Assembly: GCA_005773635.1 (NCBI GenBank)
Contig: SXHN01000010.1
Location: 1-44,396, forward strand
Reading direction: 5' to 3'
Length of the DNA: 44,396 nt
Origin: Actinomycetota bacterium
GTDB taxonomy: Bacteria > Actinomycetota > Acidimicrobiia > IMCC26256 > PALSA-610
The notes under the pieces: model-generated
What the model was told of the DNA's origin: nothing
Databases searched by the model: none
What the model saw: the letters and a program-made list of their open reading frames with translations, nothing else
Program-made: the position numbers and the translations under genes
In this document: one piece after another, positions 1 to 44,396 of the stretch
How the letters are laid out: the number at the start of each line of letters is the position of its first letter
Position numbering within the stretch: position 1 is the stretch's first letter

Positions 1-28
1 GATGCTCTACCAGCTGAGCCACGTCCGC
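1..28 (-). tRNA. tRNA, 5' part only (runs off window start)
   Basis: Read on the minus strand, the first 28 bases give a 7-nt acceptor 5' strand (GCGGACG), U8, G9 and a complete D arm (GCTC, AGCTGGTA loop, GAGC), followed by the start of the anticodon stem. This is the normal beginning of a bacterial tRNA. The anticodon lies outside the window. The acceptor sequence resembles actinobacterial tRNA-Gly, but the isotype cannot be decided from this half. Confidence 0.85.
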
Positions 29-40
29 ACTGGTGGCAGC

Positions 41-68
41 ACTATAGCAATCTCGTTCATACCTGTAA
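41..68 (-). promoter_or_regulatory. likely sigma-70 type promoter of the tRNA
   Basis: On the minus strand TTACAG (63-68) and TATAGT (41-46) are separated by 16 bp. The -10 element ends 12 bp before the first tRNA base, which fits a short tRNA leader. This is based on matching to consensus only. Confidence 0.45.
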
Positions 69-153
69 CACTCAACCAACACGGCCCCGCAGGGCCAACA
101 ATGCCGACCCGGTACCCTGACGTCAAAGATCTTGACCCCAACGAGAGGCATTC

Positions 154-1056
154 ATGCGCATTGGAATTTTCGGCGGCGACACGGGCGACCGCACCATTGA
201 ACAGTTCATCGCCGACGCTCGCGACGCGCAAGCCCAAGGCTTTGCTGCGTACTACTTGCCCCAAATCTTCGGTATGGATGCGATCACATTGCTCGCCATC
301 ATCGGTCGTGAGGTGCCGCGTATCGAACTCGGCACTGGCGTCGTACCGACCTACCCGCGCCATCCGGGCATGCTCGCCAGCCAAGCCCTCACCACTGCGT
401 CAGCATGCGGCGGACGTTTCGTTCTGGGCATTGGCTTGTCACACCAGATTGTGGTGGAAGGCCTGTGGGGAATGTCGTACGACAAACCCGCTCGCCATAT
501 GAAGGAATACCTTTCCATTCTCATGCCGCTCCTGCACGACGGCAACGTATCGTTCGTAGGAGAGACGCTCACCAACCACGCTCCCGCGATGGTCGCAGAC
601 CGCCAACCAGTGCCCGTGTTGCTCGCCGCGCTCGCCCCTCGCATGTTGCACCTTGCCGGTGCGGTCGCCGACGGCACGATCACGTGGATGACCGGCGTGG
701 AAACCCTGTCGAGTTACATCGTGCCCAGCCTGAGTAAGGCTGCCGCCAACGCAGGCCGCCCCGCACCGAGGGTCGCTTCGTCGCTTCCAGTGTGTATTAC
801 TCACGACGCAGAAGCTGCGCGCACCCAAGCAGCCCAGGATTTCGCGGTCTACGGCACGCTTCCTTCCTACAAGGCAATGCTCGACCGCGAAGGCGCAGCC
901 GGCCCAGCCGATGTAGCGATTGTGGGCGATGAGGCAGCCGTCGCCCAGGGAATCGCGCGCCTCGCCGACGCCGGTGTTACCGATTTCGCGGCCGCGGTGT
1001 TCGGCGACCGTGAAACACAAGTCCGAACCCGGGCGTTTCTTGCGACGCTCGTCTGA
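154..1056 (+). CDS. LLM class F420-dependent oxidoreductase (MSMEG_4879-like)
   Basis: The 300-residue protein is a luciferase-like TIM-barrel oxidoreductase, a superfamily that in actinobacteria typically uses reduced coenzyme F420 for hydride transfer. Visible hallmarks are the N-terminal strand MRIGIFGG, the conserved IELGTGVVPTYPRHP segment (about 55-70) and GGRFVLGIGLSH (about 88-99), followed by a loop that closes over the cofactor. Length is normal for the family. The ATG is preceded by GAGAGG at about 143-148. The alpha/beta hydrolase gene follows 17 bp downstream on the same strand, so the two are probably cotranscribed. The substrate is unknown. A flavin rather than F420 cofactor cannot be excluded from sequence. 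Confidence 0.85.
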   Translation: MRIGIFGGDTGDRTIEQFIADARDAQAQGFAAYYLPQIFGMDAITLLAIIGREVPRIELGTGVVPTYPRHPGMLASQALTTASACGGRFVLGIGLSHQIVVEGLWGMSYDKPARHMKEYLSILMPLLHDGNVSFVGETLTNHAPAMVADRQPVPVLLAALAPRMLHLAGAVADGTITWMTGVETLSSYIVPSLSKAAANAGRPAPRVASSLPVCITHDAEAARTQAAQDFAVYGTLPSYKAMLDREGAAGPADVAIVGDEAAVAQGIARLADAGVTDFAAAVFGDRETQVRTRAFLATLV

Positions 1057-1073
1057 ATCGGCGAGATTCTGCC

Positions 1074-1748
1074 GTGTCCGACGACTCCAAGCCAAGATCT
1101 CCGTTGCAACTACTCGGAGCGTTAGCCGCCGATGAAGTGCAGGTCACCCCAACGTTGCGCCATATCGAGGTGTACACAATGGAGGGTCTGCTCATGCTCC
1201 TGTGGCACGGCGCACCCGAGGCGCAACACGTGCTCATCACGTGTGGCGGCGGAATGGGTGGATTACTAGGCCCCGCCAATGGCCTGTATCACGAACTCGG
1301 TGAGCGTTTGTGGGCCGAACATGGCATTGCAACCATCCGCGTCGGCTACCGCTCGCCCAATCATCTACCACGGTGCGTGCACGACGTGGCAGCCAGCGCA
1401 GACCTCGCCGCGCGTTCCGGCGCCACGCGTTATGTGATAATGGGCCATAGCTTCGGTGGCGCCGTCGCCCTGCAAGCCGGCATCGTGCTCGCCGATCATT
1501 GCGCGGGTGTCGCCACACTCGCGACGCAGTCGGCGGGCTGTGAAGGTGCGGCAATGCTCACGGCCCCCCTGCTGCTCATCCATGGCGACGTCGACGAGAT
1601 CCTGCCTATGGACACGAGCTACGTAGTCCATGCCATCGCAGGCCACGGCGACGTCACAATCTACGAAGGTAACGGCCACTTACTTGACAAAGCAGCAGAT
1701 GAGATCCGCGCCCAACTACTCGATTGGATCCCCGCGCGTTTTGCGTGA
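1074..1748 (+). CDS. alpha/beta hydrolase family protein
   Basis: The 224-residue protein shows the full alpha/beta-hydrolase triad. The nucleophile elbow is GHSFGG (Ser at about residue 124), the acid is in LLLIHGDVDEILP, and the histidine is in EGNGHLLD near the C terminus. An early GGGMGG stretch sits where the oxyanion hole is expected. There is no signal peptide or membrane segment, so it should be cytoplasmic. The start codon is GTG, 17 bp after the oxidoreductase stop. It is probably an esterase or dienelactone-hydrolase-like enzyme, with unknown substrate. It converges with the next gene, leaving 11 bp between the stops. Confidence 0.8.
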   Translation: MSDDSKPRSPLQLLGALAADEVQVTPTLRHIEVYTMEGLLMLLWHGAPEAQHVLITCGGGMGGLLGPANGLYHELGERLWAEHGIATIRVGYRSPNHLPRCVHDVAASADLAARSGATRYVIMGHSFGGAVALQAGIVLADHCAGVATLATQSAGCEGAAMLTAPLLLIHGDVDEILPMDTSYVVHAIAGHGDVTIYEGNGHLLDKAADEIRAQLLDWIPARFA

Positions 1749-1759
1749 GTACCGCGTTG

Positions 1760-2698
1760 TTAGGTGCCCGCGAGCTCAGCGACCACGGGTGCGAATGCTT
1801 CAAAGAAATCGTTACCAACGATGATGTAGGTGACACCCCACGCTTCGCGCCGCTCCAGCAACGTGTCGACCATCTGCGGCAACGTTCCAAACAACGCAGC
1901 ACCGGAGCCAAGCAAATCTTCAGGCGTGGCATCAAAAGCCGGTGCCATCATCGCCGCGAAGCCATCGCGGTCCTCGGTAATCGCATGCACAAAGTAGCGA
2001 ATCTGTAATTCGATATCGCTGAAACGATCGCCGGCGCCAGCTTTGATGTAGTCGATCTTCTTCAGTGTCTCCGCGCCGCTAGCGGTGGACGCGGCGTCGG
2101 CGGTAATCGCGCCGACGCGCAGGTTTGGATTGATGCCGATGATGTCGGCCTCACGCCCTGCGAGCCCGAGAATCTTCGGCCCTCCACCACCAATCAAGAT
2201 CGGGAGTTTCGACTGCACGGGCTTGGGGATGCCCACATAATCGGTGATCGTATAGTGGTCACCATTGAAGGAGAACTTCTCTCCGCTGAAGCAGCCCTTA
2301 ATGACCTGAAGACCTTCGTCGAGACGCGCGATGCGCGTGCCGGGTGAGTCGTAGTCGATGCCTAGCGCGTCATAGTCCACCTTCATCCAACCGGCACCGA
2401 TACCGAGTTCCGCGCGCCCACCACTCAGCACGTCAATGGTTGCGGTCTCCTTCGCCAGGATCGCAGGGTGCTTATAGTCGTTGTCCATCACCAGCGCGCC
2501 GACGCGCAACGTAGAGGTGGCCTCGGCAGCAATCGCCATCGCCGGCAACGGAGCAAGCACGGTATCGATGAAATGATCAGGGAGGTACAGCGTCTCATAC
2601 CCGAGCGCTTCGATCTTGTTTGCGAGCTCGCGCCACGTGGCACCGGTGTGGTCCCCTCCACATTGCACACCGAAACGAAACTTATGTTGTGAACCCAT
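1760..2698 (-). CDS. LLM class F420-dependent oxidoreductase (MSMEG_2516-like)
   Basis: This second luciferase-like monooxygenase-fold protein (312 residues) resembles the actinobacterial MSMEG_2516 subfamily. Features include FGVQCGGDHTGATW at the N terminus, ETLYLPDHF (about 35-43), LRVGALVMDNDYKHPAILAKE, GGRAELGIGAGWM (about 93-105) and a glycine-rich PILIGGGGPKILGLAG phosphate-binding segment (about 165-180). It is not closely similar to the oxidoreductase at 154-1056, so the two are not a recent tandem duplication. The substrate is unknown. It reads away from the dut operon, with 60 bp between its start codon and the dut stop. Confidence 0.85.
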   Translation of the reverse strand: MGSQHKFRFGVQCGGDHTGATWRELANKIEALGYETLYLPDHFIDTVLAPLPAMAIAAEATSTLRVGALVMDNDYKHPAILAKETATIDVLSGGRAELGIGAGWMKVDYDALGIDYDSPGTRIARLDEGLQVIKGCFSGEKFSFNGDHYTITDYVGIPKPVQSKLPILIGGGGPKILGLAGREADIIGINPNLRVGAITADAASTASGAETLKKIDYIKAGAGDRFSDIELQIRYFVHAITEDRDGFAAMMAPAFDATPEDLLGSGAALFGTLPQMVDTLLERREAWGVTYIIVGNDFFEAFAPVVAELAGT

Positions 2699-2758
2699 CA
2701 GCTGATTCTTTCTTGTTTGACGACGACTTCGCGTTGACTCTACCGAATCGTTACAGCG

Positions 2759-3193
2759 CTACACACCCGTAGAACCGTGCCCGGCTGCGCCGCGGTCGGA
2801 ATCATCGAGCTGTGCGACCTCTCGCCACCCAACGTTCTCAACTCGCTGCACCACGAGCTGCGCGATTCGGTCCCCACGCCGCACTATGAATGAGGCGTTT
2901 CGATCGGTATTGAGCAGAATCACCATCACCTCTCCACGGTAACCAGCGTCGATGAGTCCAGGAGCGTTGACCACTGTGATCCCATGTTTCGCCGCCAGCC
3001 CACTGCGCGGCAACACAAAGCCAGCAAAGCCGCGGGGCAACGCAAACGCAATACCGGTCGCGACCACTGCACGCTCTCCGGGGGCAATCACATGATCGGC
3101 CCGCGCGACCAAGTCGTAGCCAGCATCGCTCGCGTGCTGGCGCTGCGGAATTGGTAGATCCGGGTCGAGCCGCAAGATTGGGATTTCACTCAT
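2759..3193 (-). CDS. dut: dUTP diphosphatase
   Basis: This trimeric-type dUTPase hydrolyses dUTP to dUMP and pyrophosphate, keeping uracil out of DNA and supplying the thymidylate pathway. All five family motifs are present in 144 residues: ASDAGYDL (21-28), PRSGLA (62-67), NAPGLIDAGYRGE (76-88), GDRIAQLV (107-114) and RGAAGHGSTG (134-143). In motif V the position usually held by phenylalanine, which stacks on the uracil, is His139. That is an uncommon substitution. The ATG overlaps the stop of the upstream DUF3501 gene (ATGA), so it is translationally coupled to the redox operon. Confidence 0.95.
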   Translation of the reverse strand: MSEIPILRLDPDLPIPQRQHASDAGYDLVARADHVIAPGERAVVATGIAFALPRGFAGFVLPRSGLAAKHGITVVNAPGLIDAGYRGEVMVILLNTDRNASFIVRRGDRIAQLVVQRVENVGWREVAQLDDSDRGAAGHGSTGV

Positions 3194-3783
3194 GGCGCAC
3201 TCAAGTCGTTGTGAAGCTCTTGCTGCTGAACGGCGCCCAATTCGGCGAGCTCTCTATACGCCGGATGCACCGACTCAACGGCATCAATCGTGATCCCGCC
3301 CGAACGAATTGCCATGCACTGCTCTGGCGCGAACGAAAACTTCAGGTAATGCACCGCAGAGGTCACCTCTTCGCGAGTCAGGCGATCAGCACTTGGATCA
3401 AAGCCGCGCACTCGCGACCCGTCGCTGAGCACCAAATCAATTGAATCGTGAATGCCGACGAGTTTGGGGAGCCACTCTCGCAATTGTTCGTCATGAGTCA
3501 GTTCGATGAACATCGTGCAGGACAACTGCGCGTCGTCGGGGATCAATGCGTTGTATACATTGACCTCATGCTCAATTGCCGCGTCAGTGGCAATACGTTC
3601 AACCCGCATCATTTCAGTGATTTGCCAACGCACTGTGTCAGTGTTCTCAAACACCAACGTGATGAGTGTGCCCAAATGCACGCGCCGACGCGCTTTCATG
3701 GCGATAATCGATCGTCGCAGTTCGTCTCGGGACTGGTTGTAGGCCCGTAGCTCCGGTATCTCTGCAACTTCTACCCTACGCAT
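3190..3783 (-). CDS. DUF3501 family protein
   Basis: The 197-residue protein matches the DUF3501 family in length and pattern: RRSIIAMKARRRVHLG near residues 24-39, LVFENTDTVRWQITEMMRVER, then a C-terminal beta-rich half ending SVHPAYRELAEL. The biochemical role is unknown. The family is typically encoded beside rubrerythrin and heterodisulfide-reductase-like Fe-S proteins, exactly as here, which suggests it assists that redox module. No signal peptide or membrane segment is seen. Its start overlaps the end of the upstream Fe-S gene by 8 bp, and its stop overlaps the dut start by 4 bp. Confidence 0.85.
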   Translation of the reverse strand: MRRVEVAEIPELRAYNQSRDELRRSIIAMKARRRVHLGTLITLVFENTDTVRWQITEMMRVERIATDAAIEHEVNVYNALIPDDAQLSCTMFIELTHDEQLREWLPKLVGIHDSIDLVLSDGSRVRGFDPSADRLTREEVTSAVHYLKFSFAPEQCMAIRSGGITIDAVESVHPAYRELAELGAVQQQELHNDLSAP

Positions 3784-5068
3784 CTTGGTCTCCTTCGAGC
3801 CCGTACGCGCGCGCCAGCACTTGCAGCGGATGCACGGGTCGTTTGCCGGTGTCTTCCCGAATCGCTTGGTTTGAAAGGTTGCAGTCGCCCGCGACTAGCT
3901 GTGCTTCGGAACGAGAAATCTTCTCCATAAGTGGCTTGGCTATTTTCTTGGCCGTCTCTACATTCTCAGCTCGCAGACCCCACGTACCGTCTATTGCCGA
4001 ACAGCGTTCAATCATCTCAACCTTGGCACCCGTTAGCGCCATGATGTCGCGCGACTTCGGCCCAATCTGTTGTGCGCGGTAGTGGCAAGCGTTCTGCCAC
4101 ACGATCGATGTATACCTCGTGCCATTGAATGAGGTCGACAACGGAGATTCTCGGTGGCGAACCATCAAGTACTCAGAAGCGTCAAAGGTATTGGCGGCCA
4201 CTTCGCGCGCAGCATCAGTACCAAGAAAGTCAGGGTATTCGTGCTTCAGCACGTACGCGCACGTGGGCTGCGGCACCACTACTGGCTTGCCGGCGCGAAC
4301 CGAAGGCAACAGGGCGTTCACGTTCTTTTGTGCATGTTCTGCAAACTTTTCGGTGTCGCCCGCGTCCAGCCACGGCATGCCACAACACACCTGACCCGCC
4401 GGGAGTGTGCAGCCAATGCCGTTGTGCTCGTACACGTTCACGAGCGCTTGGCCGATCTCCACGGCTTGGTATTCCACCAAGCAGGTTGGGAACACCGTCA
4501 CTTCGCCACGGGGCGCGCCACCAGTCAACCGAGAACGTCGCTTGAACCAAGCAGAGAAACGCACTCGCGTATAACGCGGCAGCATGCGCACCGCGGAAAC
4601 CCCGGTGAGTTTTTCCATCACCCGTCGAGCGGGCGCAAATTCAAGAGACTTGTTGACAATCAGTGCCGCTGTAGACGCCACCTTGCCTTGAAGGTCGGTA
4701 CGAGCGAGCAAACGAGCATTTGCTCCAGGACCATTGCCTTCGTTGTGCTGGATCGAAAGCGACCGCAGCATCAGCCGCGGAAAGTCGATGACCCATTCTT
4801 GCTGTTGGTCGGGCGTGTACGGGCAGATGACGTAACACAGCTTGCATTGATAACACTCGTCGACTACATGACGATGCTGTTCGCCCGTAAGGTCCCCTAC
4901 CTGATCAGTGCCACCAAGGTCGTCGATCATACGAAAGAGGTCTTTAAAGCTCGGACACAATTTCACACAGACGCGACAGTCGCTGCATTGATGGAATGTG
5001 CGGTCACGTTCAACGCGCGCGTCCGCGGTGTCGTAGTAGTTGGGCGCAAGCGGGTCGTAGAGCGACAT
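3776..5068 (-). CDS. heterodisulfide reductase-related Fe-S protein (HdrD/GlpC-like)
   Basis: The 430-residue protein starts with two four-cysteine clusters, CSDCRVCVKLCP (about 28-39) and CYQCKLCYVICP (about 73-84), each the pattern of a [4Fe-4S] ferredoxin site. Two CCG-type domains follow, as in HdrB/HdrD and GlpC: QVCCGMPWLDAGD (about 232) and a C-terminal region with NACHYRAQ and RCSAIDGTWG. It is most likely an electron-transfer or thiol/disulfide redox subunit. The electron donor and acceptor are not evident. It lies between rubrerythrin and DUF3501, a conserved gene neighbourhood in actinobacteria and proteobacteria, and may pass electrons to rubrerythrin. That role is inferred. Confidence 0.88.
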   Translation of the reverse strand: MSLYDPLAPNYYDTADARVERDRTFHQCSDCRVCVKLCPSFKDLFRMIDDLGGTDQVGDLTGEQHRHVVDECYQCKLCYVICPYTPDQQQEWVIDFPRLMLRSLSIQHNEGNGPGANARLLARTDLQGKVASTAALIVNKSLEFAPARRVMEKLTGVSAVRMLPRYTRVRFSAWFKRRSRLTGGAPRGEVTVFPTCLVEYQAVEIGQALVNVYEHNGIGCTLPAGQVCCGMPWLDAGDTEKFAEHAQKNVNALLPSVRAGKPVVVPQPTCAYVLKHEYPDFLGTDAAREVAANTFDASEYLMVRHRESPLSTSFNGTRYTSIVWQNACHYRAQQIGPKSRDIMALTGAKVEMIERCSAIDGTWGLRAENVETAKKIAKPLMEKISRSEAQLVAGDCNLSNQAIREDTGKRPVHPLQVLARAYGLEGDQDA

Positions 5069-5109
5069 TGGTACAGCTCCCTTCGATCAATGGAAACGAA
5101 GTACGCAGA

Positions 5110-5136
5110 CGGCCCCGAACACAATGTCCAGGGCCG
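5110..5136 (-). other. hairpin between rubrerythrin and the Fe-S gene
   Basis: CGGCCC (5110-5115) and GGGCCG (5131-5136) form a perfect 6-bp stem around a 15-nt loop in the 94-bp gap between the rubrerythrin stop and the Fe-S gene start. There is no U tract, so a classical terminator is unlikely. It could be an mRNA processing or stability element that sets a higher rubrerythrin level than that of downstream genes. Confidence 0.35.
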
Positions 5137-5162
5137 ACCGCACTCACATGTCTCGGTAGGAA

Positions 5163-5582
5163 TTACGACAGTGATTCAAGGGCTTTCGCATAGCGATCGG
5201 CGTGGCTCTTCTCGGCACGAGCCAACGTCTCGAGCCACTCGGCCACCTCTTCGAATCCCTCGTCACGCGCGGTCTTGGAAAAGCCGGGGTACATCTGGGT
5301 GTACTCGTAGGTTTCCCCCGCTACTGCGGAAGCAAGATTGTCGGCAGTCGCACCGACGGGTTCGCCCGTGGCAGGGTCGCCGACTTCAGCAAGAAAGTCA
5401 AAGTGTCCGAACGCGTGGCCCGTCTCACCTTCGGCAACCGAACGAAAGAGAGCGGCCACATCGGGATAGCCCTCGACGTCAGCCTTCTGCGCGAAATACA
5501 AATAGCGGCGATTGGCTTGGCTTTCGCCCGCAAACGCTTCTTTGAGGTTCTCGTGGGTCTTGGTCCCCTTCAGGTCTGGCAT
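5163..5582 (-). CDS. rubrerythrin (di-iron domain only)
   Basis: The 139-residue protein carries a ferritin-like four-helix di-iron domain. Ligand-bearing motifs are [13 protein letters not shown] (about 15-27), EGETGH (about 51-56), AGETYEY and RAEKSH near the C terminus. Rubrerythrins reduce hydrogen peroxide in the cytoplasm. The C-terminal rubredoxin-type iron domain of classical rubrerythrin is absent, so an external electron donor is needed, possibly the neighbouring Fe-S protein. The ATG at 5582 is chosen because AAGGAGCG lies just upstream. A longer in-frame reading to 5723 would overlap the fur gene and has no family similarity. It sits 64 bp downstream of a PerR-like regulator gene. 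Confidence 0.92.
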
Positions 5583-5646
5583 GGGTATCGCTCCTTGGTT
5601 GATGGTATGAACTTTCTGAACACTCGCGGCCCGACTCCTAGGCACA

Positions 5647-6078
5647 TCATTCGCGACTCGCGTTTCGGCACTGCGCACACTGGCCCCGGAACAGCACTTG
5701 CACATCATCGACACGAAAATCACGCTTCACGCGCCGAGATAGCACCAGTTTTTCGCAATCAATGTTGACGTCGCGCACGTCGCCACAGTGGTTGCAGACG
5801 AGATGCTGGTGCGCCATCTCGACGTTGGGGTCGACCCGAACACTTCCAGTACCGAGGTCGATCAAACGAACCGCACCAAGCGCGTCAAGATCGTGCACAG
5901 TTTGATACACAGTCTTGAGAGAAATCGTTGACATCTCGCGCCGTGCAGCATCAAAAATCGCCTCGACCGTTGGGTGTGCGACGTTGCCTTCAAGGTGGCG
6001 CAAAATACATTCGCGTTGTGGCGTCACGCGAAAGCCGCGAGCCCGCAGAAGGTCGCAAGTCTCAACGACGGATTGCAT
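5647..6078 (-). CDS. Fur family transcriptional regulator, PerR-like
   Basis: The 143-residue protein has an N-terminal winged helix (FRVTPQRECILRHLE, then STISLKTVYQTVHDL recognition region) and a C-terminal dimerisation domain. Structural zinc cysteines are C95-x2-C98 and C134-x2-C137. The regulatory metal site aligns with PerR: His35, Asp83, His90, His92 and Asp103, with aspartates where Fur often has glutamate. This spacing supports a peroxide sensor that loses DNA binding on iron-catalysed histidine oxidation, although the function is inferred from residues. It is the first gene of the rubrerythrin/Fe-S/DUF3501/dut run and probably represses that run and itself. Confidence 0.9.
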   Translation of the reverse strand: MQSVVETCDLLRARGFRVTPQRECILRHLEGNVAHPTVEAIFDAARREMSTISLKTVYQTVHDLDALGAVRLIDLGTGSVRVDPNVEMAHQHLVCNHCGDVRDVNIDCEKLVLSRRVKRDFRVDDVQVLFRGQCAQCRNASRE

Positions 6079-6092
6079 GATCCGACCTTATC

Positions 6093-6105
6093 GACAAGCT
6101 TTGTC
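6093..6105 (-). promoter_or_regulatory. candidate PerR/Fur operator upstream of the fur-like gene
   Basis: An AT-rich dyad, GACAA-N3-TTGTC, lies 15-27 bp upstream of the regulator's ATG. It overlaps a TTGACA hexamer (minus strand, 6102-6107) that could be a -35 element. A second partial dyad (TTTGT/ACAAA) overlaps on the distal side. Position and composition fit autoregulation by a Fur-family protein. No -10 element could be assigned with confidence. Confidence 0.45.
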
Positions 6106-6152
6106 AACTAACAAATCCAGTGGAGAAAGCCCCTCGGTGCGAGACGACGCAC

Positions 6153-8591
6153 TCAGACTGGCAACGTCAACGTCAACACACCAATGGTAAAGCGGTCGAG
6201 GGACGTGCTCGCGCGCACCGCCGCCGAAGGGCTCCATGCCGCACCGGTTTGGAATCCGATGCGGTCGATGTCGAGGCCAAACCCGTTGGACAGCGCGGGT
6301 AGTCGAGTCAAGCCACGGTCGATGGTGCTGTTGGCAAAATCATTTGTCGGATTGCGATCATCAGTGAGCGCTACTCCATCGAAGCTGAGCGAATCCCCGG
6401 TGACGCCATTGTCACCGTCGTACAACACCATTGACATTTCACCGGCCCGATGTCCACGCTCGGAAGCCGCCCCGAACATCACGTGGGCGCTGGATCGCGG
6501 CGTGACATCGTCCATCCCGTCATACACCGCGAGATTGCGCATCGGCAGGCCCACGTCTTGAGCGACAACCACTAACGACCAACCGCCATACGCTCCGCTG
6601 CCAGTTCCGATTGCAATGCCGCCGGTCGTGTATTGACCATTGCCAGCGCTTGCCACCAACGCGGTCACATCGGCGAAGCCCTGGTAATGACCGGCATTGA
6701 ATTCGATCATTGATGCCCGGATTCCGATTGCGCTTCGTCCGGCTGCGGCGAAGCGCACTTCGGCCGCTGCGGCAGCGTCGCCCGCGCGCCCGCCATTTCC
6801 TCTGAGTAAGTTGCCGCCCCAATACAGGCCAGCGAAGAGCACTTCTGACCCGCCGGGAAGATACAACGACGCGGCGCTCGAATTCTCAGTCGCGGAATCG
6901 GCATCGCTGTCAACGGGCACCATATTCCAGGCATCGTTCGCGAGGCCCGAGGACGGCCCGTTCAATTGCTGTGCCGCACTGCACCCGGATTGATTGATAT
7001 CGCAGGTGAGCACCGAATTACCGACCGTCACAATCTCGCCCGTATCTCGGGTCACGAATCGTGGAGCAAGTCCAGTGCGCCACACAGGCATCGTCCGAAC
7101 AGCCTCGTTGTCGCCGGAGTTGAGATCGGTCGTTGTCGTTGCGACCTGGACATCAATCCCTACACCGCTCGCCTGAGGGGGCGCGGTTAGGTGCACAAAG
7201 ATCGCCGAAGCGGTTCGTGCCAACAACTGGCTTCGGTCGCAGCTCGCCCGCAGTCCCTGCCACGAACACGACCAGCCGGGGGCATCTGTGCCAGAGATGC
7301 TCACGCCGCCCGAGCGCAACGTGATATCCAGTCGCACGGAGTTGGCACTCGCCGCGCCCTTCGCCATGACATTCACCGCAAACATTCCGGGACGGCCGCG
7401 CACCAAATCACCCAACGATTCCACTTGTACCCCGAGATCGCTATCGACGCTCGGAGGTACGACGAACGCTGTCGTTGTGGTGCTGTTCTGCTGTGCAACG
7501 GTCGTTTCTGTAGGTGTGGTCGAGGTCGACCCACCAAGCGACGTAGGCGTGATGGGGCGATCGCCCGCCCGCGCAGTGGTAGTCGACACGGCTGCGGTCG
7601 TTCGCGGCGCATCGCCACGCCTCACGGCGACAGTTCCCGACGAAGCTGGCGCGCCCACTGCCGGGACCTCCCCTCGCTGCGGATCCTCACGTCGACGTGC
7701 CAGGTTGGCCTCGTCGCTGGACGCGACGAAGACTGCCCCGGCGACGACTGCTGCTGCGGTTGCGCCCGCAACCGCTGCTTGCGCTCGGGGCCCTGCGCTC
7801 TTGATCCAAGTGACAGCCGTGCCCCGTTGGAGCCACTTTGCGGCCGCGCCGCCGAGAATCAGCACGCCGATGACGGCCATCAAGCCGCCCGCAGAATCTT
7901 GCAGTTCGCTATATAAGGCACTGCATCTTCCACAGCTGTCGAGGTGCTCGTCAACGTGCGCGGTCTCACGAATCGACAAGCTGCCCCTGAGATATTGACC
8001 AAGCTTTTCAACCGTCGGCTGACACAGGGGATCCGATTCACGTTCGAGGTGGGCTTGCACATACGCATCGCGCAACCCCTCACGGGCCCGCACCGCGAGG
8101 GCCGCAGCGGCGTTAGGAGTGAGGCCCAACATAGGGGCAAACTTCGCTGGCTTCAGTTGCTCGATTTCGGAATACCACAAGACCGCTCGCCAGCGCTCAG
8201 GCAAATCTTTGTAAGCGCGAGCAGCGAGTGAGCGCTCCAACTCGGCGTTCGTCTCATCAGTCGGATCGAATTGCAATTCGTCGTCAGGAAACGAATCAAC
8301 CGGAGTTTCTCGCTGCCCCGCGCGCCCGTGGTCGATACACGCCCTACGCACTGTGGTGAGCAGATACGGACGAAAGGCAACGTTCGGACCTTTCCCTGCT
8401 TGAATGGCAGTCAACACGCGGGCGAATGAATCAGAAACGACATCGTCGGCATTGCTGCGCCGCGCCAACTGCGTCACCGCAACTTTTTTCGCCACTTTGT
8501 GGTGCCGCGCGAATAGCTGCCCGTAGGCAGCAGTTTCACCAGCCCGCACTTGAGCGATGAGTTCCTCGTCGCTCACCAATGTGGCGCTCAT
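6153..8591 (-). CDS. ECF sigma factor fused to zinc-finger, membrane anchor and surface-type ectodomain
   Basis: The product has 812 residues. Residues 8-90 form sigma region 2, including DDVVSDSFARVLTAI and RRACIDHGRA. Residues 120-180 form region 4 with a helix-turn-helix (LPERWRAVLWYSEIEQLKPAKFAPMLG). A zf-HC2-like anti-sigma motif follows (H212, H216-x3-C220-x2-C223). Hydrophobic stretches lie at 235-252 and 270-291; the basic loop between them suggests only the second spans the membrane. A Thr/Ser-rich linker (about 300-410) leads to a DUF11-like Ig domain (about 412-525) and a C-terminal domain with FAGLYWGGN, FADVTALV and GGWSLVVV, typical of cell-surface proteins. Such one-protein sigma/sensor fusions occur in actinobacterial ECF groups with long C-terminal extensions. 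Release by proteolysis is an inference. The ATG at 8591 follows the upstream stop by 5 bp, with AGGAAAT as ribosome site. Confidence 0.88.
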   Translation of the reverse strand: MSATLVSDEELIAQVRAGETAAYGQLFARHHKVAKKVAVTQLARRSNADDVVSDSFARVLTAIQAGKGPNVAFRPYLLTTVRRACIDHGRAGQRETPVDSFPDDELQFDPTDETNAELERSLAARAYKDLPERWRAVLWYSEIEQLKPAKFAPMLGLTPNAAAALAVRAREGLRDAYVQAHLERESDPLCQPTVEKLGQYLRGSLSIRETAHVDEHLDSCGRCSALYSELQDSAGGLMAVIGVLILGGAAAKWLQRGTAVTWIKSAGPRAQAAVAGATAAAVVAGAVFVASSDEANLARRREDPQRGEVPAVGAPASSGTVAVRRGDAPRTTAAVSTTTARAGDRPITPTSLGGSTSTTPTETTVAQQNSTTTTAFVVPPSVDSDLGVQVESLGDLVRGRPGMFAVNVMAKGAASANSVRLDITLRSGGVSISGTDAPGWSCSWQGLRASCDRSQLLARTASAIFVHLTAPPQASGVGIDVQVATTTTDLNSGDNEAVRTMPVWRTGLAPRFVTRDTGEIVTVGNSVLTCDINQSGCSAAQQLNGPSSGLANDAWNMVPVDSDADSATENSSAASLYLPGGSEVLFAGLYWGGNLLRGNGGRAGDAAAAAEVRFAAAGRSAIGIRASMIEFNAGHYQGFADVTALVASAGNGQYTTGGIAIGTGSGAYGGWSLVVVAQDVGLPMRNLAVYDGMDDVTPRSSAHVMFGAASERGHRAGEMSMVLYDGDNGVTGDSLSFDGVALTDDRNPTNDFANSTIDRGLTRLPALSNGFGLDIDRIGFQTGAAWSPSAAVRASTSLDRFTIGVLTLTLPV

Positions 8592-8596
8592 ATTTC

Positions 8597-10021
8597 CTAT
8601 ATTCCACCTCGTGCACTCGGATGTCCAGCGAGCATTGCGCCGATCGACGTTTGCTGGACGCCCACCACTATCCCACACGCCCACGGCTGTGCCAAAAGCA
8701 GCTCAAGACGTGCGACGCAATTCGCTTCTTGCGTCACATCTAGCCCAGCGACAGCAATGGTGTTGCGATCGATACGAGCGACGGTCTCCCCATGGCGAAG
8801 AATTCGGCGTAAGCACCCACCCAAGCGAATCATCACACCGAAGGTATCCACCGCAAGATTGGGATCGATATGAATCGCGATGCATCGCAGCTGTGATACC
8901 GGCGTCGCGCTACAGGCTGCAATCTCGTTGACTCGCCGTTCGAAATACCCGGTGGTTGCGAGTCCGAGGAGCGGATCCACAGCAGCAGAAATCGAAATCC
9001 GATCCGGTTCCGACTCCCACACCTCCACCACAGCAGCCACGGTCTCTGCCGAGTCGAATCGTTCAGCGTCGCGCAGCGACAGTAACTCGCGAACTGTACG
9101 AAGCTCATCGACGACTTCTTCGAATGTGGCACCTTGGCGGTCGCGCGAATCGCCGTGACGTTCGAGCGCGGCGATGAGTTCATCGGTATCGCCGCGGGCC
9201 GCACCGATCAGCAGCGAGGCCTCGACCGCTGACGGATCGATCTGCCCGCAGACTGCGCGACTCCGCCAATCGCCACGGTTTCTGTCGTCACCCCCACTCC
9301 CGACTGAGGTGACATGGGTCGTCTGCGACGCCACCATGATTTCATGAAGCTGCGACGCAAAGAACTGCCGAGTTGGAGTCACGCGTTCAGTCCATAAGCG
9401 CCATCCTTCGACAGAGGCTGTTGCGAGCGCCGCCCGAATCGCTCGCAACAGCACAGCTGTCTCATGACACCGCTCGCGCAGAATCACGATCGTCGACGGA
9501 CCACAACGCGCTGCGGTCTCGCCATGCACCAATAGTGGAGTAATCAATCGCGCGACCTCTGCCATCGACCCATCCAGATCGCCAACTGGCGGCACCGGTG
9601 CGGCCAACACAATGAGCGCGAACCGGTCCGCGATATCTTCGCCCAACGAGTGACACGAGCGGTAAGCCTCGGCGATTCGGCTGCGTAGATATCCCATGGT
9701 TGCAAGCGCCGAGAGCGCGTCGGTGCACCCAGAGGAGGTTGCACCTCGCAGAGAAACATCACGCCAACCGTTCGCCACCACTGCGCTGCGTTCAATCCGG
9801 CTGCCGAGCGTCGCCGCACGGTTGTGATCAGCGGATGCCCCGTATTCACTCAGCGTTGCTCGCAGCGACAACCCTCGCAACGCGCCATTCTCGCCAAATC
9901 GCTCGAGCGCCTCTTCGCACAGCGGCGAACTACGCCACCAACTGCGTTCCAACGAGGGACGAGTGGCAGGCCAGTTCGGCTGGCGACCGGGCTTCGATTG
10001 TCGAAAGAGCAGTTCTCGCAT
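8597..10021 (-). CDS. protein with two degenerate GGDEF-like domains
   Basis: The 474-residue protein contains an internal duplication. Copy 1 (about 95-205) has DALSALATMGYLRSRI and LVHGETAARCGPSTIVIL; copy 2 (about 345-450) has DPLLGLATTGYFERRV and LRHGETVARIDRNTIAVA. Both match the start (DPLTGLxxRR) and the strand before and after the active site of GGDEF domains, but the catalytic GGDEF hairpin is replaced (CGPST, IDRNT). Diguanylate cyclase activity is therefore very unlikely. No membrane segment is seen. The ATG at 10021 has a weak GAGG upstream; a TTG at 10048 is the alternative start. It ends 5 bp before the fused sigma factor gene, so the two are probably coupled, and a regulatory role toward the sigma factor is a reasonable inference. 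Confidence 0.65.
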   Translation of the reverse strand: MRELLFRQSKPGRQPNWPATRPSLERSWWRSSPLCEEALERFGENGALRGLSLRATLSEYGASADHNRAATLGSRIERSAVVANGWRDVSLRGATSSGCTDALSALATMGYLRSRIAEAYRSCHSLGEDIADRFALIVLAAPVPPVGDLDGSMAEVARLITPLLVHGETAARCGPSTIVILRERCHETAVLLRAIRAALATASVEGWRLWTERVTPTRQFFASQLHEIMVASQTTHVTSVGSGGDDRNRGDWRSRAVCGQIDPSAVEASLLIGAARGDTDELIAALERHGDSRDRQGATFEEVVDELRTVRELLSLRDAERFDSAETVAAVVEVWESEPDRISISAAVDPLLGLATTGYFERRVNEIAACSATPVSQLRCIAIHIDPNLAVDTFGVMIRLGGCLRRILRHGETVARIDRNTIAVAGLDVTQEANCVARLELLLAQPWACGIVVGVQQTSIGAMLAGHPSARGGI

Positions 10022-10126
10022 GGGTGCGCCTCGTCTTGATGTGTACAACGACAGTTATTGCCTCTGTACCCACAAGACGGACCTCGCACCGTTCTATGAC
10101 GCGGAAATCAGAAAACTTTTGTGGAA

Positions 10127-10753
10127 CTACTCCTGCATACTCCCGCCGTCGCGGCACGGAACCCCGGGTTCGGGGTTTTGTGGACCATCGGCATACTTCT
10201 GCACAAACTGATCAAGGCGTGGATCCGAGGTGGAGGTCAGATCAACTTGTAGTCCCCACGCGGTGGCGATCACGGGCGCGCGTAGCGTGGAATCCCACCT
10301 GCTCACAAGCACTTTGTCGTTCGACGAATAGGCCTTGAGCACATTGAGGTCGCCTTCGGAGATATCAGACCGATACACGATCCACACGGCGCCGTGCTCC
10401 ATCGAATGCACCGCTTGCTCCTTGATGATCGTTCCGCTGTAGAAATTACAACCCTGCCAAATCGACGAATGGTTTCCTCCAACGGGCGGCGTCTGCGGAT
10501 AGTTGACACACCCTTCAACGTGATTGCGTGACATGCCGACATACTGCACGACGCCATCGATTCCCGCGGGTTGGGTCGATGTTGCGGTGACGTCGTCGCC
10601 GACGGCACCGCAAGATGCCGCGGTGGTCGTGTCGCTGCCACCTGGTTTCGATGGTGCTGGCGCGTCGCTACCGCAGCCCGTCAGCGCGATTGCTGTGCTC
10701 ACCAGCGTGAGCGTGACAACGATCGATCGCAATGAATGTGATTTTGCGGGCAT
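10127..10753 (-). CDS. DUF3105 domain lipoprotein
   Basis: The 208-residue precursor has a lipoprotein signal (basic N terminus, hydrophobic stretch, lipobox LTGC with Cys at residue 27), so it should be anchored outside the membrane. A low-complexity Ser/Thr/Ala linker precedes a DUF3105 domain with its hallmark PPVGGNHSSIWQGCNFYSG and VHSMEHGAVWIVYRSD. The function of DUF3105 is unknown; it is widespread in actinobacteria. It ends about 100 bp upstream of the GGDEF-like gene on the same strand. Confidence 0.88.
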   Translation of the reverse strand: MPAKSHSLRSIVVTLTLVSTAIALTGCGSDAPAPSKPGGSDTTTAASCGAVGDDVTATSTQPAGIDGVVQYVGMSRNHVEGCVNYPQTPPVGGNHSSIWQGCNFYSGTIIKEQAVHSMEHGAVWIVYRSDISEGDLNVLKAYSSNDKVLVSRWDSTLRAPVIATAWGLQVDLTSTSDPRLDQFVQKYADGPQNPEPGVPCRDGGSMQE

Positions 10754-10816
10754 CGGGGGATCCTAGAAGCCATCGAGGCGACTACGTTGGCACCGGATCA
10801 ACCGCCTGGAGGTTCG

Positions 10817-11986
10817 ATGGACTTTACGTACCCTGCGAAGGCCGAGTCGTTTCGCGCCGAGATTCGAGCTTGGCTTGAGATCAACCTCGAACCAAGATTC
10901 CGTGCATCTCCTGGCGCCCATATCGATCCGGATTCCGAAGCACTGGCACTCGCTCTTGAATGGAATCATCGGCTCGCGGATGCTGGCTACGGAGCGATTG
11001 CGTGGCCGCCTGAATGGGGAGGACGAAATGCAGGCGTAATGGAACAGGTTGTTTTTGTTGAAGAAATGCATCGAGTGAACGCACCAAGTTCACTGAATCC
11101 AATCGGGCTCTCCAATATCGCGCCCGCCATCATTCAATTCGGGACGCCCGAACAGCAGCAACGATTCTTGCCTGCGATGTTGCGAGGCGACGACATCTGG
11201 TGTCAAGGGTTTAGCGAACCCGACGCAGGTTCTGATCTTGCTTCCCTGAAGACAAGCGCGGTGCTCGACGGCGATACGTGGATTGTCAATGGACAAAAGA
11301 CGTGGAACACGTTTGGCCATCTTGCGAACTGGTGCGAACTGCTAGTACGCACCGATCGCAATGCCGCGAAACACAAAGGAATCACTTGTCTGCTGGTCGA
11401 CATGGCGCTGTTGGGCGTAACGGTTCGACCACTGATGACTCTCACTGCAGACAACGAGTTCAACGAGATCTTTTTCGATGACGTGCGGGTGCCCGTCGAA
11501 ATGACACTTGGCCCCCCGAACGAAGGCTGGCGAGTGGCAATGACAACGCTCGCGTATGAACGAGGCGGCGTCGCAAAACTTCACTTAGGAACTCGGGCGA
11601 AGGTAGCCAAACTGATCGATCTCGCGCGGTCCACGCCAGGGCGCAGCGGCGACGGGGTCATGGCAGACGATCCGGTGATGCGGCAACACCTTGCGCAGTG
11701 CTATCTCGAAGGTGAATTGTTGAAGCTCGTGTCACAACGTGCGATTTCGGGGGAAATCCACGGACGGCCAATGGGGCCGGAGGGTTCGATAGCCAAGCTC
11801 GTGTGGAGCGAAACCGAACAGCACATCACTGAGGTGGCAAGCGACGTGCTCGGGCCCGATGCCCTCCATGGGCCGTGGGCTCGTGATCGCGCCTATGCCC
11901 GTTCGTTCACCATCGCCGGCGGAACAACACAGATCAACAAGCAAATCATCGCCCAGCGGATCTTGGGGATGCCTCGCGACAGATAG
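10817..11986 (+). CDS. acyl-CoA dehydrogenase
   Basis: The 389-residue flavoprotein oxidises acyl-CoA to the trans-2-enoyl-CoA in beta-oxidation or a related degradative pathway. It has the N-terminal helical domain (DFTYPAKAESFRAEIRAWL), the FAD/substrate signature WCQGFSEPDAGSDLA (about 122-136), the beta-barrel segment GQKTWNTFGHLANW, a mobile loop with AYERGG (about 243), and the C-terminal FTIAGGTTQINKQIIAQRILG dimer/FAD motif. The start at 10817 is chosen because GGAGG lies 5 bp upstream. Residues encoded from 10787 do not resemble the family. It is divergent from the DUF3105 gene. Chain-length specificity is not evident, although the nearby thiolase and enoyl-CoA hydratase fit the same pathway. 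Confidence 0.93.
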   Translation: MDFTYPAKAESFRAEIRAWLEINLEPRFRASPGAHIDPDSEALALALEWNHRLADAGYGAIAWPPEWGGRNAGVMEQVVFVEEMHRVNAPSSLNPIGLSNIAPAIIQFGTPEQQQRFLPAMLRGDDIWCQGFSEPDAGSDLASLKTSAVLDGDTWIVNGQKTWNTFGHLANWCELLVRTDRNAAKHKGITCLLVDMALLGVTVRPLMTLTADNEFNEIFFDDVRVPVEMTLGPPNEGWRVAMTTLAYERGGVAKLHLGTRAKVAKLIDLARSTPGRSGDGVMADDPVMRQHLAQCYLEGELLKLVSQRAISGEIHGRPMGPEGSIAKLVWSETEQHITEVASDVLGPDALHGPWARDRAYARSFTIAGGTTQINKQIIAQRILGMPRDR

Positions 11987-12021
11987 ACCGTGCGGTCACG
12001 TGCAGATCTGTGGTGGAGCGC

Positions 12022-13059
12022 CTACACCGTGAACGATTCGCTACTGGCGGTCAGCGTTTCCCCAGCTTCGAGTGGGAAGTGACACGCCACGAAGTGATCG
12101 GCACCGACCTGGTGAATTTGCGGCTCTTGCTCAGCGCAGAGCGCCTCGGCTCTTGGGCAGCGAGTGCGGAACCGACAACCAGAAGGCGGTGTGACTGGCG
12201 ACGGAATTTCACCTCCGAGGGTCATGCGTTCACTGGGTTTGACCGAAGGATCCGGGACAGGGATGGCACTCAACAACGCTGCCGTGTAGGGATGGCGCGG
12301 GTTTGCGTACAGTTCGTCGGGGCCGCCGACTTCGCAGATTTTGCCGAGATACATCACCACGACGCGATCGCTGATGTTCTTGACTACTGCGAGGTCATGC
12401 GCAATGAAAATCAACGTCAGGCCGTACCGAGCTTTCATGTCCTCAAGCAGATTGAGGATCTGTGCCTGCACAGAAACGTCGAGTGCTGAAACTGGCTCGT
12501 CGCAAATAATCAGTTTCGGATCAGTTGCAACCGCCCGAGCGATAGATATTCGCTGGCATTGACCACCAGAGAACTGATGTGGGCGCTTACCGCGTTGCAC
12601 AGCCGGGTCGAAACCGATCGCCTCCATGAGTTCATTTACTTTGGCCTCGCGCTGCTCAGGCGTGCCGATCTTCCAGATATTGAGACCTTCGGCGATGATG
12701 TCTTCGACTTTGCGCCGAGGATTGAGCGAGCTAATCGGGTCCTGAAAGATCATCTGGAGCCGAGTGCGAATGGCGCGTAACTCTTCGCCCTGAAGCTTCG
12801 CGATATCGCGACCCTCAAACATCACGCTGCCGCCGGTCGGCTTGGGCAGTTGCATGATGGCTTTGCCAGTCGTGCTTTTCCCGCAACCCGACTCACCCAC
12901 AAGGCCGAGTGTCTCTCCCGGCTTCACATCAAGGCTGATGTTGGTGACGGCGTTGACCTTGAGTCCGCTCCGTCCAACCGGGAACTCGACGAGCAGATTC
13001 TCAACCCGTAGTAACACCTCGTTGGCGTCCCGCAAATGTGCGGTACCGCTACCAGCCAT
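12022..13059 (-). CDS. oligopeptide ABC transporter ATP-binding protein (DppF/OppF type)
   Basis: One of two ATPases of the peptide importer, with 345 residues. Walker A GESGCGKST (about 53-61), signature HQFSGGQCQRISIARA (about 160-175) and Walker B LIICDEPVSALDV are intact. The C-terminal oligopeptide extension carries the Cys pattern CRFRTRCPRAEALC typical of DppD/OppD/OppF families, which can hold an Fe-S cluster. The ATG at 13059 follows the upstream ATPase stop by 2 bp. Sequence upstream of it, back to 13245, overlaps that gene and is unrelated to the family. It is the last gene of the A-B-C-D-F operon. Confidence 0.95.
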   Translation of the reverse strand: MAGSGTAHLRDANEVLLRVENLLVEFPVGRSGLKVNAVTNISLDVKPGETLGLVGESGCGKSTTGKAIMQLPKPTGGSVMFEGRDIAKLQGEELRAIRTRLQMIFQDPISSLNPRRKVEDIIAEGLNIWKIGTPEQREAKVNELMEAIGFDPAVQRGKRPHQFSGGQCQRISIARAVATDPKLIICDEPVSALDVSVQAQILNLLEDMKARYGLTLIFIAHDLAVVKNISDRVVVMYLGKICEVGGPDELYANPRHPYTAALLSAIPVPDPSVKPSERMTLGGEIPSPVTPPSGCRFRTRCPRAEALCAEQEPQIHQVGADHFVACHFPLEAGETLTASSESFTV

Positions 13060-13061
13060 GA

Positions 13062-14138
13062 TTATTGCCCTCCGACTGCGGTGCCGATACTGCCTTGATT
13101 CTTCGCGAGTGCTTCGGCGCCCTGAGGTGTGCCGACCGGGAACCAACACGCGTATTCGTGACCCGGCGTGTCGTGCACCATAAGCGGAGGTGCCTCTTGA
13201 TGACACTTGGCTTGTGCATAGGGACATCGCGGCGCAAAGCGACAACCAACAGGTGGATTCACTAGGTCGGGAGGCCGCCCACCGATGGCATCAAGGCGCG
13301 TATGGCTCGCCTGATTCAGCTTAGGAATGCTCTTGAGTAGCGCTTCGGTGTAGGGGTGGCGCATTTGCGAAAACAGAGTTCGAGTCGGAGCCATTTCGAT
13401 GCTTTGCCCCGCGTACATCACCATGATGTTGTCGGCTCGTCCAGCGACAACCCCAAGGTCATGGGTGACCAGGATCATCGCCATAAACCGTTCGGCTTGC
13501 TGAGCCTCCAGCAAGTCAAGAATCTGAGCTTGCACTGTCACGTCAAGTGCGGTTGTCGGTTCGTCGGCAAACAACATTTTCGGACCACACGCCAGCGCAA
13601 TTGCGATCATGACGCGTTGGCGCATACCACCCGACATCTCGAAGGCGTACTGCTTCAGCCGCCGCTCCGGCTCCGGGATGCCAACGGAACTCAACAATTG
13701 CAGGGCGGTTTCGTTCGCGAATTCCCTCGAAACGTCGAGGTGATGACGAAGCGACTCCGTGATCTGTTTGCCGACTTTCATCACGGGGTTCAGCGCAGTC
13801 ATCGGGTCTTGAAAAACCATCGACATCTGGGTTCCCCAAAAGTCGCGCATGTGTTTTATCGATGGTCCGCCAATTTCTTGGCCCTCAAACTTGATACTTC
13901 CCGATCGGCTGGCGTTGCTTGGGAGCAAGCCCATAATGGTTTTGCTCAGCACCGACTTGCCGCAGCCCGATTCGCCAACCACTCCAAGCGTCTCGCCACG
14001 CTCCAACGTGAACGAAACGCCATCGACGGCTTTCACCAAGCCACGATCGGTCTTGAATGAAGTTCGGACATCTTTCACTTCGAGCATCGGCACACTCAGT
14101 GCTGTATCCACCGATTGGGTTGGTCGATCGATGTTCAA
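13062..14138 (-). CDS. oligopeptide ABC transporter ATP-binding protein (DppD/OppD type)
   Basis: This is the second ATPase of the peptide importer. Walker A GESGCGKSV, Q-loop MVFQDPMTALNP, signature FEMSGGMRQRVMIAIA and Walker B LFADEPTTALDV are all present. The C-terminal OppD extension includes CRFAPRCPYAQAKC. The start is uncertain. A TTG at 14138 overlaps the stop of the permease gene (TTGA) and has GAGAGG 7 bp upstream, giving 358 residues. An ATG at 14087 (MLEVKDV) gives the minimal family N terminus but has no clear ribosome site. Translational coupling to the permease gene favours the first. Confidence 0.93.
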   Translation of the reverse strand: MNIDRPTQSVDTALSVPMLEVKDVRTSFKTDRGLVKAVDGVSFTLERGETLGVVGESGCGKSVLSKTIMGLLPSNASRSGSIKFEGQEIGGPSIKHMRDFWGTQMSMVFQDPMTALNPVMKVGKQITESLRHHLDVSREFANETALQLLSSVGIPEPERRLKQYAFEMSGGMRQRVMIAIALACGPKMLFADEPTTALDVTVQAQILDLLEAQQAERFMAMILVTHDLGVVAGRADNIMVMYAGQSIEMAPTRTLFSQMRHPYTEALLKSIPKLNQASHTRLDAIGGRPPDLVNPPVGCRFAPRCPYAQAKCHQEAPPLMVHDTPGHEYACWFPVGTPQGAEALAKNQGSIGTAVGGQ

Positions 14139-15055
14139 ATCGCGGCCTCTCGTACAGCGAATTTGTCTCGAACCACGTCGCCGAGCAGGTTGAGCGACAT
14201 CACCGACAAAAAGATAAATACCGACGGCACAATCCACACGTGGGGTGTTTCTCCAAGATCATCGACCTGAGACGCGACCATGTTTCCCCACGACGGATCG
14301 GGAGGGTTAATGCTCAACCCGAAGAGGGCGAGCCCACCTTCCACGATAATTACGCTCGCAAGCCCGAGTAAAGCTACTGACAGCATTGCCGGCACAACGT
14401 TAGGAAGCACTTCACGCAACATGATACGAAACGGTTTTGCGCCTTGAGACTTCGCGGCCATTACAAACTCGCGTTGCGACCAACTGAGCGCGTTGGCGCG
14501 GGTGATGCGCGCCAAGATAGGAATTGAAACGAGACCCACTGCCAACGCGACGACCAGCATCCGTTTTATACGAGACGGCGGGTCGGTTTCTGTAACCGGC
14601 GAGAGTACAGAAACCAATGTCAAGGCAAGCAGCAGCGGAGGGAAGGCAAGCAGGATGTCAAACATCGCCGACAGCGCTGTACCAATCCTGCCTCCGACAT
14701 ACCCGGCAACCAGCCCTACAAATCCGCCGATGAGCGTGCCGAACCCGATCGACAACGCTGCGATCGATAACGAGGTCGAGGTGCCAACGACCACGCGCGC
14801 AAGTGTGTCGCGACCCAAAAGATCGTTGCCGAAGATGTGACCCTCAGTGAAATAGCTCACGCCGGGTGTCTCACGAATCGAACCATTGATTGGATCGTCA
14901 AGTGGCAGAAACGAGGCTGACACCGCAAGAAACACCATGCAGCCCAGCCAACCAATAGCCAGCCACGCTGCGATTCCAAGGCCTCGTTTCGTCGCCTCCT
15001 CCTCCTCCTGTGTGGGCTCGGGTGAGGCTTCCGTCATCGGCGCGACTTCAGACAT
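14135..15055 (-). CDS. oligopeptide ABC transporter permease (DppC/OppC type)
   Basis: The 306-residue integral membrane protein has a cytoplasmic acidic N terminus (PTQEEEEATKR), a first transmembrane helix (GIAAWLAIGWLGCMVFLAVSA), the periplasmic OppC_N region (YFTEGHIFGNDLLGRD) and the permease core. The EAA coupling loop REFVMAAKSQGAKPFRIMLREVLPN contacts the ATPases. The ATG overlaps the end of the upstream permease gene by 8 bp. Together with the neighbouring permease it forms the translocation channel. Confidence 0.94.
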   Translation of the reverse strand: MSEVAPMTEASPEPTQEEEEATKRGLGIAAWLAIGWLGCMVFLAVSASFLPLDDPINGSIRETPGVSYFTEGHIFGNDLLGRDTLARVVVGTSTSLSIAALSIGFGTLIGGFVGLVAGYVGGRIGTALSAMFDILLAFPPLLLALTLVSVLSPVTETDPPSRIKRMLVVALAVGLVSIPILARITRANALSWSQREFVMAAKSQGAKPFRIMLREVLPNVVPAMLSVALLGLASVIIVEGGLALFGLSINPPDPSWGNMVASQVDDLGETPHVWIVPSVFIFLSVMSLNLLGDVVRDKFAVREAAI

Positions 15056-15998
15056 TGCGGATCCTGGGGTCGAGCACTGAATAGAGCATGTCAACAAGGA
15101 AGTTGATGACGACATACAAGATGGCAATCACGGCGACGTAGCTCTGAATCGCGATGTATTGGCGTTGTCCGACTGCGGTATAGATCAAACCGCCGATTCC
15201 GTCGATTTTGAAAATGCGTTCAACGATGAGGGCGCCACTCACTAGAGCCCCGATGTTGAGGCCAGCAACAGTAAGCAACGTCAAACTAGATGGACGAAGC
15301 GCGTGGCGCCACAAAATACGCCGGCTTGGAATCCCTTTGGCTTTCGCCATGAGGATGTAGTCCTCTTGCAGGGTCGAGATCATGTCGCTACGCAACAAGC
15401 GGGAATAGATAGCTATCTGACCCACCATCAATGTCATCACCGGCATCGCAACCGATTTGAAATGATTGCCGATTCCGTCGCCGATCTTGGTATAGCCCTG
15501 CGTCGGGAACCAGTCGAGTTTCAAACCTAGCCAGAATTTTAGCAATGCCGCGAGCACGAACGTCGGCAAGGCGACGAGAGCGAACGCCATGCCGTTGCCC
15601 CCCCGATCGAACAATGACCCTTGGCGGTATGCGGAAAATACGCCCAGCGGCAGCGCGATCAACAACGTAAGGAATTGCACGTAAAACACGATCGTCAGCG
15701 ATGTAGGCAAGCTCTCGCGCACCCGCGCCGAGATCGAATCGCCTTGGAGCCCCGCACCCGCATACGTAGTGCCCATGTCGCCGGTGAAGAAGTTCCCGGC
15801 CCAATCGACGTAACGGGAGATGACATTTTTGTCGAGCCCTAGTTCTTCGGAGATTCGGGCACGATCTTGCGGCGTTGCAAATGGTGCGATGGTTTTGACC
15901 GGGTCACCCGGTAACAGACTCGTCAGGATTGCAGCGAAGAACGTAACGACCAAGACAACCACGACGAGCTGGGCAACTCGACGTAACAGCCATGTCAC
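15048..15998 (-). CDS. oligopeptide ABC transporter permease (DppB/OppB type)
   Basis: The 316-residue inner-membrane permease begins with the DppB hallmark MTWLLRRVAQLVVVVLVVTFFAAILTSLLPGDP. A long periplasmic loop and five further helices follow. The EAA-like loop is EDYILMAKAKGIPSRRILWRHALRPS (about 222-247). The GTG start has AAGGA about 7 bp upstream. It lies 44 bp downstream of the binding protein gene and overlaps dppC. Confidence 0.94.
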   Translation of the reverse strand: MTWLLRRVAQLVVVVLVVTFFAAILTSLLPGDPVKTIAPFATPQDRARISEELGLDKNVISRYVDWAGNFFTGDMGTTYAGAGLQGDSISARVRESLPTSLTIVFYVQFLTLLIALPLGVFSAYRQGSLFDRGGNGMAFALVALPTFVLAALLKFWLGLKLDWFPTQGYTKIGDGIGNHFKSVAMPVMTLMVGQIAIYSRLLRSDMISTLQEDYILMAKAKGIPSRRILWRHALRPSSLTLLTVAGLNIGALVSGALIVERIFKIDGIGGLIYTAVGQRQYIAIQSYVAVIAILYVVINFLVDMLYSVLDPRIRNV

Positions 15999-16042
15999 GA
16001 TGCGTCCTTTCGAAATCTGTTACCGGGTTCCACGGCCGTGAC

Positions 16043-17749
16043 TTACTGCTCGATCCAGAGACCGAGCAAGGAGTGTCCGGTTGCCAAACCGTCCGATGGC
16101 TTCGAACCGTCGGGAAGCGGCGGCCCAAGAATGCCGTGGACCTTCGGACTCGATGCGATGGACCAATTGGTGTAGTTCGACCAGAGGTTCCACAGCTTCT
16201 TTGCAAATTCGCGGTTCAGGTTTTCGTAGATCGTCTTGCGCTCTGCTTGGTCGGCAGATGCCCGGCCCTGCTCGAGCAACGCGTTGATCTCCGGGTCGTT
16301 CCAACCGCCGAAGTTGACGAGGTTGTCACATGGACCTTCTTTGGCATCGCAGTGCCACCAGACGTAGTTCGTGTCCGGGTCTCCGCCTGGGTGGTTACGC
16401 CAGCCAATCGCCTGCTGTCCACGACCGATTGCAAGGTTGATCAGCGTGCTTTGGTCGCCAACAGGATTGAGATTAACCGTAATACCCGCTTCTTTCATCA
16501 GTGTTTGCAGGAATTCGGCAGTTCGTACGCCCTCAGGGTCGGAGCTGAACGTATAGGTGAATTCGATATCGTTGCCAGTCTCGGCTTTGTACTCGGCGAC
16601 CAGCGACTTTGCCTTCGCAAGGTCGTACTCTGGGTACCCGGCATCCTCAAGGAAGCCTGGGGTACCCGGGGCGTACGGTCCTTGCGCGAGCGCGGCGATA
16701 CCACGGCTCAGGCGTTCGTTGCCGAGTTGGCGGTCCTGCGCATAAGCAACCGCTTGCCGTGCCTTGATGTTGTCGAACGGTGGTTTCGTGCCGTTCAACA
16801 ATAGGTAGCTGACCTCGCCGAACTTGTTCGACTCAATCGATGCGAGGGTGCCATCCTTGCTTAACGTCCGCAAATCGTCGATGTTGTTGCTGCTCGACGT
16901 GTGCATGATCTGGAGGTCATCGGCCTTCAATGCAGTCAAACGATCGGCTTCAATCTCTTGCGGCACAAAGGTGATCTTGTCGAGATACGGCAGTTGAACG
17001 CCATCGGCGTCCTTTTGCCAATAGCTCGCGTTCTTTTCGACGACGACGCGTTGATTCGGTACCGCCTCTTTCAATGCGAAGGGGCCAGTTCCGATGGCGT
17101 TCTTGTTACACGTCGCAGCATCGTCGAGTTGCGCGCGACCCAAGATTCCGATGCGGCCACTGCCGTAGAGGAACCACGGATATGCAGGCCATGCCTTGTT
17201 CAGCGTGACTTTCACCGTAAGCGGCCCGGTTGTTTCGACACCCTTGGTGTACTCGCCGAACACAAACTTGAACAACAGTGGGCTTCGCGCCGCGTAAAGA
17301 CCGGCGTAGGCCAGCAAGTTGTCACGCACGATCTCGGCGTCGAGCTTCGTGCCATCATGGAACACGATTCCTTCACGGAGTTCAATGGTCCACTCGGTGT
17401 TGTCTGCGTTAGCAGTCATTGATTTGGCAAGGTTTGGTGTGATCTCGCCATCCGCATTGGGGATCATCAACGTGTCATACACGGCACGAGCAACTTGGAT
17501 GCCAGCGATAGCAAGCTGTGCCTCGGGCAAGCAATAGCCGCCAGCTGTGTCAGCCTCCAGCCCGTAGCTGATCTCGCCGCCCGGCTGAGGCTTCTTGTCC
17601 GTCGGCTTTTCGCCGACGGTGCCCGACGTAGGCTTGTTCGTCGAGTCTGGGGTTCCGGGTTTATCGCTGCCGCAAGCTGCGGCGAGCAGGCCCGCGGCGA
17701 GAACCGCGGCTACTCCTTTGGCGAAACGAACACGATAACGATTGGTCAC
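16043..17749 (-). CDS. peptide ABC transporter substrate-binding lipoprotein (family 5)
   Basis: The 568-residue precursor of the extracytoplasmic binding protein delivers oligopeptides or similar solutes to the permease. The signal peptide ends at a lipobox (AGLLAAACGSD, Cys about 26). A Pro/Thr/Lys-rich linker follows, then the SBP_bac_5 fold with LAKSMTANADNTEWTIELREGIVFHDGTKLDAEIVRDNL, the family signature around residues 105-145. The start is GTG, with a GGGGG ribosome site upstream in the minus strand. It is the first gene of a five-gene transporter operon. The ligand is not predictable. Confidence 0.95.
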   Translation of the reverse strand: MTNRYRVRFAKGVAAVLAAGLLAAACGSDKPGTPDSTNKPTSGTVGEKPTDKKPQPGGEISYGLEADTAGGYCLPEAQLAIAGIQVARAVYDTLMIPNADGEITPNLAKSMTANADNTEWTIELREGIVFHDGTKLDAEIVRDNLLAYAGLYAARSPLLFKFVFGEYTKGVETTGPLTVKVTLNKAWPAYPWFLYGSGRIGILGRAQLDDAATCNKNAIGTGPFALKEAVPNQRVVVEKNASYWQKDADGVQLPYLDKITFVPQEIEADRLTALKADDLQIMHTSSSNNIDDLRTLSKDGTLASIESNKFGEVSYLLLNGTKPPFDNIKARQAVAYAQDRQLGNERLSRGIAALAQGPYAPGTPGFLEDAGYPEYDLAKAKSLVAEYKAETGNDIEFTYTFSSDPEGVRTAEFLQTLMKEAGITVNLNPVGDQSTLINLAIGRGQQAIGWRNHPGGDPDTNYVWWHCDAKEGPCDNLVNFGGWNDPEINALLEQGRASADQAERKTIYENLNREFAKKLWNLWSNYTNWSIASSPKVHGILGPPLPDGSKPSDGLATGHSLLGLWIEQ

Positions 17750-17763
17750 GAGATCCCCCTCGT

Positions 17764-17782
17764 GGCACCCGGCGTGGGTGCC
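17764..17782 (-). other. leader hairpin before the peptide-binding protein gene
   Basis: GGCACCC (17764-17770) and GGGTGCC (17776-17782) make a perfect 7-bp GC-rich stem with a 5-nt loop, extendable by a wobble and one more pair, 15 bp upstream of the GTG start. There is no U tract, so it is unlikely to be a terminator. It could shape translation or mRNA stability of the abundant binding protein. Confidence 0.4.
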
Positions 17783-17843
17783 GCTTTGGATTGGTTGAAT
17801 GGATTAACAGTGTGAAGTTGTTGCAAAAACAGGGTGACAACAC

Positions 17844-17859
17844 TGTGACGTGAGTCACG
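17844..17859. promoter_or_regulatory. Crp/Fnr-like operator upstream of the peptide transporter operon
   Basis: TGTGA-N6-TCACG matches the Crp consensus TGTGA-N6-TCACA at nine of ten defined positions, 95-110 bp upstream of the binding protein gene start and downstream of the thiolase stop. This distance suits an activator or repressor of the transporter operon. The rest of the 155-bp gap holds the leader hairpin and no gene. Confidence 0.4.
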
Positions 17860-17904
17860 GGCGGGACTATAGCGAGGCAACCTACGGAAGTGGTGGCGTT
17901 CCTG

Positions 17905-19443
17905 TCAACGTCTGCGGAGAATATTTTTGATGATGGGACCAAGCCGCGATTCAACCGCCGTTGGCCGCAGCTGCACCTCGGTGCCAATGAGCTCCGTCGT
18001 TTCGAGCTCCGCGAGGAGATCGAGGTCGTCAATCCACCCGTATGCACGGGTCGAATTGTCTAGATCGCACACCGCGACTCCGTGAGTCGGCGTTCCGTCG
18101 CGTCCATGTACAACCGAATAGGTGACCAACTTGGCGATGAGGAATCCGCTTTCGTACGGTTGAGGGAAATCTCGAATTGCCAACGCCGGCGCGACGCGTT
18201 CCACCTCGGTTTGCAATTGCGCGTCGTCGGGCGGGCGGCTGTGTCGCGGATTCGAGCGGTACACAGCTGCTACATGCTTAGTCATATGCATACCCACACC
18301 AGTGAGCATGCCGGCGGCTTGCGACTCCCGTACTCTCCGAGCCATCGCGGCGATCGAATGGGTCATATACCCACTCGCGGCACCGCCATGGTAGGGAAGG
18401 CCACCGGTCACCGTGAAGCCCCGACTGTCGTGCGAGGCTACGCCCATTGCATCGAGCGCGAAGTGGACGCTCGATGGAAAACAGCTGTAAATATCGAAGT
18501 GTTCAATGTCATCTACACCGCAACCCGCCCCCGCAAGTGCGGCGTTGGTGACCGCTCGCATCGCGGGGCTGCCAGCGAAATCGGCGTGTTCGGCGACGTA
18601 CACCGGATCCGTCGCGTACCCCCACCCTTCGAGGTACACCCGCCGCTCTTTGGGTACGCCTAGTGCCTCTGCCGCGTCATCGGTAGCCACTACAAGTGCG
18701 GCGGCCATATCCACGTCCATCACCGAAATCATGTACTTCGTGTAGGGATACCCCACGAGCCGGTTGTCGGCGCGCACAGTCGCGATGTCCTGCGCCGTTC
18801 TCCGGGTGCGGTACCAAGCGTCTGGGTTGGCAGCTGCGACTGTGGTGAACGGACTCAATAATTCGCCGATTGCTCGCCGGTACGTATCTAGTCCGACGCC
18901 CAGCTTGGCGCGCCGAGCGTTGTCGAACAACGCAAACGTCAACCATGCTTGGAACACCTCATGCGCTACCTCAGCCGGGTGAAACGGGGCCTCCCACGGA
19001 AATGCCCGCCTATCCTGAGGCCGGTAGGAGTAACTCGGTTTGTCGCCAGCCTTTTTCAATCGCTGCTGCGTTGCCAATGCCTCTCCGCTCACGATGACTG
19101 CGACATCGAGATCGCCCGCGAGCATCCGTGTCGCCGTCGAGTTCACTAGTTGTTGCGGTGTCGTGCCACCAACTCCGCTGTAGTGCTTTCGCTTCGGATC
19201 GATGCCGAGCGCGTCGGCGAGCCGCTGCGGCGCGTCGTCGTATTGCGTGGTTTGGCAGTACACAATCTCTAGGGCATCGATGCGATCAAACAACTGCTGG
19301 TCACTCTTGGCGTGTGCATCGCCAATCGCGTCGCGCACCACCTGTTCCCACATGATGAGGGGTTCGGGCGCGCCTGCGACTCCTGTCGTTTCGGGATGCC
19401 ACGTTTGCGTGGCGACGCCGACTACGCACAGTTGTTTCGTCAT
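17905..19443 (-). CDS. thiolase-like acetyl-CoA acetyltransferase
   Basis: The 512-residue protein resembles the SCP-x/nonspecific acetyl-CoA acetyltransferase branch of thiolases. The N-terminal half has AGDLDVAVIVSGEALATQ after a GVGGTTPQQLVNSTATRML core helix. The C-terminal half has EHFDIYSCFPSSVHFALDAMGV and VTGGLPYHGGAASGYMTHSIAAM, the usual thiolase HGGP-like and GG segments. It probably cleaves or condenses an acyl-CoA in fatty acid or sterol side-chain metabolism; the direction is not evident. The ATG at 19443 (MTKQLCVVGVATQTW) lies 23 bp after the enoyl-CoA hydratase stop, so the two form an operon. Confidence 0.85.
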   Translation of the reverse strand: MTKQLCVVGVATQTWHPETTGVAGAPEPLIMWEQVVRDAIGDAHAKSDQQLFDRIDALEIVYCQTTQYDDAPQRLADALGIDPKRKHYSGVGGTTPQQLVNSTATRMLAGDLDVAVIVSGEALATQQRLKKAGDKPSYSYRPQDRRAFPWEAPFHPAEVAHEVFQAWLTFALFDNARRAKLGVGLDTYRRAIGELLSPFTTVAAANPDAWYRTRRTAQDIATVRADNRLVGYPYTKYMISVMDVDMAAALVVATDDAAEALGVPKERRVYLEGWGYATDPVYVAEHADFAGSPAMRAVTNAALAGAGCGVDDIEHFDIYSCFPSSVHFALDAMGVASHDSRGFTVTGGLPYHGGAASGYMTHSIAAMARRVRESQAAGMLTGVGMHMTKHVAAVYRSNPRHSRPPDDAQLQTEVERVAPALAIRDFPQPYESGFLIAKLVTYSVVHGRDGTPTHGVAVCDLDNSTRAYGWIDDLDLLAELETTELIGTEVQLRPTAVESRLGPIIKNILRRR

Positions 19444-19466
19444 TGTGGCTCCGTCAACTACAGCGG

Positions 19467-20378
19467 CTAGCGGGCGGCCCATCGTGGTGCGCGCTTTTCG
19501 GCAAATGCTTTCGGCCCTTCCTTGGCGTCTTCAGTCGCGAAGATCTCATTCGCCAACTTCGACTCGTTTTCGAACGCAGTCCGCAAGTTTTTGGCCAATT
19601 GATTCAGAATCCGTTTGATTTCACTGTCGTCTTCAAGAGTCGCGGCAATCGACTTGATCGCGGACCGCACGGTCTTGATTTCATCCTCATCGTGATACAA
19701 CCCCGCGAGTGCACTTTGCTTCGTGGCTTGCACCGCGAGCGGTGCATTCACCACGATGCGTTGCGCAAATTCGCGTGCAGTATCAAGGAGCTGTTCCCTC
19801 GGTACAACCGCGTTGAGTAATCCCATCTCATGGGCCCGTTGCGCAGGGATGAGGTCGGCGCAGAGCAAGAACTCCATCGCGAGCGGCCACGATATTTGCC
19901 GGGGCAACCGCACCGTGGTTCCGCCGCCAGCGAACAGACCGCGTTTCGGTTCCATCACTGCAAACTTCGCTTCCGGACACGCGACTCGGATATCGGTGCC
20001 GCCAAGCATTTCCATGCCCCCTGCGGTGCAAAATCCATTCACGGCGGCGATGACCGGCTTGTTGAGTTCGTAGTTGCGCAACACCGCCTTGCTGCCATCG
20101 TCGAGGCGATACCCGTTGATTTCGGTGGCCCCGCCTTGTGTGATCTGTTTGCTCAACTTGGTGATCTCGGGGATATAGGTCTTGAGGTCGGCTCCGCTAA
20201 AAAAGGACTCGCCGGTGCCAGTGATGATCGCAACCCAAGCCTGATCGTCGTCGCGAAAACGATCCCAGGCTTCGCGCAACAATTTGAAGTGCTCCATGTC
20301 CGCGGCGTTACGGGTCTCGGGGCGGTCGATTGTAATGAGAACTACGTGTTCAGAATCGTGGGCATAGTGAATCGCCAT
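19467..20378 (-). CDS. enoyl-CoA hydratase/isomerase family protein
   Basis: The 303-residue crotonase-fold protein has the oxyanion-hole segments SFFSGADLK (about 62-70) and AAVNGFCTAGGMEMLGGTDIRVA (about 113-135), including a glutamate in GGMEML at the position of one catalytic acid. It probably hydrates or isomerises a 2-enoyl-CoA. A C-terminal extension with many charged residues (EDAKEGPKAFAEKRAPRW) is usual for the family. It is upstream of and probably cotranscribed with the thiolase gene. Confidence 0.9.
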   Translation of the reverse strand: MAIHYAHDSEHVVLITIDRPETRNAADMEHFKLLREAWDRFRDDDQAWVAIITGTGESFFSGADLKTYIPEITKLSKQITQGGATEINGYRLDDGSKAVLRNYELNKPVIAAVNGFCTAGGMEMLGGTDIRVACPEAKFAVMEPKRGLFAGGGTTVRLPRQISWPLAMEFLLCADLIPAQRAHEMGLLNAVVPREQLLDTAREFAQRIVVNAPLAVQATKQSALAGLYHDEDEIKTVRSAIKSIAATLEDDSEIKRILNQLAKNLRTAFENESKLANEIFATEDAKEGPKAFAEKRAPRWAAR

Positions 20379-20406
20379 AGTCGAAACCCGTCACCGTACC
20401 GCACCC

Positions 20407-21423
20407 TCAACCCAACTCAACCCACTCCCATCGCTTCTGATCCTCTGGGAGTGCCCATACGGGCGCTCCCACGCGCGCAAAACCTCTATTCCGTCGAACC
20501 AGCATGGTCCGCACCGACGCAGCCACCGCCTCTGGTGAGTGTCTGAACTCCTCCCAGGTAAACCGGATGAGCTCGAATCCAGCGTCTTGGATGGCCCGCT
20601 GTCGTTCGTTGTCAGAACTGCGCTGCGCTCGGGTGGCGTGAGCTACGTGCCCATCGAGTTCGACGCCGCATTGCAGTTCCGGCCACGCATAGTCGATGAA
20701 CGCCATCCGTCCATCGCCGCGCCTTACTTGATACTGCGAAACTCCACCGCCAAGCTCTGACGCTTCCATCGGCCGAACGAAGCGTCGCTCAAATGGGTTG
20801 GTCGGCGCGCTTCCAATCGGCTCACGATCGTGGAGAAGACTCGCAGCGATGCCAGTGCCGTTGCGTCCCGATACTTGGAGCCGCGACAGTCGTCGCTGAA
20901 GATCGTCCCTGCGGATCTTGCCGTCGCGCTCAGCGGCATCGAGAAGCTCCTCAAGGCGGTCCTGAGGCACAGATGCGGCAAGCATCAACCAGGTCCGTAT
21001 CGGATCGAGGCAAGGAATGCCACGCACGAAACTGCGATCTTCGGGCAGCACGACACTCGTCGCGTGCACCCTAACGCCGGTACGCCGATAGCCTCGGCCT
21101 TGCTCGGCCACGACCACGTGGACCACATCCGCGCATGAGACGCCGTCGAAACTGTGCAACGCCGCCGCAGTTTCTCCTGTGGCCCAACACTGCGAACCCC
21201 CCGCCCAGACTGCAATCAACACGCGCTGATCCCAGGTGTCGGGTGCCCCACAGATCCGCATGATCTGCGGCGCGACCGGTTCCACCACTCCGTTTCGGGT
21301 GAGCGATCGCAATACCTTCGAACTCAGCCCGCCGGCGTACGCCTCACCACGGCGAATCAGACCATGGTGATGTTTCGCGCCTGCCAATACCGCTGCAACT
21401 GCTCCGGGTTCGGACATTTCCAA
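20407..21423 (-). CDS. AbiEi-type N-terminal domain plus DUF559 endonuclease-like protein
   Basis: The 338-residue protein has a winged-helix/AbiEi-antitoxin-like N-terminal half (YAGGLSSKVLRSLTRNGVVEPVAPQIMRI; CLDPIRTWLMLAA) and a C-terminal DUF559 domain of the Vsr-like nuclease fold. Its core includes FIDYAWPELQCGVELDGHVAHA, RQRAIQDAGFELIRFTWEEF and a final helix. The domain pair is common in actinobacteria and its role is not established. The last about 30 residues (GFARVGAPVWALPEDQK) are encoded by a copy of the dispersed repeat described at 20435-20484, so the natural C terminus may have been altered by repeat insertion. It reads divergently from the dehydrogenase gene. Confidence 0.8.
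   Translation of the reverse strand: MEMSEPGAVAAVLAGAKHHHGLIRRGEAYAGGLSSKVLRSLTRNGVVEPVAPQIMRICGAPDTWDQRVLIAVWAGGSQCWATGETAAALHSFDGVSCADVVHVVVAEQGRGYRRTGVRVHATSVVLPEDRSFVRGIPCLDPIRTWLMLAASVPQDRLEELLDAAERDGKIRRDDLQRRLSRLQVSGRNGTGIAASLLHDREPIGSAPTNPFERRFVRPMEASELGGGVSQYQVRRGDGRMAFIDYAWPELQCGVELDGHVAHATRAQRSSDNERQRAIQDAGFELIRFTWEEFRHSPEAVAASVRTMLVRRNRGFARVGAPVWALPEDQKRWEWVELG
20435..20484 (-). repeat. dispersed structured repeat, copy A (inside the DUF559 gene)
   Basis: Read on the minus strand this 50-bp copy begins GGTTTTGCGCGCGTGGG and ends GGATCAGAA, as do the other copies. Its centre is a hairpin with arms 20447-20456 and 20461-20470, ten pairs including one wobble, around a 4-nt loop. It lies within coding sequence, ending 28 bp before the stop codon. 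Confidence 0.85.
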
Positions 21424-21503
21424 CCTTCCCTATCTACTCACTGCGCTTGAAGGGAAGGGCGGCAACGGTAGTGACGGGGTGCGACATCGATCCGTCGAAT
21501 GGC

Positions 21504-21700
21504 CGTTTTGCGCGCGTGGGGAGTCCCCTACGGGCGCTCCTTGCGGATCAGAACTCTGGTGGTCGGCGATGCCTCACGTTTTGCGCGCGTGGGGAGTCCC
21601 CTACGGGCGCTCCTTGCGGATCAGAACTCTGGTGGTCGGCGATGCCTCACGTTTTGCGCGCGTGGGGAGTCCCCTACGGGCGCTCCTTGCGGATCAGAAC
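21504..21700 (+). repeat. dispersed structured repeat, tandem array of three copies (period 73 bp)
   Basis: A 51-bp core beginning CGTTTTGCGCGCGTGGGG and ending GGATCAGAAC occurs at 21504-21554, 21577-21627 and 21650-21700. Identical 22-bp spacers separate the cores, so the unit is 73 bp and the third copy lacks its spacer. All copies are identical, which indicates recent tandem duplication. The core folds into a hairpin (copy 1 arms 21520-21528 and 21532-21540). The array fills most of the 308-bp gap between the DUF559 gene and the dehydrogenase gene. The rest of that gap (21424-21503 and 21701-21731) shows no other feature apart from a ribosome site. Confidence 0.95.
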
Positions 21701-21731
21701 CGCGAATGGTGGGAGGTGACTGAGGTGTCAG

Positions 21732-22805
21732 GTGCGTGGCAGACTCCATTCGATGACTGCCTCCGAATCTGCATCGCTTCCAGACCGCCACGCCACCGCA
21801 CCCGCCACCACGCCCGAGACCAACTCGGACCAAGTTCCGACCGCGCTCGTCACGGCCCCTTTCCGAGGCGACGGCATGGACACGCTGAAGGCCATCGCCC
21901 GAGTGATCTATGACCCATGGATCGAACACCGGCCGTTGCGGGTATATCGGGCTGCCGATCTCGCGGACCGAATCGACGCTGAAGGTGCCGACATCTTGAT
22001 TGTGGAATCCGATCAAGTGAAGGGCCCCGTATTCGAACGGCAGCTACGCCTGATCGGGAGCTGCCGCGGCGATCCCAACAACGTCGACATCCCCGCCGCA
22101 ACCGCAGCAGGAATACCAGTGCTGAACGCGCCGGGCCGCAACGCCGACGCCGTAGCCGAAATGACCCTGGCGTTGTTGTTCTCTGTGAACCGCTGGGTTT
22201 CGCCAGCGGACGCCGACGTGCGCGGCGGTCAGGTGTACGCCAACGGCGTGATTCCGTACCAGCGTTACCGAGCGTGGCAACTCGCCGGTCAGACGATCGG
22301 TCTGGTGGGGCTCGGCGCGGTCGGTCGCGCAACGAAATGGCGTCTCGAAGGAATTGGCATGCACGTGCTCAGCTACGACCCCTTTAACCCGGACGCCACA
22401 CATAACGACCTCAACACAATGCTTCCCCATTGCAACGCCGTGAGCATGCACGCGGCCGTCACGCCCGAAACGCAAGGCCTGATGGGGACTGCGCAATTCG
22501 CATTGATGCCCCAGGGCAGCGTGTACATCAATAGTGCGAGAGCAATGCTCCACGACACCGACGCGCTCGTTGCCGCGCTCCAAGCCGGCCACCTCAGCGG
22601 CGCGGGGCTGGATCATTTCGAAGGCGAAAACCTCCCCACTGATCACCCGCTGCAAGCAATGAACAATGTTGTGCTCACGCCGCACATCGGCGGCGCCACC
22701 TACAACGTCGAAGCGAATCAAGCCCTGATGGTGTCGGCCGATGTGCAACGCATCCTCAATGGCGAGCGGCCCCTCTACTGCGTCAACCCCGAGGTGCTCG
22801 GCTAA
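21732..22805 (+). CDS. D-isomer-specific 2-hydroxyacid dehydrogenase
   Basis: The 357-residue protein is an NAD(P)-dependent 2-hydroxyacid dehydrogenase. The Rossmann glycine motif is GLVGLGAVGRATKWRLEGIGMHVLSYDP (from about 190). The catalytic triad fits the family: Arg in INSARAMLHD, Glu in DHFEGENLP and His in LTPHIGGAT. The start is uncertain: GTG at 21732 has GAGG 6 bp upstream, while ATG at 21753 has no visible ribosome site; the first 35 residues are Thr/Ser/Ala-rich and not conserved. Its stop codon overlaps the start of the class II aldolase gene, so the two enzymes probably act on related hydroxy-acid or sugar-acid intermediates. The substrate is unknown. Confidence 0.9.
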   Translation: MRGRLHSMTASESASLPDRHATAPATTPETNSDQVPTALVTAPFRGDGMDTLKAIARVIYDPWIEHRPLRVYRAADLADRIDAEGADILIVESDQVKGPVFERQLRLIGSCRGDPNNVDIPAATAAGIPVLNAPGRNADAVAEMTLALLFSVNRWVSPADADVRGGQVYANGVIPYQRYRAWQLAGQTIGLVGLGAVGRATKWRLEGIGMHVLSYDPFNPDATHNDLNTMLPHCNAVSMHAAVTPETQGLMGTAQFALMPQGSVYINSARAMLHDTDALVAALQAGHLSGAGLDHFEGENLPTDHPLQAMNNVVLTPHIGGATYNVEANQALMVSADVQRILNGERPLYCVNPEVLG

Positions 22806-23461
22806 TGGCTGTCAAGCTCACTGATGAAGCAACGCGAGCGATGCTCCTCTTGGTCGCCAAAAAAATGATCGCCGACGGCCTCGTCGAAGGTACCTCTGGC
22901 AACCTCAGCGCTCGGCTTCCAAACGGCAATGTTGTGCTCACGCCCGGATCACTTGCCTACGAGACGATGACTCTCGAGGATCTCGTGGTTTGCGATATCG
23001 ACGGCAACGTAGTTGAAGGCCATCGGTCGCCGACGAGCGAAAAGGACCTTCACCTTGAATGTCTACGCACCCACGATGACATCAATGCGGTCATGCATTG
23101 TCACGCCAAATACTCAACGATGTTCGCAGTCACTCGCCAACCTATTCCATGCGTCATCGAAGAGGTGCACGTCTACATCGGCGGCGACGTCGAAGTAGCC
23201 GAGTACAAGATGACTGGGAGCAAGGAACTCGGAGTCGAAGTGGCGCGCCATGTCGGCGACCGCGCCGCCGTGCTGATGGCGAACCACGGATTACTCACAG
23301 TGGGCAAGCACCCCGAAGACTGCCTCAAGCTTTCAACCCTCGTCGAGCGCACCGCCGAGATCGTGTGGGGTGCTCGCTCACTTGGCACCATCGTGCCGTT
23401 GCCAGAATCCACAGCGAAGCGAATGGCGCCCGTTTATACGAACTACATGCGCACCCACTGA
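22805..23461 (+). CDS. class II aldolase/adducin family protein
   Basis: The 218-residue protein is like L-fuculose-phosphate and related zinc aldolases. EGTSGNLSARL (about 28-38) binds phosphate. PTSEKDLHLE holds the catalytic-acid region, and MHCHAKYS (two His, about 97-104) plus ANHGLLTVG supply zinc ligands. It cleaves or epimerises a phosphorylated sugar or sugar acid, or decarboxylates, as some relatives do. The exact reaction cannot be told. Start and preceding stop overlap by one base (TAATG), indicating tight coupling to the dehydrogenase. Confidence 0.9.
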   Translation: MAVKLTDEATRAMLLLVAKKMIADGLVEGTSGNLSARLPNGNVVLTPGSLAYETMTLEDLVVCDIDGNVVEGHRSPTSEKDLHLECLRTHDDINAVMHCHAKYSTMFAVTRQPIPCVIEEVHVYIGGDVEVAEYKMTGSKELGVEVARHVGDRAAVLMANHGLLTVGKHPEDCLKLSTLVERTAEIVWGARSLGTIVPLPESTAKRMAPVYTNYMRTH

Positions 23462-23500
23462 GCCTGCCGCGGGCCTTCGCCAATTGTCCGGTTGTTCCAC

Positions 23501-23529
23501 CTGACATGATCGTCAGAACTCTGTAGAGT
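23501..23529 (+). promoter_or_regulatory. promoter with overlapping dyads before the MFS-LivF gene
   Basis: CTGACA (23501-23506) and TAGAGT (23524-23529) are 17 bp apart, a good -35/-10 pair for a housekeeping sigma factor. A perfect dyad CTGAC-N6-GTCAG (23501-23516) covers the -35, and ACTCT/AGAGT (23518-23529) covers the -10. Both could be operator half-sites. The start codon is 32 bp downstream. Confidence 0.45.
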
Positions 23530-23560
23530 CGGTCCCGACATTCGATCCGAGGGGACGCAT

Positions 23561-25777
23561 GTGACAGAGCTCCACGATGGAGGAGCAACCGAGTCAGCCG
23601 CGTCGCTCGCTGCCGCTGTGCTCGAAGAAGAAGCGCGCCGCCAGGCGGCACAAGACGCTGCACGCGAGCAAGTGATATTCCCCGACGACTTGCTACCCGG
23701 CGTGAACTCCGAACCAATCACGTTGCGAGAGGGTCTCAAGACCGGCGGCCCCGCGATGTTTATCGTCCTGACGCTCATCAGCGCACTAGACGAACTCGAA
23801 GGCGCCGCGATGAGCCTGCTCGCACCCGAGATGCGGCGCAGTCTGAACGTGAGCGAAGGCACCATCGTGTTCATCGCAACTGCGAGTGCGGCGTTTTTCG
23901 TGCTGGGTGCAGTGCCTATGGGTTGGCTGGCAGACCGTGTGAAACGGACGCCGTTGGTTGGTATGTCGGCGCTTTCATTTGGCGGCTTCGTGTTTTTGTC
24001 AGGTCTGGCGCCCAACGCCTTCGCGCTGTTTTGGACGCGCCTCGCGAGCGGACTCAGCAAAGCGAGCACGATCACAGTGCACGGATCACTGCTGGCTGAC
24101 AACTACCCAATTGGAGTTCGCGCTCGAATGGCGGCCGCAGGCAATATGGCAGCCCATGGTTTAGTAGGCCAGGCCAGCCCGATACTCGTTGCTGTCATCG
24201 CCAACGCTGCCGGCGGTCCGGATGGTTGGCGGTGGGCTTGGCTCATTCTCGGTTTACCCGTTGCTGTATGCGCCTTCGCGGCCTTCTCGCTCAAAGAACC
24301 ACCCCGCGGACAATTCGAGAAGTTCGAAGTCATTGGGGAAGTAAATGAAGACGCCGAACCGATGCCTATTTCGATGGAATCTGCCTTTGCTCGCCTGAAA
24401 AAGATACGAACAATCCGCTCGGTACTCGTTGCGTTTTGCGCGCTGGGCTTCGGGTTGTTTTCCGTGGGTCCGCTGACAAACCTCTACGTCGAAAAGAAAT
24501 TCGATCTCAGCTTGATGGAACGCGGCATTCTTGGCAGCTTGATCGGCATCGCAGCACTTCCGTTGTTGCCTTTCGTCGGACGCTATTTCGATCGTGTCTA
24601 CCGAAAGGATCCAGCAAAGGCGCTCGCCCTCGTCGGAGCAATGATCATTCCGTCAGCAATTTTCACACCATTGCAATTCTCGACGGACAGCATCATCTGG
24701 TTTGCGATCTTTGGGATCCCTCAGTCGGTGCTCACGACGTCCGCGTTTGCAATGGTCGGGCCGGTGATGCAGGCCGTGTGCCCATACAAGCTCAGGGGGA
24801 TGGGGGCCTCGCTCTCCACCATGTACATCTTTTTGATCGGCGGATTCGGCGGCGGCATCGTGGCCAACTTTCTCACCGACGCAATCGGCACGCGTGGCAC
24901 CGTTATCGCATTGGGCTTACCAACGAGCGTCACTGGCGGACTACTTTTGATGAACGGTGCTCGCTTCATACGCAACGACCTTTCGCTGGTTGTCGAAGAA
25001 CTACTTGAAGAGCAAGAGGAATTCACAAAGCGCAACGAATCCGGCGCGGCGACACCAGTCATTCAAGTTGCAAATGTTGACTATTCGTACGGGTCCGTAC
25101 AAGTGCTGTTCGACGTCAACTTCGAAGTTCGTAGAGGCGAAACCCTCGCGCTACTCGGCACGAACGGCGCTGGAAAAAGCACCATCCTTCGGTGTATCAG
25201 TGGGCTCGGCGTCCCCGACCGTGGCGTAGTCCGACTCAATGGTCGAGACATGACATACGTAGCACCGGAGGCTCGTTGCAAACTCGGCGTCATGCAGCTT
25301 CCCGGCGGCAAGGGAGTCTTTCCCGCGCTCACCGTACGGCAAAACCTCGCAGTGAGCGCGCGGATGCTCGAAAACGACACCGATCAACAGCAATCGAAGA
25401 TTGAGGAAGTGCTGCAAATCTTCCCTGAATTGTCGGAGCGCGATGCGCAAACGGCTGGGAGCCTCTCGGGTGGCCAGCAACAGATGCTGGCATTGGCTCG
25501 GGTGCTGATGCATGACCCAGAAGTGTTACTCATCGACGAATTGTCGCTGGGCCTCGCGCCGGTCGTCGTACAGCGTCTGCTCGAGATCATCGAATTGCTC
25601 AAGACACGAGGCCAGACGATGGTGATCGTTGAACAGTCATTGAACGTCGCGCTCGCGATCTCGGATCGAGCAATCTTCCTGGAAAAAGGCGAGGTGCGCT
25701 TCGAGGGCGACGCGAAGGAACTCGCGGCTCGAGACGATCTTGCACGCGCCGTGTTCTTCGGAGCCGACGGCGGATGA
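23561..25777 (+). CDS. MFS transporter fused to LivF-type ABC ATPase
   Basis: The product has 738 residues. Residues 60-475 form a major facilitator superfamily carrier with about 12 hydrophobic helices; PMGWLADRVKRTPLVG (119-134) is the conserved MFS loop 2-3 motif. An acidic linker (VVEELLEEQEEFTKRNE) leads to an ABC ATPase at 500-730. Walker A is GTNGAGKST (533-541), signature SLSGGQQQMLALAR (634-647) and Walker B VLLIDELSLGLAP (655-667), most like LivF of branched-chain amino acid importers. The start is GTG with GAGGGG upstream; an ATG two bases earlier is followed at once by a stop. It overlaps the next gene by 4 bp (ATGA). Coupling of a secondary carrier to an ABC ATPase is unusual, and its mechanism is unknown. 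Confidence 0.93.
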   Translation: MTELHDGGATESAASLAAAVLEEEARRQAAQDAAREQVIFPDDLLPGVNSEPITLREGLKTGGPAMFIVLTLISALDELEGAAMSLLAPEMRRSLNVSEGTIVFIATASAAFFVLGAVPMGWLADRVKRTPLVGMSALSFGGFVFLSGLAPNAFALFWTRLASGLSKASTITVHGSLLADNYPIGVRARMAAAGNMAAHGLVGQASPILVAVIANAAGGPDGWRWAWLILGLPVAVCAFAAFSLKEPPRGQFEKFEVIGEVNEDAEPMPISMESAFARLKKIRTIRSVLVAFCALGFGLFSVGPLTNLYVEKKFDLSLMERGILGSLIGIAALPLLPFVGRYFDRVYRKDPAKALALVGAMIIPSAIFTPLQFSTDSIIWFAIFGIPQSVLTTSAFAMVGPVMQAVCPYKLRGMGASLSTMYIFLIGGFGGGIVANFLTDAIGTRGTVIALGLPTSVTGGLLLMNGARFIRNDLSLVVEELLEEQEEFTKRNESGAATPVIQVANVDYSYGSVQVLFDVNFEVRRGETLALLGTNGAGKSTILRCISGLGVPDRGVVRLNGRDMTYVAPEARCKLGVMQLPGGKGVFPALTVRQNLAVSARMLENDTDQQQSKIEEVLQIFPELSERDAQTAGSLSGGQQQMLALARVLMHDPEVLLIDELSLGLAPVVVQRLLEIIELLKTRGQTMVIVEQSLNVALAISDRAIFLEKGEVRFEGDAKELAARDDLARAVFFGADGG

Positions 25778-28611
25778 CAATCGCAACGATCGTTACCCTG
25801 TCTGGGCTCGTCAAAGGCGTAGTCAACGGAGCGACCATCGCGCTGGTCGCGATTGGGCTCGTCTTGGTGTACCGATCGAGTCGAGTTATCAACTTTGCCG
25901 CTGGCGCGATCGGGCTTCCAGCGACGGCGCTATTGGGCTACATGGTCGCGAGGCAGGGCCTCCCCTACTGGCCCTCGCTCATTGTTTGTCTGGCCGTGGC
26001 AACGCTCACCGGCGCAGTCCTCGAAGTATTCGTACTCCGGCGACTCTCGAAGAGCCCGCGAGTGATCTTGTTCGTTGCGACAATTGGCGTTGCGCAACTG
26101 TGTCAAATCATCTATCTGCGGGTACCTGGCTACAAGACAGGCCAAGCGTCCAGCAATTTTCCTGTGCCGTTCACGGGTGAGTACCGAAGCGGCAACCTCG
26201 TGATCACCGCGAATCAGATTTCGATCGTGGGGTTAGCGGCCGCCGTTGCCATCGCTATGTGGTGGCTGCTCGGCCGCACCGCGTTCGGAGAATCCGTGAG
26301 CGCCGCGGCGACCAATAGCGATCTGGCCCGCCTCACCGGCATCAGCCCAAAACTGGTAACGACGGCAGTCTGGTCAATGGCCGGTGCACTATCGGCGCTC
26401 GTATTAATGCTGCAGGCAACTGCCCAAGGCGCGTCTGATATCTCGGCCATCGGGCCCAACATGCTCCTGAAAGGATTGGCCGCCGCGCTTCTGGGTCGAA
26501 TGCGTTCGTTTCCCAAAGCTGTCGGCGGCGCAATCGCAATCGGGGTTGGACAACAACTGTTCTACCAAAACTTCACAGACGGCACAGTTGCGGACTTCGT
26601 TACGTTTGTGTTGGTGCTCGTGCTGGTCGCGCGTAACAGCCGAGACGGTGAAGCAGGCGGCGAGAGTTTTCAATTCGCGCCGAGAGTCTCAACAGTCCCA
26701 GCGCGGTTACGCGAGATCTGGTGGGTGCGCCGCATACCCACTGCGATCGGCGGGATCGGTCTCGCGATGGCGATCGCGCTCCCACTCACCACAGACCTAT
26801 CTGCTCGCCATCTGCTGTGGTCATCAATTCTTGGATTCGCACTGTGCGCGGTGTCCGTCGTGATCCTGACTGGTTGGGCTGGCCAACTTTCACTCGGGCA
26901 AATGGCGTTCGCTGGAATTGGTGCGCTCTCGGCAGCCACCGCAGCCAGAGGATTCCAGATCGACATCGGTTGGGGTTCCACTCGGATACTGCGGGGTCGG
27001 CTCCAGCCCATCTTGTTTCCTTGGACCTTGCTCATCGGCGCCGCGCTTGCGTGCGCAGTCGCAACCTTGGTTGGCATCGGTGCGCTTCGCGTCCGTGGTC
27101 TTCTGTTAGCCGCGACCACGGTGGCATTTGCAATTGCGTGCCAGACCTACGTGTTTAATCGACCGTTCTTCATGGGAGGATCATCGAACACCAGCGTGCC
27201 GAGGTCCGACTTGGGTCCACTCAAACTTGTCGGCGACAACCGCGGCTACTACTACTTTTCTCTCACCGTCTTGGTTGTGGTTCTCCTTGTCGTTGGACAC
27301 ATCAAACGCACTGGAATTGGTCGCATCATTGTCGGCGTCCGCGAAAACGAACATGCGGCTGCAGCGATGACCGTCTCGCCGACACGCGCCAAACTGATGG
27401 CATTCTCACTCGCCGGATTCGTCGCCGGTCTCGGCGGAGCAATCCTTGGCGCAGTCAACACTTCATTTGGACCAACGCAACGATATTTCTTAGTCACTGA
27501 CTCGCTCGCGTTAGTTGCAATGGCAGTAATCGGAGGAGTTGGCAGCCTCAGCGGCGCAGTGATTGGCGCGGTGTGGGTTATCGGAATTCCATCATTTTGG
27601 CCTACCAACAAGACAGTTCCGCTGTTCGTCTCAAGCGTGGGTCTCTTAATCATGCTGCTGTATTTCCCCGGTGGCTTCACACAAATCGGCTTCTACACGC
27701 GCGACTCGTTCCTGCGTTGGCTCGACAAACGGCTCCCGCATCGCCCTACGAAGGTCAGCGTTGAACCTCCGCGCTCGGTATCTCTTGCCAATCCCGTTGC
27801 GGCACACACGAATCACGACGGTTCCGTATTGCGCACCGACGGGTTAACGGTGCGATTCGGTGGCAACGTCGCGGTGCACGATGTCGCCATCGCCGTCGCC
27901 CCCGGCGAAGTCGTTGGGTTGATCGGGACCAACGGCGCGGGCACGTCGACGCTGCTCAATGCGATTGGTGGTTTTGTAGCGAGCAATGGTGGGGTGCAGT
28001 TACTTGGGCAAACTGTCAGCAACCGGTCGGCACATCAGCGAGCGCAGCTCGGGCTAGGCCGGACGTTTCAAGCGGCAACGTTGTTTCCAGAGCTGACCGT
28101 CCGTGAAACAGTGCTGCTAGCGCTTGAAGCACGCGAGCGGACTGGATTTTGGAGCAGTGCACTCGCTCTTCCGGCTTCTCTATCGCGCGAAAAGCGGCGG
28201 CTGGTCCAAGCCAACGAACTCATTGATTTCCTCGGTTTGGGACGTTACAGCGATAGGTACATCGCGGAGCTGTCGACCGGCACCCGCCGCATCGTTGAGC
28301 TCACGGCGATGCTTGCCGTACAGCCACGCGTAATTTGTCTCGACGAACCCACCGCGGGCGTAGCGCAGCGGGAAGCCGAAGCATTCGGTCCACTGATCCT
28401 GCGAGTACGTCAAGAACTTGATGCGACCATAGTGATCGTCGAGCATGACATGCCCATGATCATGGCAATCAGCGACCGCATTTACTGCCTTGAGGCCGGC
28501 CAAGTGATCGCCGAAGGAACCCCGCTAGAAATCAGAAGCAATCCGCTTGTGGTGGCCTCGTACCTCGGCAGCGATCAACGCGCCATCGAGCGCAGCGACA
28601 CTGCGTTGTAG
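25774..28611 (+). CDS. LivH-LivM-LivG fusion: branched-chain-type ABC permeases plus ATPase
   Basis: The product has 945 residues. Residues 1-290 form a LivH-type permease (GLVKGVVNGATIALVAIGLVLVYR). Residues 325-640 form a LivM-type permease (GWAGQLSLGQMAFAGIGAL; AVIGGVGSLSGAVIGAVW). Residues 685-935 form a LivG-type ATPase with Q-loop GLGRTFQA, signature LSTGTRRIVELTA and Walker B VICLDEPTAG. The Walker A reads GTNGAGTST (718-726): the invariant lysine is Thr724, codon ACG at 27943-27945. The ATPase may thus be a degenerate site paired with the intact one in the MFS-LivF protein, or the base may be an error. The partner ATPase gene overlaps by 4 bp upstream, and the binding protein gene converges downstream. 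Confidence 0.93.
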   Translation: MTIATIVTLSGLVKGVVNGATIALVAIGLVLVYRSSRVINFAAGAIGLPATALLGYMVARQGLPYWPSLIVCLAVATLTGAVLEVFVLRRLSKSPRVILFVATIGVAQLCQIIYLRVPGYKTGQASSNFPVPFTGEYRSGNLVITANQISIVGLAAAVAIAMWWLLGRTAFGESVSAAATNSDLARLTGISPKLVTTAVWSMAGALSALVLMLQATAQGASDISAIGPNMLLKGLAAALLGRMRSFPKAVGGAIAIGVGQQLFYQNFTDGTVADFVTFVLVLVLVARNSRDGEAGGESFQFAPRVSTVPARLREIWWVRRIPTAIGGIGLAMAIALPLTTDLSARHLLWSSILGFALCAVSVVILTGWAGQLSLGQMAFAGIGALSAATAARGFQIDIGWGSTRILRGRLQPILFPWTLLIGAALACAVATLVGIGALRVRGLLLAATTVAFAIACQTYVFNRPFFMGGSSNTSVPRSDLGPLKLVGDNRGYYYFSLTVLVVVLLVVGHIKRTGIGRIIVGVRENEHAAAAMTVSPTRAKLMAFSLAGFVAGLGGAILGAVNTSFGPTQRYFLVTDSLALVAMAVIGGVGSLSGAVIGAVWVIGIPSFWPTNKTVPLFVSSVGLLIMLLYFPGGFTQIGFYTRDSFLRWLDKRLPHRPTKVSVEPPRSVSLANPVAAHTNHDGSVLRTDGLTVRFGGNVAVHDVAIAVAPGEVVGLIGTNGAGTSTLLNAIGGFVASNGGVQLLGQTVSNRSAHQRAQLGLGRTFQAATLFPELTVRETVLLALEARERTGFWSSALALPASLSREKRRLVQANELIDFLGLGRYSDRYIAELSTGTRRIVELTAMLAVQPRVICLDEPTAGVAQREAEAFGPLILRVRQELDATIVIVEHDMPMIMAISDRIYCLEAGQVIAEGTPLEIRSNPLVVASYLGSDQRAIERSDTAL

Positions 28612-28634
28612 CAACCGGTCGGTTTTTGGACCAA

Positions 28635-28652
28635 CGGCTACGCCGACTTTTT
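28635..28652 (+). terminator. weak intrinsic terminator-like hairpin after the Liv fusion gene
   Basis: CGGC-TAC-GCCG followed by ACTTTTT lies 24 bp after the Liv fusion stop on the plus strand, inside the 3' end of the convergent binding protein gene. The stem is only 4 bp, so termination efficiency is doubtful. Confidence 0.3.
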
Positions 28653-30059
28653 GCACGCGCCGTTTGATGAATCACCAATCTCGGTAATCGGGTCCCACTC
28701 GCCGCCCTGATTGCCTAACGAGGAATCGAACGAAACCAGTCGGGCCGCGTCATCTGCCGAATACTTGCCTGTGCACAGCGACGCATAATCGGTAGCCACC
28801 AACTTGATCGGGCCAAAACTGTTCACGGCCGCGATCCAAGAATCATTGGTGAGGTTCCCGCCCGCGCGCTCCGCGATGACCTTGAACATCAATAGCTCGC
28901 CGCAGAAATCGGTGACCCCAACGTGGGTCTCCTCGCGATCGCCGTTCTTGTCATTCTTTGCTTCGCCCGGCCCGAGCAACGTTGTTCCCGATGCGTCCTC
29001 CCAAGCCTGTACGCATTCCTTCAGAAGGTCATTCTTGTTGTCCCAACGGTCGGTAACGCTCTGTCCGTCGGCACTCAACATGCCCTCATAGGGATTCGGT
29101 CTACCAGTACCTTTCAACGCATTGGTGAGATCGCGAGCTTGCGATGCTGCCGACGAGACATCAGTGATTATCAATGCATCCGGAAGCTCCTTTTTGATTT
29201 TCTCCACGAACTGCTTTGCAGATGCCTGATTGCCGGAGATGAACACTGCGCCGACGTCTTCAGACTTCCATCGTTCAACGAATCCGTCCATTTGGGCCTG
29301 CGCGGCCGAGGTATCGGTGCCGGTAATGCTGATCGTTGCGGCGGATCCGGTCTTAACTCCTAGTTTCTTGAGTAGCGGGAGCACGATCGGCTTGTTCACT
29401 TTGGCGGCGGTGTCCTGATCGCCCAACGTCGCAACGACAAGTCCGTCAAGCTTGCCCTCTTTGTATGCGAGGTTGATCGCAGTTGACGCGACGCCTTCCT
29501 TCGTGGAGTCCGGAGTCAAGAGAAGCCCAGGTATCGAATCATCGATCATGAATTGGTTGATCTCATGGCCGATCATGATCGTCGCTTTGTCCTTGGTAAG
29601 GCATTTCTGGCCGTCGCCGCTGAAGTCGATGAAGACTCCGAGGACTGCAAACACCTTGTCGTCGTCAGCCAACGATGTACACAGTGTCAGTGGGTCGGGT
29701 TGCCGTCCCGGGATTGGACAGTATTTCTTGAACACGGGTTCGATTTCACGACCTAGCACACCGCCGTTGTCATTGATGTAGCTAATCGACGCCTCTGCGA
29801 TTGCTTGCTGCGGGCCACGAGAACTATCAACGAAATCTTTGATGCAATCCTGATCGATGACCATGATTCCGACTTTGATTTTCTCTTTCGTCACGCCGCG
29901 AAAACTGTCGCTCAGTGGTTGCTGTTCAACGGAGGTAGTCGTTGCCAGACCTTGCTTGACGGGAGTTTCGGTCGTCACGGCTGCGGGATCAGAGGCACAC
30001 GCCGACAAGGCGATTACCGTTGCAAACGCACATCCGAGCAGCTTCGATGCTGGCTTCAT
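28638..30059 (-). CDS. branched-chain-type substrate-binding lipoprotein (LivK-like)
   Basis: The 473-residue precursor has a lipoprotein signal (MKPASKLLGCAFATVIALSAC, Cys21 as the lipidated residue), a Thr-rich linker and a type I periplasmic-binding fold (Peripla_BP_6): IKVGIMVIDQDC, AIAEASISYINDNGGVLGREIEPVFKKYC, GLVVATLGDQDTAAKVNKPIVLPLLKKLGV. The two cysteines at about 120-140 may form a disulfide. It is the obvious partner of the fused Liv permease encoded convergently. The ligand is unknown and need not be an amino acid. The ATG at 30059 has AGGGGG upstream; the longer reading to 30356 runs back through repeat copy B and into the next gene. Confidence 0.92.
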   Translation of the reverse strand: MKPASKLLGCAFATVIALSACASDPAAVTTETPVKQGLATTTSVEQQPLSDSFRGVTKEKIKVGIMVIDQDCIKDFVDSSRGPQQAIAEASISYINDNGGVLGREIEPVFKKYCPIPGRQPDPLTLCTSLADDDKVFAVLGVFIDFSGDGQKCLTKDKATIMIGHEINQFMIDDSIPGLLLTPDSTKEGVASTAINLAYKEGKLDGLVVATLGDQDTAAKVNKPIVLPLLKKLGVKTGSAATISITGTDTSAAQAQMDGFVERWKSEDVGAVFISGNQASAKQFVEKIKKELPDALIITDVSSAASQARDLTNALKGTGRPNPYEGMLSADGQSVTDRWDNKNDLLKECVQAWEDASGTTLLGPGEAKNDKNGDREETHVGVTDFCGELLMFKVIAERAGGNLTNDSWIAAVNSFGPIKLVATDYASLCTGKYSADDAARLVSFDSSLGNQGGEWDPITEIGDSSNGACKKSA

Positions 30060-30140
30060 AACAATGACCCCCTGGTCGCGACGATGTGACGACGCCGTCA
30101 GTTTCCACCCCAAACGCCCAAACGTCAAGCATGCGCAACT

Positions 30141-30190
30141 TTCTGATCCGCTCGGAACGCCCAAACGGGGTGTCCCACGCGCGCAAAACC
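30141..30190 (-). repeat. dispersed structured repeat, copy B
   Basis: This 50-bp copy lies in the gap between the binding protein start and the ABC-F stop. On the minus strand it starts GGTTTTGCGCGCGTGGG and ends GGATCAGAA like the other copies. The centre differs in sequence but still pairs (arms about 30154-30162 and 30168-30176, one wobble and one mismatch). A 12-bp segment of it (30156-30167) is repeated directly at 30113-30124. The rest of the 158-bp gap holds no gene. Confidence 0.85.
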
Positions 30191-30217
30191 AAAAACCCGG
30201 CGGAGCAGGCGCAGTAG

Positions 30218-31810
30218 TCAGGCGAGGCTGACAAGATCTAAATAGTCGTTGGACCAGTAATCGAGCGTGCCTTCTGGCATCATGAGTACTCGTTGCGGCG
30301 CAAGTTCGGCAACGAATTCTGGATCGTGGCTCACGAGAATCATCGCGCCTTTCCACCCGTGCAGTGCTGTGCCGACCGCGGTACGTGATGGAGGGTCGAG
30401 GTTATTGGTGGGTTCGTCGAGCAGCAACAGGTTGTGGCTGCCGCCCACGAGCATCGCGAGCGCGAGTTTCGTCTTCTCGCCACCACTCAATGTCGAAGCG
30501 TCTTGTTTGGCCATATCGCCCGACAAGTTGAACATGCCAAGAAGATCGCGGCGTTGCTGATCAGTGAGTACTGGTGCATGTTCTTGCATGTGCGACATCA
30601 GATCGTGACCGGCCTTGACAGTCTCATGTTCCTGAGCGAAATAGCCCATCGATACCTTGTGCCCGAGCTTGTAATCACCGAGGTCTTGTTCGATCGCTCC
30701 GGTGAGGATCTTGAGCAGCGTGGTCTTGCCCGCGCCGTTGAGCCCCATGACAAGTACTCGTTCACCGCGGCCAATATCGAATGTCACGTCTTCGAACACC
30801 GTGTTACGACCAAAAGCCTTGGCGAGCTCGTGAGCTTGCAACACCACTTCTCCGGCGCGTGGAGGGTCGGGGAGCCGCACTCGCATTACCCGTTCTTTCT
30901 TGGCTGCGGTGAGCTTGGTGGCTTCCATCTTGTCGACGCGATTGTCAAGGGTCTTCGCCACGCGAGCGCGTTTTTGAGTTTGCCCACGCATCGAATCGGC
31001 CAATGTCGACAATCGTTTGATCTCTGATTCCTGGCGGGCGACAACTTTGCCGCGTCGTTCTTCATCGGCCTTGCGCGCGGTCTTGTATTGCGTATACGTA
31101 CCTTTGTATTCGATGAGTTCACCTTCATCGAGATGTAGCACGCGGGTGATGGCCTTGTCGAGCAACTCAAGGTCGTGGCTCACTACCAGTAACGCCCCAC
31201 GATACGACTTGAGAAACCCCATGAGCCATTCCTTGGCGTCGACGTCGAGGTGGTTCGTTGGTTCGTCGAGCATCAAGGCATCGCTGCCCGCAAACAAGAT
31301 GCGGGCGAGCTCCACGCGCCGACGCTCCCCTCCGGAAAGCGCGTCGATAGGCATATCGAGACGGTCGCTTTTGAGACCTAGGCCCGCAGCAATCGTGCGC
31401 ACTTCCGATTCCGCGGCGTAGCCGTCGAGTCGTTCAAACTCCTCTTGGGTACGGGTCAGCTTGGTGATGTTTCGTTCAGAAGGGTCAAGCTCAATGTCAA
31501 GACGCAACTTTTCGAGACGTTGCGCCAACAGATCGAGCCCGCGACCGCTCAACACGTGCGATAAGCCATTCGCATCGACCCCGGTGCCGCGCTTTTTCGG
31601 GTCTTGGGTGAGATATCCGAAGGCCTTCGGGCGCGAAATCACTCCCGCGGCAGGCTCGTTCTCACCGCCAATGACTTTGAGCAACGAAGTCTTGCCCGCG
31701 CCGTTGCGGCCCACGAGACCGGCCTTGTCGCCGGCGCGCAGCGTGAAGGACGCGCCCACTGCGGTGAGACGACCTCCTACCTCAACTGAGACATCGCGTA
31801 TCGACAACAT
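30218..31810 (-). CDS. ABC-F family ATP-binding protein
   Basis: The 530-residue soluble protein has two ABC ATPase domains and no membrane segments, as in ABC-F translation factors. Domain 1: Walker A GRNGAGKTS, signature ALSGGERRRVELAR, Walker B LMLDEPTNHLDV. A charged linker rich in Lys/Arg/Glu helices (about 245-315) contains the ribosome-contacting region. Domain 2: GLNGAGKTT, TLSGGEKTKLALA and LLLLDEPTNNLDP. Likely roles are rescue of stalled ribosomes or, less likely, antibiotic resistance. The start is either ATG 31810 or ATG 31819 three codons earlier; neither has a convincing ribosome site. Confidence 0.93.
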   Translation of the reverse strand: MLSIRDVSVEVGGRLTAVGASFTLRAGDKAGLVGRNGAGKTSLLKVIGGENEPAAGVISRPKAFGYLTQDPKKRGTGVDANGLSHVLSGRGLDLLAQRLEKLRLDIELDPSERNITKLTRTQEEFERLDGYAAESEVRTIAAGLGLKSDRLDMPIDALSGGERRRVELARILFAGSDALMLDEPTNHLDVDAKEWLMGFLKSYRGALLVVSHDLELLDKAITRVLHLDEGELIEYKGTYTQYKTARKADEERRGKVVARQESEIKRLSTLADSMRGQTQKRARVAKTLDNRVDKMEATKLTAAKKERVMRVRLPDPPRAGEVVLQAHELAKAFGRNTVFEDVTFDIGRGERVLVMGLNGAGKTTLLKILTGAIEQDLGDYKLGHKVSMGYFAQEHETVKAGHDLMSHMQEHAPVLTDQQRRDLLGMFNLSGDMAKQDASTLSGGEKTKLALAMLVGGSHNLLLLDEPTNNLDPPSRTAVGTALHGWKGAMILVSHDPEFVAELAPQRVLMMPEGTLDYWSNDYLDLVSLA

Positions 31811-31894
31811 TCCCACCATCGTCGCGCACGCGAGTCGGTTTTCTGTGACCCATTTACAGATCGCGGTGATGTTCGGGGCTGGCGAGTGCTCGAT

Positions 31895-32356
31895 CTATCT
31901 TGTGAGCCGCATTGGCGTGTGCCAAATATCGTCTTCAAGAAACCGCTCGCCGTCGACCACGAACCCGAATCGCTGGTACCAGGCTTCAAGACGGCTCTGA
32001 GCGTCGAGGACCAATTCGGCGGTTGGGAATCGTTCGACGGCTTCTTGCATCAGCGCAGCCGCGTGCCCGAGCGCGCGGTGCGACGCGGCAGTGACGACAC
32101 GCGACAGCTTCACTCCCCCATCGCGGCACGGAAACGCACGTAAATACGCCACAATCTGATCGCCGTCGCGAATCCAAGCATGGGCGTTGCCGGGCAGCAG
32201 ATCGCGGCCATCTATATCTTGAAATACACACGCCTGCTCGACGACGAAAATCTCGCTGCGCAATGCCAAGATTGCGTACAAATCACGCACCCGTATGGCA
32301 TCGAACTCAGACCAGGTGATCTCGACTCCGGTTTGCAATCCATCGGGTTCAGGCAC
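31895..32356 (-). CDS. GNAT family N-acetyltransferase, ElaA-like
   Basis: The 153-residue protein belongs to the ElaA branch of the GNAT superfamily, recognised by LYAILALRSEIFVVEQACVFQDIDGRDL (about 27-54). The acetyl-CoA binding segment SRVVTAASHRALGHAAALMQEAVE (about 85-108) is present, followed by a C-terminal FVVDGERFLEDDIWHTPMRL. ElaA function in bacteria is poorly known; acetyl transfer to a small amine or protein N terminus is expected. It starts 9 bp after the candidate selenoprotein stop, on the same strand. Confidence 0.9.
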   Translation of the reverse strand: MPEPDGLQTGVEITWSEFDAIRVRDLYAILALRSEIFVVEQACVFQDIDGRDLLPGNAHAWIRDGDQIVAYLRAFPCRDGGVKLSRVVTAASHRALGHAAALMQEAVERFPTAELVLDAQSRLEAWYQRFGFVVDGERFLEDDIWHTPMRLTR

Positions 32357-32365
32357 GGCCCTGTT

Positions 32366-33418
32366 CTAGTCGGTGGAGGACCGATCGCTGCGTAGCGCGG
32401 AGTTACCCCAGGCATAGCCAGGTGCTCCGTTGGCTCCCCAGTTCTCCACGTAGTCGAAGAAGGATTTCCCGAATGGGTCATCGCCTTCAAGCGGCAACGA
32501 GCCGCGATGGATCGTCCAGTCCCAGGGTGCAAGTGTGCGTGCCGTCTCGAAGTGAGGGCCTGCTGCATCGTCGTTGCCGACACGGTGAAGATGCGCGGCG
32601 ACTCGACGGTGAAGCCGCGCAAGTTCGTCGTCGCCAGTTGGCACGTTCTGCAGCTTGCCGACATCGGCGAGGGCCAGCGGCAACACGCCACCTTTCACCC
32701 AAGCGCGTAACTCTTCGTGGTGAAGACTCGAATCGATTCCGGTGAAGTCTTTAAACAGATCGTTCACGGGCGTTACATCAGGCGGTCGCACAATCCGATC
32801 GTCTTCATCGATCCAAACACAGCTCGGCACGTTGATGAACCCGTAACGCTCCGCAACGACGTGGTTGGGATCGATGACGCAGGGGTAGGTCGGATTCGCG
32901 GCTTCGACCCATTCTCGCGCCGCTGCGACTTCGTCGAGTGCGACCGCTACGACGGTAAATCCGAATGATTCAAGCTCTTCTTGCAGTGCCTGCCACCCGG
33001 GCAGGTCATATCGACAGCCTCACCAACTCGACCAAACAACCAAGACTTTTTTCTTGCGGCCGATCTTCGACATGGTCATTTCCTGCCCGTTGATATCGGC
33101 AAGCGTGAAATCAGGAGCAATTCGATTGTGCAGTTTGTCGCCGACTTCGGCGGTCGATTCGCCAAGTGCGGCGACGCCCGCGCCCGCGTCGATTACGACT
33201 GGGCGGCGAAGCGCCTTCGCAAACGCCGCCAAATCAACTGCATCATCTACTACCAATTCGTTGCGATCGCGGACCGGTACGCACACATCGCCTTGGCAGA
33301 GACCTTCGGCTTTGAGTTGCCAACCGGTTGCGTTCAACAGGTCGGCAACACCGATGCTGGAGCCACTATCGCTGTCAACGGTTGTGGCGCGCTCGCCATT
33401 CAAAATCGTCATTTTCAT
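32366..33418 (-). CDS. candidate selenoprotein: thioredoxin-fold (redoxin/TlpA-like) with in-frame UGA
   Basis: The reading frame from ATG 33418 is interrupted once, by UGA at 33022-33020 (residue 133), and then stays open to TAG at 32366 (350 residues with Sec). The UGA sits in W-S-S-W-U-G-C-R-Y-D-L-P, the place where redoxin-fold proteins carry a redox cysteine after Trp. Residues after it fit the fold: GFTVVAVALDE, ANPTYPCVIDP, RYGFINVPSCVWID (cis-Pro loop). Before it lie an N-terminal domain with CQGDVC (41-46) and APDFTLADINGQ, the usual redoxin start. The C-terminal 130 residues look helical and TPR-like. Frame conservation across the stop argues against a decayed gene. A SECIS-like hairpin follows the UGA. 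Alternatives are a point mutation or sequencing error of a Cys codon. No signal peptide is seen, so the product should be cytoplasmic. Confidence 0.75.
32989..33005 (-). promoter_or_regulatory. candidate bacterial SECIS element
   Basis: On the minus strand, 14 nt after the UGA, CCTGCC pairs perfectly with GGCAGG around the loop CGGGT. A stem of about this size directly downstream of the UGA, with a G in the first two loop positions about 20 nt from the UGA, is what SelB-dependent bacterial SECIS elements require. It lies within coding sequence, as bacterial SECIS elements do. Detected by eye only. Confidence 0.65.
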
Positions 33419-33445
33419 ACGCCAGACCGTACCCCACCCAGTGGG

Positions 33446-34624
33446 TTAGAGCAGCGTGCGGCGCATGACTGGGTAGAGATGTTTAAGTAAGAACAGCATC
33501 GCGAAGATCCCGGCGAACAGCACCACGGCTTTGCCGCTCCGGGCGACAATCCACTCGATCGAACGACTGAAACCTTTTCGGGCATCAGTCCAGGCCTTCG
33601 AGAGACCCGTTTCTGGCTTCGGCTCCGTTGCGATCTCGCCCGCTTCCGGCTTCTCGTGCAGGCTGACCGCAATCGACGCATACGAGGTTTGGTCGTTGAA
33701 GACATTGATCTGGCCCTGCAGGCGGTCAACCTCGGTCTGCACCAGGTTCAGTCGATCGCGGACCGCAAGAATATCGCCGATCGTGGTCGCCTTCGACAGC
33801 ACGAGCGATACTTGATCTCGTTCCGCAGTCGCCGCACGCAAGCGCGCCTCGACGTCGGCAAAGGCCGCAGTCACGTCGGCACTTGTGGCGGTGCGCGAGA
33901 CCACTCGGTTGCCAGATTTCTTCCCGGCAAGTGCGGTGACCGAAGCAAGGGTGCCTTCGAAACGCGCAACCGGCACACGGATCGTGGCGCTCGCTCGCGG
34001 CACTGTGCCGACCTCATCGGTCTTGCCATCGGCGAGGTACCCGCCATTCACCTTGGCAATGCGATTGATATCGTCGTAACGCTCCATCAATGTGGAACGG
34101 CGCAATTCCAAATCGACCGATCCGTTCTTTTGCAACTTCGGCTGATCCGTCAACGGCGAGGGTCCAGCAGACGCAGGCACCGTGTCTGCTGAGGTGGTAA
34201 TCGGCCCCGGCCCAGACTTGTAGTAGTTCGCCGTGGATTTTGCGGCGCTCGAGTCGGTGAGCGTGGTGTCACGCACGCCACGAGCTTCATTTGCTTTGCC
34301 GCCGCCGCCGTGAAAGTCGTCGCTAACGACTGATTCTTTCAGTTTGCTCATGCGCGTCGTGTATCCCGTCGAGCCAGTCAGCGCGACGAAGGTGCCGCCC
34401 ACCAGCGTGAGCACCGCGGCACTTGCTGCGATGAGTTTCCAGCGAGCTACGCCGCTGCGACGAACATCTACTCGATCATCGTCGTCGACCCCGCTCGCAA
34501 CCCGCCGCACTCCTGCTAGTTCGAGTATCGACTGCGGTCCGTCGGCTGGAGTTTCGATGGAATCGCCCAAGACGCCCAACATCGCTCCAACTTCGGCTTC
34601 GGTCATCGATCCTTGATCATTCAT
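33446..34624 (-). CDS. DUF4349 membrane protein, probable sigma-factor partner
   Basis: The 392-residue protein has a cytoplasmic N-terminal region of about 62 residues and a first transmembrane helix (LIAASAAVLTLVGGTFVAL, 64-82). An external Ser/Thr-rich stretch leads to a DUF4349 domain (about 165-390), which contains coiled-coil helices (FADVEARLRAATAERDQVSLVL; RDRLNLVQTEVDRLQGQI) and ends in a second transmembrane helix (VVLFAGIFAMLFLLKHLYPV). Its ATG overlaps the stop of an ECF sigma factor gene by 4 bp, so the N-terminal segment may act as an anti-sigma domain. That is inferred from gene order; no zinc-finger motif is visible in it. Confidence 0.88.
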   Translation of the reverse strand: MNDQGSMTEAEVGAMLGVLGDSIETPADGPQSILELAGVRRVASGVDDDDRVDVRRSGVARWKLIAASAAVLTLVGGTFVALTGSTGYTTRMSKLKESVVSDDFHGGGGKANEARGVRDTTLTDSSAAKSTANYYKSGPGPITTSADTVPASAGPSPLTDQPKLQKNGSVDLELRRSTLMERYDDINRIAKVNGGYLADGKTDEVGTVPRASATIRVPVARFEGTLASVTALAGKKSGNRVVSRTATSADVTAAFADVEARLRAATAERDQVSLVLSKATTIGDILAVRDRLNLVQTEVDRLQGQINVFNDQTSYASIAVSLHEKPEAGEIATEPKPETGLSKAWTDARKGFSRSIEWIVARSGKAVVLFAGIFAMLFLLKHLYPVMRRTLL

Positions 34625-35172
34625 TGCGCTGCTCCTAACAGTTCTTGCGCGAACCCAACCAAACTTGGATCACTCGCCAATCGCTTCCGCGCTTCATGAA
34701 GCCGAGATTTGACAGTGCCGGGCCGCCGGCGAATCGCAAGCGCGATCTCACGCTCCGATAAGCCAGTCCAATAGCGCAATACAAGCGGCACGCGCAGCGC
34801 CTCGGGCAATCGCGCAACCGCAATTGCAACTCCGTCAGCGAACATTCCGCGTTCAGCAGCCACCTCAGGGCCGTCGGCGGTGTCCGCTAGCCTTTCAGCA
34901 TCAACTTCATCGAAGCGGTCGCGCTCGCGATCTCTTCGTGGGATTTCCTGGCGCAGTTTCGAGTAACACGAGTTGACGATGACTCGATACAACCATGGCT
35001 CGCGACCATCATCGGGCGGAAGCGAGGCCCGAAATCGCCACGCGCGCAGGAACGCGTCCTGCACCGCTTCCCGAGCGTCGTCAGGGTTTCGACAGATCAT
35101 GAACGCCGTGCGATACGCCTTGGCGTAGCTCGCGTCGAGCCAGTCGTTGAGGTTTTGGAGGTCTCCTGTCAC
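34621..35172 (-). CDS. ECF RNA polymerase sigma factor
   Basis: The 183-residue protein has sigma region 2 (AYRTAFMICRNPDDAREAVQDAFLRAWRFRASLP, then REPWLYRVIVNSCYSKLRQ) and region 4 with a helix-turn-helix (LPEALRVPLVLRYWTGLSEREIALAIRRRPGTVKSRLHEARKRL). The start is taken as GTG 35172, because GGAG lies 5 bp upstream and the first family-like residues follow; sequence further upstream enters the neighbouring gene. It overlaps the DUF4349 gene by 4 bp. It belongs to the actinobacterial SigE/SigK-like class by pattern; promoters it controls are not known. Confidence 0.92.
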   Translation of the reverse strand: MTGDLQNLNDWLDASYAKAYRTAFMICRNPDDAREAVQDAFLRAWRFRASLPPDDGREPWLYRVIVNSCYSKLRQEIPRRDRERDRFDEVDAERLADTADGPEVAAERGMFADGVAIAVARLPEALRVPLVLRYWTGLSEREIALAIRRRPGTVKSRLHEARKRLASDPSLVGFAQELLGAAQ

Positions 35173-35255
35173 AGACACTCCGACGCTAGGCAGCACGATT
35201 CGGTTCGCGATTCCACCAAATTTTGACGCGCCCGAGGCCACACTGCCCAGCGTCG

Positions 35256-36095
35256 CTAAGCCCCGGGTGTGGCAATGAACTCGTTGTTCATCCACCGACC
35301 GCCGCCGGGCGCTGGCCACAATGGGCCAATCAGGATACGACCGTCCTCGGCGGCAGCGCTGAGAGCCGACCAGGCCGTTGCGGGGTCGGGATGCTGCAAC
35401 GGGCATTCACCGGTCGCCAAATGTACGGGTGATATTGCAAGATGACCCAACATCGTCGCCTCTGGCGAATAGGCATCAGGGCCGAAATGCAGAATTGAGT
35501 GGCCAGGACAATGGGCCCCAGTGACTTGGGCGCGCACGCCATCGACGACCGAATCGCCGTCGACATATGTGCTCACAACACCCTGGTCGATGAGCGCGTG
35601 CCATGCATCGTATTCAATATCGAGGTCACCAACGCGTTCGCGAGCGAGAAAGCTCTCCAGGGCGGGCGCACTGACGATGACGTTCGCATTGGGGAAGAAC
35701 GGCGACCACGAGCCGTCGTCGTTGTGCCATGCGCACATCCCGACACCTTCGATGTGTGTCATCACTAGGACATCAACACTGGCCCGATCAAAACCCGACA
35801 CAACTAAGAGTTCGGCAATAGCTGTCTGCTGCGACCGCTCTGTGTCAGGATCTGACCGCAAAACAGGATCGGCAGCCTGCACCGGATCAAATGCCAAGCG
35901 TTGACCGTCGATATCTGCAAACCAAACTGCGGCACCCGCGCGCAACTGATCACCTTCGGTCCAAAGCGGTTCACGCCAATCGATGTCGGCGAAATCTTCG
36001 GCAAGTAGTCCAGCCGCTGCTGGATCGATCGCTACATCGATATAGCCGACACGCGTCAACGTGGCATCTTGCAGGACGACCGTGTCTACACTCAT
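35256..36095 (-). CDS. metallo-beta-lactamase-fold protein with lost metal ligands
   Basis: The 279-residue protein follows the MBL-fold layout: RAGAAVWFADIDGQRLAFDP strands, DVLVMTHIEGVG where THxHxDH is expected (110-118), VTGAHCPGHSILHF (191-204) and LGHLAISPVHL where a ligand Asp is usual. Only the first His of HxHxDH (His114) and the His in GAHCPGHS remain; the second His, Asp and third His are Glu116, Val118 and Gly119 or similar, and the later Asp is His218. Hydrolase activity is therefore doubtful. The ATG at 36095 is chosen because upstream residues overlap the amidase gene and are not family-like. It lies between the amidase and the sigma factor, all minus strand. Confidence 0.8.
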   Translation of the reverse strand: MSVDTVVLQDATLTRVGYIDVAIDPAAAGLLAEDFADIDWREPLWTEGDQLRAGAAVWFADIDGQRLAFDPVQAADPVLRSDPDTERSQQTAIAELLVVSGFDRASVDVLVMTHIEGVGMCAWHNDDGSWSPFFPNANVIVSAPALESFLARERVGDLDIEYDAWHALIDQGVVSTYVDGDSVVDGVRAQVTGAHCPGHSILHFGPDAYSPEATMLGHLAISPVHLATGECPLQHPDPATAWSALSAAAEDGRILIGPLWPAPGGGRWMNNEFIATPGA

Positions 36096-36135
36096 AACGC
36101 CAGTATTGCCCAGAGCAAGCTCGTCGAGCGTGGCA

Positions 36136-37527
36136 TTATGGGGCGACCAAACTCCAGGGCCGCTCGGCTTCCGCGATGAGGCCAAGATCGAGCAGCCAGG
36201 CCTCCCGGTGGTGGGGCGCGAGAATCTGCATTCCGTAGGGCAAGCCGCCGCGCTCGGAGACGCCGATAGGTATCTGGATCGCCGGGCTGCCATAAATATT
36301 CGCAGGAATCGTGAGCGCACCGTTATTGCCAAACCCCACCTTTTCGCCATCCACCTCTTGGGGCATGGGGCCATTGCAATCAAACGCGATGTCGGGGTTT
36401 GTCGCGCCGATCACGAAGTCGACCTGATCGAAGACCTCCGCCATCGTTTCATTCATCTTGACTCGTTGCGCCTCAATACGGCCTCGAGCCTTGATGTCAT
36501 AGATCTTGTGCGCCATCTTCAATCCGAACGCAATCTCGGGGGTGAGATCATCAGCGCAATCGGGATAGCGGTCGCCGAGCTCCATCACGATCTCCGACAT
36601 ACCGGCAATTGCCCACTCCCACGACAGCTCGGGAATCGGCATTTCTATTTCCACAACCGCGAGCCCAGCATCGGCTATCAGCATCGCCGCGTGTCGCCGC
36701 ACTGCCTCAGCCAACTCCGGGTGCACAATTGCTCGCCCAAGCCCTGGCACGATCGCAACGCGCTTTCCTCGAAGCGACTCGCGATACGTGCCGAGGCCCG
36801 ATTCCCAACCGTCAACACGGGGCAGTGAATATGGGTCGCGAGAATCGTGCCCGTTAGCCACGTCAATCCAACGCGCCGCGTCACGAATCGAGCGCGCCAA
36901 ACATCCGGAAACCGCGGTTAGCGAGGCCATTACCATCGAAGGACCTTTTGGGATACGGCCGTAGGTGTGTTTCAACCCCACTAACCCTGTAAAACCGGCA
37001 GGTATTCGAATCGATCCTCCGCCATCACCGCCGGTGGCAATCGAACACAGACCGCCAGCGACCGCCGCCGCAGCGCCACCTGATGAACCACCGGGAGTGT
37101 GCGCAACATTCCATGGATTCTTCGTCGCGCCGTTCAATTTCGTGCGCGTGAGGTTGATCCCGCCGAACTCTGACGAAGTTGTGAGCCCAAACGGGACCAT
37201 CCCGCCGTCGTTGATAAGTCGCTTCACCATCGTGGATGTCTTGGTTGCAATGTCGTTCTTGAACACCAACGACGCTTCAGTCGCGGGCCAACCTTCGACC
37301 GACGTGAGTTCTTTCACACCGAATGGCACACCGCCGAACGGTTTCGCAATATCCGCGCCGTCGCACCACGCGTAGGCGCGTTCCGCATCGACATGGCTGA
37401 ACGCGTTGAGCTCTGAACCCTCCACCGCTGCCAATGAGGCATCAAGCTCTTCACGCGGCGAACGGTTGTGCTTGCGAAATTCATCAACCAGCGAACATGC
37501 ATCCCCAAGCCACGGGCCATCAGTCAC
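36136..37527 (-). CDS. amidase signature family protein
   Basis: The 463-residue protein carries the amidase Ser-cisSer-Lys triad: Lys in PFGVKELTSVEG (about 73), the cis-Ser in the glycine/serine-rich TPGGSSGGAAAAVAGG (about 146-161) and the nucleophile in GGDGGGSIRIPAGF. It hydrolyses a carboxamide, but relation to GatA, nitrilase-linked amidases or peptide amidases cannot be settled; no gatB or gatC is nearby. The start is taken as GTG 37527, since AAGGAG lies 6 bp upstream and it overlaps the upstream stop by 8 bp. The ATG at 37545 is the alternative, without a ribosome site. Confidence 0.9.
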   Translation of the reverse strand: MTDGPWLGDACSLVDEFRKHNRSPREELDASLAAVEGSELNAFSHVDAERAYAWCDGADIAKPFGGVPFGVKELTSVEGWPATEASLVFKNDIATKTSTMVKRLINDGGMVPFGLTTSSEFGGINLTRTKLNGATKNPWNVAHTPGGSSGGAAAAVAGGLCSIATGGDGGGSIRIPAGFTGLVGLKHTYGRIPKGPSMVMASLTAVSGCLARSIRDAARWIDVANGHDSRDPYSLPRVDGWESGLGTYRESLRGKRVAIVPGLGRAIVHPELAEAVRRHAAMLIADAGLAVVEIEMPIPELSWEWAIAGMSEIVMELGDRYPDCADDLTPEIAFGLKMAHKIYDIKARGRIEAQRVKMNETMAEVFDQVDFVIGATNPDIAFDCNGPMPQEVDGEKVGFGNNGALTIPANIYGSPAIQIPIGVSERGGLPYGMQILAPHHREAWLLDLGLIAEAERPWSLVAP

Positions 37528-40500
37528 GGTCTTCTCCTTTTTCATCGCGAATCGAATTTTGCAGTGGATCGATCTTGGGATCAGCCGCACGTCGACGGCG
37601 ATTGGTCGCCGCGTCGAGCACGACCATCGCACATGGCACGAGCAATGAAATCCACGCGGGAACAATCATGTTGTCGGACAACGTGGGCCATTCGAATACC
37701 GCCGGGTAGGCATGCCGGTATTGGGCCTGGGCAATATACAGCCCGATCACCCCGAGCAACGCCGCGCCGCCCACGCCGAACAACGATCGAGTGAGTGGCC
37801 AGCGGTTAGCGACAAGTACCGCGATCATGATGCCGAGGCCCATAGGAATGGAGCTGACGAACCCGGTAACCGCTCCAATCAGCACAGCCAACCCGGCTGC
37901 GCGCAGGGGTGGAAGCGATACGCGCGAACCCTGCCAGGCCCACTGCGAATCTTCAAGTACGTCGATACGCACGGCGCCGGCTGCTTCGGGCAGCGCGCGA
38001 GCTTGGCGAGTACGTGCTCGACTTCGCACTCCGGTGACGATAACAATGATGACGCAAGCGAGGATCGAAACCATCGAAATCGCACCGGCAATCCAAACGC
38101 GCCGCTGAGGTTCCCATTCCACCGTGACAGTGAAATTGGGCTTGCCCGCAGGATCAATTCGCCACCCGTTCGCAAACCCTTCAACCAAGGTTGATCCACC
38201 TAACGAGCCGCGTCCGTTGATCGAAGCGCGCCAACCCTCGTTGTTACTTTGCCCAAGCACCAACCAGAACGGTTCGTTTGCTGCACTCACCGATACCGTG
38301 AACTTGGTACGACCTTCGCTGACCACGACCTTCGGCGGACTTGGCCGTTGCGGAATCACGTCCGCGACCGGCGCGGCGCCACCTCCGGGTGCCGAACTGA
38401 GCACCAGACGATCGAGTTGTACCGCAACCGAACTGCCGGGAACCACCTCGATCAGGTTGCGGCCCTGTCGCAATTGGATTGCATTTGTCTCGCAAAGCGA
38501 AACCGAAAGCGGATCAGTCGCGAGCGCACGAGTTTGCGTGCCGACGATGCGGATCCCAATTGCTTCGCCGTTCACGGTGACTAAGTCGCGCCGACAGGGG
38601 GAAGGTATTTGTTCGGGATACGCACTGACGCGCAATCCACCGGCGTCGACCTCTGCAACCGACACGGGTAGATCCAGTAACGCGTCGCCTGCGTAATAGC
38701 TCTTCGTCGTTTTCTTTTCGATTTTGGTGATCGTGAACTTCACCAATGTCCCGGTCATGGCAGGGAATTTGATTCGCACCTTCTTGCGCGTTCCTATCTT
38801 GGTCCCTGATGTGATCGGCGGCACCGGCACTCTCGCCGATTCTCCCCCAACCTCAACGAGTACCTCGGTAGGCAGCGAATGGCGCGGGTCGGCGATGAGC
38901 TCGAGATCGAAGTGATCGAGTTTGACTGGAATCGGCGACTGCACTTTGAGCCATTGGTCGAGTACCGCATTCACTGGCGTCGTCCACGCAGTATTCGAAT
39001 CGCCATCAAACGCAGCCGCGCCGCGACAGGCCAAGCATCCGGGAAGAAACTGATTGGCCCAAGCTTGCACGTCTCCGGTTGCCCCCAACACTTTGTCGAT
39101 TTCGCGGGGGTCGATCGCATACGGGAACACCCGAGCATCACCAGCCAGCATGAAGCGTCGATCCGTTGGTAATTCGAACGAACGCACCATTGACGTCTCT
39201 TCGTCGGACCGCGGTGGAACTTCTCGGACACGAGCCCGCGTCAACGTCACCACAAGCGGGTGTTCCAGTGACTCAGAGCCAAACGCCTTCAACATGTCGT
39301 TCGGCAAACGGGTGATTTCCTTGACCCGTATTGGCGAATCGGGTGTCGCAGTGTCGGCGACCTCGATTTCTTGGAAACCGACTGCAGACATACCCCCGTA
39401 CAAAGGTCCGTCCTCGCGATTCGTACCGGTAATCTCGACCGTCATCGATTTAAAACTTCGGTTCGGAAACTGCACGACTTGCCCATCGCCGCGCTCGTCT
39501 CGAGATTGCGGGCCCAGAGGCACCGAAATCGGTCTACCTCCGTCAAAACGCAATTGGACCGATGTGATGTATCGGTCTCGTGGGCCATTGATGATCTGTA
39601 ACAAACGGATGCGATCCGTGCTGATGGTGTCGTTAGCATCAATTTCAATGCGCTGACCGACCACTTTGTCAAAAGCGCCGACCGACCAACGTGTTTCACG
39701 GTCGCCGTCGAACGCGAAGATCGGTCGATCTTCTGGTGTCAAACTGATCGGGTTACCGTACGCGGTGGCTTGCACGCGTTCAGCGCCAACCAGTTCGGTG
39801 ACGGTGCGGGCATCATCGGTTGCGACGGGGAACACGGGGAGTCGATTATCGCCCACATCGACGCGCAACGGTTGTTCACCGGCTCGTTCGGTGTAACCGG
39901 TGTTGTCGAGAACGGTGCTCCACCGGCGAGCTCGTCGACGATTCTGATCGGTCAATACGAGAACCGCGCGATCCCCGGCAACGGACTTCAAAGCTTCGGG
40001 CCGTTGTTCGAATGGCGCGGAGTACAACACTGTGCCGCCCCCGGAGAGCGCGCCACTATCGGCAGCATCCACCAAACCCTCACCATCGCCGTCGACGATC
40101 ACGGGTGCATCGGCGCTCTGAGTGCGGACGATCGCAGACGTCCCCGGGACCTTGAACACCACGATTGACCGCGGCCTCGCGACGCCAAGCGACTCCGGAT
40201 TCAAAGTACGTTCGTCGGTAATACCGAGGACATTGTTGTCGAGAATCAGATCACCAAACGTACGATCAACTCGGAGCCCTTGCACTTCGCCGAGAAATCG
40301 AGAGAGTTCGCGCGGTCGTACCAAGTTGTAGCGTTCCCATTGGATGTCATTGCGAACCACAACCGTGTCGATCCCTGCACGTTGCAGTATTTCGATGAAT
40401 CCTTCTGGGCTTGCAGTGCCTTCTTGCAACCGACGATCAAACGCATTCAATAGGTCGGCAGATGGAGCGCTGCCGAACGGAATGAGTTCACGCGCTACAT

Positions 40501-41992
40501 ACGGCTTGTCAGACAGGCCCGGAGTTACCGGATCGACGGTATTGCCGAAGGTGTAGGAAGCGAAGTCAGCACCAGGCAATTCCAATACCCGTGCGCCACG
40601 ATCCGTGGCGTCAAGGTATCGAGCCAAATCGTTGTATCGCTGCGGGATGGTTTCCTCGCGTTCCAGGTTGGAGCCATAATACGTGCCGTCATACAACGCC
40701 GGAAAGTTCGATAAAACCAAGACAATGACCACCGGAGACACCACAAAGGCGAAACGATTCCAACGAATGTGACGCTGGAGCCAGCGCGTCGCGGTTGTCA
40801 CTCCCACACCAAGCAACATCGCGAATCCCAAAATCACCAAAGGATCAGCGCGCCCAGTACTTCGCAACGCCAAGCCTGCGCTACTTGAGTTCGCAAAATC
40901 TTTGAACAGCGCTCCGAGTGGAGTTGGAGTGTCGTAGGGATGTGCGCCAACTGCAATGACGACACCTGTCACTGCAAGCAGCACGAAATATCCGCGGTAC
41001 TTCCATCGAACCGTTGCAAGCGACAGCAAGCTGAGAGATGCAATCGCGTAGCCCGTTACGATAATTCGCGGCCGCTGGGTGTAGTTCGTAGCCGCTTCGA
41101 TCCACGGCCCAATTCGATCACGACCGTAAAAGAACCAATAGCCGAGGCCGCGCATTACCTCGTGCGGTGACGACGTCCGAGCGACTGCCTTAATCGTCTC
41201 GGTATACTGCAGAATGTCGAGTCCGTAGCCACTCTGGAGTGAGAGACCGGCAATCCACCACGCAGACGCGAGCACAGTCGCAGTGCCAATGCGCCACGTG
41301 ACCGACAGCACTTCACTGAGCGTTGAGTCGCGAGCACCCAACCACGACCACACCAACCACAACGCTGGCCCAAGACCAGCGAACAGCAACGCGGTCGCGT
41401 TGACGCCACCAACTAGCTGCACGACGATCGCAAATATCGCCGGATAGCGCCAGCCGTGTGGGTCTCGCGACGCCTTGACCACTAACGCGATCATCCACGG
41501 AAGTGCCGCCCACGGACCTAGCAACACCGAAATACGAGCGGCGTAGTGCAGCGAATACGGGCTGAACATAAACGCGAGAATCGCAACCGGAACTCCAGGC
41601 CCGCGGATGTGCAATGTCCGACACAAATAGACCATGCCGTATCCAGCGCCGGCAACGAGCGTTCCTAGCCAAATGCGTTGCGCGACCCAGTCGGGCGATC
41701 CGATCTGATCCATCAACCAGTAGTACGGACCCATTGGAAACAGGTACCCAATGTTCTGGTGCGTCACGGTGCCGAAGCCGATATTGGCGTCCCACATTGC
41801 CGCCGCTCGCCCCAACATTCGTGCTGGGTCGAGGTAGAGATAGCTCTTTGTGTCTGCTGCAACACGGCCACGATGAGTTAGCAGCGGAGGCAGGTAGGCA
41901 AGAATCGCTATAGCGATCAACCCGAGCTGCGTCCATGCAGTTGTCAATCGGGTTGGGTGACGCGCTGATTGGTCGCTAACTCGAAATTTCAC
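37520..41992 (-). CDS. AftD-like GT-C arabinofuranosyltransferase family protein
   Basis: This very large membrane glycosyltransferase has about 1490 residues. The first about 450 are GT-C-type transmembrane helices with an acidic first external loop (RVAADTKSYLYLDPARMLG). A long external beta-rich region follows, with F5/8-type carbohydrate-binding-like segments (IFAFDGDRETRWSVGAFDKVVGQRIEID; AAFDGDSNTAWTTPVNAVLDQWLKV). Four or more helices from about residue 1298 close the protein. The order matches mycobacterial AftD, which adds alpha-(1,3)-arabinofuranosyl residues from a polyprenyl donor. Donor and acceptor here are unknown. GTG 41992 overlaps the GT4 stop (GTGA); a TTG at 42019 with AAGG upstream is an alternative start. 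Confidence 0.85.
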   Translation of the reverse strand: MKFRVSDQSARHPTRLTTAWTQLGLIAIAILAYLPPLLTHRGRVAADTKSYLYLDPARMLGRAAAMWDANIGFGTVTHQNIGYLFPMGPYYWLMDQIGSPDWVAQRIWLGTLVAGAGYGMVYLCRTLHIRGPGVPVAILAFMFSPYSLHYAARISVLLGPWAALPWMIALVVKASRDPHGWRYPAIFAIVVQLVGGVNATALLFAGLGPALWLVWSWLGARDSTLSEVLSVTWRIGTATVLASAWWIAGLSLQSGYGLDILQYTETIKAVARTSSPHEVMRGLGYWFFYGRDRIGPWIEAATNYTQRPRIIVTGYAIASLSLLSLATVRWKYRGYFVLLAVTGVVIAVGAHPYDTPTPLGALFKDFANSSSAGLALRSTGRADPLVILGFAMLLGVGVTTATRWLQRHIRWNRFAFVVSPVVIVLVLSNFPALYDGTYYGSNLEREETIPQRYNDLARYLDATDRGARVLELPGADFASYTFGNTVDPVTPGLSDKPYVARELIPFGSAPSADLLNAFDRRLQEGTASPEGFIEILQRAGIDTVVVRNDIQWERYNLVRPRELSRFLGEVQGLRVDRTFGDLILDNNVLGITDERTLNPESLGVARPRSIVVFKVPGTSAIVRTQSADAPVIVDGDGEGLVDAADSGALSGGGTVLYSAPFEQRPEALKSVAGDRAVLVLTDQNRRRARRWSTVLDNTGYTERAGEQPLRVDVGDNRLPVFPVATDDARTVTELVGAERVQATAYGNPISLTPEDRPIFAFDGDRETRWSVGAFDKVVGQRIEIDANDTISTDRIRLLQIINGPRDRYITSVQLRFDGGRPISVPLGPQSRDERGDGQVVQFPNRSFKSMTVEITGTNREDGPLYGGMSAVGFQEIEVADTATPDSPIRVKEITRLPNDMLKAFGSESLEHPLVVTLTRARVREVPPRSDEETSMVRSFELPTDRRFMLAGDARVFPYAIDPREIDKVLGATGDVQAWANQFLPGCLACRGAAAFDGDSNTAWTTPVNAVLDQWLKVQSPIPVKLDHFDLELIADPRHSLPTEVLVEVGGESARVPVPPITSGTKIGTRKKVRIKFPAMTGTLVKFTITKIEKKTTKSYYAGDALLDLPVSVAEVDAGGLRVSAYPEQIPSPCRRDLVTVNGEAIGIRIVGTQTRALATDPLSVSLCETNAIQLRQGRNLIEVVPGSSVAVQLDRLVLSSAPGGGAAPVADVIPQRPSPPKVVVSEGRTKFTVSVSAANEPFWLVLGQSNNEGWRASINGRGSLGGSTLVEGFANGWRIDPAGKPNFTVTVEWEPQRRVWIAGAISMVSILACVIIVIVTGVRSRARTRQARALPEAAGAVRIDVLEDSQWAWQGSRVSLPPLRAAGLAVLIGAVTGFVSSIPMGLGIMIAVLVANRWPLTRSLFGVGGAALLGVIGLYIAQAQYRHAYPAVFEWPTLSDNMIVPAWISLLVPCAMVVLDAATNRRRRAADPKIDPLQNSIRDEKGEDRD

Positions 41993-43158
41993 CGGGAGTA
42001 GCGCTGCGCTTGTGCACAAAGAACCTTCAACGTGTCACGAGCAGCAGCAGCCCACGTAAACTGGCGCGAATGTTCAAGCGCTCCCGACGTGAGCCGTTGT
42101 CGTAATGTCGAATCGCCGAGTACCTGCGTGAGCGCGGCCGCGATTTCTGGAGCCTTGACGAGAAGACCACTCGTGCCATCGGCAACCGCATCGCGATGCC
42201 CGGCAATATCGGTTGCGACCGAGGGTGTACCGCACGCCGCGGCTTCGGTCACCGTCATCCCCCATCCCTCATGAGCCGATGCGCTAGCGAGCACCCAGGC
42301 TCGGCGGTACCAGTCAATCTTTTCAGACTCGCTTACGAATCCGACGAGCTTGATGTACGACGTCGCACCCGCAGCCTCAATCTGTTGTTCAAGTGCACCT
42401 CGCTCGTAGCCCTCGCCAACGATTACCAGTTCCGCGTCGGCAACAGTCGCGCGTACGTTGACGATTGCCTCAACCAACAAGTGAAACTGCTTGACTGCAA
42501 CAAGGCGGCCACACGCGACAACGAGCGGCACAGTCGATTTTGTTCCTCCAGGCGAATAGGCGGCACTAATCCCAACTGGTACGACCGACACGGACTTTTC
42601 CCGAAACCCCAGCTTGGACACGAGTTGCTGTTTCGAACTTTGTGACAGCGTCACGATGGGCGTGCGCGTGAGCTTGTATGCAGGCGGCGCGTATTTGAAC
42701 TCAATATTGCGCCCTAATTTCGCAAGTCGCGGCGGAAGTGACATTTCCCACATTGTGTCGTGAACGTGGTGGAGCCAAGCCATTTTCGGCCCTCGGCTCC
42801 ACACCGGAGACAAAAAGGGCATGCCATTCCAGATCTCCACAAGCGCGTCGCGCGCCCCATGCCAACCCACCATTTCTGAAAACGCGGCGCGAGGAAACAC
42901 CATGTAGCGCCCCGCTTTACGTATGACCCGATAGCCGTCGCGCCATTCAACTTGGCTCGTGCCGGGCGCGAACGATGTGCGCATGTTGATGTCGAGGTCG
43001 GCTTCCGCCCAGAGCCGCAAGATTTCATGGGCATGGAGTTCAGAGCCGCCCGCTTCTGGGTCGTCGAGGTCTCGCCATGCCAGTACGTGGATCCGCTTGA
43101 TACCAGCGGATGCCGCAAGGGAGCGCAACTCTTCGATTGCGCGTCGGTCGTCGGCCAC
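41989..43158 (-). CDS. glycosyltransferase family 4 protein
   Basis: The 389-residue GT-B retaining glycosyltransferase has an N-terminal acceptor-side domain (IHVLAWRDLDDPEAGGSELHAHEI, about 22-45), the hinge VVPVGIS, and a C-terminal donor domain with VVACGRLVAVKQFHLLVEA, ELVIVGEGYERG and the E-x7-E motif EGWGMTVTE (about 310-318). It has no signal peptide, so it acts on the cytoplasmic side, probably building the glycan that the neighbouring GT-C enzyme extends outside. The start is GTG without a strong ribosome site. It is divergent from the methyltransferase gene across a 64-bp gap. Confidence 0.92.
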   Translation of the reverse strand: MADDRRAIEELRSLAASAGIKRIHVLAWRDLDDPEAGGSELHAHEILRLWAEADLDINMRTSFAPGTSQVEWRDGYRVIRKAGRYMVFPRAAFSEMVGWHGARDALVEIWNGMPFLSPVWSRGPKMAWLHHVHDTMWEMSLPPRLAKLGRNIEFKYAPPAYKLTRTPIVTLSQSSKQQLVSKLGFREKSVSVVPVGISAAYSPGGTKSTVPLVVACGRLVAVKQFHLLVEAIVNVRATVADAELVIVGEGYERGALEQQIEAAGATSYIKLVGFVSESEKIDWYRRAWVLASASAHEGWGMTVTEAAACGTPSVATDIAGHRDAVADGTSGLLVKAPEIAAALTQVLGDSTLRQRLTSGALEHSRQFTWAAAARDTLKVLCAQAQRYSR

Positions 43159-43222
43159 GGCGGGCGAGTGTATCGGAGCAGCAGGTCAAAAGATACCGTT
43201 CGCTGCCGCTACGCTGCCCCGA

Positions 43223-44020
43223 ATGAAACTCACCGGAGAACGACCAATTGAAGGGTCGACACCAGACTCCTTGCTGGCTTTACACGAGGCGGGATACCGC
43301 GAGGTTGCGGCGCGACTCGGCAACGGTGTTGTACTCGACGTTGGCAGCGGTCTCGGTGACGCAACTTCGATGATGGCGGCAACCGAACGCTTCGTTGTAG
43401 GCATCGACTACGACCCACCGACAGCGATCAGTGCACAACGTCAACATGGCGGCCCGAACCACATGGGATTCGCTTCTATGGACGGAGGAAAAATCGCGCT
43501 GAAGGATCGCAGCATCCAGTACGTGTGTTCCTCACACGTGATCGAGCACTTCACGCAGCCAGAAACTCATGTCGCCGAACTCGCTCGGGTTGTAGCCGAA
43601 GACGGCACCGTTTTCGTGCTCTGTCCCAATGCTCCTGCCGATTTTGAAAATCCATTTCATGTCTACGACTTCGAACCGCCACAACTGGAATCGCTGCTTC
43701 GCCTATTTTTCGACGAAGTTCAAATCCTTGGCCTCGAAGGCGACGAAGCGGTGCAGGAAGATTTTGCGAAGCGCCGAGCATCCGGCGAAAAACTGCTCAA
43801 ACTCGATGTCTTCAAATTGCGCAAGCGTCTTCCGCACAAGACCTACGTGTGGGCATACGAACGGGTTCTTCCTATCGTCTACAAGTTTCTCGGCTCCGAC
43901 ACCACAGGCATCGGCTCAGGCATCGACCACACTCACCTGTTCATTACTGAATCCGTCAATCGCACTACACCAGTGCTGTTCGCTATTGCGCGGCAACCAC
44001 GCGCAAAGCTTGCTTCATAG
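43223..44020 (+). CDS. class I SAM-dependent methyltransferase
   Basis: The 265-residue protein has the SAM-binding motif VVLDVGSGLGDATSM (about 36-50), the acidic end of beta 2 in FVVGIDYDPPT and motif post I/IV in SSHVIEHFTQPETHVAELARVV (about 98-119), with LCPNAPADF. Methyltransferases of this pattern in envelope clusters often modify sugars or polyprenyl-linked glycans; the target here is unknown. The ATG at 43223 gives the family N terminus (MKLTGERPIEGST); upstream in-frame sequence overlaps the GT4 gene on the other strand. Confidence 0.88.
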   Translation: MKLTGERPIEGSTPDSLLALHEAGYREVAARLGNGVVLDVGSGLGDATSMMAATERFVVGIDYDPPTAISAQRQHGGPNHMGFASMDGGKIALKDRSIQYVCSSHVIEHFTQPETHVAELARVVAEDGTVFVLCPNAPADFENPFHVYDFEPPQLESLLRLFFDEVQILGLEGDEAVQEDFAKRRASGEKLLKLDVFKLRKRLPHKTYVWAYERVLPIVYKFLGSDTTGIGSGIDHTHLFITESVNRTTPVLFAIARQPRAKLAS

Positions 44021-44040
44021 GAGCTGTCCGTATGCGCGCG

Positions 44041-44396
44041 TTGGTGTGTATCCCCACGTATAAAGAAATCGAAAACATCGAGGAAGTGCTGCGCCGGACT
44101 CGCCTCGCCGCTCCCGACGCCGACATCTTGGTTCTCGATGACAATAGTGGCGACGGAACGGCCGAACTCGCCGAAAAGCTCGGAGAGGAACTCGGCCAAA
44201 TCGAAGTATTGCGTCGCCCGGGTAAGGCTGGCCTCGGGGCTGCGTACCGAGCCGGTTTCGCGGTTGGCCGACAGCGAGGCTACGAGATCTTGTGCGAAAT
44301 GGACGCCGACCTCTCCCACCAACCCGAGTCGCTTCCCGAACTCATCCGACGGGTCCGCGAAGGCGCCGACCTTGCAATTGGCTCACGCTACGTACC
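44041..44396 (+). CDS. polyprenol monophosphomannose synthase-like GT2 (3' cut by window end)
   Basis: The first 118 codons of a GT2 enzyme related to Dpm1/Ppm1 are present: VCIPTYKEIENIEEVL, ILVLDDNSGDGTAELAEKL, RRPGKAGLGAAYRAGF, CEMDADLSHQPESLPEL and GSRYV. Such enzymes transfer mannose from GDP-mannose to polyprenyl phosphate, supplying GT-C enzymes outside, which suits the AftD-like neighbour. The in-frame start is only TTG 44041 or GTG 44044, 15-18 bp from an AGGAG at 44021-44025. An ATG at 44034, at ideal spacing, is out of frame. Insertion of one CG into the GCGCG run would restore the usual MRALV start, so a 2-base deletion or assembly error is possible. Confidence 0.85.
   Translation, partial: MVCIPTYKEIENIEEVLRRTRLAAPDADILVLDDNSGDGTAELAEKLGEELGQIEVLRRPGKAGLGAAYRAGFAVGRQRGYEILCEMDADLSHQPESLPELIRRVREGADLAIGSRYV

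Follow-up and report, generated by a model that had tools for sequence, protein, structure and literature searches.

A predicted selenoprotein with a U-G-C redoxin site in an actinobacterial genome and its relation to the NF041054 family

UGC-containing Prx-like selenoproteins have been listed since 2008, from ocean metagenomes (PMC2398784, Table 2). That survey counted 46 Sec sequences and 855 Cys homologues there and found the group to be commoner in non-marine samples (PMC2398784). UGC-containing Prx-like or UGC-containing TlpA disulfide reductase family selenoproteins were listed again later (PMC9312934, PMC13188914). The nearest named family is represented by the NCBIfam equivalog model NF041054 (WAxxUGC_long), which describes a ResA-like WAxxUGC motif-containing protein. 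The locus studied here lies in the window, a stretch of 44,396 nucleotides. A sequence-only reading had presented the locus as a candidate new selenoprotein. As a kind it is not new, given the literature and the model just mentioned. Judged by the sequences, its UGA codon is very probably recoded as Sec, and the product falls into a subfamily that is sister to NF041054, among the UGC-containing Prx-like/TlpA selenoproteins. Features of the locus are compiled in the table.

Table. Features of the selenoprotein locus and its immediate neighbours (positions refer to the window)
Feature	Position	Strand	Remarks
GNAT acetyltransferase, downstream neighbour	31895..32356	minus, same strand	Pfam PF13673
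Selenoprotein gene	32366..33418	minus	350 aa, UGA read as Sec at residue 133
Helical TPR-like C-terminal tail, about residues 244-350	32369..32689	minus	all helices in model
ResA/TlpA-fold redoxin domain, about residues 96-243; Sec133, Cys135, N-V-P loop (Pro198)	32690..33133	minus	AhpC-TSA, fold matches
Predicted SECIS hairpin CCUGCC-CGGGU-GGCAGG	32989..33005	minus	6-bp stem, loop pair 24-27 also conserved
UGA codon, Sec133, W-S-S-W-U-G-C-R	33020..33022	minus	TGA/Cys exchange in homologues and Sec machinery of the genome
N-terminal domain, residues 1-95, invariant Cys41/Cys46 (C-x4-C)	33134..33418	minus	45 sequences, both subfamilies
DUF4349 protein, upstream neighbour	33446..34624	minus, same strand	Pfam PF14257, 129 bits

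The frame opens with ATG at 33418, closes with a TAG ending at 32366 and contains exactly one in-frame TGA, which is preceded by 132 codons and followed by 217, all of them intact. Without recoding, the locus consists of an ORF of 132 residues and an internal ORF of 154 residues, and standard annotation would call the gene truncated or split. The same protein ends are seen throughout the alignment of the 30-member subfamily. In these respects the sequence-only reading was accurate. It had joined two frames through a single UGA, leaving the strand unstated, and had described the 217 downstream codons as intact; all of them are open to the TAG. It was likewise exact about a perfect 6-bp stem (CCTGCC/GGCAGG) with the loop CGGGT, which starts precisely 14 nt past the UGA. 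Its two further proposals, that this hairpin acts as a SECIS element and that the UGA falls on the active-site position of a redoxin-fold motif beside Gly-Cys, are both strongly supported by the comparisons described below.

The folding energy of the hairpin was -11.1 kcal/mol. Folding of the single sequence was unconvincing as proof of a SECIS element, the z scores being unexceptional (about -1.6 for 27 nt and +0.7 for 48 nt), and covariation was used instead. Among 70 Sec sequences 98% of the cells were paired in the named structure, compared with 26-68% when one arm was slid as a control, and four of the seven pairs showed compensatory changes on both sides. The most telling pair, 24-27 in the loop, occurred as C-G (41 sequences), G-C (23) or A-U (6) and was never broken; both positions are third codon positions and synonymous. 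This pair was of the Watson-Crick type in all 68 distinct Sec sequences versus 13 of 35 Cys sequences (p 1e-13), and all seven pairs were kept in 59 of 68 versus 1 of 35 (p 9e-18); the exact p values are less firm because the sequences are related, but the repeated Sec/Cys switches are independent of them. The hairpin thus rises above chance because it is conserved and covaries across 70 homologues and is lost in Cys homologues. The Leu residue of the stem is encoded by CTG in 40 of 42 cases versus 33% elsewhere in these genes. The position flanked by the conserved Pro and Trp carries only Val or Gly in Sec forms, while it is often Ala in Cys forms. In one homologue (L118) three stem pairs had changed at once, and the encoded L-P-V-W-Q had become V-P-V-W-D.

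A SECIS covariance model scored the window gene at 61.7 bits. No second strong match to this model was found in the genome, the next best one reaching 21.3 bits and showing no open frame around its TGA; the match on the minus strand (L157) was inspected roughly. Rfam models gave no matches in the window at gathering thresholds. The SECIS loop of E. coli fdhF has a G-C pair that closes an exposed G-U, and the loop pair 24-27 seems to resemble it. With Sec and Cys exchanged repeatedly and two synonymous sites covarying strictly, the family offers a good natural experiment on the constraint that a SECIS element places on protein-coding sequence.

Homologues were compared at residue 133, where only U or C was found. 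In the wider tree of 109 homologues, 75 had UGA and 34 had Cys (TGC/TGT); the 80 nearest genomes yielded 50 homologues, with UGA in 43 and Cys in seven at this codon. TGA is retained by the nearest relatives, and TGC or TGT appeared in more distant lineages only. On the 109-protein tree at least 6 to 8 Sec/Cys exchanges were counted, at least 6 of them on well-supported branches. A scan of genomes from named organisms added Sec forms from Acidimicrobiia, Myxococcota (deposited as Deltaproteobacteria) and Chloroflexota, and Cys forms from Nocardioides species; its Sec/Cys ratio is not a census, since the scan patterns favour Cys forms. Of 296 genomes sampled from the class Acidimicrobiia, 90 carried one or both kinds of UGC redoxin, mostly with TGA. 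Selenoproteins had been called little described in this group, which is fair for the literature searched, where one paper named both the class and selenocysteine; the trait itself is common there. Plasmids yielded no relative that aligned over most of the protein. A metagenome-assembled contig labelled Bifidobacterium breve (L083) carries an Acidimicrobiia-type gene, and its organism name is very probably wrong.

The host genome (3.56 Mb in 125 contigs, 95% complete) contains the four genes of Sec decoding that the sequence-only reading had proposed to look for. In profile searches, selA (463.8 bits) was located directly before selB (335.1 bits), and selD (413.5 bits) was found elsewhere in the genome. 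selC (61.5 bits) lies on the same contig as selA and selB and was called tRNA-SeC with anticodon tca by ARAGORN. All four matches exceed the curated cut-offs. With these genes present and TGA kept in the closest relatives, both grounds for refutation that the sequence-only reading had named fail. Across the 80 nearest genomes, SelB and/or tRNA-Sec was detected in 33 of 34 genomes with a Sec form and in one of seven with a Cys form (Fisher p 1e-5), with a tRNA-Sec criterion stricter than the Rfam gathering score in that weak matches of 48-54 bits were set aside. The Sec-form exception (G019), without detected SelB or tRNA-Sec, is a genome of 70% completeness. The Cys-form exception (G049) encodes the SelB with the top score in the set (L005, L029), yet its redoxin is a Cys form and no tRNA-Sec was found in it; either this assembly is mixed or incomplete, or Sec is kept for another protein.

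These data bear on two other explanations of the UGA. If it were a genuine stop, or had arisen recently by nonsense mutation, the locus would be a truncated or decaying redoxin pseudogene, as the end of the standard-code frame at residue 133 and the unexceptional hairpin energy of the single sequence might suggest. The homologue set already refutes this reading: the same UGA is followed by intact frames in 75 homologues from three phyla, the SECIS element covaries, sel genes are present, and Cys forms replace the UGA where the machinery is missing. A pseudogene can hence be practically dismissed. Near-cognate tRNAs are known to read through UGA in bacteria, so the codon might instead be suppressed by a tRNA other than tRNA-Sec, such as one for Trp or Cys. 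Against this, Cys is the only replacement, it occurs at the catalytic position and tracks the presence or absence of SelB and tRNA-Sec, and only UGA forms conserve the SECIS-like hairpin, which makes such suppression highly improbable. On the favoured reading, the UGA at 33022-33020 would be decoded as Sec by the SelA, SelB, SelC and SelD proteins and RNA of the host, directed by the hairpin downstream.

The formate dehydrogenase alpha subunit was considered as the Sec protein of the host genome and rejected, as its active site (RVCHAPS) is the Cys form. The homologue in question is L152 (G000:C115:22508-24517). The SelD of the host (L071) likewise has Cys at this site (HGAGCACK). Neither of these two usual Sec proteins therefore accounts for the retention of Sec decoding in the genome.

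An AlphaFold2 model of the whole protein had a mean pLDDT of 94.3, and the N-terminal domain modelled alone reached the same value (94.3). This domain had no Pfam match and no convincing fold match in the PDB (the lowest Foldseek E was 0.89, and the highest VIA Z was 4.7, to usher N-terminal domains). The central domain matched AhpC-TSA (pfam00578; 64.2 bits, gathering threshold 26) and also Pfam Redoxin. Its top fold matches were 3gl3 (Z 15.5) and ResA (1st9; Z 14.3 over 135 residues, rmsd 2.3). A profile alignment placed Sec133 on the first active-site Cys of ResA and Cys135 on the second; one residue is deleted before the second Cys, so that C-x-x-C became U-x-C. TPR models matched several subfamily members. 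In a joint alignment of 45 proteins from both subfamilies, Cys41, Cys46, U133 and Cys135 were invariant when U and C were counted alike. The architecture had been called unusual; an N-terminal domain with a Cys pair and a C-terminal tail are in fact the norm throughout both subfamilies. As a crude test of location, hydropathy revealed neither a signal nor a membrane segment (maximal 19-residue mean of 0.45 within the first 60 residues), and the missing hydrophobic N-terminal segment suggests that the protein is cytoplasmic.

The product would accordingly be pictured as a cytoplasmic thiol(selenol)-disulfide oxidoreductase of the ResA/TlpA fold, in whose W-x-x-W-C-x-x-C site Sec took the place of the first Cys and one residue was lost. 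From this substitution and the shortened site we infer that Sec133 attacks a substrate disulfide and that Cys135 resolves the selenenylsulfide. That reductase chemistry, taken by itself, is the likelier course of the reaction, although the roles of the two residues are deduced from the site and from relatives. The selenoprotein might alternatively be a peroxiredoxin-like peroxidase, in which peroxides would be reduced by Sec133, leaving a selenenic acid for Cys135 to resolve. The Pfam matches to AhpC-TSA and Redoxin, the literature name 'Prx-like' (PMC2398784) and the occurrence of 1-Cys and AhpC peroxiredoxins among the weaker fold matches are in line with this. However, Sec aligns with the first Cys of the ResA CxxC site, the W-[AS]-x-W-U context is typical of TlpA/ResA, and the top fold matches are ResA/DsbE-like rather than Prx; moreover, the residue expected from the Prx motif (T/S)-x-x-C is Ala in many members. 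We thus regard a peroxidase as rather unlikely.

For a disulfide reductase, the Cys41/Cys46 pair would be the best candidate for an internal partner, either re-reducing the Sec site or passing electrons on; its function as a relay partner is put forward as a hypothesis. A broader proposal is that the subfamily forms a self-contained selenium disulfide relay, with electrons exchanged between the N-terminal C-x4-C domain and Sec133, and that such redoxins rather than formate dehydrogenase are a main reason why these free-living Acidimicrobiia keep Sec decoding. This proposal is speculative, and we consider it unlikely.

As a clue to the substrate the gene neighbourhood was uninformative, as no partner recurs beyond close relatives. 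The DUF4349 protein is found next to the selenoprotein gene in the same genus only, and the two genes are possibly co-transcribed. An ECF sigma factor and the DUF4349 protein are encoded upstream on the same strand (33446-35190), separated from the selenoprotein gene by 27 nt, and this gene order recurs within the genus alone. The GNAT gene also adjoins the selenoprotein gene in four relatives, all from the same genus or family, and not beyond. In one marine or sponge-associated lineage (L117, L120, L123, L127 and L140), a relative of the periplasmic binding protein of the window (28638-30050), about 23% identical to it, is encoded immediately upstream of the Sec redoxin.

With regard to NF041054, the window protein scored 238.3 bits against a cut-off of 300 bits, and the match in the genome was also below the cut-off (210.7 bits). 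All 30 subfamily members match the model; the best E-value among them was 3e-75, which implies that none comes near 300 bits. The clade of the window protein is separate from the NF041054 proteins above the cut-off (support 100/100), and both subfamilies occur side by side, both with UGA, in single genomes (G006, G045, G048, G002, G014, G017, G031 and G079). The score below the cut-off, the separate clade and the coexistence indicate that the window subfamily, by sequence comparison, is a sister of NF041054 rather than part of it, and it is unnamed in curated databases. Because the only curated model has a cut-off that the entire subfamily fails to reach, a model under a name of its own together with a SECIS profile would correct annotation across Acidimicrobiia, Myxococcota and Chloroflexota.

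Compared with the systems described so far, the subfamily shares with NF041054 the three-part architecture, the U-G-C site, the invariant N-terminal Cys pair and the SECIS element. It differs from that profile in the C-terminal tail, which aligns poorly (the alignment of the window protein covers residues 21-217 of 350). By description it is also like the UGC-containing Prx-like/TlpA selenoproteins, with which it has pfam00578, the UGC motif and many Cys homologues in common. The peroxiredoxin motif P-x-x-x-(T/S)-x-x-C/U is not matched: many members of the subfamily have Ala at U-3, and the window protein has no Pro at U-7. Its fold over residues 92-244 is that of ResA, TlpA and CcmG(DsbE) (1st9, 1jfu and 3gl3; Z 12-15.5), including the W-x-x-W-C context of the site and the conserved Pro loop. 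Unlike these proteins, it carries Sec in place of the first Cys in a U-x-C rather than a C-x-x-C arrangement, has an additional N-terminal domain and a helical tail, and, with hydropathy as a crude guide, would lack a membrane anchor or signal segment.
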